The notes beneath the pieces were generated by a model. That model was not told the DNA's origin and made no database searches. It saw nothing but the letters and a program-made list of their open reading frames with translations. From positions 198,712 to 262,711 of the forward strand of contig NZ_KI912149.1 in NCBI RefSeq assembly GCF_000517105.1: a stretch of 64,000 nt of DNA, given 5' to 3'. Origin of the DNA: Fischerella sp. PCC 9605 (GTDB lineage: Bacteria > Cyanobacteriota > Cyanobacteriia > Cyanobacteriales > Nostocaceae). How positions within the stretch are numbered: the first letter of the stretch is position 1; each line of letters opens with the position of its first letter. Position numbers and translations under genes: made by a program. Below are positions 1 through 64,000 of the stretch, piece by piece.

Positions 1-111
1 CGCAGCAGCAGGAAAAGCATTAGAGAACAACAATAGAGCACATGTAAAAGCAATAACTAGAAAACGCATTGGACGCAAAATAGAACTAAATAAAGCTACA
101 AATTTTTGCAT
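1..111 (-). CDS. Exported protein, N-terminal fragment (cut by window edge)
   Basis: The first 37 codons of a minus-strand gene run off the left edge of the window. The start is ATG at 111, preceded by a good ribosome-binding site (GGAGGA about 7 bases upstream). The visible part is a basic start followed by a hydrophobic stretch and an Ala-rich end (NAFPAAA), as in a Sec signal peptide. The mature protein lies outside the window, so no function can be given. Confidence 0.6.
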   Translation of the reverse strand, partial: MQKFVALFSSILRPMRFLVIAFTCALLLFSNAFPAAA

Positions 112-861
112 TTTACTTCCTCCAACGAATCACAAAATCGTATAAAATCAGGAAAGTAATTAGTAGTGATAATGTTAACAAATGCCTTTGGTGAACTTGA
201 GCATTAAAATCATTTATCTGCCCTGACCAATTGACTTTCTTGATTAGATTTAACATTGACATTTTTGAAGTCAATGTACGCTTATTATTTTTTTAATTTA
301 AATAAGTACAATCTTGAATCGACCCCTAGGCTGAAATTTGGAGTATATATACTAGCAAAATAATCATTCTATAGATAGATAAGCTATCTCTTGACTTAAT
401 AGATATATTAATATATTCTATGTTGGTATTTTTCAGTTACGTTAATTAATAATTAGTAACTACTAATTAATTATAATTTTTATTATTTATCATCAATGTC
501 TTTAAAACGTTTGATACATGCAATCTGGATGTAGTCGGAATGTTAAAATATTTGACCCATACTAACTACCTTACCTAAGCGATCGCAATCCTATCATCAG
601 CATATTCCCAGATTTATATATATATGTATAGGTCAGGCTTTATCGGATTTTGAATTATTAATTTTGATATTAGATGATAAACAAGCTGTAGATGTCTAAG
701 GCTGGAAGTTGTGGAAACGTAGGAGACCAAAACGAAGAAAATGTAACGCTGGCAAGGTTTTTATATGTCTGCAAAATGGCGTATAGATACTTCCCGATGC
801 AGACATATAGGAAAAAAGACTGAATCGATGTTCTAACTTGACTTGTTGATGTCAATCCGTT
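112..861. other. Intergenic region, AT-rich
   Basis: No convincing gene is seen. The stretch is very AT-rich and holds an imperfect AT palindrome around 440-475 (TTAATTAATAATTAGT against ACTAATTAATTATAA) and a TATATATATATGTATA run near 615. It separates two minus-strand genes, so it probably carries the promoter of the exported protein at the left edge. No clear -35/-10 pair stands out. Confidence 0.5.
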
Positions 862-1140
862 CTATCTTTGGCGATAGACTGTGACCCGCTTACGAGGGTC
901 TTGCTTCCTCACCCAAGATAGAAACTTCTGCATTTGCGGCTCATTCTTGAGTTTGTCTACTGAATTGAGTTCTTTTGCAAGCAGTTTGTTGTCAAATAAT
1001 GCATGGATTTGCCGATGGCAGGCTGAACAGATGTTCACTGTTGGGCCTGAATCTACTTTCTTACGTTTGGTATTTTGTCGTGGAATCAAGTGATGGACAG
1101 TTAGATATTCCATCTCTCTTTCACATAATTCGCATTGCAT
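862..1140 (-). CDS. Small HNH endonuclease family protein
   Basis: This 92-residue protein starts with a CELC zinc knuckle, followed by TVHHLIPR and then NICSACHRQIHALF. That is the Cys-x2-Cys / HH / Cys-x2-Cys-H order of compact HNH nucleases. The protein is little more than the nuclease fold plus a basic C-terminus (RKQDPRKRVTVYRQR). The family cuts or nicks DNA, but the target and role of this member are unknown. It stands alone on the minus strand; a second, larger HNH gene lies about 0.8 kb away on the same strand. Confidence 0.8.
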   Translation of the reverse strand: MQCELCEREMEYLTVHHLIPRQNTKRKKVDSGPTVNICSACHRQIHALFDNKLLAKELNSVDKLKNEPQMQKFLSWVRKQDPRKRVTVYRQR

Positions 1141-1200
1141 ATTTGGTCGTTTGATAAGTAGGTCAACATAATTAAACGTAAAATATCTTGTATTTTATAC

Positions 1201-1266
1201 GGGCGGGCAGGATGCCCACCCCACAAGAGCTTTAATAATATTGTGGGGTGGGCTTCTAGCCCGCCC
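1201..1266. repeat. Palindromic repeat with long hairpin arms
   Basis: Two 25-base arms (1201-1225 and 1242-1266) are inverted copies matching at 22 of 25 positions, separated by 16 AT-rich bases. The arms read GGGCGGGCAGGATGCCCACC and onward. This is a GC-rich dispersed palindrome in an otherwise AT-rich spacer (1141-1559). The rest of that spacer shows only a short GTTGGTTcaaACAACCAAC hairpin at about 1487-1514. Confidence 0.75.
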
Positions 1267-1559
1267 TGTTTTTAGTTTATTTATGCCTTTCTACTTACCT
1301 GTGAAATCTAAGCACTGGTCTGGTGCACGATCGCACTCTCTTTCTGGACAAGTGAAATTCTCCCATATTTCTTATTATGACTGCTGCTTTCTACTTACAA
1401 GCGATCGCCCAAGATGTGACATTGCTAAATAACTATGCAAGCAAATTCCGCCACAAATTATTTAGCTAACTTTAATAGTTAGTTGTTGGTTCAAACAACC
1501 AACAACTATCAACAAAGAACAAAATTCAACGAGAAATACATTTATTTATAGCGACTTCC

Positions 1560-1949
1560 TCATTCACTCATGACGGAGGCGCACCTCCCAGCCGCCAGCC
1601 AGAGTTTGTGTAGTAACAACTCAGTGCGATCGCTCATTGTGGTGACAAACACACCTTCTACGTCCTCAGAAATCTCTGATAGCCAAGAACCTCGGAGAGT
1701 GACTTCGATATACTCAGCATCAGAAGGACATAAAGCAATTATTTCCCTTTCATCCCATTGCACCTGAGTTTTGAGTTGTTCAAGTCCTGGCAAATCAGCA
1801 GGAAGCAAAAAGGAAGCAGTACTGGGTTCAACGCACAGACTTTGACCGACTCGCAGTGCCAAAATCACTCGCTGCGCTACCCACTCCTCAAGGGATTGAG
1901 TGAGACACTCTAGGTGAAAACTCGTTTCGGTGTAAGTTAGTTTTAGCAT
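1560..1949 (-). CDS. Conserved hypothetical protein of cyanobacterial type
   Basis: This 129-residue protein has no recognised catalytic motif. It contains a phrase I associate with conserved cyanobacterial proteins (RVGQSLCVEPSTASFLLP) and is acidic and leucine-rich, probably soluble with alternating strands and helices. It lies just downstream, on the same strand, of the larger HNH gene, with 16 bases between the HNH stop and this start, so the two are probably cotranscribed. The function is unknown. Confidence 0.65.
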   Translation of the reverse strand: MLKLTYTETSFHLECLTQSLEEWVAQRVILALRVGQSLCVEPSTASFLLPADLPGLEQLKTQVQWDEREIIALCPSDAEYIEVTLRGSWLSEISEDVEGVFVTTMSDRTELLLHKLWLAAGRCASVMSE

Positions 1950-1965
1950 TCCTCATGCTCTCCTG

Positions 1966-2499
1966 TTATTCCAGGTTTGTTTGCACGTCCATCCAAAATT
2001 TTTCGGCAAAAGCAATAGTTGGGTGGACTGGCGCTTTCGGTTTGGTACGCAGCTGCATACCAGCCTCTTGGGGGGTTCTGTCTCCTTTTTTGGAGTTACA
2101 CTGCTTACAAGCAGCAACTACGTTATTCCAGGTGTGTTGACCACCTCGAGAACGAGGAATCACATGATCCAGTGTCAGATGTTTGCTGTTACCGCAATAT
2201 TGGCAACTGTGCCGATCTCGCCGCAACACTTCCCGTCTATTTACTGGCGGAACCTTCCACATCCGTTCGCGAGAAGTAATTTTCAAGCGAATATGTTTTG
2301 GTACATACATCACTAAGCTAGGAGAGTGAATTTGCCAACCACTGCTGCTGGTAATATCTAGCGGCTCCGCCTTATTTGTGACTAAAAGCACGATCGCTCG
2401 CTTGATATTGACTCGACACAGTGGCAAGTAATTTTGAGAAAACACCACCACAGATTGCTCTAAAACTTGCGCTCCGATCGTCACGGTTTGACTCCTCAT
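1966..2499 (-). CDS. HNH endonuclease
   Basis: This is a 177-residue HNH nuclease. The C-terminal half holds CQYCGNSKHLTLDHVIPRSR, then NVVAACKQCNSKKGDRTP, the classical Cys-x2-Cys, DHV, N and Cys-x2-Cys pattern. The N-terminal 90 residues are a conserved lead-in found in cyanobacterial HNH proteins. I prefer ATG at 2499 (MRSQTVTIG, with GAGGAGT nearby). The longer frame back to 2583 would translate straight through the terminator hairpin at 2503-2537. It precedes the hypothetical gene at 1560-1949 and may be cotranscribed with it. Confidence 0.85.
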   Translation of the reverse strand: MRSQTVTIGAQVLEQSVVVFSQNYLPLCRVNIKRAIVLLVTNKAEPLDITSSSGWQIHSPSLVMYVPKHIRLKITSRERMWKVPPVNRREVLRRDRHSCQYCGNSKHLTLDHVIPRSRGGQHTWNNVVAACKQCNSKKGDRTPQEAGMQLRTKPKAPVHPTIAFAEKFWMDVQTNLE

Positions 2500-2502
2500 T
2501 AA

Positions 2503-2537
2503 AAAACCCCCGCTTTTTTCTTTGTTTAAGCGGGGGT
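2503..2537 (-). terminator. Rho-independent terminator upstream of the HNH gene
   Basis: On the minus strand, AACCCCCGCTT and AAGCGGGGGTT form a GC-rich hairpin followed directly by TTTTTT and then the HNH start codon region. It lies about 30 bases after the stop of the small gene at 2567-2815 and only 3 bases before the HNH ATG. It could end the small gene's transcript, or act as an attenuator for the HNH gene. Confidence 0.75.
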
Positions 2538-2566
2538 TGGGAATTGACCTGATAAGTCTTTGATTC

Positions 2567-2815
2567 CTATATCGGTACAGCATCTCGGTATCTGTACCTC
2601 CCGCTTCTTTCGTCTAGTTGTGGTGCTCGATTAAGTACACCAATCCTGGCATAAATAGAATCACGATCGCCCTCTGTGAAATTGCCCTGTTTTCGGCCAT
2701 TTTGTCCCATAAATAAATACTCCACTCCCACAAGGGCTGATTCCCAACTGGCTCGGCAGTTGTCAGCACGCAAGGAAGTAGAGATGAGAGAAATGGATTT
2801 CACAGAAAATTTCAC
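2567..2815 (-). CDS. Small hypothetical protein
   Basis: An 82-residue frame with GTG start at 2815, preceded by AGGA about 12 bases upstream. Codon use looks coding (it includes GGCGATCGT within EGDRDS). Residues 20-60 read like a structured domain (SWESALVGVEYLF, NFTEGDRDSIYARIGVL). It is followed by a terminator hairpin about 30 bases after its stop, which supports it being a transcription unit. No family is recognised. Confidence 0.5.
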   Translation of the reverse strand: MKFSVKSISLISTSLRADNCRASWESALVGVEYLFMGQNGRKQGNFTEGDRDSIYARIGVLNRAPQLDERSGRYRYRDAVPI

Positions 2816-2886
2816 CTATTGAACATTCCTTTAAACATACTACACTTGTATTACTATCCTGTCTATAGTTTTAAGGAGAAAAACTC

Positions 2887-3222
2887 ATGCATACCATCAC
2901 TCGCACCCCAACCACTGATATGGAAGTCACCAGCATCCGCTTAGAGCGCGAATTAAAAGACAAACTCAAAGAACTAGCTGGCAATCAGGGATATCAAGCT
3001 CTCATTCGAGATATCCTTTGGAATTATGTCCAGCAAAAATCAGGAGAGTGGAAACCCCGATTTTCAAAAGCTGATATTAGAGCTAGCATAGCTGCTACAG
3101 CCCAGCAAGAAGAACGCTGCGTGCTCACAGGTCAATTAATTCAACCCCAACAACCGATGCTGTTAGGACTGACGAGAACTGGCGATATGGTTCCTCTGAG
3201 TGTCGAAAGTTTAGCTGGATAA
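2887..3222 (+). CDS. Ribbon-helix-helix-like small protein
   Basis: This 111-residue protein has a strong ribosome-binding site (AAGGAG about 9 bases before ATG). Residues 12-50 (MEVTSIRLERELKDKLKELA and what follows) resemble a CopG/Arc-type ribbon-helix-helix DNA-binding segment: a short beta strand, then two helices ending near ALIRDILWNYV. The C-terminal part carries a small conserved block, RCVLTGQLI. It is probably a transcriptional regulator or an antitoxin-like protein, but no toxin gene adjoins it. Confidence 0.6.
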   Translation: MHTITRTPTTDMEVTSIRLERELKDKLKELAGNQGYQALIRDILWNYVQQKSGEWKPRFSKADIRASIAATAQQEERCVLTGQLIQPQQPMLLGLTRTGDMVPLSVESLAG

Positions 3223-3978
3223 ATTTGGAGTCAAGTGAATGCAGCTTAGTTAGGTTGTGTAAGGCTGAACTGGGCTGCATTCATGAACAGAAAGCAGAAG
3301 GTATTAGGTAAATAATGAGTGTAAGTTTTAACATTATCAATAAGGCATATAAATCTTAAAATCATTTATATATTAATCATATTAATTAGACAAATAAACT
3401 TGAATAGCGTGAATATCACTTAGGTGAGCAGCACTTTAGAGCACAGGGGGTATGACTACACTTGACAGATATTAAACATCAGCCTAAAGATTAAATAATT
3501 CTGAAGAACAAGGAGTCAAAAAGAAGACACAAATTTTTTTTGCTGCCCCCTTGCTCACTCGTAAAAAATTTTTCTGAATGTGTGCAGTCAAAATATTTCC
3601 TGACGATAGTTAGGTATAAAGACTAGTTAAATCAGCCAGAAAAATGGTTAAAAAAATATTAAAATTTTCGTGTTAGCCTCAGTGTTAACGCGGATGTAAT
3701 CTATGGAGTCTGGGCTACAAGTCTAGAGAAATTACGGTTTATGTATAGATGCAAACAGAATATCCTAAGTAGATGTTAGTGAATAGACTGATCTCAAAAA
3801 ACTGCAATTGTAGAAATTGAGCACCTTAGCTAATTTTAGGTGTTTTATTACTCAAGTTTTTTATATACGAGAATTTGGCCATCTGAAATAGAAAAGGGCT
3901 ATAACAGGTGAGAGAAAGTCTTAAAAATAAGATAGATGATTCAGTCGCAGGGTGCAGCAATACAAAGGGAGTAAGCAT
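3223..3978. other. Intergenic region
   Basis: About 750 AT-rich bases lie between the ribbon-helix-helix gene and the sensor kinase, with no convincing gene. A possible promoter is TTGACA at 3462 with TAAAGA 17 bases downstream, too far from the kinase to assign with confidence. No repeats or stable hairpins stand out. Confidence 0.4.
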
Positions 3979-4004
3979 ATGGCAGGAGGTTGGGTACAAA
4001 AACA

Positions 4005-6068
4005 ATGGGTTCACTATCCAAGAGCGTATCAGGAATGAAAAAGCGTTTGTCTTCATCGCTACAATGTCCAGATGAAGCAGAACGACTCACACACTACCCG
4101 GTCAAGCTGATGCAGCATGAGGAAGACACAACCGCCCTCCAGTTGGCACAAAAAATAAATCAAATCATTGCCAATAGCTCAACCCCAGCAATGATGCTGC
4201 AAGATATTGCCCAAGTGTTAGGAGTTGCTTTCAAAGTAGATTGCTGCTGCCTAGTAACTGTTCAGGGCAAGGCGTCTGGTGCAGAAGTGACTGCAAATTG
4301 GTGCGTCCAAGAGTATTCAAGTGCGTCGCATCCAGATGAGATATTCTCAATGGAACAGCTGGATTTACCAGTGGTGCAATGTGCGGCTGAACCAACCATT
4401 GAAGACATTTCGACAATTCAAAACAGTTTGGCAATAGGATGTCAAAATTTGCCACTGCCAATCAAAGCTGTTTTGGCGATCGCTACCCGTTTTGGAGGTA
4501 ACAAAAACGGTGTGATTAGCCTGATCAAGTCGCAGTTGTATGATTGGAGTGAGTCAGAAAAACGTTTGCTCAGAACTGTGGAGTCAGTTTGTGCGATCGC
4601 TTTTTCGCAAGTGGCACAAACACAGTTAATCACCTCACAACAGCAGAATCTGCAAACCTGCGCCCAGCATCAAAACCTCATCAAGCAATTGACAATCCTC
4701 AGTCGTAGCAATTTAGAGGTGAATCAAATGCTTCAGGTGGCGATCGCCTCTACCGCCGAAGCTTTAGAAGCCGATCGCGGTTTGCTGATACTACTGAAAT
4801 ACACCGATCCGCTGTTTAGGAGCATACCTAAAAAACAAATTCCCAAAGCCAAAGCGACCGTAATCGGCGAATGGTCTAGGGAAACAGAAAGTTTCTATCT
4901 TGGTAAAGAAGATACTCAAGATAATTCCTTCTGGCTTTCAGACTGTGGTATATGTCGGCGTGCCTTCACAGCAGAATCTGGAAAACCTGTAATCATTCAC
5001 GACAATAGAGACCGACGCAAAGATACCTCAACCGTCGCCCCAGCATTTGTTTTAGAGAAACTGCCGGCAATGCTGTTAATGCGATTGGAAAGTCAAGGCA
5101 AAATCTTGGGATTTCTAGCATTACAGCAAGCCCAACCTCGCCAGTGGCAGATAGCAGAATTAAATATGGTAGAAATGGTCTGCGCTCAACTCAGCAATGC
5201 CATAATTCAGACACAGACACTGCGGCAAGTGCAGATGTTGGTGGATGAACGCACGTCTCAATTGCAGCGCAGCTTAGATGTTCAAGCCAAACTGTACGAA
5301 AGAACGCGGCAATATGTAGAGCAACTGCGAGAACTCAACCAACTCAAAGATGAATTTTTGAGTAACATGAGCGATCGCCTACGCTATCCCCTAACAAATA
5401 TGCGTATGGCACTGCGTATGCTGCGTCAACCGGGAAGAACACCCGAGCAGCAGGCGAAGTATCTAGATATTTTAGAAGAGGAATGTACCAAGGAAATAAA
5501 TTTAATTAACGACTTGCTGACACTCCAAAAGCTAGAGACCCATCAAGAACGTCCGCAATTTGAAACCATTGATTTAAATACAAGAATCGAAGATTTAGCA
5601 GCATCTTTTGAGAAAAAGTTTGCAGACAAAGGATTAAGTATTTCTCTCGATTTACCGGAAGAATCTCTAGAGCTACAAACTGAACTGGAGAGCTTTGACC
5701 GCATCTTGCAAGAATTGTTCACGAATGCTGGCAAATTCTCAGAACGGGACACCATTGTGCAATTGGAAGCCACGCACCAAGTTGTTGAGCAAGTCGATCG
5801 AGTTATTATTAAAGTAACTAATATTGGACGCGGTATATCTGAAGAAGAAGCGACCTATATATTCGATGCATTCCGTCGGGGTAGAGGAAGATGGATTCCA
5901 GGTACTGGTCTAGGGCTTGCTCTTGTAAAATCCCTGGTGCAGCATTTAAATGGGGGAATAGCTGTGGAAAGTACTCCGATTGCGGATACCAACCTCAGTA
6001 AAATCTGCTTTATCCTCAATCTGCCTCAATTTTCTGACGAAGATAAACCATATTCTGAAAGTGACTGA
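4005..6068 (+). CDS. GAF-domain sensor histidine kinase with atypical H-box
   Basis: A cytoplasmic kinase of about 687 residues. Two GAF-like sensor domains (roughly 40-200 and 220-400) are followed by a coiled linker and a HisKA-like helix pair (about 445-510). A HATPase domain follows, with N-box-like ELFTNAGKFSERD and G-boxes NIGRGIS and GTGLGLALVKS. The H-box reads SDRLRYPLTN instead of the usual SHELRTPLTN, so the phosphoacceptor His is Asp (codon 5373-5375). The ATP-binding half looks intact. Possible starts are TTG 3990, ATG 4005 and ATG 4035; a 19-codon ORF (3979-4038) with its own ribosome-binding site overlaps the last by ATGA. The gene overlaps the downstream SRPBCC gene by 8 bases. 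Confidence 0.85.
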   Translation: MGSLSKSVSGMKKRLSSSLQCPDEAERLTHYPVKLMQHEEDTTALQLAQKINQIIANSSTPAMMLQDIAQVLGVAFKVDCCCLVTVQGKASGAEVTANWCVQEYSSASHPDEIFSMEQLDLPVVQCAAEPTIEDISTIQNSLAIGCQNLPLPIKAVLAIATRFGGNKNGVISLIKSQLYDWSESEKRLLRTVESVCAIAFSQVAQTQLITSQQQNLQTCAQHQNLIKQLTILSRSNLEVNQMLQVAIASTAEALEADRGLLILLKYTDPLFRSIPKKQIPKAKATVIGEWSRETESFYLGKEDTQDNSFWLSDCGICRRAFTAESGKPVIIHDNRDRRKDTSTVAPAFVLEKLPAMLLMRLESQGKILGFLALQQAQPRQWQIAELNMVEMVCAQLSNAIIQTQTLRQVQMLVDERTSQLQRSLDVQAKLYERTRQYVEQLRELNQLKDEFLSNMSDRLRYPLTNMRMALRMLRQPGRTPEQQAKYLDILEEECTKEINLINDLLTLQKLETHQERPQFETIDLNTRIEDLAASFEKKFADKGLSISLDLPEESLELQTELESFDRILQELFTNAGKFSERDTIVQLEATHQVVEQVDRVIIKVTNIGRGISEEEATYIFDAFRRGRGRWIPGTGLGLALVKSLVQHLNGGIAVESTPIADTNLSKICFILNLPQFSDEDKPYSESD

Positions 6069-6651
6069 AGAAAAATACACACCAGAAGAACTCGATTTAA
6101 TTGCCACTGAAGACGACACCAGCTTAGAAGAAAATTTGGCGGGTGATGCTCTTGATTTGCAAGCTGTAGCAGTTCAAATTGAGAAAATCGCCGACCGACA
6201 GCGGCAAATTTCTGCTACCATCCAAATTCCTCAACCAGTAGCACAAGTCTGGGAAGTGCTTACTAATTATGAAGCCTTGGCTGATTTCATTCCCAATTTA
6301 GCCAACAGTCGTCTGCTTGAGCATCCCAACGGTGGTATTCGCTTGGAACAAGTAGGTTCCCAACGCTTTTTACGTTTGAATTTTTCTGCCCGTGTGGTTC
6401 TCGACCTCGAAGAATACTTCCCCAAAGAAATTATTTTCCAAATGGTAGAGGGGGATTTTAAAGACTTCTCCGGTAGCTGGCGCTTAGAGCCTTATTCCCT
6501 TGGTCAAGAAACAGGAACTAATCTCTGCTATACAGTTAAAGTTTGGCCTAAACGCACAATGCCAGTGGGAATCATTGAGCGTCGCCTTGCTAAGGATCTA
6601 CAGCTAAATCTCTTAGCAATTCGCCAGCGTCTTGAGGAGTTGACAAGGTGA
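6061..6651 (+). CDS. SRPBCC-fold cyclase/dehydrase family protein
   Basis: A 196-residue protein. I choose GTG at 6061 (VTEEKYTPEEL), which overlaps the kinase stop by 8 bases and suggests translational coupling. After an acidic N-terminus, residues 50-190 fit a START/polyketide-cyclase-like fold: IQIPQPVAQVWEVLTNYEAL, ADFIPNLANSRLL, and FSGSWRLEP, ending in RLAKDLQLNLLAIRQRLEEL. Such proteins bind hydrophobic ligands; the ligand here is unknown. Coupling to the sensor kinase suggests a shared signalling or stress role, which is inference only. Confidence 0.75.
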   Translation: MTEEKYTPEELDLIATEDDTSLEENLAGDALDLQAVAVQIEKIADRQRQISATIQIPQPVAQVWEVLTNYEALADFIPNLANSRLLEHPNGGIRLEQVGSQRFLRLNFSARVVLDLEEYFPKEIIFQMVEGDFKDFSGSWRLEPYSLGQETGTNLCYTVKVWPKRTMPVGIIERRLAKDLQLNLLAIRQRLEELTR

Positions 6652-7076
6652 ATTACTGCTGATATTGCTAAGTACAGCTTTGCGTAAAATCGTAGCTTTT
6701 TAAACGCAGAGGAGCGCAGAGTTTTTTCAATTTAAATTCGTTACAAATTTGTGCAATGTTGTACTAAGGCATTATCAGCTCTAGCTTAACAGGGTTGGTG
6801 CATCACAGATGATTCTCGCTATTACTAAATAGATCCCATAGCAACAAAGGAGGCGATCGCTTTTGTGTTTACAAATTTGTGTTTACAAAATTGATTAGGA
6901 AGACAATTAACCGTGCGTCATGGTTAACCCGCCAGATCCTGCTTCGCCACTACTACCACTGAGTCTAGTAGTAATTCACACTGTGTTTCGATTTTTATTT
7001 ATTAACTACAGACATAAATTAACCCCTACAAACTTGCTATTTCGCTTTGCAGGGCTTGTGTTACTTTTATCTGAAG
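6652..7076. other. Intergenic region before tRNA-Glu
   Basis: No gene is supported. A 64-codon frame at 6920-7114 runs into the antisense of the tRNA and is a chance frame. One HIP1 octamer (GCGATCGC) lies near 6853. Nothing else is seen. Confidence 0.4.
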
Positions 7077-7149
7077 TACCCCCAGGGGAATTCGAATCCC
7101 CGTTACCTCCGTGAAAGGGAGGTGTCCTAGGCCTCTAGACGATGGGGGC
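7077..7149 (-). tRNA. trnE: tRNA-Glu (anticodon TTC)
   Basis: Read on the minus strand, the 73 bases begin GCCCCCATCGTCTAGAGGCC and fold into a cloverleaf. The acceptor stem GCCCCCA pairs with TGGGGGT, the anticodon loop is CTTTCAC within CCTCC/GGAGG, and the T arm is GGGGATTCGAATTCCCC. G1-U72 wobble and the GGGGGTA end match cyanobacterial and chloroplast tRNA-Glu. CCA is not encoded. In cyanobacteria this tRNA also supplies glutamyl-tRNA for tetrapyrrole synthesis. Confidence 0.95.
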
Positions 7150-7513
7150 GCGCGGCTCACACTTTTATTAATTTAGCGGCTTTTATTGTTAATGTCAACA
7201 GTTTTAATGAATAAATTTATAGCAAAATTTTAAATTGCAGCAGGTTAAACTGGGTGGAAGCAAAAGTAATTGATAGCAAATGCTAGAAAAAATACGCTTT
7301 CAGGGATAAGTATGGCAATCAAACGCTTATAAATCGGGGGTTAGCGTTGTTACTGTTTCGCTAAACCTAGAAAAATGCTGTAGTATAGGCAACTAAGTAT
7401 GAAAAATCTTCTCGACTCAGCAAGGAACACAGGGCGTAATGTTGCACCCTGTAAATTTAATCTTTACAATTCTTTACAAAAGATTTTGAAAAATATCGCT
7501 CAAAATCTACAAC
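7150..7513. other. Intergenic region upstream of the antiporter
   Basis: No gene or strong hairpin is seen in these 364 bases. They must hold the tRNA promoter (minus strand) and the antiporter promoter (plus strand); neither shows a clear consensus. Confidence 0.35.
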
Positions 7514-9436
7514 ATGGAAGCATCATTTGAAATTACTTTGCAGATGGTGATTGCCGTCGTTGCAGGTATTAGTGCTCAGGTACTAGCTGCATACCTCCGG
7601 GTACCCAGCATTGTGTTTTTATTGCTGTTTGGCATTGTCCTTGGTTCCGACGGCTTTGGATTTTTGCACCCCCATTTGCTAGGCACGGGATTGGAAGTAA
7701 TTGTCGCTCTGGGAACGGCGATAATTTTGTTTGAAGGCGGACTCAACCTGGAATTGCGAGAATTAAACAAAGTTTCTACGAGCTTGCAATTACTCGTAAC
7801 CTTGGGAACTCTGATTACGCTGCTTGGTGGCAGTATGGCTGCTCACTGGCTGGGTGAGTTTCCTTGGCCGATCGCTTTTCTGTTCGCGTCTTTAGTTGTA
7901 GTTACAGGGCCTACGGTTATTAGTCCCCTGCTCAAACAAATCAATGTAGAGCGACCAGTTGCCACACTTTTAGAAGGAGAAGGGGTTTTAATTGACCCAG
8001 TGGGAGCCATCCTGGCCGTCGTAGTGCTAAACACGATATTAAACCAGAATGCCGACCCATTCGTTGCAATTAGCAGTTTGCTTGTGCGCCTTGGTATTGG
8101 TGGGGTAATTGGTGCAGTGGGTGGCTGGCTGATGGCATTGATTTGCAAATTTGCCAATTTTCTCTCATTTGAGCTGAAAAACTTAGTAGTTTTGGCTGGA
8201 CTGTGGGGTTTATTTGTACTAGCTCAGATGCTCCGCAGTGAATCGGGGCTGATGGCAACTGTAGTTGCTGGTGTCGTGTTTGGTACTGCTTCGGTACCAG
8301 AAGAACGCTTACTGCGCCACTTTAAAGGTCAGTTGACAATTTTCTGCGTCTCAGTGCTGTTTATTCTATTGGCTGCTGACCTATCTATTGATAGTGTGTT
8401 TGCCTTGGGTTGGGGCAGTTTATTTACTGTCTTGGCGCTGATGTTTATCGTTCGTCCGATCAACATCCTCTTGTGTACGTGGAACAGCGATCTTAACTGG
8501 CGACAAAAACTGTTTTTAAGCTGGGTTGCACCTCGGGGAATTGTTTCTGCCTCCGTTGCTTCTTTATTTGCAATTTTGCTAACACAACACGGCATTAATG
8601 GTGGTGACGCCATCAAAGCTTTGGTCTTCCTAACAATTATCATGACTGTGTTCTGCCAAGGTCTAACTGCTGGCTGGGTTGCTAGATGTTTGCAAATCAC
8701 TTCCAAACAAGCAACAGGGGCAGTGATTGTTGGTTGCAATCCTTTGAGTATTTTAATTGCTCGGCTGTTGCAAGAACGGGGAGAACCAGTGGTGATGATT
8801 GATACAGATCCAGAAGCTAGTCAACAAGCCCAAGCAGAAAATCTCCGGGTGTTGACCAGCAGTGCTTTGGATGTCAATGTCTTAGAAGAAGCAGGACTGG
8901 CTTCTGTGGGGACTTTTCTTGCGATGACCAAAAATGGTGAGGTGAATTTTGTTTTGGCCCAACGGGCAGCAGAGGAGTTTAACCCACCGCGTGTTTTAGC
9001 TATTTTCCCCCGCGATCCTCAAGCTAATAACGCTACAAATAAAACTAAAGTTAACCAGGCTTTCATCCCCGACTTCCAAATTAAAACTTGGAATCAGTAT
9101 CTGAATGATGAGCAAGTGAAGTTGGGGATGATGACGCTGAAAGAGCCTGGTTTTTCTCTGCAAAAGGTTCAGTTACAGGCATTAATCCGGACTAGTGAGT
9201 TAGTGCCACTATTTTTAGAACGGGATGAGAAATTGCAGATCATGCCTGCGGGTGAGGCTTGGCAACCAGGCGATCGCATTATTTACCTGTTGCACGATCC
9301 TAGACCGAACCTTTTAAAACGCCTATCAGGTGGAAAAGCCTCAAATCGCCTGTCTCTAGAAAAATTACCGGAAGTTGAAGAAGTGCCGATCGCAAAATTA
9401 TCTCAACTCTCCGCCAGCGATGCTCCCGCGCCCTGA
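7514..9436 (+). CDS. Na+/H+ (cation/proton) antiporter with TrkA-N domain
   Basis: This 640-residue membrane protein has about 12 hydrophobic segments in residues 5-390, typical of the CPA1/NhaP transporter fold, with the ion-binding-type motif EGVLIDPVGAILAV. A cytoplasmic Rossmann TrkA-N domain follows (about 397-510: GAVIVGCNPLSILIARLL, then VVMIDTD), with a TrkA-C-like tail. It should exchange cations for protons at the plasma or thylakoid membrane, gated by nucleotide binding. The last 34 bases overlap the convergent cytochrome b gene. Confidence 0.88.
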   Translation: MEASFEITLQMVIAVVAGISAQVLAAYLRVPSIVFLLLFGIVLGSDGFGFLHPHLLGTGLEVIVALGTAIILFEGGLNLELRELNKVSTSLQLLVTLGTLITLLGGSMAAHWLGEFPWPIAFLFASLVVVTGPTVISPLLKQINVERPVATLLEGEGVLIDPVGAILAVVVLNTILNQNADPFVAISSLLVRLGIGGVIGAVGGWLMALICKFANFLSFELKNLVVLAGLWGLFVLAQMLRSESGLMATVVAGVVFGTASVPEERLLRHFKGQLTIFCVSVLFILLAADLSIDSVFALGWGSLFTVLALMFIVRPINILLCTWNSDLNWRQKLFLSWVAPRGIVSASVASLFAILLTQHGINGGDAIKALVFLTIIMTVFCQGLTAGWVARCLQITSKQATGAVIVGCNPLSILIARLLQERGEPVVMIDTDPEASQQAQAENLRVLTSSALDVNVLEEAGLASVGTFLAMTKNGEVNFVLAQRAAEEFNPPRVLAIFPRDPQANNATNKTKVNQAFIPDFQIKTWNQYLNDEQVKLGMMTLKEPGFSLQKVQLQALIRTSELVPLFLERDEKLQIMPAGEAWQPGDRIIYLLHDPRPNLLKRLSGGKASNRLSLEKLPEVEEVPIAKLSQLSASDAPAP

Positions 9437-10077
9437 TTGATTATTGATTGCGGCTGTGAGTTAATAACTTCAGAGTTCGCCCCTGAGGATTGCGTTTGTT
9501 TTGCTTGCCACAATACGCTCAATAAATGCACCACAGAAATAATAATGGCAGCGATAGAGAGAATGTAACTGTGTATGGTGTAAAGGCGTTGGATAGTAAG
9601 TGTGCTAATCGCACCGCCACCAGTGAGAATTTCGCGCAATTGCGAACCGATGAAAGGAATTGCTTCAATAGTTCCCAACTCAATGCTAAAACGCCAGAAT
9701 CCTTCTTGATCCCAGCTTAAAATCATTGCTGTCCACGAAAGGCCGATCGCAATCAGGGTAAAGAAAATTGCACTAATCCAAGCCGTTAACCAACTCTTGC
9801 GAAACTGCCTGCTTAAAAATAACACCACAATTTGCACAAGGGCGATCGCAATGACTGCGTTACCAGCAATATTGTGGGCTTTGCGGAATAGCCAACCATA
9901 GGATACTTGCTCTGCAATCACTTTCAACGACTGATATGCCCTGCCTGCTGCTGGTTCGTAGTAAAAAGACAGCAAAATCCCAGTGGAAGCAGCAACCAAG
10001 GATAGCGTAATAATTACTACCGATAATACTGTTGCTATGCGCCGCAGAACTCTATTGAACTCGGTGTTTTCCATCAC
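9403..10077 (-). CDS. Cytochrome b6-like protein (paralogue of PetB)
   Basis: A 224-residue protein matching the four-helix cytochrome b N-terminal domain. STGILLSFYYEPAAGRAY, YGWLFRKAHNIAGN and SWDQEGFWRF align with cytochrome b6. The His pair in the fourth helix is present (YTIHSY and VVHLLSV, 15 apart). In the second helix the first His is present (RKAHN), but 14 residues later the second ligand is Gln (ALVQIV). By homology one heme would lose one axial ligand. The protein has an extra hydrophilic C-terminal tail. It is probably an accessory membrane redox protein rather than the b6f core subunit. Confidence 0.82.
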   Translation of the reverse strand: MMENTEFNRVLRRIATVLSVVIITLSLVAASTGILLSFYYEPAAGRAYQSLKVIAEQVSYGWLFRKAHNIAGNAVIAIALVQIVVLFLSRQFRKSWLTAWISAIFFTLIAIGLSWTAMILSWDQEGFWRFSIELGTIEAIPFIGSQLREILTGGGAISTLTIQRLYTIHSYILSIAAIIISVVHLLSVLWQAKQTQSSGANSEVINSQPQSIINQGAGASLAES

Positions 10078-10139
10078 TCACCGCTCCTTTTCTTGGCTCA
10101 ATATATATTTTTATTACAAGTTTAGCTAAGAAATTTTAA

Positions 10140-10226
10140 GAATAGTTAGTGGTTAGTAGTTAGTACTTAGTTGTTGGTTGGTTGGTGGTTGGTGGCTGTT
10201 GGTTGTTGGTTGTTATTCTTCCACTC
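10140..10226. repeat. Short tandem repeat (GTTGGTT/TAGTTAG type)
   Basis: A run of near-tandem 7-base units rich in TAGTTAG and GTTGGTGG, of the kind called STRR in heterocystous cyanobacteria. It lies between the cytochrome b-like and lipase-like genes. Related runs occur at 24560-24695, 26357-26455 and 54232-54296. Confidence 0.7.
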
Positions 10227-10247
10227 CCCCACTCCCCCACTCTCACC

Positions 10248-10943
10248 TCACACGAGATACTTGACCCAAACCTTTAACGCTTCTGGTGAACCATACCAAA
10301 CACCTGGACTTCTAGGAGAATGTTTCACACCTTCAATCACGATATTTTCTGCTCCTTCCAAATGAGCAGCTTCTATGGGAGTGATTCCATCTCCCCATGT
10401 GTTACCTTTACCGCAGGTTAATTGATAGCTACTGTAAGCTAACCAGCTACCGCGTCTCCTTTCACCAAAGATGGTTTTTCCGGCGACACAAACATAACGA
10501 ACATTTTGGTAAAATGCTCCTGGGTAATTATTATTGACAAAATCTAAATTCCAGCGCGTCCAGCGCTCTTGGCTCATATGCGGCGTACCCAGAGTCATCA
10601 GAGTAGCAACTAGACTATGAGCTTGCCAAAGGGATGGTTGGAGTTTACCACGCCCTAAATAAGGCTTGTCACCCAGGTAGATGCGAGAAATCCAACCTCC
10701 TGCTGAGTGACCAATCAAATTAATCTGTGAAGCATTAGATTGCTGTAGCGCCTGTTTTACTGTGCGATCAAGTAGCCTTACAATAGGCGTTACAGGTCTA
10801 CCTCCTAAAGTGACTATCCAGTCGCGGCGTCGCAGTGGTACAGTCAGCGTAGGAAAGCCCATCTGTTGCAAGGATTGTTGTAATTGATGGTAAGCGATCG
10901 CGCTTTCTAAATATCCTGGCAAAATAACTGTTGGTAATGGCAT
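10248..10943 (-). CDS. Lipase-like alpha/beta hydrolase
   Basis: This 231-residue protein has the nucleophile elbow GHSAGGW (Ser near residue 100), an oxyanion-type start (VILPGYLESA), a candidate catalytic Asp in WGDGITP, and a His in GVKHSPRS. Together these form a plausible Ser-Asp-His triad. The pattern LMTLGTPHMSQ also fits triacylglycerol lipase and acyltransferase relatives. There is no signal peptide, so it is probably cytoplasmic. The substrate is unknown. The gene stands alone on the minus strand, divergent from cbiL. Confidence 0.8.
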   Translation of the reverse strand: MPLPTVILPGYLESAIAYHQLQQSLQQMGFPTLTVPLRRRDWIVTLGGRPVTPIVRLLDRTVKQALQQSNASQINLIGHSAGGWISRIYLGDKPYLGRGKLQPSLWQAHSLVATLMTLGTPHMSQERWTRWNLDFVNNNYPGAFYQNVRYVCVAGKTIFGERRRGSWLAYSSYQLTCGKGNTWGDGITPIEAAHLEGAENIVIEGVKHSPRSPGVWYGSPEALKVWVKYLV

Positions 10944-11011
10944 TTTGGATAGGGAATAGGGAATAGAGAATGGGGAATAGGTGAGAATGATGAATGCTGA
11001 AGAACCAAAAT

Positions 11012-11048
11012 TTCATAATTCATAATTCATAATTCATAATTCATAATT
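11012..11048. repeat. Tandem heptamer AATTCAT
   Basis: About five tandem copies of the 7-base unit AATTCAT lie immediately upstream of the CbiL gene. The same unit recurs at the 3' end of the ATPase gene near 40964-40984, where it supplies the stop codon. Confidence 0.8.
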
Positions 11049-11067
11049 TTTATCTCCCTATCTAACT

Positions 11068-11778
11068 GTGACAATTGGTATTCTTTACGGCATTAGTGTC
11101 GGGACAGGCGATCCAGAATTAATTACGGTGAAAGGATTGCGCTTACTGCAAAATTCGCCTGTAGTAGCATTTCCAGCAGGGGTACAAGGTAAACCAGGAA
11201 TGGCACAGCAAATAGTCGCACCGTGGTTAAGTCAAGAGCAGGTGCAAATAGCCTTGACTTTTCCCTATGTCCAGGATATGACTGTGCTGACGCAAGCATG
11301 GCAAGCCGCAGCAGAGCAAGTTTGGCACTATTTGCAAACAGGTCAAGATGTGGCTTTTGCCTGCGAAGGAGATGTAAGTTTTTATAGCACTTTTACTTAT
11401 TTGGCACAGACTCTACAACAGCTACATCCCGAAGTCAAAGTGCAGTTGATACCGGGAGTTTGTTCACCAATGGCAGCTGCGGCTGTACTGGGATTACCAT
11501 TGACAATACGCCAACAGCGATTGGCGATTTTACCCGCAATATACACAATTGCAGAATTGGAAAGTGTTTTAGACTGGGCAGATGTGGTCGTGCTAATGAA
11601 AGTTAGTTCAGTTTACGAACAAGCTTGGCAAGTGTTACAGCAACGGGGTTTATTAGAAAATAGTTGGGTAGTAGAAAAAGCTACTTTACCAGATATGGTT
11701 ATATACTCTGACTTACGCGATCGCCCCAAACTCGAATTACCCTACTTTTCGCTTCTAATTGTGAAAGTTCAAAAATAA
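11068..11778 (+). CDS. cbiL: Precorrin-2 / cobalt-factor-2 C20-methyltransferase
   Basis: A 236-residue SAM-dependent methyltransferase of the tetrapyrrole methylase fold. It opens with YGISVGTGDPELITVKGL, the glycine-rich signature of CbiL/CobI, and also has CEGDVSFYSTF and LIPGVCSPMAAAA. It methylates C20 of the corrin precursor in cobalamin (or pseudocobalamin) synthesis. The start is GTG at 11068. It stands alone with no other cob genes nearby, as often seen in cyanobacteria where the pathway is scattered. Confidence 0.9.
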   Translation: MTIGILYGISVGTGDPELITVKGLRLLQNSPVVAFPAGVQGKPGMAQQIVAPWLSQEQVQIALTFPYVQDMTVLTQAWQAAAEQVWHYLQTGQDVAFACEGDVSFYSTFTYLAQTLQQLHPEVKVQLIPGVCSPMAAAAVLGLPLTIRQQRLAILPAIYTIAELESVLDWADVVVLMKVSSVYEQAWQVLQQRGLLENSWVVEKATLPDMVIYSDLRDRPKLELPYFSLLIVKVQK

Positions 11779-12024
11779 ATCCCAAAAAAATTAATTATTT
11801 TTAAAATTGTTGCTCGCTTCAACGAAATTTTTAGTAAAATATTACATCAATTTAAAAAAAATCTTACTTGAAAAAGTGACGTTTTCCTGTTTTTAGTTTG
11901 GACGCGGGAAGTTATTATTTGTAGAGTAACGCACAGAACTGAAATTATTACTGTCTTTAAATTATTGTCTAAAAAATAAAATTGTAAATCTACTGCAATC
12001 AAGCTGAGTGAACGGATCACAGTT

Positions 12025-13647
12025 ATGTCATACGTCTCGGTGCTCAAAAATATACCTGTATTTATAAGCCAGCCAGCTGGCATAGCAGCTTTAGCCTCTG
12101 TTGGCATTCATGGTGCGATCGCCTTATTCCTGCCACTGATGCCAGTGGAATCTAAACCCAAAGAAACAAAATCACCAAAAACTGTTGGACTCGTTGAATT
12201 AAATCAGGCTGAACAGAGCCGTTTGCCACAAGCAAGCACGCCTCAACTTCCCCAGCAAGGGCAAATTTCTCTACAAGGGCAACTTCCCCTGCAAGGACAA
12301 CTCCCGCTAAAATCCCAAGTTCCTCCCTTTCCAAACTTCGCCAATAAACCAATACCCTTACCCGCAGAGCAACCAGTATCTGCCCTTGTCGAGCCAGCAC
12401 TGCCCTCTATCGCCACGTCTCCTGACAGCCTGAACATAGTTTCTTTACCCAATCAGCAAGATGTTCCGACATCTCAAGCCAGAAACTGGCAAGATCAACC
12501 TAAGCTAGATACAGGCGCAAACATCACACCATCAATTCCTCGTGTGAATTATGGAGATGTTACTCCTGTGCAAGACAAAATTGCATTGGGAGAACCCCAA
12601 CCACTATCGTCTCTTAACGAAAATAGACCACAGTTACCTTCTAATTTGCCGGAATTACAGGCTGCTAATCTCCCAACAGAAGTACCTCGCAATTCGACTT
12701 CTAGACCTTATAACAACACGACCACTGCAACAGTGAGTCAAACTCAGGAATTTGTAGCCCCGATCGGCACAACTCCACAAGTAGGGGATAAGTTAACATT
12801 AGCAGGTGCAACCTTGCCACAATGGCAACAACAGCAGCTTGCATCTAACATCCCTCAGTTACCATCAACATCGACAATACCCCCAGGAACAGAACAGCAA
12901 CTTGCAACAATTAATAGCTTTGGGGATCAGTTTCAGAAAGTCAGGCAGCACTATCCCAACATTGAAACCAAAAAACCCATATCTGAAACAGTTAATGTTC
13001 AAAGAGGACAGGAAGGTAATGTTAAGGGTGGTTTGGTAATAGATAGCGAAGGTAAAGTTGAGTCTGTAGACTTTCTGGACAACTCAGTCTCATCCAGCTT
13101 AAAGACATCCACAAGAGAATTTTTTAGAGAATATTTCCAAAAAAACCCCGTACAGGCAAATGGCAAACCTAAGTACTACCCATTTAGCCTATCTTTCTTA
13201 CCAAACAACAGCACGACGGTAGGAGCTACTTCACCAAAATTGCCTACACTGACTCCCCAACAATTACCTGGCTTGGGAATCAACAAAACACAACCGTTAC
13301 CTAATTTATCCAACGGGCAGCAGCAAGATCCGATGCAGGGTTTGCGATCGCCTCAGCAAAATCCTCAATCACCTCAGCAGGTACAACAAGTCAGTACTGG
13401 CTCGCAGCAACCTACTGTGAAATTATCACCGCAATCGGTACCAGTCAAGACAAATCAGTCTGCACCTACACCGCAAGCTACTACAACACCAGCACAGCAG
13501 TCGGTGCAAGTTGGCAAAAATCAGGTTGTGCCTACATCACAAGCAACCCAAGCACAAATTAGCAAAACTCAGGCATCTAGCCAAAAACTAATAAACAAGT
13601 TGCGCCAATTGCGGGAAGAAAGACAAGACTCCAATCAAGACAAATAA
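12025..13647 (+). CDS. TonB-like, Pro/Gln-rich membrane-anchored protein
   Basis: A 540-residue protein. The N-terminus has one hydrophobic segment (about 18-40, IAALASVGIHGAIALFLPLM) followed by VGLVELNQAEQSRLPQ, a pattern of cyanobacterial TonB-family anchors. The middle is proline- and glutamine-rich, with short internal repeats (LQGQLP units, about residues 80-100). A compact domain at about 315-395 (NVKGGLVIDSEGKVESVDFL) resembles the TonB C-terminal region. The tail is again low in complexity and ends in a basic coil. It probably spans the periplasm to energise or link outer-membrane proteins. The exact partner is unknown. Confidence 0.7.
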   Translation: MSYVSVLKNIPVFISQPAGIAALASVGIHGAIALFLPLMPVESKPKETKSPKTVGLVELNQAEQSRLPQASTPQLPQQGQISLQGQLPLQGQLPLKSQVPPFPNFANKPIPLPAEQPVSALVEPALPSIATSPDSLNIVSLPNQQDVPTSQARNWQDQPKLDTGANITPSIPRVNYGDVTPVQDKIALGEPQPLSSLNENRPQLPSNLPELQAANLPTEVPRNSTSRPYNNTTTATVSQTQEFVAPIGTTPQVGDKLTLAGATLPQWQQQQLASNIPQLPSTSTIPPGTEQQLATINSFGDQFQKVRQHYPNIETKKPISETVNVQRGQEGNVKGGLVIDSEGKVESVDFLDNSVSSSLKTSTREFFREYFQKNPVQANGKPKYYPFSLSFLPNNSTTVGATSPKLPTLTPQQLPGLGINKTQPLPNLSNGQQQDPMQGLRSPQQNPQSPQQVQQVSTGSQQPTVKLSPQSVPVKTNQSAPTPQATTTPAQQSVQVGKNQVVPTSQATQAQISKTQASSQKLINKLRQLREERQDSNQDK

Positions 13648-13695
13648 AACTATCTGACAATTTTGGAATTTGAATAGTGAATTAGTAATAAGAAA

Positions 13696-13726
13696 GAGGT
13701 AAAAGATAAATCTTTTCTTTTACCTC
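13696..13726 (+). terminator. Hairpin after the TonB-like gene
   Basis: GAGGTAAAAG and CTTTTACCTC form a perfect 10-bp stem with an 11-base loop, followed by GGGTTTT. It lies about 50 bases after the stop codon and probably terminates that transcript. Confidence 0.65.
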
Positions 13727-13760
13727 GGGTTTTCCTGTATTCTCTTTTTGCGTCACATAC

Positions 13761-13891
13761 TAATACTAAGTTGCAGTCAAAGATAGTACTTCCCTCACCT
13801 CGCCTGTCGGCACCCCTCTCTCAATTTGGAACAGGGGAAGGGGAGAGGGCACGAATTGCTATTGCTATGTCTGAACGCAACTTGGTATAAC
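13761..13891. mobile_element. MITE-like element with inverted terminal repeats
   Basis: A 131-base segment with imperfect inverted ends of about 26 bases (TACTAAGTTGCAGTCAAAGA against the reverse complement of TCTGAACGCAACTTGGTAT). The interior holds a GC-rich hairpin around CCCCTCTC...GGGGAGAGGG and no coding capacity. It fits the non-autonomous elements common in cyanobacterial genomes. It lies between the TonB-like and cytochrome c6 genes. Confidence 0.55.
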
Positions 13892-13939
13892 AATGTAAAG
13901 ACGTAGATATTCGCGTCTGTACATAAAGTTCTTGCTAAT

Positions 13940-14284
13940 TTACCAGCCTTGTTCGGCTTTCTGGAAAACGTAAGCAGCTACCTCAAGAATTTCTTGTTCA
14001 CTTAACTTGTTCTTGAAAGCAGGCATCGCATTTTTACCATTCTGTATTTGATAAATTATTGCCTCAATAGAGTTTGTGTCATAATCTTTCAGATACTTTT
14101 GCAATGCTTCCTTTTTCAAGGTTTTTTCGGCAATCAGGATGTTACCACCACCTATATGACAAGAAGCACAGTTAGAGTTGAAAATTTTGGCAGCTTTAGA
14201 TGTTTCAGCAGCTAGTGCTGGACTAATAAATGTAAAACTTAATAGAGCGATCGCTAACAGCAAGATTAACAAAAGTATTTTCAA
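13940..14284 (-). CDS. petJ: Cytochrome c6
   Basis: A soluble c-type cytochrome that carries electrons from cytochrome b6f to photosystem I or cytochrome oxidase in the thylakoid lumen. A signal peptide (hydrophobic run ending SPALA) is followed by the heme site CASCH and the axial Met in NAMPAF. The C-terminus (AAYVFQKAEQGW) is typical of the family. I prefer the TTG start at 14284, which has GAGGAAAA 8 bases upstream, over ATG at 14314; this gives 114 residues. Plastocyanin, its copper-dependent substitute, is encoded about 0.6 kb upstream on the same strand. Confidence 0.93.
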   Translation of the reverse strand: MKILLLILLLAIALLSFTFISPALAAETSKAAKIFNSNCASCHIGGGNILIAEKTLKKEALQKYLKDYDTNSIEAIIYQIQNGKNAMPAFKNKLSEQEILEVAAYVFQKAEQGW

Positions 14285-14368
14285 GGCTTTTTCCTCGCAA
14301 TAAGCTTCCAGCAACAGAAGAAGCTTCTCCAGTAAATATTCTACGGCTGCTAAAAGCTTTCAAAGGTT

Positions 14369-14572
14369 ATTTATAAAGTAAAAATAAAATTACTGTAGGG
14401 GAGGCAAAAAGCGGTGTGGATGTTCCTCCCGCTTTATTGCCGTTGTGTTAGGCGCATATTTTTGATATTGTTTGTCATAAAAAAATAATTAAAGCGCCTA
14501 ACGCACCGCCTTATAACGTGGTGCGTTAGGCTAAAGCCGTAACACACCCTACTTAATATTTACTTTATAAAT
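14369..14572. mobile_element. MITE-like element upstream of petJ
   Basis: A 204-base segment bounded by perfect 14-base inverted repeats (ATTTATAAAGTAAA at 14369-14382 and its reverse complement at 14559-14572). A second inner inverted match is CTGTAGGG/CCCTAC. Inside is an 11-bp palindrome, CCTAACGCACC...GGTGCGTTAGG (about 14500-14532). There is no coding capacity. It sits just upstream of petJ and could affect its promoter. The remaining 14573-14892 is AT-rich with nothing recognised. Confidence 0.65.
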
Positions 14573-14892
14573 GGTCTCTCAGATTGAGTTAAATTTACCT
14601 TGGTTAACTGTAAATACTTTGTCTTGTACAGAAAAAAATTTCGTATTTAAAATTACAATTTTTTTATTTTCTCAATAGATTAAATTTGCTGGTGACGAAT
14701 CTATCCCTTTGTTTGCCATCTAGTTTACACTATTATCAACACTGGGAATAAGACTCGTCACCGCTGTTTAGCTTAGGCGTGTGTCTTCTTTATCTGTAGT
14801 GAAGCACCACTTTCAGAATACACCAAGCTCACCTTAGCTGAATTTCCCTTTAAAGCAAGGAAAATAATTCTGTTTTAACAGTGGTGTCCTGA

Positions 14893-15312
14893 TTACTCAA
14901 CAGTGATTTTGCCAACCATGCCAGCGCCACGGTGAGGCTCGCAGTAGAAGGTGTATTCACCCTTAGGAGCGTCTGCTGGGAAGGTTGTTTCTTCAGTTTG
15001 ACCAGGATTCATCATCATAGGCTGCTTGTGAGACAGCGATTTAGCTAAATCAGCACTTTTAGCAGGGTTGAGAGCAGCATCAAATACAACGTTATGGGGA
15101 GGAACTTTGTTATTCACCCATTTAATTGTATCTCCTGGTTTAATTGTCAACTTTGATGGCTCAAAAGCCAGCGCTCCCTTATCAGTACCCAGTTTTACTG
15201 TGTATGTCTCAGCTGCTGCGCTGGGAGTAAAAATAGCAAAGCTGCTAACCACTAAAAGAATTGTTAATACAGCTAAACCCAAGCGACGCACAGTGGCCGC
15301 AATCAGTTTCAT
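14893..15312 (-). CDS. petE: Plastocyanin
   Basis: A 139-residue type-1 copper protein that shuttles electrons from cytochrome b6f to photosystem I in the thylakoid lumen. A signal peptide of about 34 residues ([15 protein letters not shown], then SAAAE) precedes the cupredoxin fold. Copper ligands are the His in PPHNVVF and the Cys, His and Met in [10 protein letters not shown]. The ribosome-binding site AGGAGAAA precedes ATG at 15312. It lies in the same direction as petJ and psbV, but the long spacers suggest separate promoters. Confidence 0.97.
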
Positions 15313-15518
15313 GGCTTTCTCCTATCAACAAGTTTTATTTTCCCTTATTCATTTTAGATAAAATCAAGCCTAAATATGACAATATGTCGTAGATACAAGT
15401 TTTTTTAAAAAAAGCGCCTAAAAATTTAGTCATTAGCCATTCGCTAGCATTCCGATCGCATTGGACTGCTGACTACTGACTAATGACTAAGAAGGAATGA
15501 CTATTCAGCTATAGTGGC

Positions 15519-16010
15519 TTAGTAATAAATTTTACCACCGCCCCACTTAATACCCACAACCTTTGGTTGCACCAGAATATAACCGGCGATCGCCTTTAAG
15601 TCATCATCAGTGATATTTCTCATTTCTGTGAAAATATCAGCACTCTTGATGCTGGGATGTAACTCGGCTATTTCTTCCTCACCGTCATAAGTAGTGGGAT
15701 TTTTCATGTAATCTACAAGTCCTTCGATGGAATTACGGGGTGGTGTTGCTCCCGCCAATGCTTCGGGGTCAAGTCCCACGTTTTGGTTAGTCTTGGTAAT
15801 ACCACCAGGATGACACTGAGAGCAAGTATTGTTAAATAAGCGTTTACCTCGTGTAAGTTCTTGAAGGCTGATTACAACTGTGTCACCCTTATCATTTAAT
15901 TGCACTGTGCGGGAAGCTGCATCCAATTCCACCGCTGTTGCACTACCAACAACAAACTGAAACGTCAGCAACACAGTAGCTACAAAAATGCCAATTAGTC
16001 TTCTAAACAT
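15519..16010 (-). CDS. psbV: Cytochrome c550, photosystem II extrinsic subunit
   Basis: A 163-residue precursor with signal peptide (residues 1-26, ending SATAVE) and the heme site CSQCHPGG. The family hallmarks AGATPPRNSIEGLVDYMKNP and TTYDGEEEI are present, and the usual C-terminus GGGKIYY closes the protein. It binds the lumenal face of photosystem II and stabilises the manganese cluster. ATG at 16010 is preceded by AAGGGGAAAG. Confidence 0.97.
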   Translation of the reverse strand: MFRRLIGIFVATVLLTFQFVVGSATAVELDAASRTVQLNDKGDTVVISLQELTRGKRLFNNTCSQCHPGGITKTNQNVGLDPEALAGATPPRNSIEGLVDYMKNPTTYDGEEEIAELHPSIKSADIFTEMRNITDDDLKAIAGYILVQPKVVGIKWGGGKIYY

Positions 16011-16058
16011 CTTTCCCCTTAAAGATTTTGATGCTCAACACAGCTAAAATTGCGATCT

Positions 16059-16301
16059 TCAATCTCCTGCCGTTAGTACTGTTTGGGCGTGTTTCAGACA
16101 AAAATTAGGAAATAATTGCCTTTGCATCCTCCAACGCCAAACGGTCTTTTGGTTTTTATAGGCAATTCCCAATTGATTGCATACAGACAGTTCCTTTGCT
16201 ACAGCTTCACTGTAGTCTGCTGCTATCTTTGCAATTAATAGGTCTGCGAAACCCATAATGCTTGTTAACTGACAGATATAGATTGAGTCGCTGTTATACA
16301 A
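16059..16301 (-). CDS. Possible small hypothetical protein
   Basis: An 80-codon frame upstream of psbV on the same strand. Part of it reads like a helical protein (MGFADLLIAKIAADYSEAVA), and an internal ATG at that point is an alternative start. No family is recognised and no clear ribosome-binding site is seen, so this may be a chance frame. Confidence 0.28.
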   Translation of the reverse strand: MYNSDSIYICQLTSIMGFADLLIAKIAADYSEAVAKELSVCNQLGIAYKNQKTVWRWRMQRQLFPNFCLKHAQTVLTAGD

Positions 16302-16372
16302 ATATCACGTTAAGAGGGCAATTTGTCGCCCAAACTACTGGGTGGGTGATGGGGAGTAGGAGAGGGGAGGAA

Positions 16373-16463
16373 AAGCAATGAGTATTTTTACTATGGAGGA
16401 GTATTTTTCTGAGATGGGGTGATGGGGAAGCAATGAGTATTTTTACTATGGAGGAGTATTTTT
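16373..16463 (+). repeat. 55-base direct duplication at the outer edge of the CRISPR leader
   Basis: A 36-base sequence (starting AAGCAATGAGTATTTTTACT) occurs at 16373-16408 and again, identical, at 16428-16463, a period of 55 bases. It is a recent tandem duplication near the CRISPR leader. It may be unrelated to CRISPR function. Confidence 0.85.
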
Positions 16464-16479
16464 TTAGTTTTATTAGTTA

Positions 16480-16843
16480 ATACGGTAAAGACCAGAAAAA
16501 TCTGAGACTATAAATAAATGATTAGTACAGTGTTGCGATCGCACTTATAAATAAATGTTGATTCAATTTCAGATCGCATCTGCTTTGACTTTATATACGG
16601 CTTTTTGTTTACCGGATGCGCGAATGGGTAGGTGTTGGAAAAGAAGTTTCGGGAAAAATGGCTGAATTGTTTTTGGTACAAGGGTTAGGAGCGATCGCAT
16701 TACCTCACCCATCCGCGCTCCTTATCTGGGCTGGATTACAGCCATTTTCACCCTACTCAATTCAAATTTTTCATGCTATGATTAACCCATCCGCGCTAAT
16801 GAACCTTGAAAACCGAATACAGACTAGTTTTCGGGCTACCGCA
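16480..16843 (+). promoter_or_regulatory. CRISPR leader
   Basis: This non-coding stretch precedes the first repeat. ATAAATAAATG occurs twice (about 16512 and 16546), ACCCATCCGCGCT occurs twice (about 16707 and 16786), and GAACCTTGAAAACC lies about 40 bases before the array, a motif I associate with cyanobacterial leaders. A frame at 16616-16870 runs into the first repeat and is not a gene. The orientation agrees with the degenerate repeat at the far end of the array. Confidence 0.65.
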
Positions 16844-19570
16844 GTTGAAACTTCTATTAATCCCTATTAGGGATTGAAACAAATCGTTGGGTTTACGAAG
16901 CTAGGTGCTTTGATTGTTGAAACTTCTATTAATCCCTATTAGGGATTGAAACCTTTGAGCTGACAGAATAAAAATTGTTTTTTGGTGAATCAGGTTGAAA
17001 CTTCTATTAATCCCTATTAGGGATTGAAACCTATTACCGCTAACTATCCATGTGGTAATTTGATGTTGAAACTTCTATTAATCCCTATTAGGGATTGAAA
17101 CAGCTAGTAGAGGCACAAAACCAGATTGCAAAACTAGAAGAAAGTTGAAACTTCTATTAATCCCTATTAGGGATTGAAACACTCTAGGGGAATCTTACCG
17201 GGGCGTGGTGGAACGTTGAAACTTCTATTAATCCCTATTAGGGATTGAAACTGGCTCTATCAGGTTATGCTCAGGGATGCCCGCGTTGAAACTTCTATTA
17301 ATCCCTATTAGGGATTGAAACTGCTCATCCGTGTATTTGCGCTGATTCAGTTTTTGTTGAAACTTCTATTAATCCCTATTAGGGATTGAAACCTTCAAAG
17401 TCACAGAGAAGATACAGTCCCAACTAAAGTTGAAACTTCTATTAATCCCTATTAGGGATTGAAACACAACAGAGACCATGTAGTAGTCAGGGTCGGCAGT
17501 TGAAACTTCTATTAATCCCTATTAGGGATTGAAACAAGATGGGACTCCGGGGAGTACCCAGTGCTAATAGTTGAAACTTCTATTAATCCCTATTAGGGAT
17601 TGAAACGCAAGTAGCCACTAGGGGTTCCCAGATGACTTTGCGTTGAAACTTCTATTAATCCCTATTAGGGATTGAAACGAGGGTACCAACAAGCAGGTAG
17701 GTCGGACCTGATGTTGAAACTTCTATTAATCCCTATTAGGGATTGAAACACCTTTACCAGCAAGAGAATCACTTAGAGACTTACTAAGGTTGAAACTTCT
17801 ATTAATCCCTATTAGGGATTGAAACAATACCAATAACAGATATTAAAATACCTAAAATACAAGTTGAAACTTCTATTAATCCCTATTAGGGATTGAAACC
17901 TAAAATATATTGCCATTGATTGGAAGAAACAAACATGGGGTTGAAACTTCTATTAATCCCTATTAGGGATTGAAACTATTGAATGACAGTATTGTAAATA
18001 ATAAAGGTAGTGTTGAAACTTCTATTAATCCCTATTAGGGATTGAAACCTTTAGCTGGAGATTGGGGAGGTGCAGCAGTAACTGTTGAAACTTCTATTAA
18101 TCCCTATTAGGGATTGAAACGCTCCTTCATCAGAACTAGCATCAAACACCGCTAAAGTTGAAACTTCTATTAATCCCTATTAGGGATTGAAACGAAAAAA
18201 TCAGTATGTCAACTGAAACAGTTGCGGTTGAAACTTCTATTAATCCCTATTAGGGATTGAAACTAATAAAGAGAAATAACTTATTTATTTAATGAATGGT
18301 TGAAACTTCTATTAATCCCTATTAGGGATTGAAACTATCAGCTTATTTGGCAAAGATACGGTTTATTGGTTGAAACTTCTATTAATCCCTATTAGGGATT
18401 GAAACGTCGCCGGGCTAATCCCGGCATATGCAACTCCATTATTGTTGAAACTTCTATTAATCCCTATTAGGGATTGAAACACTGTGACCTTAGGGCAGAA
18501 TGAGAAATCCAGTAGTTGAAACTTCTATTAATCCCTATTAGGGATTGAAACAAAAAAAGATGCAATGTTAGACAAACAAATTGAAGGTTGAAACTTCTAT
18601 TAATCCCTATTAGGGATTGAAACAATAAGAAAACCCCTAGGTAGCCCTAGGGGTTCCTAACGTTGAAACTTCTATTAATCCCTATTAGGGATTGAAACGC
18701 AGGGATAGAAGATTGTAATATCCAATCCTCGGATAGTTGAAACTTCTATTAATCCCTATTAGGGATTGAAACCATGTTTACCGGCACGCCTAACAAGCTA
18801 CTCATGTTGAAACTTCTATTAATCCCTATTAGGGATTGAAACCCTGGGTATGATAAAACGGGTACCTGGATGGACTGGTTGAAACTTCTATTAATCCCTA
18901 TTAGGGATTGAAACCCCTGATAACCCTAGTTATCAAACAGAGGGTCGCCTAAGTTGAAACTTCTATTAATCCCTATTAGGGATTGAAACTCGCGCCACCA
19001 TTTATCCGCATTGATGAAACTCGTTGAAACTTCTATTAATCCCTATTAGGGATTGAAACTTCGTAGATAGTACTTAACCAGACTAAATCATCCGTTGAAA
19101 CTTCTATTAATCCCTATTAGGGATTGAAACTAGTTTCTCCCATTGCCAAGAGTATCCCTGCTGCACGTTGAAACTTCTATTAATCCCTATTAGGGATTGA
19201 AACAAATCCAACAAACCTGTAAGAGGTAGTGGAGGTGGTGTTGAAACTTCTATTAATCCCTATTAGGGATTGAAACAACGGCTGAACCATTGCAGGAAGA
19301 ACTTAACTCGGGTTGAAACTTCTATTAACCCCTATTAGGGATTGAAACGGAAGTCTTGCAACAGCGTAGTTGCGCCGACCGAGGCATGTTGAAACTTCTA
19401 TTAATCCCTATTAGGGATTGAAACTTGTAGCCGGATGGATAAGCCAACAGCGGCGAGGGTTGAAACTTCTATTAATCCCTATTAGGGATTGAAACCTCTG
19501 GCAAGACTTCATCAGGTTATGACATCTACCCAGGTTGAAACTTCTATTAATCTCTACTAGAGATTGGAAC
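16844..19570 (+). CRISPR. CRISPR array, 38 repeats and 37 spacers
   Basis: The 37-base repeat begins GTTGAAACTTCTATTAA, has the stem TCCCTA-T-TAGGGA, and ends ATTGAAAC, the typical 8-base 5' handle of crRNAs processed by Cas6 in type I and III systems. I count 38 repeats with spacers of about 33-42 bases. Repeats are identical except repeat 35 (19312-19348, one T to C) and the last (19534-19570), which has four changes. The conserved handle and the degenerate last repeat place the leader on the left and transcription on the plus strand. No cas genes occur in the window, so the array must be served from elsewhere. The subtype cannot be fixed from the repeat alone (I-D or III are possible). Confidence 0.98.
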
Positions 19571-19579
19571 CTTGATTTT

Positions 19580-20416
19580 CTATCCTTTCCCCCCTGTAAA
19601 AGTCACACCTTGAATAAAATACCGATTGAAAAAGGCGTAAATCGCCAAAGCTGGCAAGGTGAACACCATCGAAGCTGCCATGATGTAATTCCAATAACTG
19701 ATATATTGACCTTTGAAGCTGTTCAGTCCTAAAGGCAGGGTAAACATTTCTGGATCAAACAAAATAACCACGGGTAGCAAGAAATTATTCCAACTACCCA
19801 TGAACACAAAAACCGCCTGTGCTGCTAATGCTGGTTTCGCCAAAGGTAAGACAATACGCCAGAAAATGCCGAAGGGTGTTAAGCCATCTAGTGCAGCAGC
19901 TTCCTCTAATTCCTTGGGAAAGTTGACAAAAAACTGCCGCATCATAAAGATGAAAGTGGCATTAACCATACTAGGGACAATCATGCCTTGGTAAGAATTC
20001 AGCCAGCCAAAGGCTTTCAATATCAAAAATGTCGGGATTAGCGTTATTTGTGCTGGTACTGCTAGTACTGCCAGAATCAGCAAGAACCAAAAGTGCCTAC
20101 CCCGAAAGCGTAGCCTTGCGAGGGCGTAACCTGCCATTGAGTTGAACAGCAAGTTTAAAACGGTGACGCTAACGGCAATGACTACACTGTTGAACAGCCA
20201 GCGGAGAAACAGCGGTTCTTGTAGAAAGATTTGTTTGTAGTTATCTAAAGTAAAGTGTTTGGGCAAGAAATTAATTTCGCCGCTAACAATTTCGGAGAGG
20301 GGTTTAAATGAAGCGGAAAGCGCCCACAAAAAGGGGATGAGGGTAACAATCGCATATAGCGCCAGTACAGTATAAAGCAGCACTTTTAACCAGGAGATGC
20401 GAGAGATACTGTTCAC
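19580..20416 (-). CDS. Sugar ABC transporter permease (MalG/LacG type)
   Basis: This 278-residue inner-membrane subunit has six hydrophobic segments. The EAA loop reads EEAAALDGLTPFGIFWRIVLPLAKPA, the contact site for the ATPase, and the start pattern LIPFLWALSASFKPLSE is typical of MalG-type proteins. It overlaps the upstream permease by 4 bases (ATGA type), so the two are translationally coupled. Its stop codon lies only 9 bases from the last CRISPR repeat. The sugar is not determined; importers for sucrose, glucosylglycerol and other glycosides share this layout. Confidence 0.9.
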   Translation of the reverse strand: MNSISRISWLKVLLYTVLALYAIVTLIPFLWALSASFKPLSEIVSGEINFLPKHFTLDNYKQIFLQEPLFLRWLFNSVVIAVSVTVLNLLFNSMAGYALARLRFRGRHFWFLLILAVLAVPAQITLIPTFLILKAFGWLNSYQGMIVPSMVNATFIFMMRQFFVNFPKELEEAAALDGLTPFGIFWRIVLPLAKPALAAQAVFVFMGSWNNFLLPVVILFDPEMFTLPLGLNSFKGQYISYWNYIMAASMVFTLPALAIYAFFNRYFIQGVTFTGGKG

Positions 20417-21345
20417 ACTCTTTCGCCTCCGAAGAGTCGCCGCTGAATCAGAGTGATAGCAATGATAACCACTGCTAGCAAAAAGGCGATCGCAGCCCCG
20501 TATCCCATTTGCAAGTTCCGAAACACAGCTTGATATATTAGTAAAACTACAGTCAGAGTGGCGTTGTTAGGCCCGCCAGTGCCGTTAGAGAATATATAAG
20601 ACTGATCAAACAGCTGAAATGTGCCAATTATTCCCATTGCCACTACAAAGAAGGTAACGGGTTTGAGCATGGGAATTGTAACGTAGATAAATTTTTGCCA
20701 GCCATTTGCACCATCCAGTTCTGCTGCCTCGTATAGTGATTGAGGGATATCCTGTAAGGCTGCCAGGTAGATGACCATGTAAAACGGTGCTGTTGACCAG
20801 ATGTTCATAATCATGATGCCTTTGAGTGCTACAGCCGGATCGCCCAACCAGTTGTAGGTGGGCAGCCTCAAAAAAGCGAGAAAATTATTGAGTAGCCCAT
20901 TAGTGTTATAAATCCACATGAAAATTAGCGTCAGCACAGCGGAAGAGGTGACAGTAGGCAAAAAGTAAAGGATGCGCCACCAGTTTTTGCCGCGAATGCC
21001 AGAATTTAGAGTAACAGCGAGGAATAAGGCCAAAATAGTTTGCGTTGGCACTACAATGGCGACATATTCCGCTGTATTCTTAAGGGCGATCCAAACCCGT
21101 TCATCTGCTAAGAGGCGCGTAAAGTTACGAAAACCAATGAAATCGTACTCAATACCGCCAAGAAGTTGGACTCTATGAACGGAAAGGAAAACCGCCCAAA
21201 CAATTGGCAGGACTACAAAACTCACCAAAACCAGAATAGCGGGCGTCATGAACACATACCCAGCCAGATCTTCTGCGATATTCCACCTGGCTTTTCGTCG
21301 ACGCCTTCTTAAATCAAACACTAAGGTACACCTCCGCCTAATCAC
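20413..21345 (-). CDS. Sugar ABC transporter permease (MalF/LacF type)
   Basis: A 310-residue membrane protein and partner of the MalG-type permease. About six hydrophobic segments are seen and the EAA loop is EAAELDGANGWQKFIYVTIPML. The N-terminus is basic (RRRRRKARWN). It follows the binding-protein gene by 100 bases and overlaps the next permease gene by 4 bases, so the three form one operon. No ATPase gene is present, so a shared MsmK/UgpC-like ATPase encoded elsewhere is expected. Confidence 0.9.
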   Translation of the reverse strand: MIRRRCTLVFDLRRRRRKARWNIAEDLAGYVFMTPAILVLVSFVVLPIVWAVFLSVHRVQLLGGIEYDFIGFRNFTRLLADERVWIALKNTAEYVAIVVPTQTILALFLAVTLNSGIRGKNWWRILYFLPTVTSSAVLTLIFMWIYNTNGLLNNFLAFLRLPTYNWLGDPAVALKGIMIMNIWSTAPFYMVIYLAALQDIPQSLYEAAELDGANGWQKFIYVTIPMLKPVTFFVVAMGIIGTFQLFDQSYIFSNGTGGPNNATLTVVLLIYQAVFRNLQMGYGAAIAFLLAVVIIAITLIQRRLFGGERV

Positions 21346-21445
21346 GCACCCTGTAGCTGTAGCGATGGTTGGCGCATGATTGTCTATTATACTCCTTCAG
21401 ATAGATGAATGATTTTCACTAAGTAGTTAGCTGGTATTGATGGCA

Positions 21446-22729
21446 CTACTCCATTGCCTGGATTAATTTATTAGCTTCTGCCTGCGCCCGTTGCATTGCT
21501 TGCTTGAGGGGTTGTTGTCCTAGTAGGGCGCTGACAAATTGGTTGTCAAAGTTATTCATGATCGCTGCGGGATGCTTACCTGCTTGCCAAGGCATGGCGT
21601 ATTCAACTCCTGCCAAAAACGCAGACCGTAAAGGGTCTTGTTCATAACCCAACTTCTGTGCTACAGATTGGCGTGTTGGCAGGGCAAAGCCTGTTGCTGT
21701 CCACTTTTCCATACCTTCTTTGCCCGTGAGATAGGAAATCAACTCCCAAGCTTCGGCTTTGTGCTGTGACTGTTTGTTCATCACGTAGGCAACAGTAAAT
21801 ACCATCGTACCTTTTTTGTCATTAATAGTTGGTACTTCTGCGGTAGCAAAATCAAGCTGAGGAAAAGTTTCCTTCAGATAGGGAATTGCCCAGTTACCCT
21901 CAATTACCATTGCTACCTTGCTTTGACCGAACATTTCACTACCTGAGTTTGTCCCGACATCAGATTTTTGCGCGGAGGTGCGGTCTTTTTGATACTGGTC
22001 TACTACTAATTGCAATCCCTGCAACCCAGCCTCAGAGGCGAAGGCTGCATAACCATTTTCATCTACCAGTTGCCCACCAAAAGCTTTGATTTTGTATGCC
22101 TGACGCGCTAACTCTGGAATTACTCCATAGCCGTATTGGTCAATTCTACCGTCTTGATTTTTATCTACTGTTAATTGTTTGGAGTAGGTACGCAGTTCAT
22201 ACCAGGTAGTGGGAGGACTAGTTAAGCCAGCCGTAGCAAATGCTTGCTTGTTATAAAAAAGGGTAAGGGTAGAATAGTCTTTGGGCAGACCATAGATATG
22301 GTTGTCGTACTTAAAGCTGTTAATTAATGTCTCTTCAAAATCTGGCAAGTCAAATTCAGAGTTAATATAAGCATCTAGTGGTTCTAGAACGTTCTCACTC
22401 ATCAGGAAAGGAGCCTCAAGAGCATCCAGATAGAAAACATCAGGTGCTGCTTCGCCAATCAAGCGTGTTTTAATCACATCCATGTATTGGTCGGAAATGA
22501 CTTCATACTTGACTCTGAAACCTGGATGCTGTGTCTCAAAGTCTTTTAGTACTTGTTTCAATAGTTTTTGCTCAGTAGGATCTGAACCCCAACCACTAAG
22601 TTTAATGACAACTGGGGTGGTTGCTGTGGAAGCGCTAGGTAGGGATAGGTTTTGGCAACCGAACGCGCAGAGGGCGATCGCTACCATTAACATTAAAGTT
22701 AAGAAATTTAACAAGCTTCTTTTTCTCAC
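21446..22729 (-). CDS. Sugar-binding lipoprotein of an ABC importer
   Basis: A 427-residue extracellular solute-binding protein, family 1. The signal peptide ends at a lipobox-like AFGC (Cys about residue 25). Features of the fold include VIKLSGWGSDPTEQKLLKQV, YGLPKDYSTLTLFYNKQAFA and MVIEGNWAIPYLKE. It captures a sugar in the periplasm for the two permeases encoded downstream. Ligand identity cannot be read from the sequence. Confidence 0.9.
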   Translation of the reverse strand: MRKRSLLNFLTLMLMVAIALCAFGCQNLSLPSASTATTPVVIKLSGWGSDPTEQKLLKQVLKDFETQHPGFRVKYEVISDQYMDVIKTRLIGEAAPDVFYLDALEAPFLMSENVLEPLDAYINSEFDLPDFEETLINSFKYDNHIYGLPKDYSTLTLFYNKQAFATAGLTSPPTTWYELRTYSKQLTVDKNQDGRIDQYGYGVIPELARQAYKIKAFGGQLVDENGYAAFASEAGLQGLQLVVDQYQKDRTSAQKSDVGTNSGSEMFGQSKVAMVIEGNWAIPYLKETFPQLDFATAEVPTINDKKGTMVFTVAYVMNKQSQHKAEAWELISYLTGKEGMEKWTATGFALPTRQSVAQKLGYEQDPLRSAFLAGVEYAMPWQAGKHPAAIMNNFDNQFVSALLGQQPLKQAMQRAQAEANKLIQAME

Positions 22730-23075
22730 CGCAGGATGAAGACTCTTTCACCCAACTTATAACTTCTCTGGTGCCAGATTAATTTTGCAAAAATTAAATT
22801 TTTATTTAGAAATGCAAGGTAGAATAACAAAGAATTACAAACACTTTAAGGAAAAATGTGTTTAAAAGCAACTTGATTAATGTTACTTTATACACCCAAA
22901 CACACTCCAAAACTATATAGAAAACGTAACTGTTTCAGGCTGGTCAAGGGTAAGGGTTAATAGTTATTGATTAGCGCTCAATAACCAACAACAACCTAAT
23001 TACCAATTGCCTATATGCCAGGCTCCACAAGTAATTTTACAACTGATTTTTAATTTACGCCCACCTGCTTAGTTC
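22730..23075. other. Divergent intergenic region
   Basis: About 350 AT-rich bases lie between the binding-protein gene (minus) and the MFS gene (plus). They should hold both promoters. A CTCAATAACCAACAACAACC run near 22980 is STRR-like. No terminator or gene is seen. Confidence 0.4.
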
Positions 23076-24545
23076 ATGAACTCAATTCAGGTTGAATCTA
23101 CTTTGCCTCTGGTTCCCGAAATTTCTGAGATAGCAGTTGCACAAACAACATTATCTCCTGCTTCTACCCCAAAACCCAGCCCTACAGTTTCAAAGGATGC
23201 TATTCGCAATAGTCTACGAGCCTCAACTTTAGATGGTGTGTTTGCAGGGGTTTTTAGCATCACCACTGGTGGTATTTTACTCAGTAATTTCCTAGTCGAA
23301 TTAGATGCCAGTCCGATAGCTTTTGGGGTACTCTCCTCTATTCCGATGTTGGTAAATTTTATTCAGCCTTTGGGCGCTTACCTATCGGAACGCTCAACCA
23401 GTCGCTGCAACTATTCTCTTTTGGTTTACGGGCCTTCTCGATTAGTTTGGCTGATTCAGGTAATTGGTATTGCAGCCTTCAGTTGGGGACTGATTAATTC
23501 CCAGCAGTTAGTATTATTGACGCTCTTGATTGTGCTATTGAGCCATCTATTTGGCGGATTGGGGAGTGCATCATGGCTGAGTTGGATGGCGACATTAGTC
23601 CATCGGCGTTTGCGAGGGCGGTATTTTGGAATACGCAGTAGTGCCGCTAGCTTAACCAATTTGATTTGCGTACCTTTGGCAGGGCTAGCTGTATCTACTT
23701 GGCACGGTGGTACTCTCCAAGGTTATGGAATAGTTCTGTTTGTGGGCATGCTATTTGGACTGATGAGTTTGATATGTCAGTACTTCAAAGTAGATGTGAA
23801 CCCGCAAGAGGAAAATGCTACTGCCATCAGGATTGGTTCTAAAAAAGCAGTGTCTTTAGAAACAAATAATACTATTAAGCCCACACCTAAAGCTAATGCT
23901 TGGGAGAATATTCTCAAGGACACTAATTTTTTAGTATTCCTGCTTTACTTCAGCTTATGGATGTTTGCTGTTAACCTCAGCGCCCCTTTTTTTAACCTTT
24001 ATATGTTGGATAATCTTGACTTAGATGTCAGTTGGGTGACGCTCTACAGCAGCCTTCAAGCAGGGGCAAATATGTTAATGTTAATTCTCTGGGGCAGATT
24101 GGCAGATAAAATTGGTAATCGTTTTATCCTATTTTTGATTGGAATTTTAGTTGCGATCGCCCCTTTGTTTTGGTTAGGCATTGGTCATACTTCTCTAGAT
24201 GTATGGGTGTGGTTGCCTATGTTACATATTTTTCTGGGAGGAACTTGTGCAGCAATTGATTTGTGTGGCAACAATATGCAGTTGGAAGTTGCACCCACAA
24301 GAAATCAATCCATATATTTTGGGATGATAGCTGCATTTGCTGGGGTGAGTGGCGCTTTAGGTACAATCCTAGGTGGTTTTCTAGTACAGAATAGTTTCTA
24401 TGGAGGCTTACCAGGATTGTTTGTTATCTCAAGTATGTTTCGACTGGTAGCGCTTTTGCCACTCACCTTCGTACAAGAGAGACGAGGAGAATCTTTTATA
24501 CAAACATTCCAAGGACTGCGATTATTTAGCAAAAAGCTAGCTTAA
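23076..24545 (+). CDS. MFS transporter
   Basis: A 489-residue membrane protein with a long hydrophilic N-terminus (about 45 residues), then roughly 12 hydrophobic segments. The major-facilitator loop motif appears as GRLADKIGNRF between helices, and LRGRYFGIRSSAASL marks the cytoplasmic side of the N-terminal bundle. A longer hydrophilic loop (about 245-285) separates the two halves. The substrate is unknown. It diverges from the sugar-binding gene, but nothing proves a link. Confidence 0.82.
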   Translation: MNSIQVESTLPLVPEISEIAVAQTTLSPASTPKPSPTVSKDAIRNSLRASTLDGVFAGVFSITTGGILLSNFLVELDASPIAFGVLSSIPMLVNFIQPLGAYLSERSTSRCNYSLLVYGPSRLVWLIQVIGIAAFSWGLINSQQLVLLTLLIVLLSHLFGGLGSASWLSWMATLVHRRLRGRYFGIRSSAASLTNLICVPLAGLAVSTWHGGTLQGYGIVLFVGMLFGLMSLICQYFKVDVNPQEENATAIRIGSKKAVSLETNNTIKPTPKANAWENILKDTNFLVFLLYFSLWMFAVNLSAPFFNLYMLDNLDLDVSWVTLYSSLQAGANMLMLILWGRLADKIGNRFILFLIGILVAIAPLFWLGIGHTSLDVWVWLPMLHIFLGGTCAAIDLCGNNMQLEVAPTRNQSIYFGMIAAFAGVSGALGTILGGFLVQNSFYGGLPGLFVISSMFRLVALLPLTFVQERRGESFIQTFQGLRLFSKKLA

Positions 24546-24559
24546 AGTTAGGGAATAGG

Positions 24560-24695
24560 GGTTGTTAGTTGTTAGTTGTTGGTTGGTGGTTGTTGTTTGT
24601 TGGTTGGTTGTTCTAAAGAACCACTAACTACTAACCACTAACTACTAACCACTAACCACTAACCACTAACCACTAACTACTAACCACTAACCACT
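24560..24695. repeat. STRR cluster, heptamer TAACCAC, with inverted arm
   Basis: Left part: GTTGGTTGGTGG-type units. Right part: about ten tandem ACTAACC units. The two parts are roughly inverted copies and could form a long hairpin. It lies between the convergent MFS and accD genes and may act as a bidirectional terminator. Confidence 0.75.
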
Positions 24696-24697
24696 TT

Positions 24698-25657
24698 TTA
24701 TTCAGCGACGCTAGAACTTAAAGTCATTGTCTTCTCCCACAACACCATACTATGAGTTGTTGTTGCTGTGGGAGGCTGGTGTAAGGCAATCAATTGGGCT
24801 AAAGTTTTCTTCAGCTGGGTACGAGGTACAATTTCATCGACAAACCCATGCTTAAGTAAATCTTCAGCAGTTTGGAAATCATCCGGCAGTTTTTCCCGTA
24901 GAGTTTGCTCAATCACTCGCCGACCTGCAAAACCAATGGTTGCCTTTGGTTCTGCCAAGATGATATCACCCAACATCGCAAAACTAGCAGTAACACCGCC
25001 TGTGGTGGGATTAGTCAGAATAGGAACATATAATAGTCGTGCTTCTCGGTGAAGTTCCAAGGCTGCCGAGATTTTGGCCATCTGCATCAGTGAGAGCATT
25101 CCTTCTTGCATCCTAGCTCCACCCGAGGTACAGACGATAACTACAGCATACCGTCGCTGAGTGGCTTGTTCTATCAAGCGGGTCAGTTTTTCGCCAACGA
25201 CGGAACCCATACTACCACCCATAAAGCGAAAGTCCATCACACCAAGGGCAACTGGCAAGCCGCTGATTTCACCTAAACCTGTTTTGACAGCATCTACCAA
25301 GCCAAGCTTTTCTTGGGTTTCTCGCAGGCGATCGCTATAGGCTTTGCGATCGCGAAATCCTAAGGGATCGCTGGGACGCAAATGCTCATCTATTGGTCTC
25401 CAGGTACCGGGATCTATCAGTTGGCGAATGCGCTCATCACTATCTACCCGATTATGATGTCCGCATTCAGTGCATACCATCTGATTAGCCCTAAGGTCTT
25501 TAGTATAAGTCAAGACTCCACATTTAGGACACTTATTCCACAGCCCATCTGCTATTTCGCGTTCTTGACGTTCAAGGCTAATAGATCCAGATTTTCGTCG
25601 ATTTGCAAACCAGTCAAATAAAGATTTTAAACCACGTGATTCTTCGTTGTTCGCCAT
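24698..25657 (-). CDS. accD: Acetyl-CoA carboxylase carboxyltransferase subunit beta
   Basis: A 319-residue subunit that transfers the carboxyl group from biotin to acetyl-CoA, the first step of fatty acid synthesis. An N-terminal zinc finger (CPKCG, then CTECGHH) precedes the carboxyltransferase fold with [26 protein letters not shown] and [24 protein letters not shown] prefer ATG at 25657 ([20 protein letters not shown]), the usual family start, over the frame start at 25687. It is not next to accA, as usual in bacteria. Confidence 0.96.
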
Positions 25658-25772
25658 TTGTTTCTTATGCCAGTGGGTAGTTGTCAAAAGCAGGTTAATC
25701 CGCTTTGCGGAGTCATTTGTCCTTTGTCATTTGTCATTTGTAGTTTGTTTTTACCAATGATCCTTACGGGTT

Positions 25773-25895
25773 CGCCAGTCGCACCCTGCACCGAAGCCGC
25801 CCTGCGGGCGTCTACATGGGGGACTCGGGGCCCCCACGACCGACAGGGAGTGGGGATTGGGGGAGAACCCCCTATAAGTGCGCGCTGGCTCACCA
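25773..25895 (+). repeat. 123-base GC-rich dispersed repeat, copy 1
   Basis: This copy is 123 bases long, from CGCCAGTCGCACCC to CGCGCTGGCTCACCA. It differs from the copy at 33074-33196 at only two positions (121 of 123 identical). It contains smaller palindromes (CGCCCTGCGGGCG, GGGGCCCC) and is far more GC-rich than its surroundings. It sits just upstream of accD. Confidence 0.9.
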
Positions 25896-26052
25896 ATGAC
25901 TAATGACGAATGACTAAATCACAAATTTAGTCTTTTAAACAATTCAGACTTTTTGCATGCATCTTTGGTTGCCAGCTTATCGAAAATAAGTAAACCAATT
26001 CAAGCCTCTTGTTCTTCTTGTGGGAAACTTATAAATAAAATACAATTGGTTA

Positions 26053-26214
26053 TCTGACACGGTTGGGTATGACCTAAAACCTGTTAAAGTTTTAACAATT
26101 GAGGGTATTGTAGCTTTGTGTTAATCCCGAACGGAGATTACAAAGAATTAACAGGGGTGCCAGCCCCAAAATAGAATAGGACTTCGCCCCCAACTCAATA
26201 ATTCTTTTTTGTAT
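26053..26214 (+). ncRNA. Candidate structured RNA of unknown family
   Basis: A promoter-like pair (TTGTGG, 17 bases, TACAAT at 26041-26046) precedes a segment rich in pairing: ATTGAG (26099) with CTCAAT (26195), TGTTAAT with ATTAACA, CTTTGT with ACAAAG, and GGGGtgccagCCCC. It ends in TTCTTTTTT near 26205. The nested stems and U-run look like a small RNA of about 100-160 bases. It could be a 6S-like or other regulatory RNA, but I do not recognise a family. It lies in the 0.8-kb gap between accD and pilD. Confidence 0.4.
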
Positions 26215-26356
26215 CTTATGAACAGCTAGTAACTGCTGCATTAGTTCTGCTTGCCAACGGGTACTAGTCGTGAAGAGAGTAATTCAGGTCACAGGATAAT
26301 ATTAACAGAAGTTAAGTCGCACAAGGGGTAATGAAGTTTACGGTTGCGAGGTAATC

Positions 26357-26455
26357 GTTGGTGGTTGGTAGTTAGTGGTTAGTGGTTAGTAGTTAGTAGT
26401 TAGTGGTTCTCCAACAACCAACAAACAACAAACAACAACCAACAACCAACAACCC
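26357..26455. repeat. STRR cluster with inverted arm
   Basis: GGTTAGTAGTTAGTGG-type units on the left and CAACAACCAACAAACAAC units on the right; the halves are loosely complementary. It immediately follows the pilD stop codon. It is the same family as 24560-24695 and brackets the accD region. Confidence 0.7.
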
Positions 26456-26467
26456 ATAATAAATTCC

Positions 26468-27400
26468 TTAAGTCGCATTAAAAAATAATCGCAGATAGCT
26501 AGACAAGATGATCTCGCCACTAAACAAGGTGATTATCGATCCAAGAGCAAGAAAAGGTCCAAAAGGCATCTTTTGACCCCATTTCTGAGGCAGCACCGTA
26601 GGAAGATTTCCTTCGTTAGAGACATCCACTCTCACAGAAGCCTTGCTACGCTTCGCGTCTATCCGACGGCTTTCCCCAAGATGGCGATCGCCGTACTGCG
26701 ATCGCAAAATTGTAACACCACCTACTAAAGCTCCCACCAAGCAAGCAACAAAAGCAGCTAAGAGCAAATACTTCCAACCCAGCCATGCTCCCATCATGGC
26801 TGCTAACTTGGCGTCACCTCCACCCATTGCTGTTTTACCAAATACTATTGAACCAACTGTAGCGATCGCATCAAACAGCCACAAACCCAACACTGCTCCT
26901 ACTATCGCCATCATCAAGTGATTTGCTAATGTTGACCAGCTACTACCCTCTGGCAAAAAACCAACCATAACTTGAAATGCTATGCCCAATACCAACCCTG
27001 ACTGAGTCAGTGGGTTAGGTAAAGTCATCGTATCTAAATCAATGAGTGACAGCGCTAGTAACCAACTACAAAATACCCAATATCCTACCGTCAAAACCGA
27101 TACGTTAAACATCCAAAAAAGCAGTAAAAACAACACTCCCGTTACCACTTCTATCATTGGGTAACGCAGAGAAATTTTACTTTGGCAATAACGACAACGA
27201 CCTCTTAGCCATAGCCAGCCAAAGACAGGGACATTATCGTAAGGTTTGAGTTGATTTGAGCAGTGAGGACAGTGAGAAGGGGGAAAAATAATCGACAACC
27301 CAGCTGGTAGCCGATAAACCACAACATTGATAAAACTACCTACAGATGCACCCAAAGCGAATACGATTAAATTCGCCAGAATGACAATCAAGATGTCCAT
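26468..27400 (-). CDS. pilD: Type IV prepilin peptidase / methyltransferase
   Basis: A 310-residue inner-membrane aspartic protease that cleaves and N-methylates type IV prepilins. The N-terminal domain has GSFINVVVYRLP and two zinc pairs (CPHC and CRYC). Catalytic aspartates lie in LIDLDTMTLPNPL and GGGDAKLAAMMGAWLGW. About eight hydrophobic segments are seen. A basic insert at about residues 243-265 (ESRRIDAKRSKASVRVDVSN) is encoded by a sequence resembling a dispersed cyanobacterial repeat. Confidence 0.93.
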   Translation of the reverse strand: MDILIVILANLIVFALGASVGSFINVVVYRLPAGLSIIFPPSHCPHCSNQLKPYDNVPVFGWLWLRGRCRYCQSKISLRYPMIEVVTGVLFLLLFWMFNVSVLTVGYWVFCSWLLALSLIDLDTMTLPNPLTQSGLVLGIAFQVMVGFLPEGSSWSTLANHLMMAIVGAVLGLWLFDAIATVGSIVFGKTAMGGGDAKLAAMMGAWLGWKYLLLAAFVACLVGALVGGVTILRSQYGDRHLGESRRIDAKRSKASVRVDVSNEGNLPTVLPQKWGQKMPFGPFLALGSIITLFSGEIILSSYLRLFFNAT

Positions 27401-27467
27401 ATTGTCATTTGTCCTCTGTCATTTGTCCTTTGTCAAAAGCTAATGACTAATGACCAATGACTAATGA

Positions 27468-27746
27468 CTAATACATGTACGATTCAATTTGATTTAAAGG
27501 CACAAAACATTCTTGGGGTAAAAGGACTGGTTGATTAGTAAAAATTACCTTACCCCGGTGATTAACGCGGTTAATTGCCACACCAGATGGTTGACCAGCC
27601 ATTTCGGGATGTACCTCACAGTAAGTGTAGTAGATTTGCCCAGCAGCTCTGACGACGGCAGGATCGATCAAAGGCGGCTGGTTTTTAGGGCTGGTAGGGC
27701 TAGTATGGCTGGTAAAGTTTGCTTGTTCTTGTCGTAAAGCGTACAC
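27468..27746 (-). CDS. Small conserved hypothetical protein
   Basis: A 92-residue soluble protein with GTG start at 27746. A Thr/Ser/Pro-rich stretch (HTSPTSPKNQPP) near the N-terminus may come from a short repeat. The rest (IYYTYCEVHPEMAGQPSGVAINRV and so on) looks like a compact conserved domain. It lies between leuB and pilD, all on the minus strand, with 92 bases to leuB. The function is unknown. Confidence 0.6.
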   Translation of the reverse strand: MYALRQEQANFTSHTSPTSPKNQPPLIDPAVVRAAGQIYYTYCEVHPEMAGQPSGVAINRVNHRGKVIFTNQPVLLPQECFVPLNQIESYMY

Positions 27747-27838
27747 AACTTACTGAGTTTGGTTACTAGGTTTGTCTTAATAGTTTATACGAAACTTTCA
27801 GCAATGGTTGCCAAAATTTCGGTTGCTACTGTTGAAGC

Positions 27839-28924
27839 TTATTCTTCAAGGATCTTAATCAGAGTCTCGCCCATAGCACGGCAACCTAGAAGTTGCATAC
27901 CCGGAGACATTATATCCCCAGTTCGAGCGCCGCTTTGTAAAACTTGCAACACTCCTTTTTCGAGAAAGTCCGCTGCCGCGCCTTGGTTTAATCCGTAACG
28001 GAGCATCATTGCCGCACTCAAAACCTGGGCGAGGGGATTGGCTTTATCAAGTCCCGCAATATCAGGGGCGGAACCGTGCACGGGTTCAAACACTCCTGGG
28101 CCAGAAGCACCCAAACTGGCAGAAGGCAACATCCCAATACTGCCAGTGAGCATAGCAGCAGCATCAGAAAGAATATCACCAAACAAATTACCCGTGACGA
28201 TCGTATCGAACTGTTTGGGAGTGCGTAACAGCTGCATGGCAGCATTATCCACATACATGTGAGTTAGTTCTACATCCGGATATTCTGTTGCCAATTTCGT
28301 CATGCGATCGCGCCACAACTGCGATACTTCCAAAACATTGGCTTTATCGATCGAACACAGCTTGCCTTGACGTTTCCGTGCTGTTTCAAACGCTACCCTG
28401 CCAATGCGCTCAATTTCCGATTCCGTGTACGCCATTGTATTCACACCGCGCTTTTCCCCAGTTTCCGTTTCAAAAATTCCCTTGGGTTTGCCAAAGTAAA
28501 TTCCACCAGTGAGTTCGCGCACCACCATAATATCAACGCCTTCTACAACCTCTCGTTTCAAGGTAGAAGCGTCTATTAGTTGAGGCAATATTTTTGCTGG
28601 GCGCAAATTGGCAAATAATTCCAAACCCGCACGCAGTCTGAGTAAACCAGCTTCTGGACGTAAATGTGATGGTAGGGAATCCCATTTGTAACCGCCAATC
28701 GCTGCTAATAATACAGCATCGCTGTTGCGACATATATCTAAAGTTGCTGCTGGTAGAGGTTCGCCAGTTGCGTCAATTGCCGCACCTCCTACCAGCGCTT
28801 CTTGGAATTCAAACTGAATATCAAATTTTTTCCCTACGACCTTCAGCACATCTACCGCCACAGCCATAATTTCGGGTCCAATGCCATCGCCAGGAAGTAG
28901 GGTAATGCGGTATTGCTGTGCCAT
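27839..28924 (-). CDS. leuB: 3-isopropylmalate dehydrogenase
   Basis: A 361-residue NAD-dependent enzyme that oxidises and decarboxylates 3-isopropylmalate in leucine synthesis. It starts with [14 protein letters not shown], has the substrate Arg patch [16 protein letters not shown], the family insertion [14 protein letters not shown], the metal and NAD sites ([27 protein letters not shown]) and [15 protein letters not shown]. The length is normal. It is monocistronic on the minus strand. The 293 bases upstream show no recognised leader. Confidence 0.97.
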
Positions 28925-29217
28925 AGTTCGTTTTGACTGGATGAGTGTTTAACCGTGCAGAAAAATTTTCAGCTTCAATATAATACCGAGCAAGTGTACC
29001 TATGGATTTTTTAATTTATTTATTCACCTTTGTTAAGAGATATATAGTAGAAGCGCCCAGAGCATTCGCAAACCCAAACCGTCAAGAGTCAAGAGAACGT
29101 CGACTTATGAGCAGGTCAGAAATTATAACGCACCCTCCATCAGTAAGACTTTTGACATAAAAACAGTATTGTAAAATAGAAAAAGTAGGATTCGAGGGAC
29201 CAGTTCACTGGTCAAAA

Positions 29218-30969
29218 GTGCTTATCGAGACTATTTTCGGTAATCTTCAGGGTCTAAAGTCCAGCCAGCTAAAGCAACTACAGCGGCTGTATCACCAGCG
29301 CATTCCGGGCGATCGCATCACTACGCCCGAGTTTGCCCAGCGTTTGGCAGCTATTAGCACTGAAATCAATCAGCCTGTATGTGCCTACCTCAACCGTCGC
29401 GGACAAGTAATCCGCGTAGGCGTAGGCACTCCGCGTCAAACGCAAATTCCACCGTTGGAATTACCCCGTTACGGTGCAGAACGACTTAGCGGTATCCGTT
29501 GTCTTGCCACCAGCTTGAAGCCAGAACCCCCCAATGAAGGGGCTTTGACGGCTATGGCACTACAACGTCTTGATGCTCTAGTGGTGCTTAATATTACTGG
29601 GTCAGGCTTTCAAAAGCGGGGTGGTGGAGCTACAGGGTACGTCAAAGAAGCTTATTTGGCGCACCTCACATCGCAAGAGTCCCGCGCCCTAATTACTAGT
29701 CCTTCTTCGTTCAAAGCACAGGGAAGTAATTTCCAATCTCCAAGTTGGAGTGTGTCACCACCCATAAGCTTGGATGTGTTGACAAAGCAAGACTTGATTG
29801 AACTGGTCGAAGGACTGGAAGAGGAGTTCCGGCGGGAATTTGTCGCCCAAGAAGTAGATACTGACCACGATCGCGTGGTAATTGTTGGGATAATGACCGA
29901 CGATCTGTCATCTCAACAATTCCAAGACACTGTAGCAGAATTGGCACGGTTAGTAGATACAGCTGGCGGCGAGGTATTGCAGACACTTTGGCAAAAGCGA
30001 TCGCGCATTCATCCCCAAACAGTAGTTGGGGAAGGTAAGGTGCAAGAAATCGCTCTCACAGCCCAAACCCTAGGAGCAAATCTCATCGTCTTTGACCGTG
30101 ACCTTTCACCATCTCAAGTCCGCAACTTAGAGACTCAAATTGGTATCCGGGTTGTCGATCGTACCGAAGTAATTTTGGATATCTTTGCTCAACGCGCTCA
30201 GTCTCGTGCTGGTAAGTTACAAGTAGAACTGGCACAGTTAGAGTATATGCTGCCGCGACTAACTGGTAGAGGACAGGCAATGTCTCGACTTGGTGGCGGT
30301 ATCGGTACTCGTGGTCCTGGTGAAACCAAATTGGAAACGGAACGACGTGCCATTCAGCGCCGTATTGCTAGATTGCAACAAGAAGTAAATCAGCTACAGG
30401 CGCATCGAGAACGCTTGCGACAGCGGCGACAACATCGGGAAATCCCCTCCATAGCTTTAGTTGGTTATACCAATGCAGGCAAGTCTACCTTATTAAATGC
30501 CCTAACTAATGCTGAGGTTTACACAGCCGACCAACTATTTGCTACCCTCGACCCCACTACGCGCCGCTTGGTTGTTCCCCATGCCGTAACTGGTGAATCT
30601 CAAGAGATTCTACTTACAGATACGGTAGGGTTTATCCACGAACTACCAGCATCTTTAATGGACGCCTTCCGCGCCACTTTAGAAGAAGTCACAGAAGCTG
30701 ATGCTTTACTGCATTTAGTAGATTTATCTCACCCAGCTTGGTTAACTCACATTCGTTCAGTGAGAGAAATTTTGGCACAAATGCCAGTGACTCCCGGCCC
30801 GGCGCTGGTTGCTTTTAACAAAATTGACCAAGTGGATAGTGAAACTTTGACTCAAGCGCAGGAGGAGTTTCCCCTAGCGGTGTTTATTTCTGCAAGCAAG
30901 CGCTTGGGATTAGAAACTCTACGCCAGCGTCTTGGTCAGTTGGTTCATTACGTCAATTCTTCTCAGTAA
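29218..30969 (+). CDS. hflX: Ribosome-associated GTPase HflX
   Basis: A 583-residue protein, longer than the usual HflX of about 430 residues because of an N-terminal extension of about 190 residues typical of cyanobacterial members. The HflX-specific domain has GEGKVQEI and FDRDLSPSQVRNLE, then the linker GRGQAMSRLGGGIGTRGPGE. The G domain follows from about residue 412 (G1 GYTNAGKST, G3 DTVGF, G4 NKID). It splits or rescues stalled ribosomes in other bacteria. The start is GTG at 29218. Confidence 0.93.
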   Translation: MLIETIFGNLQGLKSSQLKQLQRLYHQRIPGDRITTPEFAQRLAAISTEINQPVCAYLNRRGQVIRVGVGTPRQTQIPPLELPRYGAERLSGIRCLATSLKPEPPNEGALTAMALQRLDALVVLNITGSGFQKRGGGATGYVKEAYLAHLTSQESRALITSPSSFKAQGSNFQSPSWSVSPPISLDVLTKQDLIELVEGLEEEFRREFVAQEVDTDHDRVVIVGIMTDDLSSQQFQDTVAELARLVDTAGGEVLQTLWQKRSRIHPQTVVGEGKVQEIALTAQTLGANLIVFDRDLSPSQVRNLETQIGIRVVDRTEVILDIFAQRAQSRAGKLQVELAQLEYMLPRLTGRGQAMSRLGGGIGTRGPGETKLETERRAIQRRIARLQQEVNQLQAHRERLRQRRQHREIPSIALVGYTNAGKSTLLNALTNAEVYTADQLFATLDPTTRRLVVPHAVTGESQEILLTDTVGFIHELPASLMDAFRATLEEVTEADALLHLVDLSHPAWLTHIRSVREILAQMPVTPGPALVAFNKIDQVDSETLTQAQEEFPLAVFISASKRLGLETLRQRLGQLVHYVNSSQ

Positions 30970-31062
30970 AAATTTAGGTTTCCACACAAATAAAAATTCA
31001 AACTCTCTGAGAATCAAAATTCAGGATCAATATTAAATCCAGTTTAAATAGCCTCCTTCTTT

Positions 31063-31087
31063 AAAGTCCGCTGTAGCGGACTTTTTT
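31063..31087 (+). terminator. Terminator after hflX
   Basis: AAGTCCGC-TGTA-GCGGACTT followed by TTTTTG, about 95 bases after the hflX stop. This is a strong rho-independent hairpin. The rest of 30970-31446 is AT-rich and should hold the promoter of the PEP-CTERM gene. Confidence 0.9.
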
Positions 31088-31446
31088 GTTTTGTCCTTAC
31101 TTATATTTTTCAGTAGAAATACGGCTTATTTAAATGAAATTTATATTTATCAGTAATAAATATAAAATTTACGTTGTTTATTAGGTCATAAATCTCGTGT
31201 AAATATGGAATTACAAGCATTAATTTAGATATAAAAATTCAATTTTAATATTATCTTTTCTGTGAAAACACTAATTTTTAAAATTCAAGTCAAAGCCAGA
31301 ACAAATATAAAGATATCAAGAAAAAACGGTAACAACTGAAGCCAAATATCAAAGTAATAAAGATAATAGTAAGCACTATAAAACAACAGGGTGCAAATAT
31401 ACCTGTGGAAGATTTGGTGAATAAGATAGAAAGGAAAAGTAATAAG

Positions 31447-32229
31447 ATGTCTAAGCGTTTTTCAAAATTAGCTTTTGGAGTATCCACCGCATCTTTAGTG
31501 GGACTCTGTGTTACTAGTTTTGCTCCCGCAGCTTTAGCAAAAGCCCCAGGTAGTGGCAAACCTGATACCAAGCAACCTGACACCACTCAAACAACTAGCA
31601 ATACCGGCAGCACTACTTCTAGCAGTAGCAGTTCCACTGGTGGTTCAACGCAGTTAAGCTGTAATCTTACTGATGTCTTAATTGGAAATACTACTGCTAC
31701 AGCTTGTAAGGGCCCCTTTGATGGTAATGACACAGGAGCAGGAAATCCTTTACTTACTGAGTTGAATAAAGGTCTGTTTGATATTGGTTCTAACGTTACT
31801 TGGTCATTAGCTGGAAAATCGGACTCGGACGAGAACAATATTTTTGGTTTTGAAGCACAAAATGGCTTAAGCACTGGTACATGGAGTTTAGATAAGGCGC
31901 TGAGCAGTAATACTAGTAATGGTCTTAGTACCTTTGTGGTTAGCCTCAAGACTAGTACCAAATATAGTGCCTACCTCTTCAAAGACATTGATTTTTCTCA
32001 AACGAGTTTACAAGGAATTTTCAATACCATCGGTGTTGCTTTAAATGGAAGTAGTACACAAGGTAAAGCGTTATCTCACGCCTCATTATTCGTAGCCACT
32101 TACGCAAAGCCCAGCACTATCCAAAAAGCTAAAGTTCCAGAACCGAGTGCTTCCATAGGTCTTGGTCTAGTTGTAGGTGGAATGGTCATTGCCCGCCGTC
32201 GCAAGTCTAACTCTGCTGTGCAGAAGTAA
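31447..32229 (+). CDS. PEP-CTERM sorting-domain protein
   Basis: A 260-residue exported protein. ATG at 31447 has AAGGAAAAG upstream. The signal peptide (FGVSTASLVGLCVTSFAPAALA) is followed by a Ser/Thr/Gly-rich linker and a globular domain (about 70-225) with two Cys. The C-terminal sorting signal is VPEPSASIGLGLVVGGMVIA followed by RRRKS: the PEP motif, one membrane segment and a basic end recognised by exosortase. The protein is probably anchored or secreted at the cell surface. A decayed PEP-CTERM tail lies just downstream. Confidence 0.88.
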   Translation: MSKRFSKLAFGVSTASLVGLCVTSFAPAALAKAPGSGKPDTKQPDTTQTTSNTGSTTSSSSSSTGGSTQLSCNLTDVLIGNTTATACKGPFDGNDTGAGNPLLTELNKGLFDIGSNVTWSLAGKSDSDENNIFGFEAQNGLSTGTWSLDKALSSNTSNGLSTFVVSLKTSTKYSAYLFKDIDFSQTSLQGIFNTIGVALNGSSTQGKALSHASLFVATYAKPSTIQKAKVPEPSASIGLGLVVGGMVIARRRKSNSAVQK

Positions 32230-32302
32230 ATGAGCAGATGATTTAGAGGTCGAAAGCTACGGTATGAAGGGACTTGTAACTTTTGATTTATTTCTGATAT
32301 GA

Positions 32303-32445
32303 CATATTTACTCCAGATTCCAATCGCTCTCTAACACCTCTAAAGGTTTACCCGAACCTGTATTGTAGTCGCAGCTTTGGGATTGTTTGCTGTGGGTGCC
32401 TTGAAACTCAAAAATAAAAATCAACAGCATGTTTCCCAGAGTTAA
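32303..32445 (+). pseudogene. Relic of a second PEP-CTERM gene (frameshifted)
   Basis: One frame reads SLSNTSKGLPEPVL and then a stop. Shifting by one base after CCTG gives IVVAALGLFAVGALKLKNKN followed by QQHVSQS and a TAA at 32443-32445. Together they rebuild a PEP motif, transmembrane helix and basic tail broken by one lost base. Nothing upstream gives the rest of the gene. It lies 70 bases after an intact PEP-CTERM gene, so it is probably a degraded tandem neighbour. Confidence 0.6.
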
Positions 32446-32476
32446 ATTGAGTGAATTTTTCCTGAACTCAAACTAG

Positions 32477-32513
32477 GGCTTAGAAGCGCTTAGCACTTCT
32501 AAGCCAGTTTTTT
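32477..32513 (+). terminator. Terminator after the PEP-CTERM region
   Basis: GGCTTAGAAG and CTTCTAAGCC form a 10-bp stem with a 9-base loop, followed by AGTTTTTT. It lies 31 bases after the stop of the PEP-CTERM relic, where a real gene's terminator would be. Confidence 0.85.
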
Positions 32514-33405
32514 AAGGGTAAACTTTTCATCAATCCGCAAACCACAGGGGAATAAAGTTTGAGCTGAAAAGTATTACTGCACGATAGTTCACTACGCATC
32601 ACTATGATTTCTCCTCTAAACTTGAACCGACAAATACCATACCAAAGCAAACTTAGTTGATTCACTACACTTATATGACTCGGTAAATACTGAAAAACTT
32701 TTGTTTTGATTTTAAGGTTTATCAGTATCATTCATGAGGTTTTTAGTATTTAAAATCGCATATCATCTGTTTGTTACGCAACTGGATGCAATTCTATATA
32801 ACTATTATGGGCTAAGCGTTTGGTTGAGTCAGCTATTAAATTTTAATGGCACGATCACCAGCAAATGCCCTTATATAATTTTATTGTTTAAGTATATATT
32901 TTTACTATATAAAAATTTTCAGTTTTATTCACATCTTCTACCCTTCGGGTTCGCCAGTCCCCCCTAAAGGCAGAAGCCCTTCGGGTTCGCCACTTTCCCA
33001 TCTGGCACCAAGCCAAGACGGGAAGTGGTCTCACTCCTGAGGGGGCTGGTCTCACCGCCCTGACGGGCGTCTACGCCAGTCGTACCCTGCACCGAAGCCG
33101 CCCTGCGGGCGTCTACATGGGGGACTCGGGGCCCCCACGACCGACAGGGAGTGGGGATTGGGGGAGAATCCCCTATAAGTGCGCGCTGGCTCACCACTTG
33201 CAACTCTCTGGAGGCAGAGCCTCTGGCTCTCGCAATCGTAGGGCTAAGCTCTTCCCGCAGGGTATGGTGCAAGATATCAGAATAGATACTTTGCTTGTAT
33301 TAGTCTACTTAGCGCCTACTTGGAACTAGCAAAGATGGGATGAAGTACCCACAGCCAACAACAACATTCTAAAATTAAGAATTATTACATCAAGTAGAGG
33401 ACGTT
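32514..33405. other. Intergenic region with GC-rich repeats
   Basis: The first 420 bases are AT-rich and hold only chance frames. From 32940 the base composition changes sharply to GC-rich repeat DNA: ACCCTTCGGGTTCGCCA units (twice, about 32940 and 32980), CGCCCTGACGGGCG, the 123-base repeat copy, and TCTGGAGGCAGAGCCTCTGG. About 33270-33405 is the short promoter region of the glutaredoxin gene. Confidence 0.6.
33074..33196 (+). repeat. 123-base GC-rich dispersed repeat, copy 2
   Basis: This copy matches 25773-25895 at 121 of 123 positions, in the same orientation. It is embedded in a larger block of related palindromic units (32940-33260). It has no coding capacity of its own. Confidence 0.9.
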
Positions 33406-33678
33406 ATGGCTGCGAAAGTAGAAATTTACACTTGGATGACTTGCCCTTTTTGCATCCGTGCCAAAAACTTATTGAAGAAAAAGGGGGTTGAATTCGTTGA
33501 ATACAGTATCGATGGAGATGAAGCAGCACGGGATAAAATGTCTCAAAGAGCAAATGGACGGCGCTCTTTACCGCAAATTTTCATCAACGATGTTCATGTT
33601 GGTGGTTGTGATGATGTACACGCTTTAGAGGCCCAAGGCAAGCTGGATAATTTACTAGCTTCTAGTAATAGCGTGTAG
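33406..33678 (+). CDS. grxC: Glutaredoxin
   Basis: A 90-residue thioredoxin-fold protein with the dithiol active site CPFC (residues 14-17) and glutathione-binding features (SLPQIFINDVHVGGCDD). It reduces disulfides using glutathione. The glutathione synthetase gene follows about 120 bases downstream in the same direction, a common cyanobacterial pairing that suits shared regulation. The ribosome-binding site AGAGGA precedes the ATG. Confidence 0.93.
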   Translation: MAAKVEIYTWMTCPFCIRAKNLLKKKGVEFVEYSIDGDEAARDKMSQRANGRRSLPQIFINDVHVGGCDDVHALEAQGKLDNLLASSNSV

Positions 33679-33795
33679 ATCCAAAAGGGTTGCGATGGCG
33701 CTTTTTGTTCGGAGGCGATCGCAAATAAGCCAAATCATCAGGGGATAATCTAAATTAAATGACCTTGAAATTTGCTGGCAATTGAGGCAGAAAGC

Positions 33796-34785
33796 GTGAA
33801 ACTGGCTTTTATTATCGATCCCATCCAAACCCTCGACCCATGTCATGATACTAGCGTTGCTCTGATGGAAGCAGCGCACATCATGGGACATGAAGTTTGG
33901 GTGACTCAAGCAAGTTTGTTAAGTGTAGTAGAAGGCAAAGCTTGGGCAATCTTAGAACGGGTGCAACTCGTACCGATAGAACTAGTGGATGGACGCTGGG
34001 TAGCGGCAAATCCTTGGTACAAGTCGAGTGAATGCAATTTCATTTGTTTGGAAACAATGGACGCCGTATTTATGCGGACAGATCCACCAGTGACAGTTTC
34101 CTACCTCTATGCCACGTACATTCTCGACTACATTGACCAAAACAAAACCCTGGTGATTAACAGCCCTAGTGGTATCCGAGCGGCAAACGAAAAAATGTAT
34201 GCGCTTCAGTTTACCAAGGTAATTCCAGAAACCATTGTCTCCGCTGACAAACAGGTGATCAAACAATTTGTAGAAGCAAAAGAGACAGCGGTTCTCAAAC
34301 CACTGGGTAATAAAGCTGGCGAAGGGATTTTAATTTTACAACCGAGCGATCGCAACCTTAACTCTATGATCGAACTCAGTACCCTCCAAGGTCGGGTACC
34401 TGTTATGGTACAAAGCTTTATACCAGATGCTAAAGAGGGAGACAAACGGATTATTCTACTTAATGGCGAACCGATAGGATCTGTCAATCGCCTGTCTGCA
34501 AAGGGCGAATTTCGCAATAACATGGCAGCGGGCGGTACAGTTGCTAAAACCGAGATAACCCCTAAAGAGTATGAAATATGCTCTCAAATAGCTGCAACGC
34601 TACGTAGAGATGGCTTAATCTTTGTTGGTATCGACGTTATCGGGGGCTACTTGACCGAGGTTAATGTCACTAGCCCCACTGGAATACGCGAAATAGATCG
34701 GCTTGACGGTACTCGCCTTGGTCATCAAGTGATTCAATGGGTCGAGCAGGCAAAAAATTATAAATTATCGACTATAAACTTATGA
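33796..34785 (+). CDS. gshB: Glutathione synthetase
   Basis: A 329-residue ATP-grasp ligase that adds glycine to gamma-glutamylcysteine. I choose GTG at 33796 (VKLAFIIDPIQTLDP) because the family begins with this strand; the frame opens at 33772. Family features include FMRTDPPVTVSYLYATYIL, VINSPSGIRAANEKMYAL, LKPLGNKAGEGI, QSFIPDAKEGDKRIILLNGEP and EVNVTSPTGIREI. It follows the glutaredoxin gene. Its stop overlaps a downstream ATG that begins a decayed gene. Confidence 0.95.
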   Translation: MKLAFIIDPIQTLDPCHDTSVALMEAAHIMGHEVWVTQASLLSVVEGKAWAILERVQLVPIELVDGRWVAANPWYKSSECNFICLETMDAVFMRTDPPVTVSYLYATYILDYIDQNKTLVINSPSGIRAANEKMYALQFTKVIPETIVSADKQVIKQFVEAKETAVLKPLGNKAGEGILILQPSDRNLNSMIELSTLQGRVPVMVQSFIPDAKEGDKRIILLNGEPIGSVNRLSAKGEFRNNMAAGGTVAKTEITPKEYEICSQIAATLRRDGLIFVGIDVIGGYLTEVNVTSPTGIREIDRLDGTRLGHQVIQWVEQAKNYKLSTINL

Positions 34786-35292
34786 AATTTCCTAGCATTC
34801 ATAATTTGATCCCTAGTTTTTTAACCTCAGCCTTGCTTGTTTACAGCTTGCCACAACAAGACCCACCGTCATAACCACCAGCTACCGGACAACCGTAGAT
34901 CTAATGTTACTGCATTCAAGTCTTAGACAACTCATGACTTTAAATCCAAAATTCACTTGTATTGTCTTGATATTAGCTTCACTCAATAGTGACAGCAGTA
35001 TTTAGAGATTTAGGCTACGCCCGTATAATTTCCGGCACTTAGCAAATCTACGTAATTGCAGACAAATTGGAAGCTAAAGCACTAATAGATGCTGTAATTC
35101 AGCTTGGTCAGTTGGAATAATGACTATGTACTGAAAGACTACAAAGGCGAAACAATTGTCCATATTACTACAGGCAGAAACAGACACTAGGACAAAGAAA
35201 TCGACAGCGAAAAACTGCCTCTGTTTTTTGTACCAAACACGTTGGTGGATATCCGAACGAGCAGAATTTGTCCTAATTCATTTGATTTGTAG
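34782..35292 (+). pseudogene. Decayed gene of unknown family after gshB
   Basis: An ATG overlapping the gshB stop opens a signal-peptide-like frame (FLTSALLVYSLPQQDPPS, then stop). Further on, one frame reads IVTAVFRDLGYARIISGT, a TAG at 35040, then QIYVIADKLEAKALIDAVIQ, and a TAA at 35118. The next frame continues NDYVLKDYKGETIVHITTG, a TAG at 35188, and SEKLPLFFVPNTLVDI. Protein-like text in adjoining frames broken by stops suggests a gene for an exported protein in advanced decay. The family is unrecognised. Confidence 0.4.
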
Positions 35293-35448
35293 GTTGCGTG
35301 GACGAGTTTTATTAATAACTGGCTATATCGGGGATGGCAACTGAATTGCTTACCCCAAACCCCAGTGAAACAATGGAATTAGAAATGAGCAGCCAGAAAG
35401 CTGATAGTACCAAACGCCTGTAGGGGAGATTTTCCACAAGCTAATAAC

Positions 35449-36789
35449 TTAATTGCGTGGTGGCGTCCGCCGATTTCGCAGAAAATCAGGAATATCCAAG
35501 ATCGGTCCTTTTTCTTTCGGTTCCGGATTTTGTGTAGGGGGATTAGCTGCGGGAGGCTGGGGCATTGGTCGTCTTTGTGGTGAGGATGATAGTGGCCGGC
35601 CTTGGGTGACGCCTGGCTGTTGCGCGGCTGGCATTTCACCAGTAAATCCAGTAGCAATGACAGTAAGCCTCACTTCTCCCTGGAGTCTGTCATCAATTAC
35701 TGCCCCAAAAATAATATTGGCGTTGGGGTCAACCACTTCATAGATTGTTTCTGCTGCGGCATTCACTTCGTGCAAAGTGAGATCGCTACCACCAGTGATA
35801 TTAAAGACAACTCCTCTAGCTCCTTCAATAGAACATTCGAGTAAAGGCGAAGAAATCGCAGCGATCGCCGCTTCTCTGGCTCTGGATTTTCCAGAACCAA
35901 TACCGATCCCCATTAGTGCCGATCCTGCATCTGCCATTACTGCTCGCACATCAGCAAAGTCAACGTTGATCAAGCCAGGAATAGTGATGATATCAGAAAT
36001 GCCTTGTACCCCTTGCCGCAGCACATCATCTGCATAGCGAAAAGCTTCTTGCATCGGCGTTTGCTCTGGGATCACTTCCAGCAGCTTGTTGTTAGGGATA
36101 ATAATCAACGTATCCACCCTACTTTTCAGCCCTTCGATGCCCTGCTCTGCTTGACTAATGCGACGGCGTCCTTCAAAGACAAATGGACGCGTAACTACAC
36201 CAACAGTGAGAGCACCCATTTCTTTGGCTACTTCCGCCACAATCGGGGCTGCACCCGTACCAGTTCCACCCCCCATACCAGCAGTGATAAACACTAAGTC
36301 GGCACCCTCTAAAGCCGTAGCAATCTCGTCCCGTGATTCCTCAGCAGCTTTTTGACCAATGGCAGGATTGCCACCAGCTCCTAACCCTCGTGTCAGCTTC
36401 TGCCCTATTTGTAGGCGGGAGGGAGCAGCAGCTAGAGTGAGGGCTTGGGCATCGGTGTTAATTGACCAAAACTCCACCCCACTTACATCTGATGCAATCA
36501 TGCGGTTAACAGCATTACTGCCGCCACCCCCCACACCAATCACCTTAATGTTGGCAACTCGACCGGGAACAATGTCGCCTATTCGGGTGTCTTCGCGCTC
36601 GATTTTCTTGCTGTCATTGTTCTGCCCGAAGCTCAGCCCTGAATTATTAAATGGGTTGGTGGAGTTAACAGCTAGTGAAAAAGCAGATTGTCCTGGAGAC
36701 TGGGAGTTTCTATAGGTAAGCCCTTGGTTATTATCAAGTGTCATTGGATTCACAAAGGTAGATAAACGACTTTTTAAGGTGTTATTCAC
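35449..36789 (-). CDS. ftsZ: Cell division protein FtsZ
   Basis: A 446-residue tubulin-like GTPase that forms the division ring. An N-terminal extension of about 75 residues, rich in Asn and Ser, precedes the core, as in filamentous cyanobacteria. The core shows [17 protein letters not shown], the tubulin signature [10 protein letters not shown], and FVFEGRRR. A Pro-rich linker (about 385-425) leads to the C-terminal peptide DIPDFLRNR, which binds membrane tethers. ftsQ lies upstream on the same strand, but 1.1 kb away. Confidence 0.98.
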
Positions 36790-37930
36790 CTAAGAGTCAA
36801 CTATAGTTTGACGCTGCCATAAACTGTGGCATTGTTCTTCTTGTTCTCACTACTTCCAACCTTTTCAGGATTGGAGGCGGGAAAATTTACTATGGGATAG
36901 CCATCAAGGCACCTGTTTGCACAGCTAATTCTAGAGAAGTATACCTACTATTTATCTAAAATTGACTTATATAACTTCCGCTAGACATTAATATCTTCAA
37001 TATCTTCACTGCTTTTTCGCTGATTGTGCTCGGTATACCTTTGGTAATCTCAATAACCTCTCCCTTTTGCTGCTGATGATTTACTTTAGTCATTAATTTT
37101 ACAACTGTAAGTGATATTTTTTTTCTTTTCTCACTAGAAAAACTAATGAAACTTGGTATAAATTGGAAATTAATAAAGAATTTAACCACTGTTAAAAGTA
37201 ATTAATTCTTGCCTTTGAATTGCTTCTACTGATAAAATTATTGTTTTTAAATATACGTTTATTCCCCGAATTACTTATACGCGGGAAATACTGAGCTAAT
37301 TGTATTATTTATCAAGACGCGGTGCATCTTGCCTGTGCTAATCATATGTTCAATAGAATTCACCATTGTAGATAATTGCAATTTAAGACACAAAATTTCC
37401 CTTGTGTTTACCTACCCTTAAACTTGAAGCAACTTAAGTTGGTACAAAGGCACACAGTCATCTTAGATTTTGTTTGCAAATCTTGAACTACTTCACTCAG
37501 CGAAACAGTAGCTTGAGATGTCTCCAACTCCTGTATTAGAAAAGGGCAAAGCAGCGTTGCTCCCAAAGTAATCTATTTATAGGGTATCAAATGCTACATT
37601 ATAACTGCATGGATGAGCAGGTAATAGAATTAACTTAACTCTAGCGGGTCTGGCGTTGACTTGAGGATTAGGTAGGTAACAGGCGTTTTCCAAGTGGGAC
37701 GCCTTCATCAAATTGTCTGGCATCATTGCACCCCATTGTTAGGTGTTAGGGTAATAACTACTATCTAAAGAGGGAGTTTGCAATTATACTCCCCAATTTT
37801 AATTTAGAAGTTAACGCTGATTTTTATGGAATGGATTACTGGAGAACCAAAAGTAACAAATATATTTTTCAGCATAAAACTTCTTTATTGACTAGGAGCT
37901 TTTTTCTACATCAAATACCTAAATATTTTT
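36790..37930. other. Long gap between ftsQ and ftsZ
   Basis: These 1141 bases carry no convincing gene; a 77-codon minus-strand frame at 36956-37189 looks random. The sequence is AT-rich with no strong hairpins or repeats that I can see. As the upstream region of ftsZ, it probably holds its promoters and regulatory sites. Confidence 0.5.
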
Positions 37931-38776
37931 TCAGGGGGTTTTGGAATTAATTTCTCTGCTTTTTTGATTCATTTGTACTAAGGGATGTTCTGGATTTCTT
38001 AGATCGATGTACTCTATTTGATTGGGATTCAGTTGTGAAGGTAAATGGCGTATTTGGGCAAGTACCTGGATATGTTCGGGCAACTGAGAACTCGGTGTAC
38101 CCAGATGTACTGGGCCTAGTTCTGTTTTCAAAATTAAATTCGTTGGGTCTTGCCAATCAATTTCCATCACTTTCACAGGACTTTTACTTATGGCTTGATA
38201 GAGTGGAGACCAGTAGGGACGATATAGTTCTGGTGAGCCAATCACTTTTAACTTTGGTAGCTCTACTCTGGAATTTAGCGATGTAAATTTTTCTAAAGGC
38301 ATCCATACGCCATTAGCATCTAGTAGCCCTACGTTTATTGTCTTGTTGTCGTTGTCAATGTTTCTTTTCCCTCGGCGCGTTTGAGCGATCGCTACAGGTA
38401 CTCTTTCTTGAACTTGGACTAATAATCCGGGAGGAAACAAACGACGACTAACACTAGCTTGTGCAATGGTAGGTTGTTGCTGCAAAGAACGGGCGATACG
38501 AGACGGTTCAACCCGCCATAAAGACTGAGGATAAGATAGGGTCAGCAATGACTGAACTTCCTCATCCGAAAGTAATTGATTGCCTGAAATCACAACATCT
38601 TTGGAATTTTTGAGAACCCAAATTGGTTGAATGCTTATCCACAACAGACCACCTGCTAAACCAGTAACAGCTAGGGTTTGCCAAATAGCCTGAATAAATT
38701 TTACCTGCCGTTTTTTCCGTAATTTATTACGGCGTCCTGCTAGAATTGTGCGGGAAATTGATACTATGCCAGCCAT
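37931..38776 (-). CDS. ftsQ: Cell division protein FtsQ/DivIB
   Basis: A 281-residue bitopic membrane protein. A basic cytoplasmic N-terminus (RRNKLRKKRQ) is followed by one transmembrane helix (about 33-50). A POTRA domain comes next (VVISGNQLLSDEEVQSLL, then SLWRVEPSRIARSLQQQP) and the FtsQ domain after it (VGLLDANGVWMPLEKF, about 145-265). It links the divisome to septal wall synthesis and is needed with FtsZ. It stands upstream of ftsZ on the same strand; no murC, murB or ddl gene adjoins it within the window. Confidence 0.9.
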   Translation of the reverse strand: MAGIVSISRTILAGRRNKLRKKRQVKFIQAIWQTLAVTGLAGGLLWISIQPIWVLKNSKDVVISGNQLLSDEEVQSLLTLSYPQSLWRVEPSRIARSLQQQPTIAQASVSRRLFPPGLLVQVQERVPVAIAQTRRGKRNIDNDNKTINVGLLDANGVWMPLEKFTSLNSRVELPKLKVIGSPELYRPYWSPLYQAISKSPVKVMEIDWQDPTNLILKTELGPVHLGTPSSQLPEHIQVLAQIRHLPSQLNPNQIEYIDLRNPEHPLVQMNQKSREINSKTP

Positions 38777-39627
38777 TCAAACCCCTTCCACACTTTCAGT
38801 CTAAATCGTTATTGCACTCCTCTCATTCACTAATTTCAGTCAAAGCTGCTGGTGAGGTAGAAACGTCATCCTTAAGAAGTCTTTTGAAGTAGTAACACTT
38901 TACAGCAGCCAAACAAAGATTGTGGTGCTTGTAACTTTTTACTATTCAAGTTTGCGGTGTTGGTTTTAAATCGAATGTAGCCTTTTCGCTATGAAGTGAC
39001 AGCCATCATTTCATCAAAAAGGCTACAACATGATATTGACACATTAACCGCAATATGCAGTGCTTTGAAAATAGAATTGAGGAATAAGCGGAACTGAATT
39101 ATACTCCAATTTTGCGTTTGCCAAGGAATTCTCTATTACATAAACGCTTACTATTTAGACTCCTATGAAAAGGAGTGTGATGTCTATTATAGAAATTTGT
39201 ATCATGTATTACATTGATGTAGTTATTGCAGAAAATAAAATTAGACATATATACTGTTGCTGGTTGGCAAAATTTAGTCATAATAATCACTATTACATGA
39301 AATAATTGCTTAATAGACTGTTATTACTACTCTGTAGTAGCTGTTACTGTTACAACACAAATTAAAACTTTTGCATTTAGTTTATTTTGCGGTTGTACCG
39401 GAAAATCTAGTCACAATAATTGTCTTTAGTTATAGCTAGAGATTGTCAAAACCTCTGAAGCAGGTGTAAAAAGGACAATACAATTAACCGATCGGGGATG
39501 ATAATATCCTTACTACGCTACGGACATTTGCTTGCGGCAGTATATGCACTAAGTAGTGTTTTAGCATACCTCAAAAGAGAGGTAGGGAATATTTGTATAT
39601 AAGCATACAAATCAAATTTGCATCTAC
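38777..39627. other. Divergent intergenic region between ftsQ and the ATPase gene
   Basis: About 850 AT-rich bases carry the promoters of ftsQ (minus) and the ATPase gene (plus). No gene, repeat or terminator is convincing; the only frames are short and AT-driven. Confidence 0.4.
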
Positions 39628-40974
39628 ATGAAAACAGCACTAAATTTGCAACGCTTTTATCAAGCCTGTAACCCCAGCAAAACGCTGGTGATGGGTGATG
39701 CATCGGATCGACAATACTACATAGACTTTTCTGATGTGCGTGGCTGCAAAATCGTGGAGGAATTGCAGCGCACCATCGTCCGTATTTCTCCTAATGACCC
39801 AACCTGCCAGCTATTTACAGGTCATATAGGCTGCGGTAAGTCTACAGAATTGCAGCGCCTCAAGGCAGAACTGGAGCAGGCAGGATTCCATGTGGTTTAT
39901 TTTGAATCTAGCCAAGATTTGGATATGGCAGATATTGACGTCAGCGATATTTTGCTGAGTATAGCTCGTCAAATTAGTGCTAGTTTAGAAGCCATAAATA
40001 TTAAAGAGAAATCAGGTTACTTTGCCAATCTGTTTAGGGAAATTGGGGATTTTTTACAAACCCCGATAGAGTTATCAGCAGAAGCAGAGTTGTCTTTGGG
40101 TATTGCTAAAATCAGTGCCAAAACCAAAGATAGTCCTCAATTGCGGAGCCAGCTGCGACAATACTTGGAACCACGTACCAATAGTATTTTGCAAGCAATC
40201 AACGAAGAGTTGTTAGACAAAGCAGTTCAACAATTAAAGCAGCGTGGTAATAAAGGATTGGTTGCGATCGTTGATAATTTGGATCGAGTAGATATGCGTC
40301 CCTTGGCATCTGGGCGATCGCTACCAGAGTATCTTTTTATTGATAGAGGCGAGCAATTACGCCGACTCAAATGCCATGTAGTTTACACAATTCCCTTGGC
40401 ATTAATTTTTTCCAATGAGTACGAGACACTCAAAAATCGCCTTGGAGGTGGCATTGCTCCCAAGGTGTTGCCAATGGTACTCGTGCGCCAACGAGATGGT
40501 AGTGACTACGAACCAGGAATGTCTCTGTTGCGTCAATTAGTTCTAACAAGAGCTTTTCCCGAGGTTCCTTGGAATATCAGACCGACATTGATCCCAGAGT
40601 TATTCGATACTCCACAAACTTTGGATCGCTTATGTCGCATTAGTGGCGGTCACATTCGTAATTTATTGGGACTGCTGTATAGTTGCCTGCAACGGCAAGA
40701 TCCGCCTTTTTCTCGGGATTGTTTAGAAGCAGTAATCAAAGACTACCGCGATGACTTGCTACTAGCAATTGATGAACATGTCTGGGAATTGCTATTGGAA
40801 GTAGTTAACCAACAGAGTATCAAAGGCGAGTCTGATTACCAGATATTGCTACGCAGTATGTTTGTCTTTGAATACCGCGATCCCACAGGGCGTTGGTTTG
40901 GCATCAGTCCGGCGTTGGCAGAAACAGAAAAAATCCTTGCTTGGCAGCAAAACAAGTTAGTTCATAATTCATAA
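39628..40974 (+). CDS. P-loop ATPase, partner of the STAND protein
   Basis: A 448-residue soluble ATPase. Walker A is GHIGCGKSTEL (about residues 65-75) and Walker B is GLVAIVDNLDRVD (about 210-222), followed by arginine-rich sensor-like segments (RGEQLRRLKCHVVYTIPLAL). The C-terminal half (GHIRNLLGLLYSCLQ and so on) is helical. It resembles KAP/STAND-like AAA+ ATPases of unknown client. The last residues (HNS) and the stop codon lie in the AATTCAT heptamer repeat. Its end is 31 bases from the STAND/WD40 gene, so the two are probably cotranscribed. Confidence 0.75.
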   Translation: MKTALNLQRFYQACNPSKTLVMGDASDRQYYIDFSDVRGCKIVEELQRTIVRISPNDPTCQLFTGHIGCGKSTELQRLKAELEQAGFHVVYFESSQDLDMADIDVSDILLSIARQISASLEAINIKEKSGYFANLFREIGDFLQTPIELSAEAELSLGIAKISAKTKDSPQLRSQLRQYLEPRTNSILQAINEELLDKAVQQLKQRGNKGLVAIVDNLDRVDMRPLASGRSLPEYLFIDRGEQLRRLKCHVVYTIPLALIFSNEYETLKNRLGGGIAPKVLPMVLVRQRDGSDYEPGMSLLRQLVLTRAFPEVPWNIRPTLIPELFDTPQTLDRLCRISGGHIRNLLGLLYSCLQRQDPPFSRDCLEAVIKDYRDDLLLAIDEHVWELLLEVVNQQSIKGESDYQILLRSMFVFEYRDPTGRWFGISPALAETEKILAWQQNKLVHNS

Positions 40975-40984
40975 TTCATAATTA
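40964..40984. repeat. AATTCAT heptamer run at a gene end
   Basis: Three tandem heptamers overlap the final codons and stop of the ATPase gene and fill most of the gap to the next gene. It is the same unit as at 11012-11048. Confidence 0.75.
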
Positions 40985-41005
40985 TTTCTGGTTCTGTTTG
41001 GAAAT

Positions 41006-44000
41006 ATGACAGAGTTGCAATTCATAACAGCCCAGAGTGCCAGTGAAAATCAGCGTTCTCTGCAAAGGTTAATTCGGGCGATCGCACTCTCTAAAAATCA
41101 ATTTGCCTTGATTTTAGTGCGATGCAATTATGGGCATTTATGCGACCAAATGTTAGAGACTCTCCGCTCTTTAACAAAGGATATATACTTGCGAGAAATT
41201 TTTCTTTGCCCATCAGCAAAGGCTCTACACGCCACGATAGTCTCAGAACTATTTCTAGATAATCCTGCCGTTGTCACAGATTGTTTACCATCTGCTGTAA
41301 TGGTTTTTGGTCTGGAAACAGTTAACGCCCTAGAAGACTTACTTATTGGTATCAACCAAGCACGAGATATCTACGCCGATAGTTTTCCTTTTCCTCTGGT
41401 ATTGTGGCTCAAAGATGAAGTGGCAACATTGCTGTCTAGATTAGCACCTGATTTTAAAAGCTGGGCTGCAACCACGATCAAATTTGAAATAGCAAAAGAA
41501 GATTTAATTGCTTTAATCAAACAGCAAACGGAATCTTTATTTGCCAAAGTTTTAGCAGCAGGTGCCGAACAGTTTTTATCCAATGCTGCCCTTGATTTAG
41601 ATCCAAAATCTCAGCAACGCCGCGAAATTGAGTCAGCACGTTATGATTTGCTTCGCCTTTATAACGTCAAATTGGAACCAGAATTAGAGGCCAGTCTCGA
41701 ATTTGTTTTAGGACGCGATCGCTATGCTAATGATGAAATTGAAGATGCATTAGACTATTTTCAACACAGTCTGAAGCTTTGGCAGCTTTGCTTAGATGGG
41801 GGGATAAGGGGATGGGGGGATGGGGGGATGTCTTCTCCCCACCACCCCATCACCCCACCACCCCATCTTCTTCGACAGGCTGTAGTACTCTTCCACATGG
41901 GACTGTGTTATCGTCGCATGGCTGAATTACGTCCTGCTCTTAACAGAAGATACTGGCAAGATGCGCTTTTTTGGTTTAGGCAATGTCTGGAAGTGTTGGA
42001 AGCAGCACAAAGAAAAGATTTGGTTGCTAAATTTATTTTGTCAGCTTGTGAAATACTGCAACGTCTACAAGCCTGGAAAGACTTAAAAGAATTAGCTCTC
42101 AAGTCTCTAGAACTGCATCGCATCTACGGCACAAAGGCACAAGTCGCCCAAGACTATGGCTTTTTGGCTGCTGTGGCAGCTTCTGAGTCCAACTGGATAG
42201 CAGCCCATGAATTAGCGAATTCTGCTCTTTCTATTGCCGAGGAAGATCCAGAAGTTTCGCGACAGCAAGAAAGTTCTTATCTCCTTTTGCTAGGGCGCAC
42301 GCAGCGGCATATAGGTGAGTCGGAAGAAGCCGTCAATAATCTGGAATGGGCGAAAGTTGTTTGTGAACCGCAGTACGAACCATCGCTTTACTTAGAGATA
42401 GTAGATGAGTTGCGATCGCTTTATTTTGTTGAGCGTCATGACTACCTAGAAGCATTTAATCTCAAGCAAGAAAAAATTCAAATCGAGCATCAGTACGGCT
42501 TTCGTGCCTTTATTGGTGCAAGTCAACTGCAACCACAACGTTACAGAATTAATCCTGCTTTACAGTCGCAAAAAAATACAGCCTTCCCTGAAGAAATTGC
42601 TCAAGAAATCGCCGCTTCTGGAAGGCACCAAGATATTCATCGTTTGATTGAAAGAATTACTCGTGCCGACTGTAAACTGACAGTTATTTACGGCCCTAGT
42701 GGCGTTGGTAAAAGCTCAATTCTGAAAGCTGGATTAGTACCAGCATTGAAACAAACTATCATCGGAGAACGCAATCCTTTACCGATAGTCTTGTCTGTTT
42801 ATACAGATTGGTTGACTACTTTAGGGCATAGTATAAATCACGCGATCGCTCAAACAGAAATAGCTATTACTACAGACTTTTCAACCAGCATCTTATTAGA
42901 AAATTTGCAATACTTAGCAGAACGTAATTACACGATTATTTTAATATTAGATCAATTTGAAGAATTCTTTTTTGTTAATAAGCATCCATTAGAAAGATTA
43001 GAATTTTACAAATTTTTTAGCGAATGTTTGAATATTGCATATGTAAAGATTATTCTCTCTTTAAGAGAAGATTATTTACATTATTTATTAGAATTAGAAA
43101 GACTAAGTAATCAGAATCATGATACTGCTTATGACTTGGGTGTAATTAACAGAAATATCCTTGACAAGGATATTCGCTACTATTTAGGCAAATTTTCTAA
43201 AAAAGATGCAATCGGTGTTATTCACAGTTTGACTCAAAGTTCTCATCATGAATTAAGTCATAAGTTAATTAACCAATTAGTGCATGACTTAGCAGGAGAA
43301 AGTCAAGAAGTACATCCGATTGAATTACAAATAGTCTGTGCCCAACTGCAAACAGAAAATATTACTACAATTGAAGAATATAAGCGTTGCGGCGGTTCAA
43401 AAAAACTGGTTAAGCGCTGGCTAGAAGAAGTTATCAAAGATTGTGGTCGGGAAAACGAACAGATAAGTTGGAAACTACTGTTTGAATTAACTGATGAAAA
43501 AGGTACGCGACCGCTAAAAGCGAAAGATGATTTAGTAGTGGCGTTGGCAAAAGAGGGAGATGGGGAGATAGGGAGATGGGGAGTTGGGAAGAGAAATTCA
43601 CATCATCATCCCATCAAAAATTTGGAAATGATTTTAGATATATTGGTGGGCAGTGGATTAGTACTGCGAGTACGTGAAGAGTCTGGCGATCGCTATCAGT
43701 TAGTTCACGATTATTTAGTAGAACCAATTCGTCAAAAAAATAACTATGGTATAGTTGCCGAACTTGAAAAAGTTCGATTTGAAAAAACTAGAGCGGAAGT
43801 AGCTCAAAGGCTCAGCAAAGAGCAACTCAATTTAGTTTTACAAAAACGACTGCGAGAAGCACGCATAGCAGGTGTAGTACTGGCAATGATGTCGGCAACC
43901 ATAGCAGGATTATGGTGGCAAGCCGACTTACAAAAAAGAGCAGCAGTTCGCGAAACCCTCAGGGCTGAACGTAGCGAAACTAACTTAAAAATTAGCGCCA

Positions 44001-46057
44001 TCACTGCTGCTTCAGAAGCTTTGTTTACCTCTAATAAAGAATTTGATGCCCTGTTAGAAAGCTTGCGGGCTTGGCGGAGTCTTAAACAAGCAAAAGGAGT
44101 CCAATCGGACACTCGGATGCGGGTAGTGACAGCCTTACAACAAGCAGTTTACGGCGTCACAGAAGTTAATCGTTTAGAAGGGCATAAGGATATTGTTTGG
44201 GGCGTAGCGTTCAGTCCTGATGGTCAATTGTTGGCATCAGGTAGCCGCGATCGCACCGTGAAATTGTGGCGTTCTAACGGCGCTTTACTTCAAACCCTCA
44301 ACGCCCATAGTGATGCGATCGCTGGTCTGAGTTTTAGCCCTGATGGCAAAACCCTAGCTTCTGCCAGTCTCGACAACACAGTGAAGATTTGGCATCGTAA
44401 TCCAATTACAGGAAAGTTTTACTCAAAGCCTTACAAAACCCTCCAAGGGCACGCTGATTGGATTTTTAGCGTGGATTTTAGCCCAGACGGGAAGTTTTTG
44501 GCTACTGGTAGTAAAGATGCAACTGTCAGACTCTGGCGTCGGGACGGGAAATTAGTCAAAACACTACGCGGACATCAAGGTTGGGTGAACTGGGTAAACT
44601 TTAGTCCTGACGGCAAGTTCATTGCCTCAGCTAGTGATGACAAGACAGTCAAAATCTGGCGACGAGACGGGAAATTAGTTAAAACTTTGTCAGGACACCA
44701 AGAAGGAGTAACTGCTGTAGCTTTCAGTCCTGACGGTCAAATACTGGCAACAGGAGGTCGAGACAAAACAGTTAAGCTTTGGCGGCGTCTGGGTAAAAGT
44801 GGTAAAGATGCCTATAAATTTCGTCTTTACAAAAGTTTGCAGCAGCATAGCAGTACGGTTTGGAGTTTGAGCTTCAGTCCTAATGGTCAACAGATAGCTT
44901 CCGCAGGTGATGACGATACCATACACCTGTGGAGTGTCAACGGTACTTTACTCAAAACCTTTAAAGGCCATAGCGGCGCAGTTGTGAGTGTGTCTTTCAG
45001 CCCCAACCGCAAACTGCTGGCATCAGCAAGTTATGACAAAACTGTGAGACTGTGGGGTTTAGATGCTCCAACATTGCCCGTCCTCCAAGGTCATAAGGAT
45101 CGAGTTTTGAGTGTTGCTTGGAGTCGCGATAGTAAGATGTTAGCCTCCGGCAGTAACGACCATACTGTGAAACTCTGGCAACGAGAACGCAGTAGCGGTA
45201 GAACTCGTCTTTACAAGACTTTGGCAGCACATGCAGACAAAGTTCCCAGCGTTAGTTTTAATCCCAACGGTCAGATGCTGGCATCGGGGAGTTATGACAA
45301 AACCGTAAAACTTTGGGGGCTTGACGGTCATCTCCTCAAGACGCTTCCAGGACATAGTGATAGCGTCATGAGTGTCAGTTTCAGTCCAGACGGCGAGTTG
45401 TTGGCATCAGGTAGTAAAGATCGGACAGTGAAACTTTGGAACCGTGAGGGTAGCTTGCTGAAGACTTTAGTAGGGCATAGCGGTTGGGTAAATAGCGTAA
45501 ATTTTAGTCCTGATGGGCAAGTTATTGCTTCTGCTAGCGATGACCAAACAGTGAAACTTTGGCAGCGAAATGGTAATTTGTTAAAAACTTTCTCACCCCA
45601 TGAAAGCTGGGTTTTGGGTGTAAGTTTTAGCCCCACTGACCATTTGCTCGCTTCCGCTAGCTGGGACAACACTATCAGGCTGTGGCGTTCTGATGGCACG
45701 TTGTTGAAAACTTTGTTAAAGGGTTACAGCGATAGTGTCAACTCTGTAACTTTCAGTCCCAACGGTGAAATTCTTGCCGCCGCCAGCTGGGACAGCACTG
45801 TTAAACTCTGGAGTCGCGATGGCAAATTGATTAAAACTCTGAATGGACATCACGCTCCTGTATTGAGTGTTAGCTTTAGCCCCAATGGTCAAACATTAGC
45901 ATCTGCTGGTGATGACAACTCGATTATTTTATGGAATTTAGACATGAATGACTTGCTGGTGCGCGGTTGCAACTGGGTAAGTAACTATCTTCGGTACAAC
46001 CGCAATGTTGATCAGCGCGATCGCAGCATTTGTAATGGTGTTACTACCCAGCGCTAA
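41006..46057 (+). CDS. Giant STAND NTPase with TPR-like region and 14 WD40 repeats
   Basis: A 1683-residue protein. N-terminal domain (1-200) of unknown type; helical TPR-like region (about 210-500); nSTAND NTPase (Walker A YGPSGVGKSSILKAG near 563, Walker B ILDQFEEFFF near 646); winged-helix-like part; coiled coil and one hydrophobic segment (about 953-973). Fourteen WD40 repeats follow (about 1055-1650), enough for two seven-bladed propellers. STAND proteins act as switches: ligand binding to the repeats opens the NTPase and drives assembly. In-frame low-complexity inserts occur at about 264-290 and 849-867. No separate effector domain is visible; the partner ATPase encoded upstream may supply output. 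A defence or signalling role is inference. Confidence 0.85.
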   Translation: MTELQFITAQSASENQRSLQRLIRAIALSKNQFALILVRCNYGHLCDQMLETLRSLTKDIYLREIFLCPSAKALHATIVSELFLDNPAVVTDCLPSAVMVFGLETVNALEDLLIGINQARDIYADSFPFPLVLWLKDEVATLLSRLAPDFKSWAATTIKFEIAKEDLIALIKQQTESLFAKVLAAGAEQFLSNAALDLDPKSQQRREIESARYDLLRLYNVKLEPELEASLEFVLGRDRYANDEIEDALDYFQHSLKLWQLCLDGGIRGWGDGGMSSPHHPITPPPHLLRQAVVLFHMGLCYRRMAELRPALNRRYWQDALFWFRQCLEVLEAAQRKDLVAKFILSACEILQRLQAWKDLKELALKSLELHRIYGTKAQVAQDYGFLAAVAASESNWIAAHELANSALSIAEEDPEVSRQQESSYLLLLGRTQRHIGESEEAVNNLEWAKVVCEPQYEPSLYLEIVDELRSLYFVERHDYLEAFNLKQEKIQIEHQYGFRAFIGASQLQPQRYRINPALQSQKNTAFPEEIAQEIAASGRHQDIHRLIERITRADCKLTVIYGPSGVGKSSILKAGLVPALKQTIIGERNPLPIVLSVYTDWLTTLGHSINHAIAQTEIAITTDFSTSILLENLQYLAERNYTIILILDQFEEFFFVNKHPLERLEFYKFFSECLNIAYVKIILSLREDYLHYLLELERLSNQNHDTAYDLGVINRNILDKDIRYYLGKFSKKDAIGVIHSLTQSSHHELSHKLINQLVHDLAGESQEVHPIELQIVCAQLQTENITTIEEYKRCGGSKKLVKRWLEEVIKDCGRENEQISWKLLFELTDEKGTRPLKAKDDLVVALAKEGDGEIGRWGVGKRNSHHHPIKNLEMILDILVGSGLVLRVREESGDRYQLVHDYLVEPIRQKNNYGIVAELEKVRFEKTRAEVAQRLSKEQLNLVLQKRLREARIAGVVLAMMSATIAGLWWQADLQKRAAVRETLRAERSETNLKISAITAASEALFTSNKEFDALLESLRAWRSLKQAKGVQSDTRMRVVTALQQAVYGVTEVNRLEGHKDIVWGVAFSPDGQLLASGSRDRTVKLWRSNGALLQTLNAHSDAIAGLSFSPDGKTLASASLDNTVKIWHRNPITGKFYSKPYKTLQGHADWIFSVDFSPDGKFLATGSKDATVRLWRRDGKLVKTLRGHQGWVNWVNFSPDGKFIASASDDKTVKIWRRDGKLVKTLSGHQEGVTAVAFSPDGQILATGGRDKTVKLWRRLGKSGKDAYKFRLYKSLQQHSSTVWSLSFSPNGQQIASAGDDDTIHLWSVNGTLLKTFKGHSGAVVSVSFSPNRKLLASASYDKTVRLWGLDAPTLPVLQGHKDRVLSVAWSRDSKMLASGSNDHTVKLWQRERSSGRTRLYKTLAAHADKVPSVSFNPNGQMLASGSYDKTVKLWGLDGHLLKTLPGHSDSVMSVSFSPDGELLASGSKDRTVKLWNREGSLLKTLVGHSGWVNSVNFSPDGQVIASASDDQTVKLWQRNGNLLKTFSPHESWVLGVSFSPTDHLLASASWDNTIRLWRSDGTLLKTLLKGYSDSVNSVTFSPNGEILAAASWDSTVKLWSRDGKLIKTLNGHHAPVLSVSFSPNGQTLASAGDDNSIILWNLDMNDLLVRGCNWVSNYLRYNRNVDQRDRSICNGVTTQR
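41797..41875 (+). repeat. STRR insert inside the STAND gene
   Basis: GGATGGGG-type units followed by their inverted form (CACCCCAT/CACCCCAC), about 79 bases, read through in frame as a Gly/Trp-rich then His/Pro-rich stretch. The arms could fold into a strong hairpin within the gene. Confidence 0.8.
43552..43604 (+). repeat. Second STRR insert inside the STAND gene
   Basis: GAGATGGG/GAGATAGG units, in frame, encode EGDGEIGRWGVGKRN. The surrounding sequence (LVVALAKEG ... IKNLEMILD) would read continuously without it. Confidence 0.65.
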
Positions 46058-46059
46058 AG

Positions 46060-46190
46060 TTAAGAGGGGTAGAGAGGGAGATAGGGAAAGAGGGGGAAAT
46101 GTAATAACAAATCTCTCACTCTCCCCCTCCCCCTCCCCCTCCCCCTACTTCCCCCACTCTCCCACTCTTCCACTTCCCCACTCCTCTCCA
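46060..46190. repeat. STRR cluster (GGGAGA / CCCCCT units)
   Basis: Purine-rich units (GAGAGGGAGATAGGG) are followed by pyrimidine-rich CCCCCT and CCCACTCT units. It fills the convergent gap after the STAND gene and extends into the last codons of the minus-strand gene at 46145-46492. Confidence 0.8.
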
Positions 46191-46492
46191 GAAGTAGCCT
46201 CTGGTGGCAAATTTGTTAGAAACGCTTGTAGCCTCATCCTTTCTATGTAAGGCCAGCCGCCTTCTGACTCAATATCTTTCAGTAGTGAGTACAGCGCCTG
46301 ACGGTTATTCGGCAAACTCTCTTGAAAAGCTCCATCTCGGATCTCTCGGTGTAATTGCTCCAACTGTCGCAGTAAAGCTAAAAGAGCTATAGTATCTTCT
46401 TGACAAACTGCTACTGCATCATGTACTACCGTCGCTATGTCTTGCAGCTTACAAGATAATTTCTCTAACTCAAAAATTTTGCCGTTGTTCAT
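46145..46492 (-). CDS. Small helical hypothetical protein
   Basis: A 115-residue protein, mostly helical (FELEKLSCKLQDIATVVHDA, LLALLRQLEQLHREIRDG), with a conserved-looking core to about residue 100. The last dozen residues (EEWGSGRVGEWGK) are encoded by the STRR cluster, so the original C-terminus was probably shorter. It converges on the STAND gene. The function is unknown. Confidence 0.6.
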   Translation of the reverse strand: MNNGKIFELEKLSCKLQDIATVVHDAVAVCQEDTIALLALLRQLEQLHREIRDGAFQESLPNNRQALYSLLKDIESEGGWPYIERMRLQAFLTNLPPEATSGEEWGSGRVGEWGK

Positions 46493-46689
46493 GCTACCTT
46501 CTGTAAATTGAGGTCAACTCAAATTTACCGAAGATTTTTTACTTCTATACTTTATCAGCAAACCTCCTCAAGGAAAAAGTGGAAGGGCACAAAGCTTATT
46601 AGTGTTTGGCCATTAACTGTTGTGACTTCTGAACAACACTGAAGATGCTTAGTACAACTTGTTGGTTAGATGATATCTTGCACACCGAT

Positions 46690-46810
46690 GTAACAGCCCG
46701 GAGGCTGAGCCTCCAATTCCTCGTTACCAGGTTGAACCTGGTAACGAGATATTAGAGCTTCTGGCTCTCCCACTCATAGGGCAAAGCCCTTCGGTGCAGA
46801 GTAGCGTGCA
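46690..46810. repeat. Cluster of palindromic repeats
   Basis: Several hairpins lie side by side: GGAGGCtgaGCCTCC, CTCGTTACCAGGTT-gaACCTGGTAACGAG, AGAGCttctgGCTCT and AGGGCaaaGCCCT. The units GAGCTTCTGGCTCT and GGGCAAAGCCCTT resemble those at about 33210-33260, so this is a dispersed repeat family. The rest of the gap (46493-47432) shows no gene; it holds the psbO promoter region. Confidence 0.7.
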
Positions 46811-47432
46811 AAATGTGAATTAGCTAAATGCGATCTCAGTCTTGTTGGTAAATGTGAGAGCACTTTGATTTTGAGTTATAAAAAATCGTATGATCTGGCT
46901 GATCTCCCTATAAAAATATGGGCTGTATGTAGTGGCGGCACATACATCACACAGAACGACAAAGGCGACACTGTGAAGGTAAGCCCGCTGGTCACGCTCA
47001 CGGACACTTAGCAGTAACCCAAAAAGGTTGTAGTAACGGTACACACCCGCTCTCAACTGGGTAAAGCTTTCCGGAAGTCCAAGCTAGCATCCTTCTTAGA
47101 AGGAACCAGTTCACGTCGTTGTCTATAAGGGCGCACTCATCCACGCGCCGAAATTTAATCAAATGCCGCCAAGGATGAAACTGCTAGTTTTGCTTCCCTT
47201 TGACAATACATCCCAATTAGATGCTTGTCCTAGGTAGCCTGTTGTTTAAACTTCAGGCTAAAAAAAGCGACTCGTTTAATTACGTTTAGCAGAGAAAAGT
47301 TGAAAACAAACACATCCGTGCGGGGTTTCTCTCCGTTTTGGAAAGTGTGTGGATGAACGGCGGCTTCCGCCAATCAAAACTTCGGTGCAGTTTTGCGACT
47401 TAAGATATTAATTTTTGACATTGAGGTTGACC

Positions 47433-48263
47433 ATGAGGTTTCGCGCTGTAATTGTTGCACTCTTAGCTTTGTGCTTGGGGTTATTAACTGCTTGTGGTGA
47501 GGGTCCAGTTGCTGGCTCAGATATACTCACCTACGACCAAATTAAAGGCACTGGCTTGGCTAACAAATGCCCCCAACTGGCAGAAACAAGTCGCGGTTCT
47601 ATTCCCCTTGATGCTAGCCAATCCTACGTCATAAAAGAACTTTGCTTAGAACCAACCCAATTCTTTGTGAAAGAAGAACCTGCTAATAAACGGCAAAAGG
47701 CAGAATATGTTGCTGGCAAATTATTGACTCGTAAAACCTACTCGCTCGATCAGATTCAAGGCGATCTGAAGATCAATTCAGATGGTAGCTTGACTTTTGT
47801 GGAAAAAGATGGTTTTGACTTCCAAGCTTCTACCGTGCAATTGCCTGGTGGTGAAAGAGTACCTTTCTTGTTCACTATCAAAGGTTTAGTTGCTCAGTCA
47901 CAACCTGGCATGACTAGCATTAATACCTCAACCGATTTTGAAGGTGCTTTTAGGGTTCCTTCCTATCGTGGTGCGACTTTCCTCGATCCTAAAGGTCGTG
48001 GTGTCGCCACTGGTTATGACAATGCTGTGGCTCTCCCGGCTCAATCCGATGATGAAGAACTCACCCGCGCTAACGTCAAGCGTACTGATATTCTCAATGG
48101 CAAGATTTCTCTGTCTGTAGCCAAAGTAGATAGTGCTACTGGTGAAATTGCGGGTACTTTTGAGAGCGAACAGCCCTCTGACACTGATTTAGGTGCTGGC
48201 GAGCCTAAAGATGTCAAAATTCGTGGTATCTTCTACGCTCGGGTTGAACCAGCTCGTGCTTAA
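47433..48263 (+). CDS. psbO: Photosystem II manganese-stabilising protein
   Basis: A 276-residue precursor of the 33-kDa extrinsic subunit that shields the oxygen-evolving cluster in the thylakoid lumen. I choose ATG at 47433 (MRFRAVIVALLALCLGLLTA), with GAGG upstream. Family features are LTYDQIKGTGLANKCPQL, the two conserved Cys (in NKCPQL and KELCLEP), KDGFDFQASTVQLPGGE, VPSYRGATFLDPKGRG and IRGIFYARVEP. Confidence 0.98.
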   Translation: MRFRAVIVALLALCLGLLTACGEGPVAGSDILTYDQIKGTGLANKCPQLAETSRGSIPLDASQSYVIKELCLEPTQFFVKEEPANKRQKAEYVAGKLLTRKTYSLDQIQGDLKINSDGSLTFVEKDGFDFQASTVQLPGGERVPFLFTIKGLVAQSQPGMTSINTSTDFEGAFRVPSYRGATFLDPKGRGVATGYDNAVALPAQSDDEELTRANVKRTDILNGKISLSVAKVDSATGEIAGTFESEQPSDTDLGAGEPKDVKIRGIFYARVEPARA

Positions 48264-48321
48264 ATTCTCTTGAAAAGAGAAATTTACACGATAGGGCAAA
48301 AAATCTGATCGCCCATTAGGA

Positions 48322-48348
48322 TAAACCAGGCTAAGCCTGGTTTATTTT
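48322..48348 (+). terminator. Terminator after psbO
   Basis: TAAACCAGGC-TAA-GCCTGGTTTA followed by TTTTTG, about 60 bases after the stop. A strong hairpin. The following 48349-48780 is AT-rich without other recognised features and leads to sigF. Confidence 0.9.
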
Positions 48349-48780
48349 TGCTTTGAATATGCATGCTGATAGAATTGGAAATTTTCCAACAGTTAGAGCA
48401 AAATATTATATTGATTTCAGATTATTTTTTAAGTATTTACCCTGAGAAATACTTACTATTGATTTTATTGTATCTTCCTGAATTTCGGTTTATATCTATA
48501 CACTTCGCCAGGCTTAGCATTACATAAATTAAGTACAATCTCGGTTTTGGTTTAGGTAAAAAATTTTATATGTTTTGTATGTAGTTTTCAACAACTGCAA
48601 ATCATAACTAAAGTTCATTAAAAAATACTCATTTCACAAATTTGAATCGTGGCAGATATTTTCATCAAAAAATTTTGATCTGCCACAGAGGTTGCTTTTG
48701 CGTACGGACACGTATGCACTATTGCGGTTTTGTTTGAAAGCAAATGCTTGACTGTTTGTTCGACTAAAAAACACGGTGCT

Positions 48781-49557
48781 ATGCCAACCACAGTCACCAA
48801 TGAATTGAAGCATGAAATTTTGCAGTTGTTGCGAGAATATCAGCAATCTCACTCGGCAAATGTTCGCAATCAACTAGTGAAACTCAATTTTGGACTGGTG
48901 AGAAAAGAAGCTCATTACTGGATAAATCAATGCCATGAAAGCTATGAGGATTTACTCCAAGTAGGCTGTTTAGGTTTAATCCGGGCAATTGAAAGATTTG
49001 AAATTTCTAAGGGTCATGCCTTCAGTTCCTTTGCCATTCCCTACATCAGAGGTGAAATTCAACACTACCTCAGAGATAAAGGTGTTACTGTACGAATTCC
49101 TCGCCGCTACTTAGCGCTGCAACAGCAGGCAATAGGAGTTTCCCGTTCTTTACGGGAAAAATACAACCGCCAACCAACAGACTCGGAATTAGCGGCAGCA
49201 CTGGAAATTTCCCCAGATGAATGGCAGGAAATTAAATTAGCATGGATCAATCGTGCTCCTTTGAGTTTAGATGTACCAGTGCAAGATGGAGAAGAAGGTT
49301 CTACTAGCTTAGGAGAGTTAGTTCCCGATCACCGCTATCGCAGTTTTCAACTGGCACAAGAAGATCAAATTCGTTTGCAACAAGCACTCTTTCAACTGGA
49401 AAAACGCACTCGTGAAGTATTAGAGTTTGTGTTTTTGCAGGATTTAACACAGAAACAAGTAGCAGAACTACTAGGTATTAGTGTTGTCACTGTTTCCCGT
49501 AGAGTAAAGAAAGGGTTGGACTTATTAAAGCAATCAATGGGCGTGTTAGAAGAATAA
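48781..49557 (+). CDS. sigF: RNA polymerase sigma factor SigF (group 3)
   Basis: A 258-residue alternative sigma factor. Region 2 (YEDLLQVGCLGLIRAIERFE, FSSFAIPYIRGEIQHYLRDK), region 3 (RIPRRYLALQQQ, then RQPTDSELAAALEIS) and region 4 (LTQKQVAELLGISVVTVSRRVKKGL) match the SigB/F/G subfamily. I choose ATG at 48781 (MPTTVTNELKH). In Synechocystis, SigF drives pilin genes and motility. Here a PilP-like lipoprotein gene follows, which fits such a role. Confidence 0.9.
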   Translation: MPTTVTNELKHEILQLLREYQQSHSANVRNQLVKLNFGLVRKEAHYWINQCHESYEDLLQVGCLGLIRAIERFEISKGHAFSSFAIPYIRGEIQHYLRDKGVTVRIPRRYLALQQQAIGVSRSLREKYNRQPTDSELAAALEISPDEWQEIKLAWINRAPLSLDVPVQDGEEGSTSLGELVPDHRYRSFQLAQEDQIRLQQALFQLEKRTREVLEFVFLQDLTQKQVAELLGISVVTVSRRVKKGLDLLKQSMGVLEE

Positions 49558-49794
49558 CCGTAAAACCTAGTAAAGGGGTATGGACGTTTAAGTGGATTTT
49601 TTTAAAAATCCAAACTCCAATTTGATAATTATTTCCCCCTTATACGCTTACACGCTGATGATTTGGCAGTGTTAAAAATAACCCTTACAATGCGGAAAAG
49701 TAGGTTATAACGGTATCAGATTTCACCCTTGATCCAAAGTTCAAGTATGTTGATTTCGATACGCAAATTTACTGATGGCTTTAGAGAAAGGCTA

Positions 49795-50709
49795 ATGGGC
49801 ATAAATTCAAAAATATTAGTTGTCGTCATTTTGGCTTTGGCGATCGCTTCCTGCACTTCGGAAGGTGAACAGCAATCTGGTAATCCGACACCACCTATTA
49901 ACACACCCGCAAAAACGACAAAACCAACTGCACAAACGTTTAATAACCCTGTCGTGCCTGGAAAACAAGCCTTACAAGTTGCTTCTGCAACTCCTAGCTT
50001 GATTCAATCAACAAATGCGACAGAAAGAGTAAATATTGCAGCAAAGTCAAAAGGGCGGAGTGACCCATTTGCCGAAATTGTCGGTCAATATCCTCTGGGA
50101 GTGTCGAATACTACTATCGGCATCAGACCTGTTCCCAAATTACCACCTCTACCAGTTGCTACATCTAGAGGTACATTGATAGGAGCAGGAACGCCTCAAA
50201 GACGTAGTGCAGTCATCAGTGCCAGGTTGAATCAACCAAACAACAATATAAATAAAAGAGCGATCGCTTCAGCACGGTTATCAAAATTCAATCGTCTTCC
50301 TACTTTGACTCCGGTTCTGCCTGGAGTGTTGCCCCAGGTAGTACCCAATCAAACCCTTGCATCCGTATTACCACCACCCCCACAACCGGAGTTAGCAAAA
50401 GCAGTTTTTGTAAGTGGCGTAGTTGTGGTTGGTAATGAACCCCAAGCAATTATCAAAGTACCAAATGAGCCAACAAGCCGTTATGTACAGTCAGGACAAA
50501 GACTGGCAAACGGAGTGCTAATTAAACGTATTGAAATGAATGAAGGTTCAGAACCGATCGTAATTCTGGAACAATATGGTATTGAAGTTACCAGAATGGT
50601 TGGAGAAGCACCTGCCAACAGCTCGCCAGCAGCAACAACCGCTGCTATCGAAAATCCTGTTTCAGCAGCATCACCAGCCCAAAGTCCTGTTCCTGTTGGA
50701 TCTTCGTAA
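49795..50709 (+). CDS. PilP-like lipoprotein
   Basis: A 304-residue protein. I choose ATG at 49795 (MGINSKILVVVILALAIASC): a signal peptide ending in a lipobox (Cys near residue 20). A low-complexity, Pro/Thr-rich stretch follows. A PilP-like pattern then appears (KGRSDPFAEIVGQY) and a conserved C-terminal domain (VFVSGVVVVGNEPQAIIKVP, then RYVQSGQRLANGVLIKRI). PilP supports the type IV pilus alignment complex between the inner membrane and the secretin. The C-terminal tail is again low in complexity. Confidence 0.65.
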   Translation: MGINSKILVVVILALAIASCTSEGEQQSGNPTPPINTPAKTTKPTAQTFNNPVVPGKQALQVASATPSLIQSTNATERVNIAAKSKGRSDPFAEIVGQYPLGVSNTTIGIRPVPKLPPLPVATSRGTLIGAGTPQRRSAVISARLNQPNNNINKRAIASARLSKFNRLPTLTPVLPGVLPQVVPNQTLASVLPPPPQPELAKAVFVSGVVVVGNEPQAIIKVPNEPTSRYVQSGQRLANGVLIKRIEMNEGSEPIVILEQYGIEVTRMVGEAPANSSPAATTAAIENPVSAASPAQSPVPVGSS

Positions 50710-50711
50710 AA

Positions 50712-50957
50712 ATGGAGACAAAAGAAAAAATTGAATTTCCTGGTTTACCTTTAGCTGTATATCGCGAGATAGCAGCTCATTTGCAGCAAGTAGAAGGAGT
50801 GGAAGTGAGTTTAATTCCCCAGTCCTCTCCACAATTTGATTACAACCAAAGCCAAATAAGTGGCTTGTGGATTTCATTAGCTGCTAACTCTAGTTCTCTT
50901 AGTCGGCAACGGGTAGAGCAAATTTTGGCTTACTATCGCACTCGCTATAGTGTTTGA
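50712..50957 (+). CDS. Small conserved hypothetical protein
   Basis: An 81-residue soluble protein that starts 2 bases after the PilP-like stop, so it is cotranscribed. It reads FPGLPLAVYREIAAHLQQVE and ends ALAANS/RVEQILAYYRTRYSV-like, a helix-strand-helix arrangement. No known domain is recognised; the position suggests a partner of the PilP-like protein. Confidence 0.7.
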   Translation: METKEKIEFPGLPLAVYREIAAHLQQVEGVEVSLIPQSSPQFDYNQSQISGLWISLAANSSSLSRQRVEQILAYYRTRYSV

Positions 50958-50982
50958 CGTATAGAGTTGTATAAAGTAGCCC

Positions 50983-51089
50983 TTTGGTGGTGCAATCCCA
51001 AACAATAAGTTTTCTTTGTGTCTTAGTGTCTTGGTGGTTCAAGAAAATTTATTTTTTCACCACCAAGACACTAAGACACCAAGTTGAAT
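50983..51089 (+). repeat. 107-base repeat, copy 1 (loop in one orientation)
   Basis: The repeat has arms GTGTCTTAGTGTCTTGGTGG and CCACCAAGACACTAAGACAC around a 22-base loop (51038-51059, TTCAAGAAAA to TTTTTTCA). The second copy at 59612-59718 has the same length and flanks, but its loop is the exact reverse complement. The rest of 50958-51382 shows nothing else. Confidence 0.92.
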
Positions 51090-51382
51090 CAGGAAAAACA
51101 GGCAATGAAAGCAGATTTTTCACCTATCTTGAAAGGGCTGTTCTATAAAGTTACGTATTGACAAGTTGATACTAAAATTATTTGGTGGTTAAAAATTTGC
51201 AAGCAAGTAGCAGTAAATTCAGGTAAAATTTAACAGCAACTGGGTGCAACCATTGCCGATTTTGCCAGTGTTTTCACATAAACAACATTTGGGGTGATGC
51301 AATTATAATTTGCTGAAGTAAACTGGCAAGCAAGGTAAAGCAATTATTACAAGTGCGGCTCTATGGTTAGGCATCACTGACA

Positions 51383-53950
51383 ATGGAACACTGGCAATTT
51401 CTAATCCAAAAACAGGGCGATCGCTCTTGGCAGCCCTTGGAATCGCCAAACATAGCAATATTAGAAGGTAAGTATAGAGTTGTAGCTCGCTCCAACCTTG
51501 TAAACACGGATGTGGAGGTACGGATAACTCACTCCTCAATTTTGGAAGTACCACCAAAGCGGCGCATTCACAAGCGATCGCGTCGTACTAATGCAGAAGG
51601 CTTAATGGCAGTAATTCCCTTTACCTACCTCAAGCCAGGAATGTGGGAGTTGCAATGTTTTGGTGATTTGATGTCGGATCTTCTCGGGAAATCCTGGCAG
51701 TATAGTGTCCAACTCCAAGTTTTACCCCAGGAAAGAGATTGGGAGATGGGGAGAATGGGAGATAGGGAGAGTAAGCATACTATTACTGAAGCTAGCTTGG
51801 TAACAACTGCCTTAGTAGAATCCGCAATTGTGAAGCAAAATAATGGTTCTGCTACTGTTCTTGTCACTGAAAAAGAAGAAGATGCAATTATCAATCAGCC
51901 TGTTAGCCCAGTTTGGTTAACAGCAGAGACAGCTGAGCAGGTTTTACAACACTTGGTAGATTTAGCTTTACCCTCTTCAGAATCCCTTCTAGAAAATGAA
52001 AAAGTAAAAGTAGAGGATACTCAGCCAGTTATCCCAGAACTACCATTGCTGCTGACTCTAGATGAAGAAAACTATATAACCCATTGGGGACAAACTCTGA
52101 GTATTAATGGGTGTGTGCAACCCAGAGAAACAACTCATTTACCAAGGCTATATACTGGAGAACTGCGAATAGAATTGCGCTCACCTCAAGGCTTGGAAAT
52201 ATTAACCCAGGTACAGCAAAGCTTACTAGAAAAGATACTACCGTTTTCCATAAAATACCCAATTGAGATTCCCGCTGACTGTGAGTCACAGCTAATTCTG
52301 GGTGATATCAGTTTGTATGGCACACTAACGACTGCTGGAGAAGCCATACTGTTAGCCAGCCAATCTTTTACAATCACAGCTGATATTACACAACTACTGG
52401 CAATCAGCGCTGCTGCAAATGAGAATAAACGTGAAGAATTAGACTTACAGGATAACTCTAACGAACCACCAACGCCAGAGCCATCCGTAAAGCTGGATTT
52501 AGAACTGTTCAATATCGTCAAATCCAAAAAAATAGCTCAGTCTTTGCTAGTCCATCCTACTTCTAAAAGCCTACCACCGCTACTTAGCTTTTCTCATAAA
52601 TCTGCTGAGCGTTCGCCGCAACTGCCTAAGCTTCCTCAACTCAACAATCAGATTAATACTGCTGCCGTTGCTTCAGAACCTTCGACACATTTACAGCATT
52701 CGGATCAAGAAAATACTCGCATTACTGTTGAGCTAGCAACAATGGACACCACTGCTATTGTTGTTTCAGAAACTCCAACAAAGTTGCAGCGTTTGCACAA
52801 AGAGGTTTCTTTCGCCATTGTGAAGCGAAGGGCAAGAACAGGTACTACTTTTCCATTCTTGAGGCGGCTAAAAGCTTCGCCTAGCGATCGCCCAGAAGTC
52901 AACGCTGAGGCGCTAAAGGCATTGGACTTGCATATACCTGAAGACTCCCAACCCACAGACTTAAAAACAGTGGCTAATGACGATGCACCTGAATTAGTAA
53001 CAACAGATAAAGCACAATATTCAGATGACTCTTTTGATGACTCTGTAGCAGTAGTTGTTCCGCGTAGCTTGGAATTATCAACAGCCCAAACTTCCTATAC
53101 ATCCCCTTTGATCAGGAAGTGGATGCACAATCATGGATACTCTTTGCCCGAACCTATCGACGTTGAATATGAGGACTACGATACCTACGTTCCAGCTAGC
53201 GAAGGGGTATCTGAAGAACAGGAACCGCTAATTATTAGTACTGAGACTGTGAGTTCAATTGCTAATTTATCGTTAATCTCAGATTGGGAGACGGAACCAA
53301 AGGAAGACAACGAAGACAGTGAAGATAACCAAGACAACGAAGGCAAGGAGAGTTCTCCCCTTCTCCCAGACGCGCCATGGCGCGTCTCTACATTTCCCCC
53401 TCCTCCTCCTTTTGCCTCTCCTTCCTATGAGATGCTATCTGTTCCACATACGAAGACACTGCCAGCTTGGCTAGCAAAAGAAATTGTTGTAGATGATACT
53501 GATAGCCAAGAAGAAGCGAGTGCACACAGCAGTAAACTCTGCCAGCAAGAATCATTCTCTTCGGCGATCGCACCAGAAATCATCGAACCTTTGCCAACTC
53601 CACAACTGTATGTACCTGAAGGTGAACTGATCTCTGGCAAGTCTGTGAAGGTAAGGGCGCTTTTGGATGGCATACGCCCTGATATTGCAATCAAGTTATG
53701 GGTTGAAGATTGTCAAACACGCCGATTATTGGACAGGCCGCGTTTGTTAACAAATCTACTGCCAAACTCTGCGGGAGGATTAGAAGCGATCGCTAAAATT
53801 CACATTCCTCTTGGCTGTTTAGAAATTCGCTTGGAGGCGATCGCTGTAGATATGGAAACCCAACAGGAAAGTCACAAAGTCACTGTTGTGAGGACTGTGA
53901 TTCCAGAGGATTTAGCAAATTTGCAACTAGATGAAATGCTGGGTATTTAA
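51383..53950 (+). CDS. Large acidic protein of unknown function
   Basis: An 855-residue protein without recognised domains. Residues 1-115 look like a beta-rich module (WQPLESPNIAILEGKYRVVA, GMWELQCFGDLM). A related beta module may recur near 225-340 and in the last 120 residues (VPEGELISGKSVKVRALLDG). Long disordered, acidic segments separate them (EPKEDNEDSEDNQDNEGKE near 635). In-frame repeat inserts occur near residue 120 (WEMGRMGDRE) and 662-668 (a palindrome encoding DAPWRVS). No signal peptide is seen. It precedes psaI. Confidence 0.75.
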   Translation: MEHWQFLIQKQGDRSWQPLESPNIAILEGKYRVVARSNLVNTDVEVRITHSSILEVPPKRRIHKRSRRTNAEGLMAVIPFTYLKPGMWELQCFGDLMSDLLGKSWQYSVQLQVLPQERDWEMGRMGDRESKHTITEASLVTTALVESAIVKQNNGSATVLVTEKEEDAIINQPVSPVWLTAETAEQVLQHLVDLALPSSESLLENEKVKVEDTQPVIPELPLLLTLDEENYITHWGQTLSINGCVQPRETTHLPRLYTGELRIELRSPQGLEILTQVQQSLLEKILPFSIKYPIEIPADCESQLILGDISLYGTLTTAGEAILLASQSFTITADITQLLAISAAANENKREELDLQDNSNEPPTPEPSVKLDLELFNIVKSKKIAQSLLVHPTSKSLPPLLSFSHKSAERSPQLPKLPQLNNQINTAAVASEPSTHLQHSDQENTRITVELATMDTTAIVVSETPTKLQRLHKEVSFAIVKRRARTGTTFPFLRRLKASPSDRPEVNAEALKALDLHIPEDSQPTDLKTVANDDAPELVTTDKAQYSDDSFDDSVAVVVPRSLELSTAQTSYTSPLIRKWMHNHGYSLPEPIDVEYEDYDTYVPASEGVSEEQEPLIISTETVSSIANLSLISDWETEPKEDNEDSEDNQDNEGKESSPLLPDAPWRVSTFPPPPPFASPSYEMLSVPHTKTLPAWLAKEIVVDDTDSQEEASAHSSKLCQQESFSSAIAPEIIEPLPTPQLYVPEGELISGKSVKVRALLDGIRPDIAIKLWVEDCQTRRLLDRPRLLTNLLPNSAGGLEAIAKIHIPLGCLEIRLEAIAVDMETQQESHKVTVVRTVIPEDLANLQLDEMLGI
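53368..53387. repeat. Perfect 20-base palindrome inside a gene
   Basis: AGACGCGCCATGGCGCGTCT is a perfect palindrome, read in frame within the 855-residue gene and followed by CTAC. It matches in form the palindrome at 62116-62139, so it is a dispersed repeat unit. Confidence 0.85.
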
Positions 53951-54083
53951 CAAAGCAGGAAATGTTAAACAGTCGTTTACAAACAGTCTTCCAGTGTTAA
54001 AAATCTTTAGAATTTAGAAAATAAGGCAGAATTTGCAGTAAGCTCATCTTGAATTGTAGTGTGATTTAAAAGGAATATTTACT

Positions 54084-54221
54084 ATGGATGCTTCACTTTT
54101 GGCTGCTTCATACTCTGCTTCATTTTTGTCTCCTATCCTCGTTTACACAATTGGTTGGATTCTGCCAATTGCGACATTCGCGTTTATGCTAATTTACATC
54201 GAACGCGAAGATATTGCTTAA
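54084..54221 (+). CDS. psaI: Photosystem I reaction centre subunit VIII
   Basis: A 45-residue single-helix protein, too short for simple gene calling. The C-terminus FMLIYIEREDIA is the family hallmark, preceded by a hydrophobic helix with Pro (SPILVYTIGWILPIATF). It helps organise PsaL and trimer or tetramer contacts of photosystem I. AAAAGGAA lies 12 bases before the ATG. A terminator follows at 54308-54341. Confidence 0.93.
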   Translation: MDASLLAASYSASFLSPILVYTIGWILPIATFAFMLIYIEREDIA

Positions 54222-54231
54222 ATTTGTTAAT

Positions 54232-54296
54232 TGTTGGTAGTTGATGGTTGTTTGGAAAAACTAACAACCAACAAACAACAACTAACAACCAACAAA
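54232..54296. repeat. STRR run between psaI and its terminator
   Basis: GTTGGTAGTTGATGGTTG-type units are followed by the inverted AACAACCAACAAACAAC form. It is the same family as at 10140, 24560 and 26357. Confidence 0.7.
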
Positions 54297-54307
54297 TAAA
54301 AATTAAT

Positions 54308-54341
54308 ACCGCCTATCTCTTAAGAGATGGGCGGTTTTTTT
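54308..54341 (+). terminator. Terminator between psaI and psbJ
   Basis: CCGCCTATCTCTT and AAGAGATGGGCGG form a long stem followed by TTTTTTT on the plus strand, so it terminates psaI. The stem could also stop the convergent psbEFLJ transcript, but no T-run follows on that strand. Confidence 0.88.
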
Positions 54342-54404
54342 AATTCTGATTTCTAAACTGTACGCTAGAAAATTCAGACTATTGATATTAGGTTCATGCC
54401 AATA

Positions 54405-54524
54405 TTAGACAGAAGAACCTAAGCCGGCGTAGGCTCCATAAAAGAAAATACCTACAACAGTAATCACACCTAATCCCGCGATTGTAGCAACAATCCACAG
54501 AGGAATTCTCCCACTTCCAGACAC
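54405..54524 (-). CDS. psbJ: Photosystem II protein J
   Basis: A 39-residue single-helix subunit, GTG start at 54524 with GGAGGAGAAA upstream. The sequence [33 protein letters not shown] is typical. It affects plastoquinone exchange and PSII assembly. Last gene of psbEFLJ; 72 bases separate it from psbL. Confidence 0.95.
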
Positions 54525-54596
54525 AGCTATTTCTCCTCCCTAAACACAAAATCAACCTATGTTAATTAAACAAGAATTAATACCAGTGCTTCCAGT

Positions 54597-54716
54597 TTAG
54601 TTAAAGAAGTAACTGGAAAACAGAATCCCTAGAACAAAAACTAGTAGTAGTCCCAGGTACAGTGAAGTCCGGTTAAGTTCAACCGGCTGATTATTGGGAT
54701 TGGGGCTTCTTTCCAT
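54597..54716 (-). CDS. psbL: Photosystem II protein L
   Basis: A 39-residue single-helix subunit ([19 protein letters not shown], ending SSYFFN). ATG at 54716 has TAGGAGAA upstream. It starts 9 bases after the psbF stop, so it belongs to the same transcript. It is needed for quinone function at the PSII dimer interface. Confidence 0.96.
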
Positions 54717-54725
54717 TATTTTCTC

Positions 54726-54872
<147 letters not shown>

Positions 54873-55121
54873 CTACTTGGCAATTAATTCTTCAACTTGT
54901 TGTTTTGCTTCAAAACGGTTATTCACAATTGGCAATTCTTGCCGCGCTTGTGGGTAATACTCGTTAGGCCGAGGTGTGCCAAACACATCATATGCCAAAC
55001 CTGTGCTGACAAATAACCAACCCGCAATAAACAATGCTGGGATGGTGATGCTGTGAATCACCCAATAACGAACGCTGGTGATAATATCAGAAAATGGACG
55101 TTCTCCAGTACTACCTGACAT
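54873..55121 (-). CDS. psbE: Cytochrome b559 alpha subunit
   Basis: An 82-residue protein with the heme-ligand His in [20 protein letters not shown], and the lumenal tail [32 protein letters not shown] precedes ATG at 55121. First gene of psbEFLJ, following ycf48 by 119 bases on the same strand. Confidence 0.98.
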
Positions 55122-55240
55122 TTATATCCTTACCTCCATCGTTGTTGTTAATGAATTTATTATCCTACAAACTTAAGAAACAGTTACATCTTGCAACTTC
55201 TTTCTCAGAAATAGGAAGGATTGCTTAAACTTTTGTTACA

Positions 55241-56263
55241 TTAACCTGCATCGGATTTAGAAGCTGCTGCAATATTTGGTTGATACTTTAGCAAATAGCC
55301 GCGATCGCCTATTACAAATCCCTGTTCTGGTGAAAAGAAAACTATTTTGTAAAAATTAGCAGGAACTTCTTCTACATCACGGTCTTTTTCCCAAGTTTTG
55401 CCACCATCAGGACTTCGCAGCAAGTTACCACTACCGCCGCTTACCCAAATTTCCTCAGGCGTGCGATACGCTAAATCAAGTAAACCCCAACTTGTAGACA
55501 GTTCAGGGTATTGGGCTTCTAGCCATTCCTCAGGTTTGGCTGGTTCGCTAAACTGTACTACCCCTCCCCGCGCTAGCATCCACAATTGCCCATTGTCGGC
55601 AAAGCCCATATTTTCCACTCGTCGGGAACTATTGCGGTTGTGGGGTACCCAAGCATTTTGACCCGGTTCCCAAGTCGAGTAAAAGTTACCTTTAGCGGAA
55701 ACGGCAACATATTTACCATCAGCAGAACGTTTCATGTTACGTACCACACCGACAGCTTCTTCTACCTGGGCCTTCCAGTTTTGACCCCCATCTGTAGTTT
55801 TATATATTGCTCCCACATCAGTAGCCATCTCAGCTGATTTTGCTCCTAGTGCCAGGATATTAACCGGATTGCCAGGAAGCTTTTCGCTTAAGGGAACCCG
55901 CAACCAAGAACGACCTTCATCAGTACTGTGCAGTAGCAGAGAAGGTTCGCCAACAATCCATCCTTCCTCTCCTGCAAAACTGATAGAGTTAAAGCGGTAT
56001 TTGTCGTTATCTAGTTGAAGTTTGATGGACTGCCAAGTTTCGCCACCATCTTTAGTTTCTAAAAGAGTAGCGTTGCTGCCTACGAGATAACCATGCTGAG
56101 GATTGCCAGTAAAAGCAATATCCAACAATTTTGCATCTGTACCTATAGAAATTACTTCCCAAGGGTTGTAGCTAGTCGAAGGAACTTTACTACAACCGAC
56201 ACACATGATGACAACAGCAAACAGGGCAATGATTCGTTGCCAAATTTTCATTCTTGAACGCAT
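55241..56263 (-). CDS. ycf48: Photosystem II assembly factor Ycf48 (HCF136)
   Basis: A 340-residue lipoprotein-like precursor (VVIMCVGCSK near residue 24) that folds as a seven-bladed propeller. Repeated blade motifs are seen (LLETKDGGETWQSI, LLHSTDEGRSWLRV, IYKTTDGGQNWKA, LLRSPDGGKTWEKD). It binds the D1 precursor during photosystem II assembly and repair in the thylakoid lumen. It lies between rubA and psbE on the same strand, the arrangement conserved in cyanobacteria. An internal ATG at 56251 is an alternative start. Confidence 0.96.
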   Translation of the reverse strand: MRSRMKIWQRIIALFAVVIMCVGCSKVPSTSYNPWEVISIGTDAKLLDIAFTGNPQHGYLVGSNATLLETKDGGETWQSIKLQLDNDKYRFNSISFAGEEGWIVGEPSLLLHSTDEGRSWLRVPLSEKLPGNPVNILALGAKSAEMATDVGAIYKTTDGGQNWKAQVEEAVGVVRNMKRSADGKYVAVSAKGNFYSTWEPGQNAWVPHNRNSSRRVENMGFADNGQLWMLARGGVVQFSEPAKPEEWLEAQYPELSTSWGLLDLAYRTPEEIWVSGGSGNLLRSPDGGKTWEKDRDVEEVPANFYKIVFFSPEQGFVIGDRGYLLKYQPNIAAASKSDAG

Positions 56264-56352
56264 TTCTATCTATCTATTAGTTTTTTGTAAATTTGTTTAT
56301 GGTTACTTACTTTAGGTGAGGCATAGCCCCACCTAATACTTAAGAGCGCGTC

Positions 56353-56688
56353 TTATTGTAAGCCATAAAGACTGAGAAAGAACAAGAAAGCAAGGGCTAA
56401 ACCACCAAAAATCAGAAGATTCTTCTGAGTAGGGGTCAAGCTATTGACACCGAAGCCATAACCGAGATTTTCTTGGAAGCCAGAAGCCTTACCCGCAGGA
56501 CCAATATTGGTGAAAGCGTTCTTCTTTGCACTACAAACCGGACAGCGCCAAGTTAGTGGCAGTTCTGCGAAAGCCGTGCCTGGAGAAATGTCATGTTTTT
56601 CGTCCCCCTTGTTGGGTTCGTAGACGTAACCACAGGAACGACACTCATAGCGGTCTAAAACTGGATTTTCAACAGTTTGTTCGCTCAT
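56353..56688 (-). CDS. rubA: Rubredoxin, membrane-anchored
   Basis: A 111-residue protein. The rubredoxin iron site is ECRSCGYVYEP and WRCPVCSAKK. A C-terminal hydrophobic segment (LLIFGGLALAFLFFLSLYGL) anchors it in the thylakoid membrane. Cyanobacterial RubA is required for photosystem assembly (RC/PSII and PSI). It is the first gene of rubA-ycf48-psbEFLJ and is divergent from ndhC. Confidence 0.95.
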   Translation of the reverse strand: MSEQTVENPVLDRYECRSCGYVYEPNKGDEKHDISPGTAFAELPLTWRCPVCSAKKNAFTNIGPAGKASGFQENLGYGFGVNSLTPTQKNLLIFGGLALAFLFFLSLYGLQ

Positions 56689-56882
56689 GGCTGTAGCATG
56701 GGTGAGGGTCGAAGCTTAAATATACGTTAAAAATTATGACATAATTGTTAGGTTTTTCTATCACAAGCAAAAACGAATCAAATAACCCCTGGCTATATTT
56801 TCTAAAACTCGGAAATATCAAATGGATATAATGTAAAAGAAAGTAACAGAGTTGTTTTCACCTATAGCGGTAGATATCTATT

Positions 56883-57245
56883 GTGTTTGTCCTCAGCGGT
56901 TACGAGTACCTTCTAGGCTTCTTAATCATCTGTAGCCTAGTGCCTGCCTTAGCTCTAGCAGCATCCAAACTCCTGCGACCTGGTGGCCGCAGCCCAGAAC
57001 GGCGCACCACCTACGAATCCGGCATGGAACCCATCGGTGGAGCCTGGATTCAATTTAATATCCGCTACTACATGTTTGCGCTGGTATTTGTGGTATTTGA
57101 TGTGGAGACAGTGTTTTTATATCCTTGGGCAGTTGCTTTCCACCGTCTGGGTTTATTGGCATTCATAGAAGCGCTAATTTTTATTGCAATTCTTGTAGTT
57201 GCCCTAGTTTACGCATGGCGTAAAGGAGCTTTGGAATGGTCTTAG
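56883..57245 (+). CDS. ndhC: NDH-1 subunit 3
   Basis: A 120-residue membrane subunit of the NAD(P)H dehydrogenase-like complex, with three hydrophobic segments. GTG start at 56883. The family signature [20 protein letters not shown] and the acidic helix [14 protein letters not shown] are present. It overlaps ndhK by 10 bases. Confidence 0.96.
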
Positions 57246-57982
57246 ATGCTAATTTAACAGCTAAAGATTTGGAACAGCAGCAAAAAGAGCGCATCCTCAG
57301 CCCGATTGGTCGTCCGACAGTTACTCAAGAACTGTCGGAAAACGTGATTTTGACCACGGTTGATGACCTCTACAACTGGGCACGTCTTTCCAGTCTTTGG
57401 CCTTTATTGTTTGGTACTGCTTGCTGCTTCATCGAGTTTGCAGCAATGATTGGCTCCCGATTTGACTTTGACCGCTTTGGATTAATCCCCCGTTCCAGCC
57501 CTCGGCAAGCTGACTTAATTATTACAGCAGGTACGATCACCATGAAGATGGCACCCCAACTGGTGCGTCTTTATGAACAGATGCCTGAACCTAAGTATGT
57601 AATTGCAATGGGAGCTTGTACGATTACTGGCGGGATGTTCAGCATGGATTCCCCGACAGCGGTGCGCGGAGTCGATAAACTAATTCCAGTGGATGTGTAT
57701 TTGCCTGGTTGTCCGCCACGTCCGGAAGCGATTATGGATGCGATTATTAAATTGCGGAAGAAAATCGCTAATGATTCGATGCAAGAGCGGAGTGTAATCA
57801 AGCAAACACACCGCTACTACAGCACGACTCACAGTATGAAATCAGTGCCACAAATCCACACTGGTAAATATATGCTTTCCGATACTCGCGTCACGCCGCC
57901 AAAAGAATTGACGGAAGCGATGGGTTTACCAGTACCACCTGCTCTGTTGACAGCGAAGAAGGAGGAGGTAAGCCGTGGCTGA
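57236..57982 (+). CDS. ndhK: NDH-1 subunit K, 4Fe-4S protein
   Basis: A 248-residue subunit holding cluster N2. The ligands are the tandem Cys pair in [11 protein letters not shown], Cys in [11 protein letters not shown] and Cys in [11 protein letters not shown]. It connects the hydrophilic arm to the membrane arm in cyclic electron flow and respiration. It overlaps both ndhC (10 bases) and ndhJ (8 bases), a tightly coupled operon. The C-terminal extension of about 45 residues is usual in cyanobacteria. Confidence 0.97.
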
Positions 57983-58499
57983 AGAATCAAAACCAGTACC
58001 AACAGGAGAACAGTCAATAGTACAAGCAGGTAAAACTTCCCAGTGGTTGACGGAAAATGGTTTTGCCAATGAATCTTTGGAACCCGATGTGAACGGGGTA
58101 GAGATAATTAAGGTTGAACCGGATTTCCTACTGCCAATTTGCACTGCTTTGTATGCCTACGGGTTTAATTATCTCCAGTGTCAATGCGGTATTGACCTAG
58201 GGCCCGGACAGGATTTGGTCAGCATGTATCACTTGATTAAAGTCAGTGATAATGTTGATAAGCCAGAGGAAGTACGTATCAAAGTTTTCTTGCCACGAGA
58301 AAATCCCAGAGTGCCTTCAGTGTACTGGATTTGGAAAACTGCTGACTGGCAAGAGCGCGAGTCTTACGATATGTTCGGGATTGTTTACGAAGGACACCCG
58401 GATTTGAAGCGAATTTTGATGCCGGAAGATTGGGTAGGTTGGCCCTTACGTAAGGATTACGTGTCGCCTGATTTCTACGAGTTGCAAGACGCTTATTAG
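57975..58499 (+). CDS. ndhJ: NDH-1 subunit J
   Basis: A 174-residue hydrophilic subunit (30-kDa type). GTG start at 57975, inside the ndhK end. Family features are [20 protein letters not shown] and [11 protein letters not shown]. Last gene of ndhCKJ; a terminator follows at 58525. Confidence 0.96.
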
Positions 58500-58524
58500 A
58501 GTTAATGGCACCTCACCTTCATTG

Positions 58525-58561
58525 CCCCCCTTTCCGTTGGCGGAGAGGGGGGTGGTTTTTT
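58525..58561 (+). terminator. Terminator after ndhJ
   Basis: CCCCCCTTTCCG-ttgg-CGGAGAGGGGGG forms a 12-bp stem (one mismatch), followed by TGGTTTTTT. It lies 26 bases after the ndhJ stop. Confidence 0.9.
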
Positions 58562-58720
58562 GGAGGACTGCTACAACAGATAAAAAAATTACATTTGCAA
58601 GGCGATATTTTTACTCATACAATCGAGAACAGGCTTGGTTATATTTAACACAAGCCTAAATATGTTTAATTGATTAGTCGGTTAATAATTCAGGCTGAAA
58701 AAGCGATCGCTAAACCACAA

Positions 58721-59602
58721 ATGATGGTAAACAAAATAAATGATATCGCTTGGCAGGCACGTCAGGGTAGCGTTGCTGCGATTATTCAAGTATTGAACGA
58801 AAAATTAGCAAATTCAGGTGTCAGAACAAGAGCTGTTTTTGATGATGGTGTATTGCAGCTTCTCTGTGAAGCTTCCACGGTAGATAAACTAGAGCAATCA
58901 ACTCTAGTCAAGCAAATCCAGCAAATTCTCAAGTCAATTGCACCCCGTAATATCCGTAGAGTCAATATCAATAGCCGAATTGTACGAGAACAGCAATTGT
59001 TATGGTTAGAAGAAATTACCCGCGACCCTGAGAATCAATTGCTATGGTCTGAGGAAATCATATTAGAAACACCTAATTATTTTCAGGAATTAATTAAAAA
59101 ATTTCGAGAGCAAAAATCTGAATCAGCAAAGCTAATTTTACCCAAGTTCCAATCTTCTCGTCCTAAAGCAATTACTAACAATAAGCTCAAAAACTCAGCC
59201 TGGGGAAGATTATCACTTGCTTTGAGTTTATGCTTATTTTTGCTTTTGCTAGGCTGGCTTGTTTATGCTGTAGTGAATGGCAAACTGAAAAATCTAGCCG
59301 TTTCTGGAATATCAAATTCTCAAAACCGAACAACAGAATCTTTTATCCAAAGTGCTTCTACACAAACAGAAGACGCCTTTACACAAGCAGTACGAATTGC
59401 TAATCAAGCTTCTGCTGATGGTAAAACAGCTAAAACTTCAATTCAGTGGTTAGAAATAGCTGCTGACTGGCAAAGGGCTTCAGATTTAATGAGTCAGGTT
59501 CCACCTAATCACAGTCGTTATCAAGAAGCGCAAATCCGGACTAAGTTGTATCAGCAATATAGTAAGGAGGCGCAGAAAGAGGCACAAAAGAGTAAATATT
59601 AG
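58721..59602 (+). CDS. Membrane protein of unknown function
   Basis: About 293 residues. I prefer ATG at 58721 (MMVNKINDIAWQARQGSVAA) over the TTG frame start at 58670, but no ribosome-binding site decides it. Residues 8-60 form a small conserved-looking domain (AAIIQVLNEKLANSGVRTRA). One transmembrane helix lies near 170-190 (LSLALSLCLFLLLLGWLVYA). The C-terminal part is helical and hydrophilic (IQWLEIAADWQRASDLM), as in repeat-containing scaffold proteins. The function is unknown. Confidence 0.6.
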   Translation: MMVNKINDIAWQARQGSVAAIIQVLNEKLANSGVRTRAVFDDGVLQLLCEASTVDKLEQSTLVKQIQQILKSIAPRNIRRVNINSRIVREQQLLWLEEITRDPENQLLWSEEIILETPNYFQELIKKFREQKSESAKLILPKFQSSRPKAITNNKLKNSAWGRLSLALSLCLFLLLLGWLVYAVVNGKLKNLAVSGISNSQNRTTESFIQSASTQTEDAFTQAVRIANQASADGKTAKTSIQWLEIAADWQRASDLMSQVPPNHSRYQEAQIRTKLYQQYSKEAQKEAQKSKY

Positions 59603-59611
59603 AACTAGCCA

Positions 59612-59718
59612 TTTGGTGGTGCAATCCTAAACAATAAGTTTTCTTTGTGTCTTGGTGTCTTTGTAGTGAAAAAATAAATTTTCTTGAACCACCAAGGCAC
59701 TAAGACACCAAGTCGAAT
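59612..59718 (+). repeat. 107-base repeat, copy 2 (loop inverted)
   Basis: It matches copy 1 (50983-51089) in length and in both flanks, but the 22-base loop (59667-59688, TGAAAAAATA to TTCTTGAA) is the exact reverse complement. The stem arms differ slightly (GTGTCTTTGTAG), so this stem is less perfect. Confidence 0.92.
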
Positions 59719-59790
59719 GTTGAATATATACAGGCTTGTTTAAGTTATGCGAGTTGCCAGGAATAGAAAAAGGTGGCGATCGCACTTCAC
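59719..59790 (+). pseudogene. Scar of a deleted DUF433/DUF5615 toxin-antitoxin copy
   Basis: 59719-59750 matches the antitoxin gene at 60796-60827 (31 of 32 bases). It is joined, 3 bases later, to a match of the toxin gene end (TTGCCAGGAATAGAA, 61222 onward) and its downstream GGCGATCGCAC. The junction lies at TATGC, present in both genes, so about 390 bases were lost by recombination at that microhomology. Confidence 0.75.
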
Positions 59791-59919
59791 ACAAAAACGC
59801 CTAGCGTGTATTGCAATTTATCTAAACTTTATATCGTAGCTTGGGTTAAGCAAAACGCAACCTAACTGTATTGCTTTGTTGGGTTTCGCTTTGCGCTACC
59901 CAATTGACAGACTGCTACA

Positions 59920-60267
59920 TTAAGTTTCGCCAGACTCATCAGGTTCCATAGCGAGTGTCTGCTGTGCGGCGTGTCGGACGTGGAGAATGCGGACAGTAGA
60001 AATATCTTCTCCTTCCACAATGGTAAAAAGGATAAGGTATGAGTTACGACCTTGACCGTAGAGAAGTTGCCTAATTTCGTTACTGAAATATTCGTTCTCT
60101 CGTGCTAGAGGACAGCGCTTTGGCATTGTCGATAGAGATTCAATTGCTCTCAGTAATCCTGCATACCATTGACTTGCTCTTTCAGCAGATGTAACTTGAG
60201 ATATTCGTAGAAATGCACTGTCTGCTTCAGCCTCTGCCACACTGGAAATTTCAATGCCGTATTTCAT
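59920..60267 (-). CDS. RelE/ParE-type toxin
   Basis: A 115-residue protein of the ParE/RelE fold (IEISSVAEAEADSAFLRI, ASQWYAGLLRAIESL, PLARE, IRQLLYGQGRNSYLILFTIV, VRILHVRHAAQ). The family blocks translation or gyrase. The ATG overlaps the antitoxin stop (ATGA), the usual coupling. Confidence 0.87.
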   Translation of the reverse strand: MKYGIEISSVAEAEADSAFLRISQVTSAERASQWYAGLLRAIESLSTMPKRCPLARENEYFSNEIRQLLYGQGRNSYLILFTIVEGEDISTVRILHVRHAAQQTLAMEPDESGET

Positions 60268-60518
60268 GAATCGACTGGCAGATTGTACTTGCGGCGTTGT
60301 TGTTCAGCAAACTCATCAAAAGAAAGAAACCGTCCTGCTTCAAAATCATCCAATCCGCGCTGAATACCTTCGATAGCCTCTTGTGAGTCTTGCGCCTCCC
60401 ACTCCAAAACACTAGCCAGCAGTTCAGCTGCAACAAGACTCACATCTTGTCCCTGTCGCGCAGCTTTTTCACGGAGTCGCGCTTCAACTTCTGGACTGAG
60501 AGAAATGACAATCGTCAT
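60264..60518 (-). CDS. Antitoxin of the RelE/ParE module
   Basis: An 84-residue protein starting at ATG 60518 (MTIVISLSPEVEARLREKAA) with AAGGAAG upstream. The N-terminal half is a ribbon-helix-helix-type DNA-binding domain. The acidic C-terminus (FEAGRFLSFDEFAEQQRRKY) should wrap the toxin. It precedes the toxin gene with a 4-base overlap and probably represses its own promoter. Confidence 0.82.
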   Translation of the reverse strand: MTIVISLSPEVEARLREKAARQGQDVSLVAAELLASVLEWEAQDSQEAIEGIQRGLDDFEAGRFLSFDEFAEQQRRKYNLPVDS

Positions 60519-60642
60519 AGACTTGCTTCCTTTGATATCAAGCCTCTGCACGTCATTTTAGCAGACCTAAATTTATACCGTAATGAATGCAATCACAAAT
60601 CAGAGTAATCTTAAAATATAACCCAATCAATTCTGTAATTTT

Positions 60643-60873
60643 ATGAGTTGGCAAGAGCGAATCGTGGTTGATCCAGAGATTCTGGTCGGTAAACCTACCA
60701 TCAAAGGGACACGTTTGGCCGTTGAATTTATTATTGAACTGCTTGCGGAGGGATGGTCACAAGCAGATATTTTGAGAAACTATCCAGGCTTAACAGTTGA
60801 AGATATACAGGCTTGTTTAAGTTATGCCAGTGTGATGCTGAAAGCTGAAAAAGTTTACCCATTACAGGTTTAA
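60643..60873 (+). CDS. DUF433 antitoxin
   Basis: A 76-residue protein with the DUF433 pattern IVVDPEILVGKPTIKGTRLA, then FIIELLAEGWSQADILRNYP. This winged helix-like domain pairs with PIN-like toxins. It ends 3 bases before the toxin GTG. It is divergent from the RelE/ParE module, so both modules share a short promoter region (60552-60642). Confidence 0.85.
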   Translation: MSWQERIVVDPEILVGKPTIKGTRLAVEFIIELLAEGWSQADILRNYPGLTVEDIQACLSYASVMLKAEKVYPLQV

Positions 60874-60876
60874 GTT

Positions 60877-61239
60877 GTGCGCTTCTTGGCAAACGAAAAT
60901 TTTCCAGGGGAGGCGGTTGAAGCTTTGCGTCAGCAAGGGCATGATGTTCTGTGGATACGCACTGAAGCACCAGGAAGTCGTGATGTTACGGTTCTGGAAA
61001 TGGCGCAGGCTGAGGAAAGAATTCTTTTGACTTTCGATAGGGATTTTGGTGAGTTAGCTTTTCGCGTCGGTTTGCCTGCAAGCATTGGTATTATTTTATT
61101 TCGCCTCAGAATGACCTCAGCAGCACGGGTTACTCAAATTGTTGTCGCTGCATTAGCAAGCCGAAGCGATTGGCCTGGAAATTTCAGTGTTGTTGAGGAA
61201 GATCGCATCCGTATGCGTCCTTTGCCAGGAATAGAATAA
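60877..61239 (+). CDS. DUF5615 PIN-like toxin
   Basis: A 120-residue protein with GTG start. Conserved PIN-like acid residues are seen in MRFLANENFPGEAVEAL and RILLTFDRDFGELAF, the Mut7-C-like ribonuclease pattern. As partner of the DUF433 antitoxin it is a predicted ribonuclease toxin. A fragment of a deleted copy lies at 59719-59790. Confidence 0.85.
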   Translation: MRFLANENFPGEAVEALRQQGHDVLWIRTEAPGSRDVTVLEMAQAEERILLTFDRDFGELAFRVGLPASIGIILFRLRMTSAARVTQIVVAALASRSDWPGNFSVVEEDRIRMRPLPGIE

Positions 61240-61485
61240 GGTGGTGTGGCGATCGCACCTCATCTTTATCTTTAGCTTTAAATAGTAGCTTCGATTAAGT
61301 AGTATATAACTTTACGAGATTGCTTTGTTAGGTTTCACTTCGTTCAACCTAACCTACAGGTTGCTTGTCTATCTCAATTGCTTTCGCTCTACCCAACATA
61401 CTTACTTTGAGCAACAAATATATAGTCTTATTTTTTACTACCAACTAAGCTAGTATGTAGTTGCACTAAGAAAGGTTGATGATTC

Positions 61486-62049
61486 ATGGATGACCAAGAA
61501 TCCATAAGAGAAAAACTTAGAGAAATGATGTTTATCGAGCAAGATGGTCAGATAGAACTCAGTGACAAGCTACATAAACAGCATTACGATTTTGCACATA
61601 AGTTACTACCTAATATCATCGATAACTATTTCCCGGAATTACTTAGTAGAGTAGTTAACAACTCTGTTCAAGATTGGATTCTTCAGCTTTGGAATAACTG
61701 TGCTGACGACTCTATCCTTAATTACTGCACGGCAATTTATCCAACATGCAAATTTGTTAAGCCGTCTGATGAAATTGGGCTAATTTATTTCGTCATGCCT
61801 GCACCTAGAGCTAATCCCGAGGCAGCATATACTGCTGTTATCTTTCTGATTGATGATGATTCACCATCTGAATGGCTACGAAGCTACTTCACTCTTGAAC
61901 TAGGAGCTTACATTATTCCACCTGTGCATTGGATACTTGGAGAGTGGGATAACTTAAAGCATATTAATCGAGGAAAGTTCAAACTTGAACCAACTCTTGA
62001 AAATTTTCTTGCAACTGTTATTGAAGAAGCGCAAAATACATGGTGCTAA
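61486..62049 (+). CDS. Hypothetical protein
   Basis: A 187-residue acidic soluble protein. The start is an ATG after a weak AAAGG site. Its features (IYFVMPAPRANPEAAYTAVI, LRSYFTLELGAYIIPPVHWI) suggest a mixed alpha-beta fold. No known family is recognised. It stands alone just beyond the toxin-antitoxin island and may be accessory. Confidence 0.6.
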   Translation: MDDQESIREKLREMMFIEQDGQIELSDKLHKQHYDFAHKLLPNIIDNYFPELLSRVVNNSVQDWILQLWNNCADDSILNYCTAIYPTCKFVKPSDEIGLIYFVMPAPRANPEAAYTAVIFLIDDDSPSEWLRSYFTLELGAYIIPPVHWILGEWDNLKHINRGKFKLEPTLENFLATVIEEAQNTWC

Positions 62050-62115
62050 TTTGTCTAAAATTGCATTACAGTTTGTAGTTCGGGTTGAGCAAAGCGAAAC
62101 TACGATTATTTTCCC

Positions 62116-62139
62116 GTAGAGACGCGATCGCGTCTCTAC
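62116..62139. repeat. Perfect 24-base palindrome
   Basis: GTAGAGACGCGA followed by its exact inverse, with a HIP1 core (GCGATCGC). It lies between two convergent genes, 23 bases from the nadA stop, and may form a terminator-like cruciform. It is the same type as the palindrome at 53368-53387. Confidence 0.9.
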
Positions 62140-62162
62140 AAGTTTTCCAAAACCCAACCTAA

Positions 62163-63137
62163 CTAAACACTCATCTCCAACATCCGCTGAATCGGACGCA
62201 ACGCCGCCAGCCGTATCTCCTCAGACATGGTAATTTCCGGCGCACGATTTTTCATCGCCAAATACAGCTTTTCTAAGGTATTCAACCGCATAAACGGACA
62301 CTCATTGCAATTGCAGTTATTTATTGGCGGTGCGGGAATAAAGCGCTTGTTAGGTGCTGCTTTTTGCATTTGGTGAATAATTCCCGGTTCCGTAGCAACA
62401 ATAAATTCTTGAGTCGGGCTTTGTTGACAATACTTGAGTAAAGCTGCTGTAGAACCGATGAAACTAGCGTGACGCAATACCGTAGGTTCGCATTCTGGAT
62501 GAGCGATCGCCTCTGCTTCTGGATGTGCAATTTTTAACTGCACAATTTTCTTTTCGGAAAAGGTTTCATGGACAATACAGCTACCTTGCCACAGCACCAA
62601 ATTTCGCCCTGTCTGTTCGATCACGTACCGCCCTAAATTGCGGTCTGGGGCAAAAATAATCGGCACATCTTTGGGTATCTGCTGCACAATTTTGACAGCA
62701 TTGGAGCTAGTACAGATAATATCGCTCATCGCCTTAATTTCGGCTGAGCAATTTATGTAAGAAACCACTAGGTGTCCTGGATGAGCAGCTTTAAAAGCTG
62801 CAAAAGCCTCTGGAGGACAGGTGTCTGCTAAAGAACAACCAGCATTCAAATCTGGTAACAGCACCATTTTCTCGGGATTGAGAATCTTTGCCGTTTCTGC
62901 CATGAAGTGAACACCAGCAAAGACGATTACATCAGCATTGGTGTCAGCCGCTGCTTTAGAAAGTTGTAGTGAATCCCCAATAAAGTCTGCTATATCCTGA
63001 ATATCTGGCTCTTGATAGTAATGGGCCAGGATAACTGCATTCAGTTCTTTTTTTAGGCTCTCAATAGCAGCAAATAAATCTAGTGGTAACGCACCCGGTT
63101 GGGTTTTATCCCGTTGAATAAGTGTAGTTGTAAACAC
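62163..63137 (-). CDS. nadA: Quinolinate synthase
   Basis: A 324-residue 4Fe-4S enzyme that condenses iminoaspartate with dihydroxyacetone phosphate in NAD synthesis. Family features are [54 protein letters not shown], and the third cluster Cys in [20 protein letters not shown]. The length is normal. No nadB or nadC gene adjoins it. Confidence 0.96.
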
Positions 63138-63292
63138 AGTTAGGCGTAGCTTAATTTTGCAAATAATTGTCTTGTCTAAGCAATTATAGTAGTTTTTACC
63201 AAAAATGGGGGGAGGGTGATACTCCCTCTTGAGAGTTGTGCCAAAATCCTGATGAGTTGCCTATGCTGGAGACATATGGCAAGGAAAGTCGC

Positions 63293-64000
63293 ATGATCGG
63301 TCAGACAACTAATTCAAAAACCTTGAAAATCGCTGTAGTTGGAGATATTCACGACCAATGGGAAGTGGAAGATGGCAATGCACTCAAGCATCTGGGTGTT
63401 GACTTAGTGCTGTTTGTCGGGGATTTTGGCAACGAATCGGTAGAAGTGGTAAGAGCGATCGCATCCCTTGACATTCCCAAAGCAGCGGTAATGGGAAACC
63501 ACGATGCATGGTACACTGCCACAGAATGGGGACGCAAAAAGTGTCCCTACGACCGCTCTAAAGAAGACTGGGTGCAGGAACAGCTGGATTTATTAGGTGA
63601 AGCCCATGTTGGCTATGGGAAGTTGGATATTCCTGCTTTCAATTTGACTGTTGTGGGAGGCCGTCCCTTTAGCTGGGGTGGCCCGGAGTGGAGATTTGCC
63701 GACATCTGCAAAGAACGGTATGGTGTGACCGATCTTGATGAGTCAGCTACCCGGATTTTTGCAGCAGTCAAGAGTGCTGCTTATGAGACGATTATTTTTG
63801 TTGGTCATAATGGGCCTTCGGGGTTAGGCGATCGCCCAGAAGATCCCTGTGGCAAAGATTGGCATCCTATTGGTGGTGACTTCGGCGATCCTGATTTAGC
63901 CGAGGCGATATCTCAAACTCTCACTGCTGGTAAAACTGTTCCTCTGGTGACGTTTGGTCATATGCACCACACATTACGACACACCAAAAAAGTGCTGCGA
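63293..64000 (+). CDS. Metallophosphoesterase (cut by window edge)
   Basis: The first 236 codons of a calcineurin-like phosphoesterase. The metal-binding motifs are present: VVGDIHDQW, FVGDFGN, MGNHDAWY, VGHNGPSG and FGHMHH. I prefer ATG at 63293 (AAGGAAAG upstream) over ATG 63263 in the same frame. The right end is outside the window. The substrate is unknown. Confidence 0.9.
   Translation, partial: MIGQTTNSKTLKIAVVGDIHDQWEVEDGNALKHLGVDLVLFVGDFGNESVEVVRAIASLDIPKAAVMGNHDAWYTATEWGRKKCPYDRSKEDWVQEQLDLLGEAHVGYGKLDIPAFNLTVVGGRPFSWGGPEWRFADICKERYGVTDLDESATRIFAAVKSAAYETIIFVGHNGPSGLGDRPEDPCGKDWHPIGGDFGDPDLAEAISQTLTAGKTVPLVTFGHMHHTLRHTKKVLR

What the first reader, a model, noticed from the sequence alone, without database searches (positions are those of the whole stretch)
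50983..59718. A 107-base repeat pair with an exactly inverted 22-base loop
The copies at 50983-51089 and 59612-59718 have equal length and matching flanks. The loop between the inverted arms (51038-51059) is the perfect reverse complement of the loop at 59667-59688, at the same offset (55) in both. Point mutation cannot do this. The loop must have flipped, through recombination between the arms or template switching during replication. It may be a mobile hairpin whose loop orientation is variable.
Basis: seen in the sequence. Interest (0 to 1): 0.7.

Follow-up and report, generated by a model that had tools for sequence, protein, structure and literature searches.

The report
Mobile repeat with a flipping hairpin
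A short mobile DNA repeat scattered through a cyanobacterium-like genome carries a hairpin whose centre has been turned end-for-end several times in evolution, probably by copying slips at the hairpin, so its many copies record a kind of mutation that is usually seen one site at a time.

Summary
In detail: the loops at 51038-51059 and 59667-59688 are exact reverse complements. The '107-base repeat' is most of a MITE of about 163 bp, with terminal inverted repeats and, in 21 of 24 two-ended elements, target duplications of 11-15 bp. The own genome holds about 40 hairpin copies. What flips is usually the hairpin core with part of its arms. In the own genome the two orientations of this subfamily track two flank variants (4 of 4 and 9 of 9), so the window pair shows an old flip that was then copied. 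Flipping recurs: two young MITE pairs go from 13 differences to 1 when a 38-bp core is inverted, and at orthologous sites in relatives 6 of 26 callable sites are inverted (3 of 19 if both flanks are required), against 2 of 21,300 simulated loops. Orientation is the same at 20 of 26, so this is not a fast switch. Breakpoints vary. Best reading: template switching in replication at a hairpin, as known from plastid small inversions and rRNA loop inversions, here inside a bacterial MITE family. New member of a known kind.

The parts
50966..50977 (.). left target duplication of copy A, GTTGTATAAAGT
   Evidence: 11 of 12 matches with the right one
50978..51139 (+). copy A, complete MITE of 162 bp, AGCCCTTTGGTGGTG...CTTGAAAGGGCT
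51014..51083 (+). hairpin of copy A, orientation A; 21 consecutive pairs
51140..51151 (.). right target duplication of copy A, GTTCTATAAAGT
59607..59718 (+). copy B, left part of a MITE; right end missing after 59718
   Evidence: no right terminal repeat within the locus L013
59643..59712 (+). hairpin of copy B, orientation B, inverted relative to copy A

Best explanation
The two copies belong to a MITE family whose middle is a strong hairpin. Now and then the hairpin core is inverted in place, most likely because replication switches template between the two complementary arms, copies the loop from the other strand and switches back. The MITE then spreads in whichever orientation it has, so orientations form lineages. 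Shown: MITE anatomy, inversion, recurrence, inversion at orthologous sites, mostly inherited orientation. Inferred: template switching as the molecular step.
For: Two MITE pairs of the own genome go from 13 differences to 1 after a 38-bp core is inverted; both flank haplotypes occur with both orientations. 6 of 26 callable orthologous sites inverted, 3 of 19 with both flanks, against 2 of 21,300 simulated loops. The loop of L070/L306 has no close match among the other collected hairpins (scores 6 and 8 against 12 for the partner), so no donor was seen. Breakpoints range from whole hairpin (L070/L306) to loop only (L065/L171), and look different in the two arms in L062/L181, L329/L285 and L218/L078, as template switching allows. 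In copy A the two right-arm positions that differ from L002 and L003 both restore pairing. Template switching is reported to invert loops and mend stems (PMC8794818).
Against: No experiment or read data. The asymmetric breakpoints rest on a few variable arm positions, and L070/L306 has one contrary position. Two of the six inverted sites rest on one flank and one was admitted by hand. In the young subfamily the two A copies with both ends lack target duplications, which hints at exchange between copies. The flank tree did not resolve orientation.
Confidence: 0.62

Rival explanations
1. Ectopic gene conversion: because the arms are palindromic, another copy of the family can pair in either orientation and overwrite the core backwards.
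For: Tens of similar copies per genome; many loops have near-identical loops elsewhere, e.g. for L261/L314 and L329/L285 other loops match as well as or better than the partner; both flank haplotypes of the young subfamily carry both orientations, and its A copies L039 and L040 lack target duplications.
Against: The L070/L306 loop has no comparable match among the other collected hairpins, and L065/L171 match each other as well as any other loop. The census is partial: 213 hairpins, 40 candidates scored per genome.
Confidence: 0.2
2. Reciprocal exchange between the two arms of one hairpin (RecA-type or through a cruciform), inverting what lies between.
For: Gives the same product when breakpoints are symmetric, as in the young subfamily, where both lie in an 11-bp identical stretch (reading). 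A chloroplast paper cites 11-24-bp repeats as sufficient for small inversions by homologous recombination (PMC12928735, passage).
Against: Apparent asymmetric breakpoints in three pairs and loop-only inversion in L065/L171; arms of about 24 nt separated by about 22 nt are short for such exchange (general knowledge).
Confidence: 0.12
3. A site-specific recombinase or phase-variation switch acts on the arms.
For: Inverted repeats flank an invertible segment.
Against: Breakpoints vary along the arms; same orientation at 20 of 26 callable sites, where random orientation would give 6 or fewer inverted with probability 0.005. No search for a recombinase gene was made.
Confidence: 0.03
4. The flip happens during transposition of the MITE.
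For: Copies at different places differ in orientation.
Against: Inversions at orthologous sites without movement; MITEs with an interrupted arm, L336-L338, still carry target duplications.
Confidence: 0.02
5. Assembly error or chance resemblance.
For: Palindromes can be misassembled; no reads were available.
Against: Hairpins of about 70 bp in unique flanks; inversions between several assemblies, including a one-contig genome (G070) against the 6.7-Mb contig of an 8-contig genome (G174); simulation 2 of 21,300.
Confidence: 0.01

Closest known systems
Hairpin-associated small inversions of chloroplast DNA (PMC6824564 and PMC12928735, passages read; Kim and Lee 2005 seen only as cited there)
   Same: Loop between short inverted arms flips in place; recurrent and homoplasious; intergenic; PMC12928735 cites 5-50 bp inverted between 11-24-bp arms
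   Different: Single plastid sites; here the hairpin is the core of a mobile multicopy element in a bacterial genome, and arms often flip too
Template-switch loop inversions in RNA genes (PMC8794818, abstract and passages read)
   Same: Loop inversion and stem correction by template switching, with bacterial rRNA examples
   Different: There loops are mostly four nucleotides; here 38 bp or more, in dispersed repeats
Inversion of Correia elements, a MITE of Neisseria (Elbeyioglu 2017, seen only as cited in PMC10969869)
   Same: MITE-associated inversion in a bacterium
   Different: As cited, the element itself inverts; here the MITE ends keep their orientation and the core turns
REPINs and GTAG/CGTC palindromic repeats (PMC3116915, PMC3733652, passages read)
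   Same: Small dispersed palindromic DNA, also reported in Nostoc
   Different: Here terminal inverted repeats, 11-15-bp target duplications, long 8-nt-periodic arms, and no GTAG or CGTC at the foot of the hairpin
Nezha and other cyanobacterial MITEs (seen only as cited in PMC3733652 and PMC10969869)
   Same: Cyanobacterial MITE
   Different: Sequence not compared: papers not held; that Nezha differs in target duplication is recalled, not tested

Membership tests
MITE | short, non-coding, with terminal inverted repeats | tested here: met
   24 elements with both ends in the fetched own-genome loci, commonly 153, 163 or 208 bp; end pattern 81 hits against 2 for its reversed control
MITE | target site duplication | tested here: met
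   21 of 24 with 11-15 bp; re-paired flanks reach the same threshold in 24 of 4585
MITE | empty sites in relatives | tested here: met
   no two-arm hairpin and no pair of terminal repeats in 13 related loci; both neighbouring genes in place in 3 of the 6 for copy A; one of the 7 for copy B has a lone end-like 13-mer
MITE | autonomous partner with the same ends | tested here: inconclusive
   no inverted pair of ends 1-2 kb apart in the own-genome list; relatives not searched for it
hairpin-associated small inversion | loop inverted between inverted arms at an orthologous place | tested here: met
   6 of 26 callable sites, 3 of 19 with both flanks
hairpin-associated small inversion | recurrent | tested here: met
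   six sites plus the young subfamily
REPIN | GTAG or CGTC tag at the foot of the hairpin | tested here: not met
   foot reads CTTN...NAAG in the copies printed
REPIN | RAYT transposase in the genome | not tested
   no search made
phase-variable inverton | both orientations in one culture | not testable with these tools
   no reads

The most novel reading that the evidence does not exclude
The hairpin is kept across diverged MITE subfamilies because core inversion and arm correction renew it, and its orientation matters to the neighbouring gene (asymmetric RNA ends or termination), so the family acts as a genome-wide set of slow, heritable switches.
Probability: 0.06. Interest if true: 0.75.

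Novelty: new member of a known kind. Interest (0 to 1): 0.42.

Why it matters
Hairpin-core inversion is usually caught one site at a time. A family with tens of copies per genome, some at orthologous sites, would let its rate and breakpoints be measured in bacteria and compared with plastids, which descend from cyanobacteria. It also warns that such clusters of differences are one event in alignments and trees. Listings of searches for cyanobacterial MITEs (11 papers), microinversions with hairpins in bacteria (5 papers) and invertons (9 papers) showed no title or abstract reporting this; the library holds open-licence papers only.

Tried and rejected
Plasmid collection, distant mode: no match. 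Exact flank pattern in the species-genome collection: none. Own genus: only the own genome is held. Flank tree of subfamily 1: mostly unresolved, orientation no more clustered than in shuffles. Autonomous element: not found. Idea that A copies without target duplications are recombinants of other MITE ends: two exact-pattern searches, none found. Elhai 2008 on small mobile cyanobacterial repeats: not held. A paper search for loop orientation in REPINs found none. Pair L069/L098 dropped as not the same site. L037 could not be scored because its right part is missing.

Choices behind 6 of 26: the rule for an orthologous site was set; L065/L171 was let in by hand because its contig begins near the hairpin (a 149-bp match spans the hairpin); L062/L181 and L329/L285 rest on one flank; 3 sites were unclear. 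Two more same-orientation sites (L191/L058, L194/L063) were not counted because one member lacks two clean arms; with them it is 6 of 28. The census is partial: 213 hairpins, at most 40 candidates scored per genome, and not all listed places fetched.

Full report
Observation. The two loops are exact reverse complements at equal offset. The direct repeat is 116 nt at 84% identity, and the 70-nt hairpins are 91% complementary to each other.

What the repeat is. The own genome (8.08 Mb, 12 contigs) gives 88 matches, most hairpins appearing on both strands, with 40 of 235 candidates scored; a strict two-arm scan of the fetched loci leaves 38 distinct hairpins. Printed with flanks, the repeat is the left two thirds of an element with ends AGCCCTTTGGTGGTG or AGCCCTTTCAAGGTG and ...AAAGGGCT. 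The end pattern, with one mismatch allowed, occurs 81 times in the own genome against 2 for its reversed control. Of 24 elements with both ends in the fetched loci, 21 have a direct duplication of 11-15 bp, most often 12; copy A has 11 of 12 matches. With left and right flanks re-paired at random the same threshold is met in 24 of 4585. Without duplication are L039 and L040; L036 has 7 bp. Some duplications lie in short repeated sequence (L004, L340) and are weaker evidence. In relatives, 6 loci matching the gene before copy A and 7 matching the gene before copy B have no two-arm hairpin and no pair of ends; in 3 of the 6 the gene after copy A is also in place, and one of the 7 (L149) has a lone end-like 13-mer. 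Copy B has lost its right end at 59718. It is a MITE; subfamilies share ends and hairpin and differ in between. No autonomous partner was found.

The hairpin is not needed for movement. L336-L338 share an insertion of about 55 bp in the left arm, and L340 lacks the left arm and part of the loop, yet each has a duplication of its own.

The flip in the window pair. Own-genome copies with a readable AATCCY marker split cleanly: AATCCC with orientation A in 4 of 4 (L001, L002, L003, L009), AATCCT with orientation B in 9 of 9 (L004, L006, L007, L008, L010, L011, L012, L013, L035) (one search repeats this but its simple rule leaves L010 uncalled). So the window pair shows an old flip that was then copied. 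In relatives the link fails: L048/L055 is A with AATCCT. By reading, A and B arms agree better inverted at arm positions 12 and 20 and better direct at position 4, which puts the breakpoint in the outer part of the arm.

Flips elsewhere. In the young 153-bp subfamily of the own genome, L040 and L342 differ at 13 positions, and at 1 after a 38-bp core is inverted; L039 and L343 likewise go from 13 to 1; the other L039/L040 comparisons go from 13-16 to 2-4. Flank haplotypes GCCC...ACCC (L040 A; L341, L342, L336-L338 B) and GCTC...ACTC (L039 A; L343 B) each carry both orientations, so there were two inversions, or one plus exchange. The two A copies with both ends, L039 and L040, lack target duplications, and L037 lacks its right end, whereas the seven B copies have them; I cannot explain this. 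A third subfamily also shows both orientations (L036 against L042 and L043, by eye).

Orthologous sites. 213 distinct hairpins from nine genomes were matched by flanks with the hairpin left out. Under the rule, 41 pairs form 29 sites: 20 same, 6 inverted, 3 unclear. Inverted: L070/L306, L218/L078, L261/L314 (both flanks), L065/L171 (admitted by hand; a match spans the hairpin), L062/L181 and L329/L285 (one flank). Counting only pairs with both flanks, 3 of 19 callable sites are inverted. Simulated loops at 15% divergence without inversion meet the criterion in 2 of 21,300; for five of the six pairs no simulation of 5,000 reaches the observed difference even at 30% divergence, and for L329/L285 one does. 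If orientation were random, 6 or fewer of 26 would have probability 0.005, so orientation is mostly inherited and flips are occasional.

Mechanism. Breakpoints vary: nearly the whole hairpin in L070/L306 (one contrary position), only the loop in L065/L171, and in L062/L181, L329/L285 and L218/L078 the two arms seem cut at different places, each on few positions. A recombinase would be expected to cut at one place. Copy A's arms hold 21 consecutive pairs, -25.8 kcal/mol as DNA against -14.4 for copy B, and the two right-arm positions that differ from L002 and L003 restore pairing. Inverted loops and mended stems are what template switching predicts (PMC8794818). Ectopic conversion remains possible where similar loops exist elsewhere, but the L070/L306 loop has no comparable match among the other hairpins collected.

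Comparison. Plastid small inversions have the same anatomy (passages). Template-switch loop inversion is described in bacterial rRNA (passages). Correia MITEs are reported to invert (as cited in a review). REPINs differ in tag and ends (passages). This is a well replicated member of the hairpin-inversion kind, inside a MITE family. That the genome is a Nostocales-like cyanobacterium is my inference from GCGATCGC sites and gene content; no call named the organism.

Verdict. Real and explained in outline; useful as a natural experiment, not a new kind of system.

Noticed in passing
59719-59754 and 60796-60831: A 36-bp direct repeat (94%) brackets two small minus-strand ORFs that look like a toxin-antitoxin pair (by eye); the MITE copy B is cut off exactly where the first repeat begins.
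   Followed up: no
L009, L035, L334, L336-L338 (own genome): Other G+C-rich short repeats have inserted into the hairpin arms of the MITE; L336-L338 carry nearly the same insertion at three places.
   Followed up: partly
L039, L040, L037 against L336-L339, L341-L343 (own genome): In the young subfamily the A-orientation copies lack target duplications or an end, while the seven B copies have them; two searches for partner ends found nothing.
   Followed up: partly
L340 (own genome): A 123-bp MITE seems to have lost its left arm and part of the loop by deletion between AATAAATTTTCTT in the flank and the same word in the loop (by eye).
   Followed up: no
L081 against L055: At an orthologous site one arm is shorter by a single 8-nt unit.
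   Followed up: no
16844-19495: CRISPR array, 36 repeats of Rfam family CRISPR-DR5.
   Followed up: no
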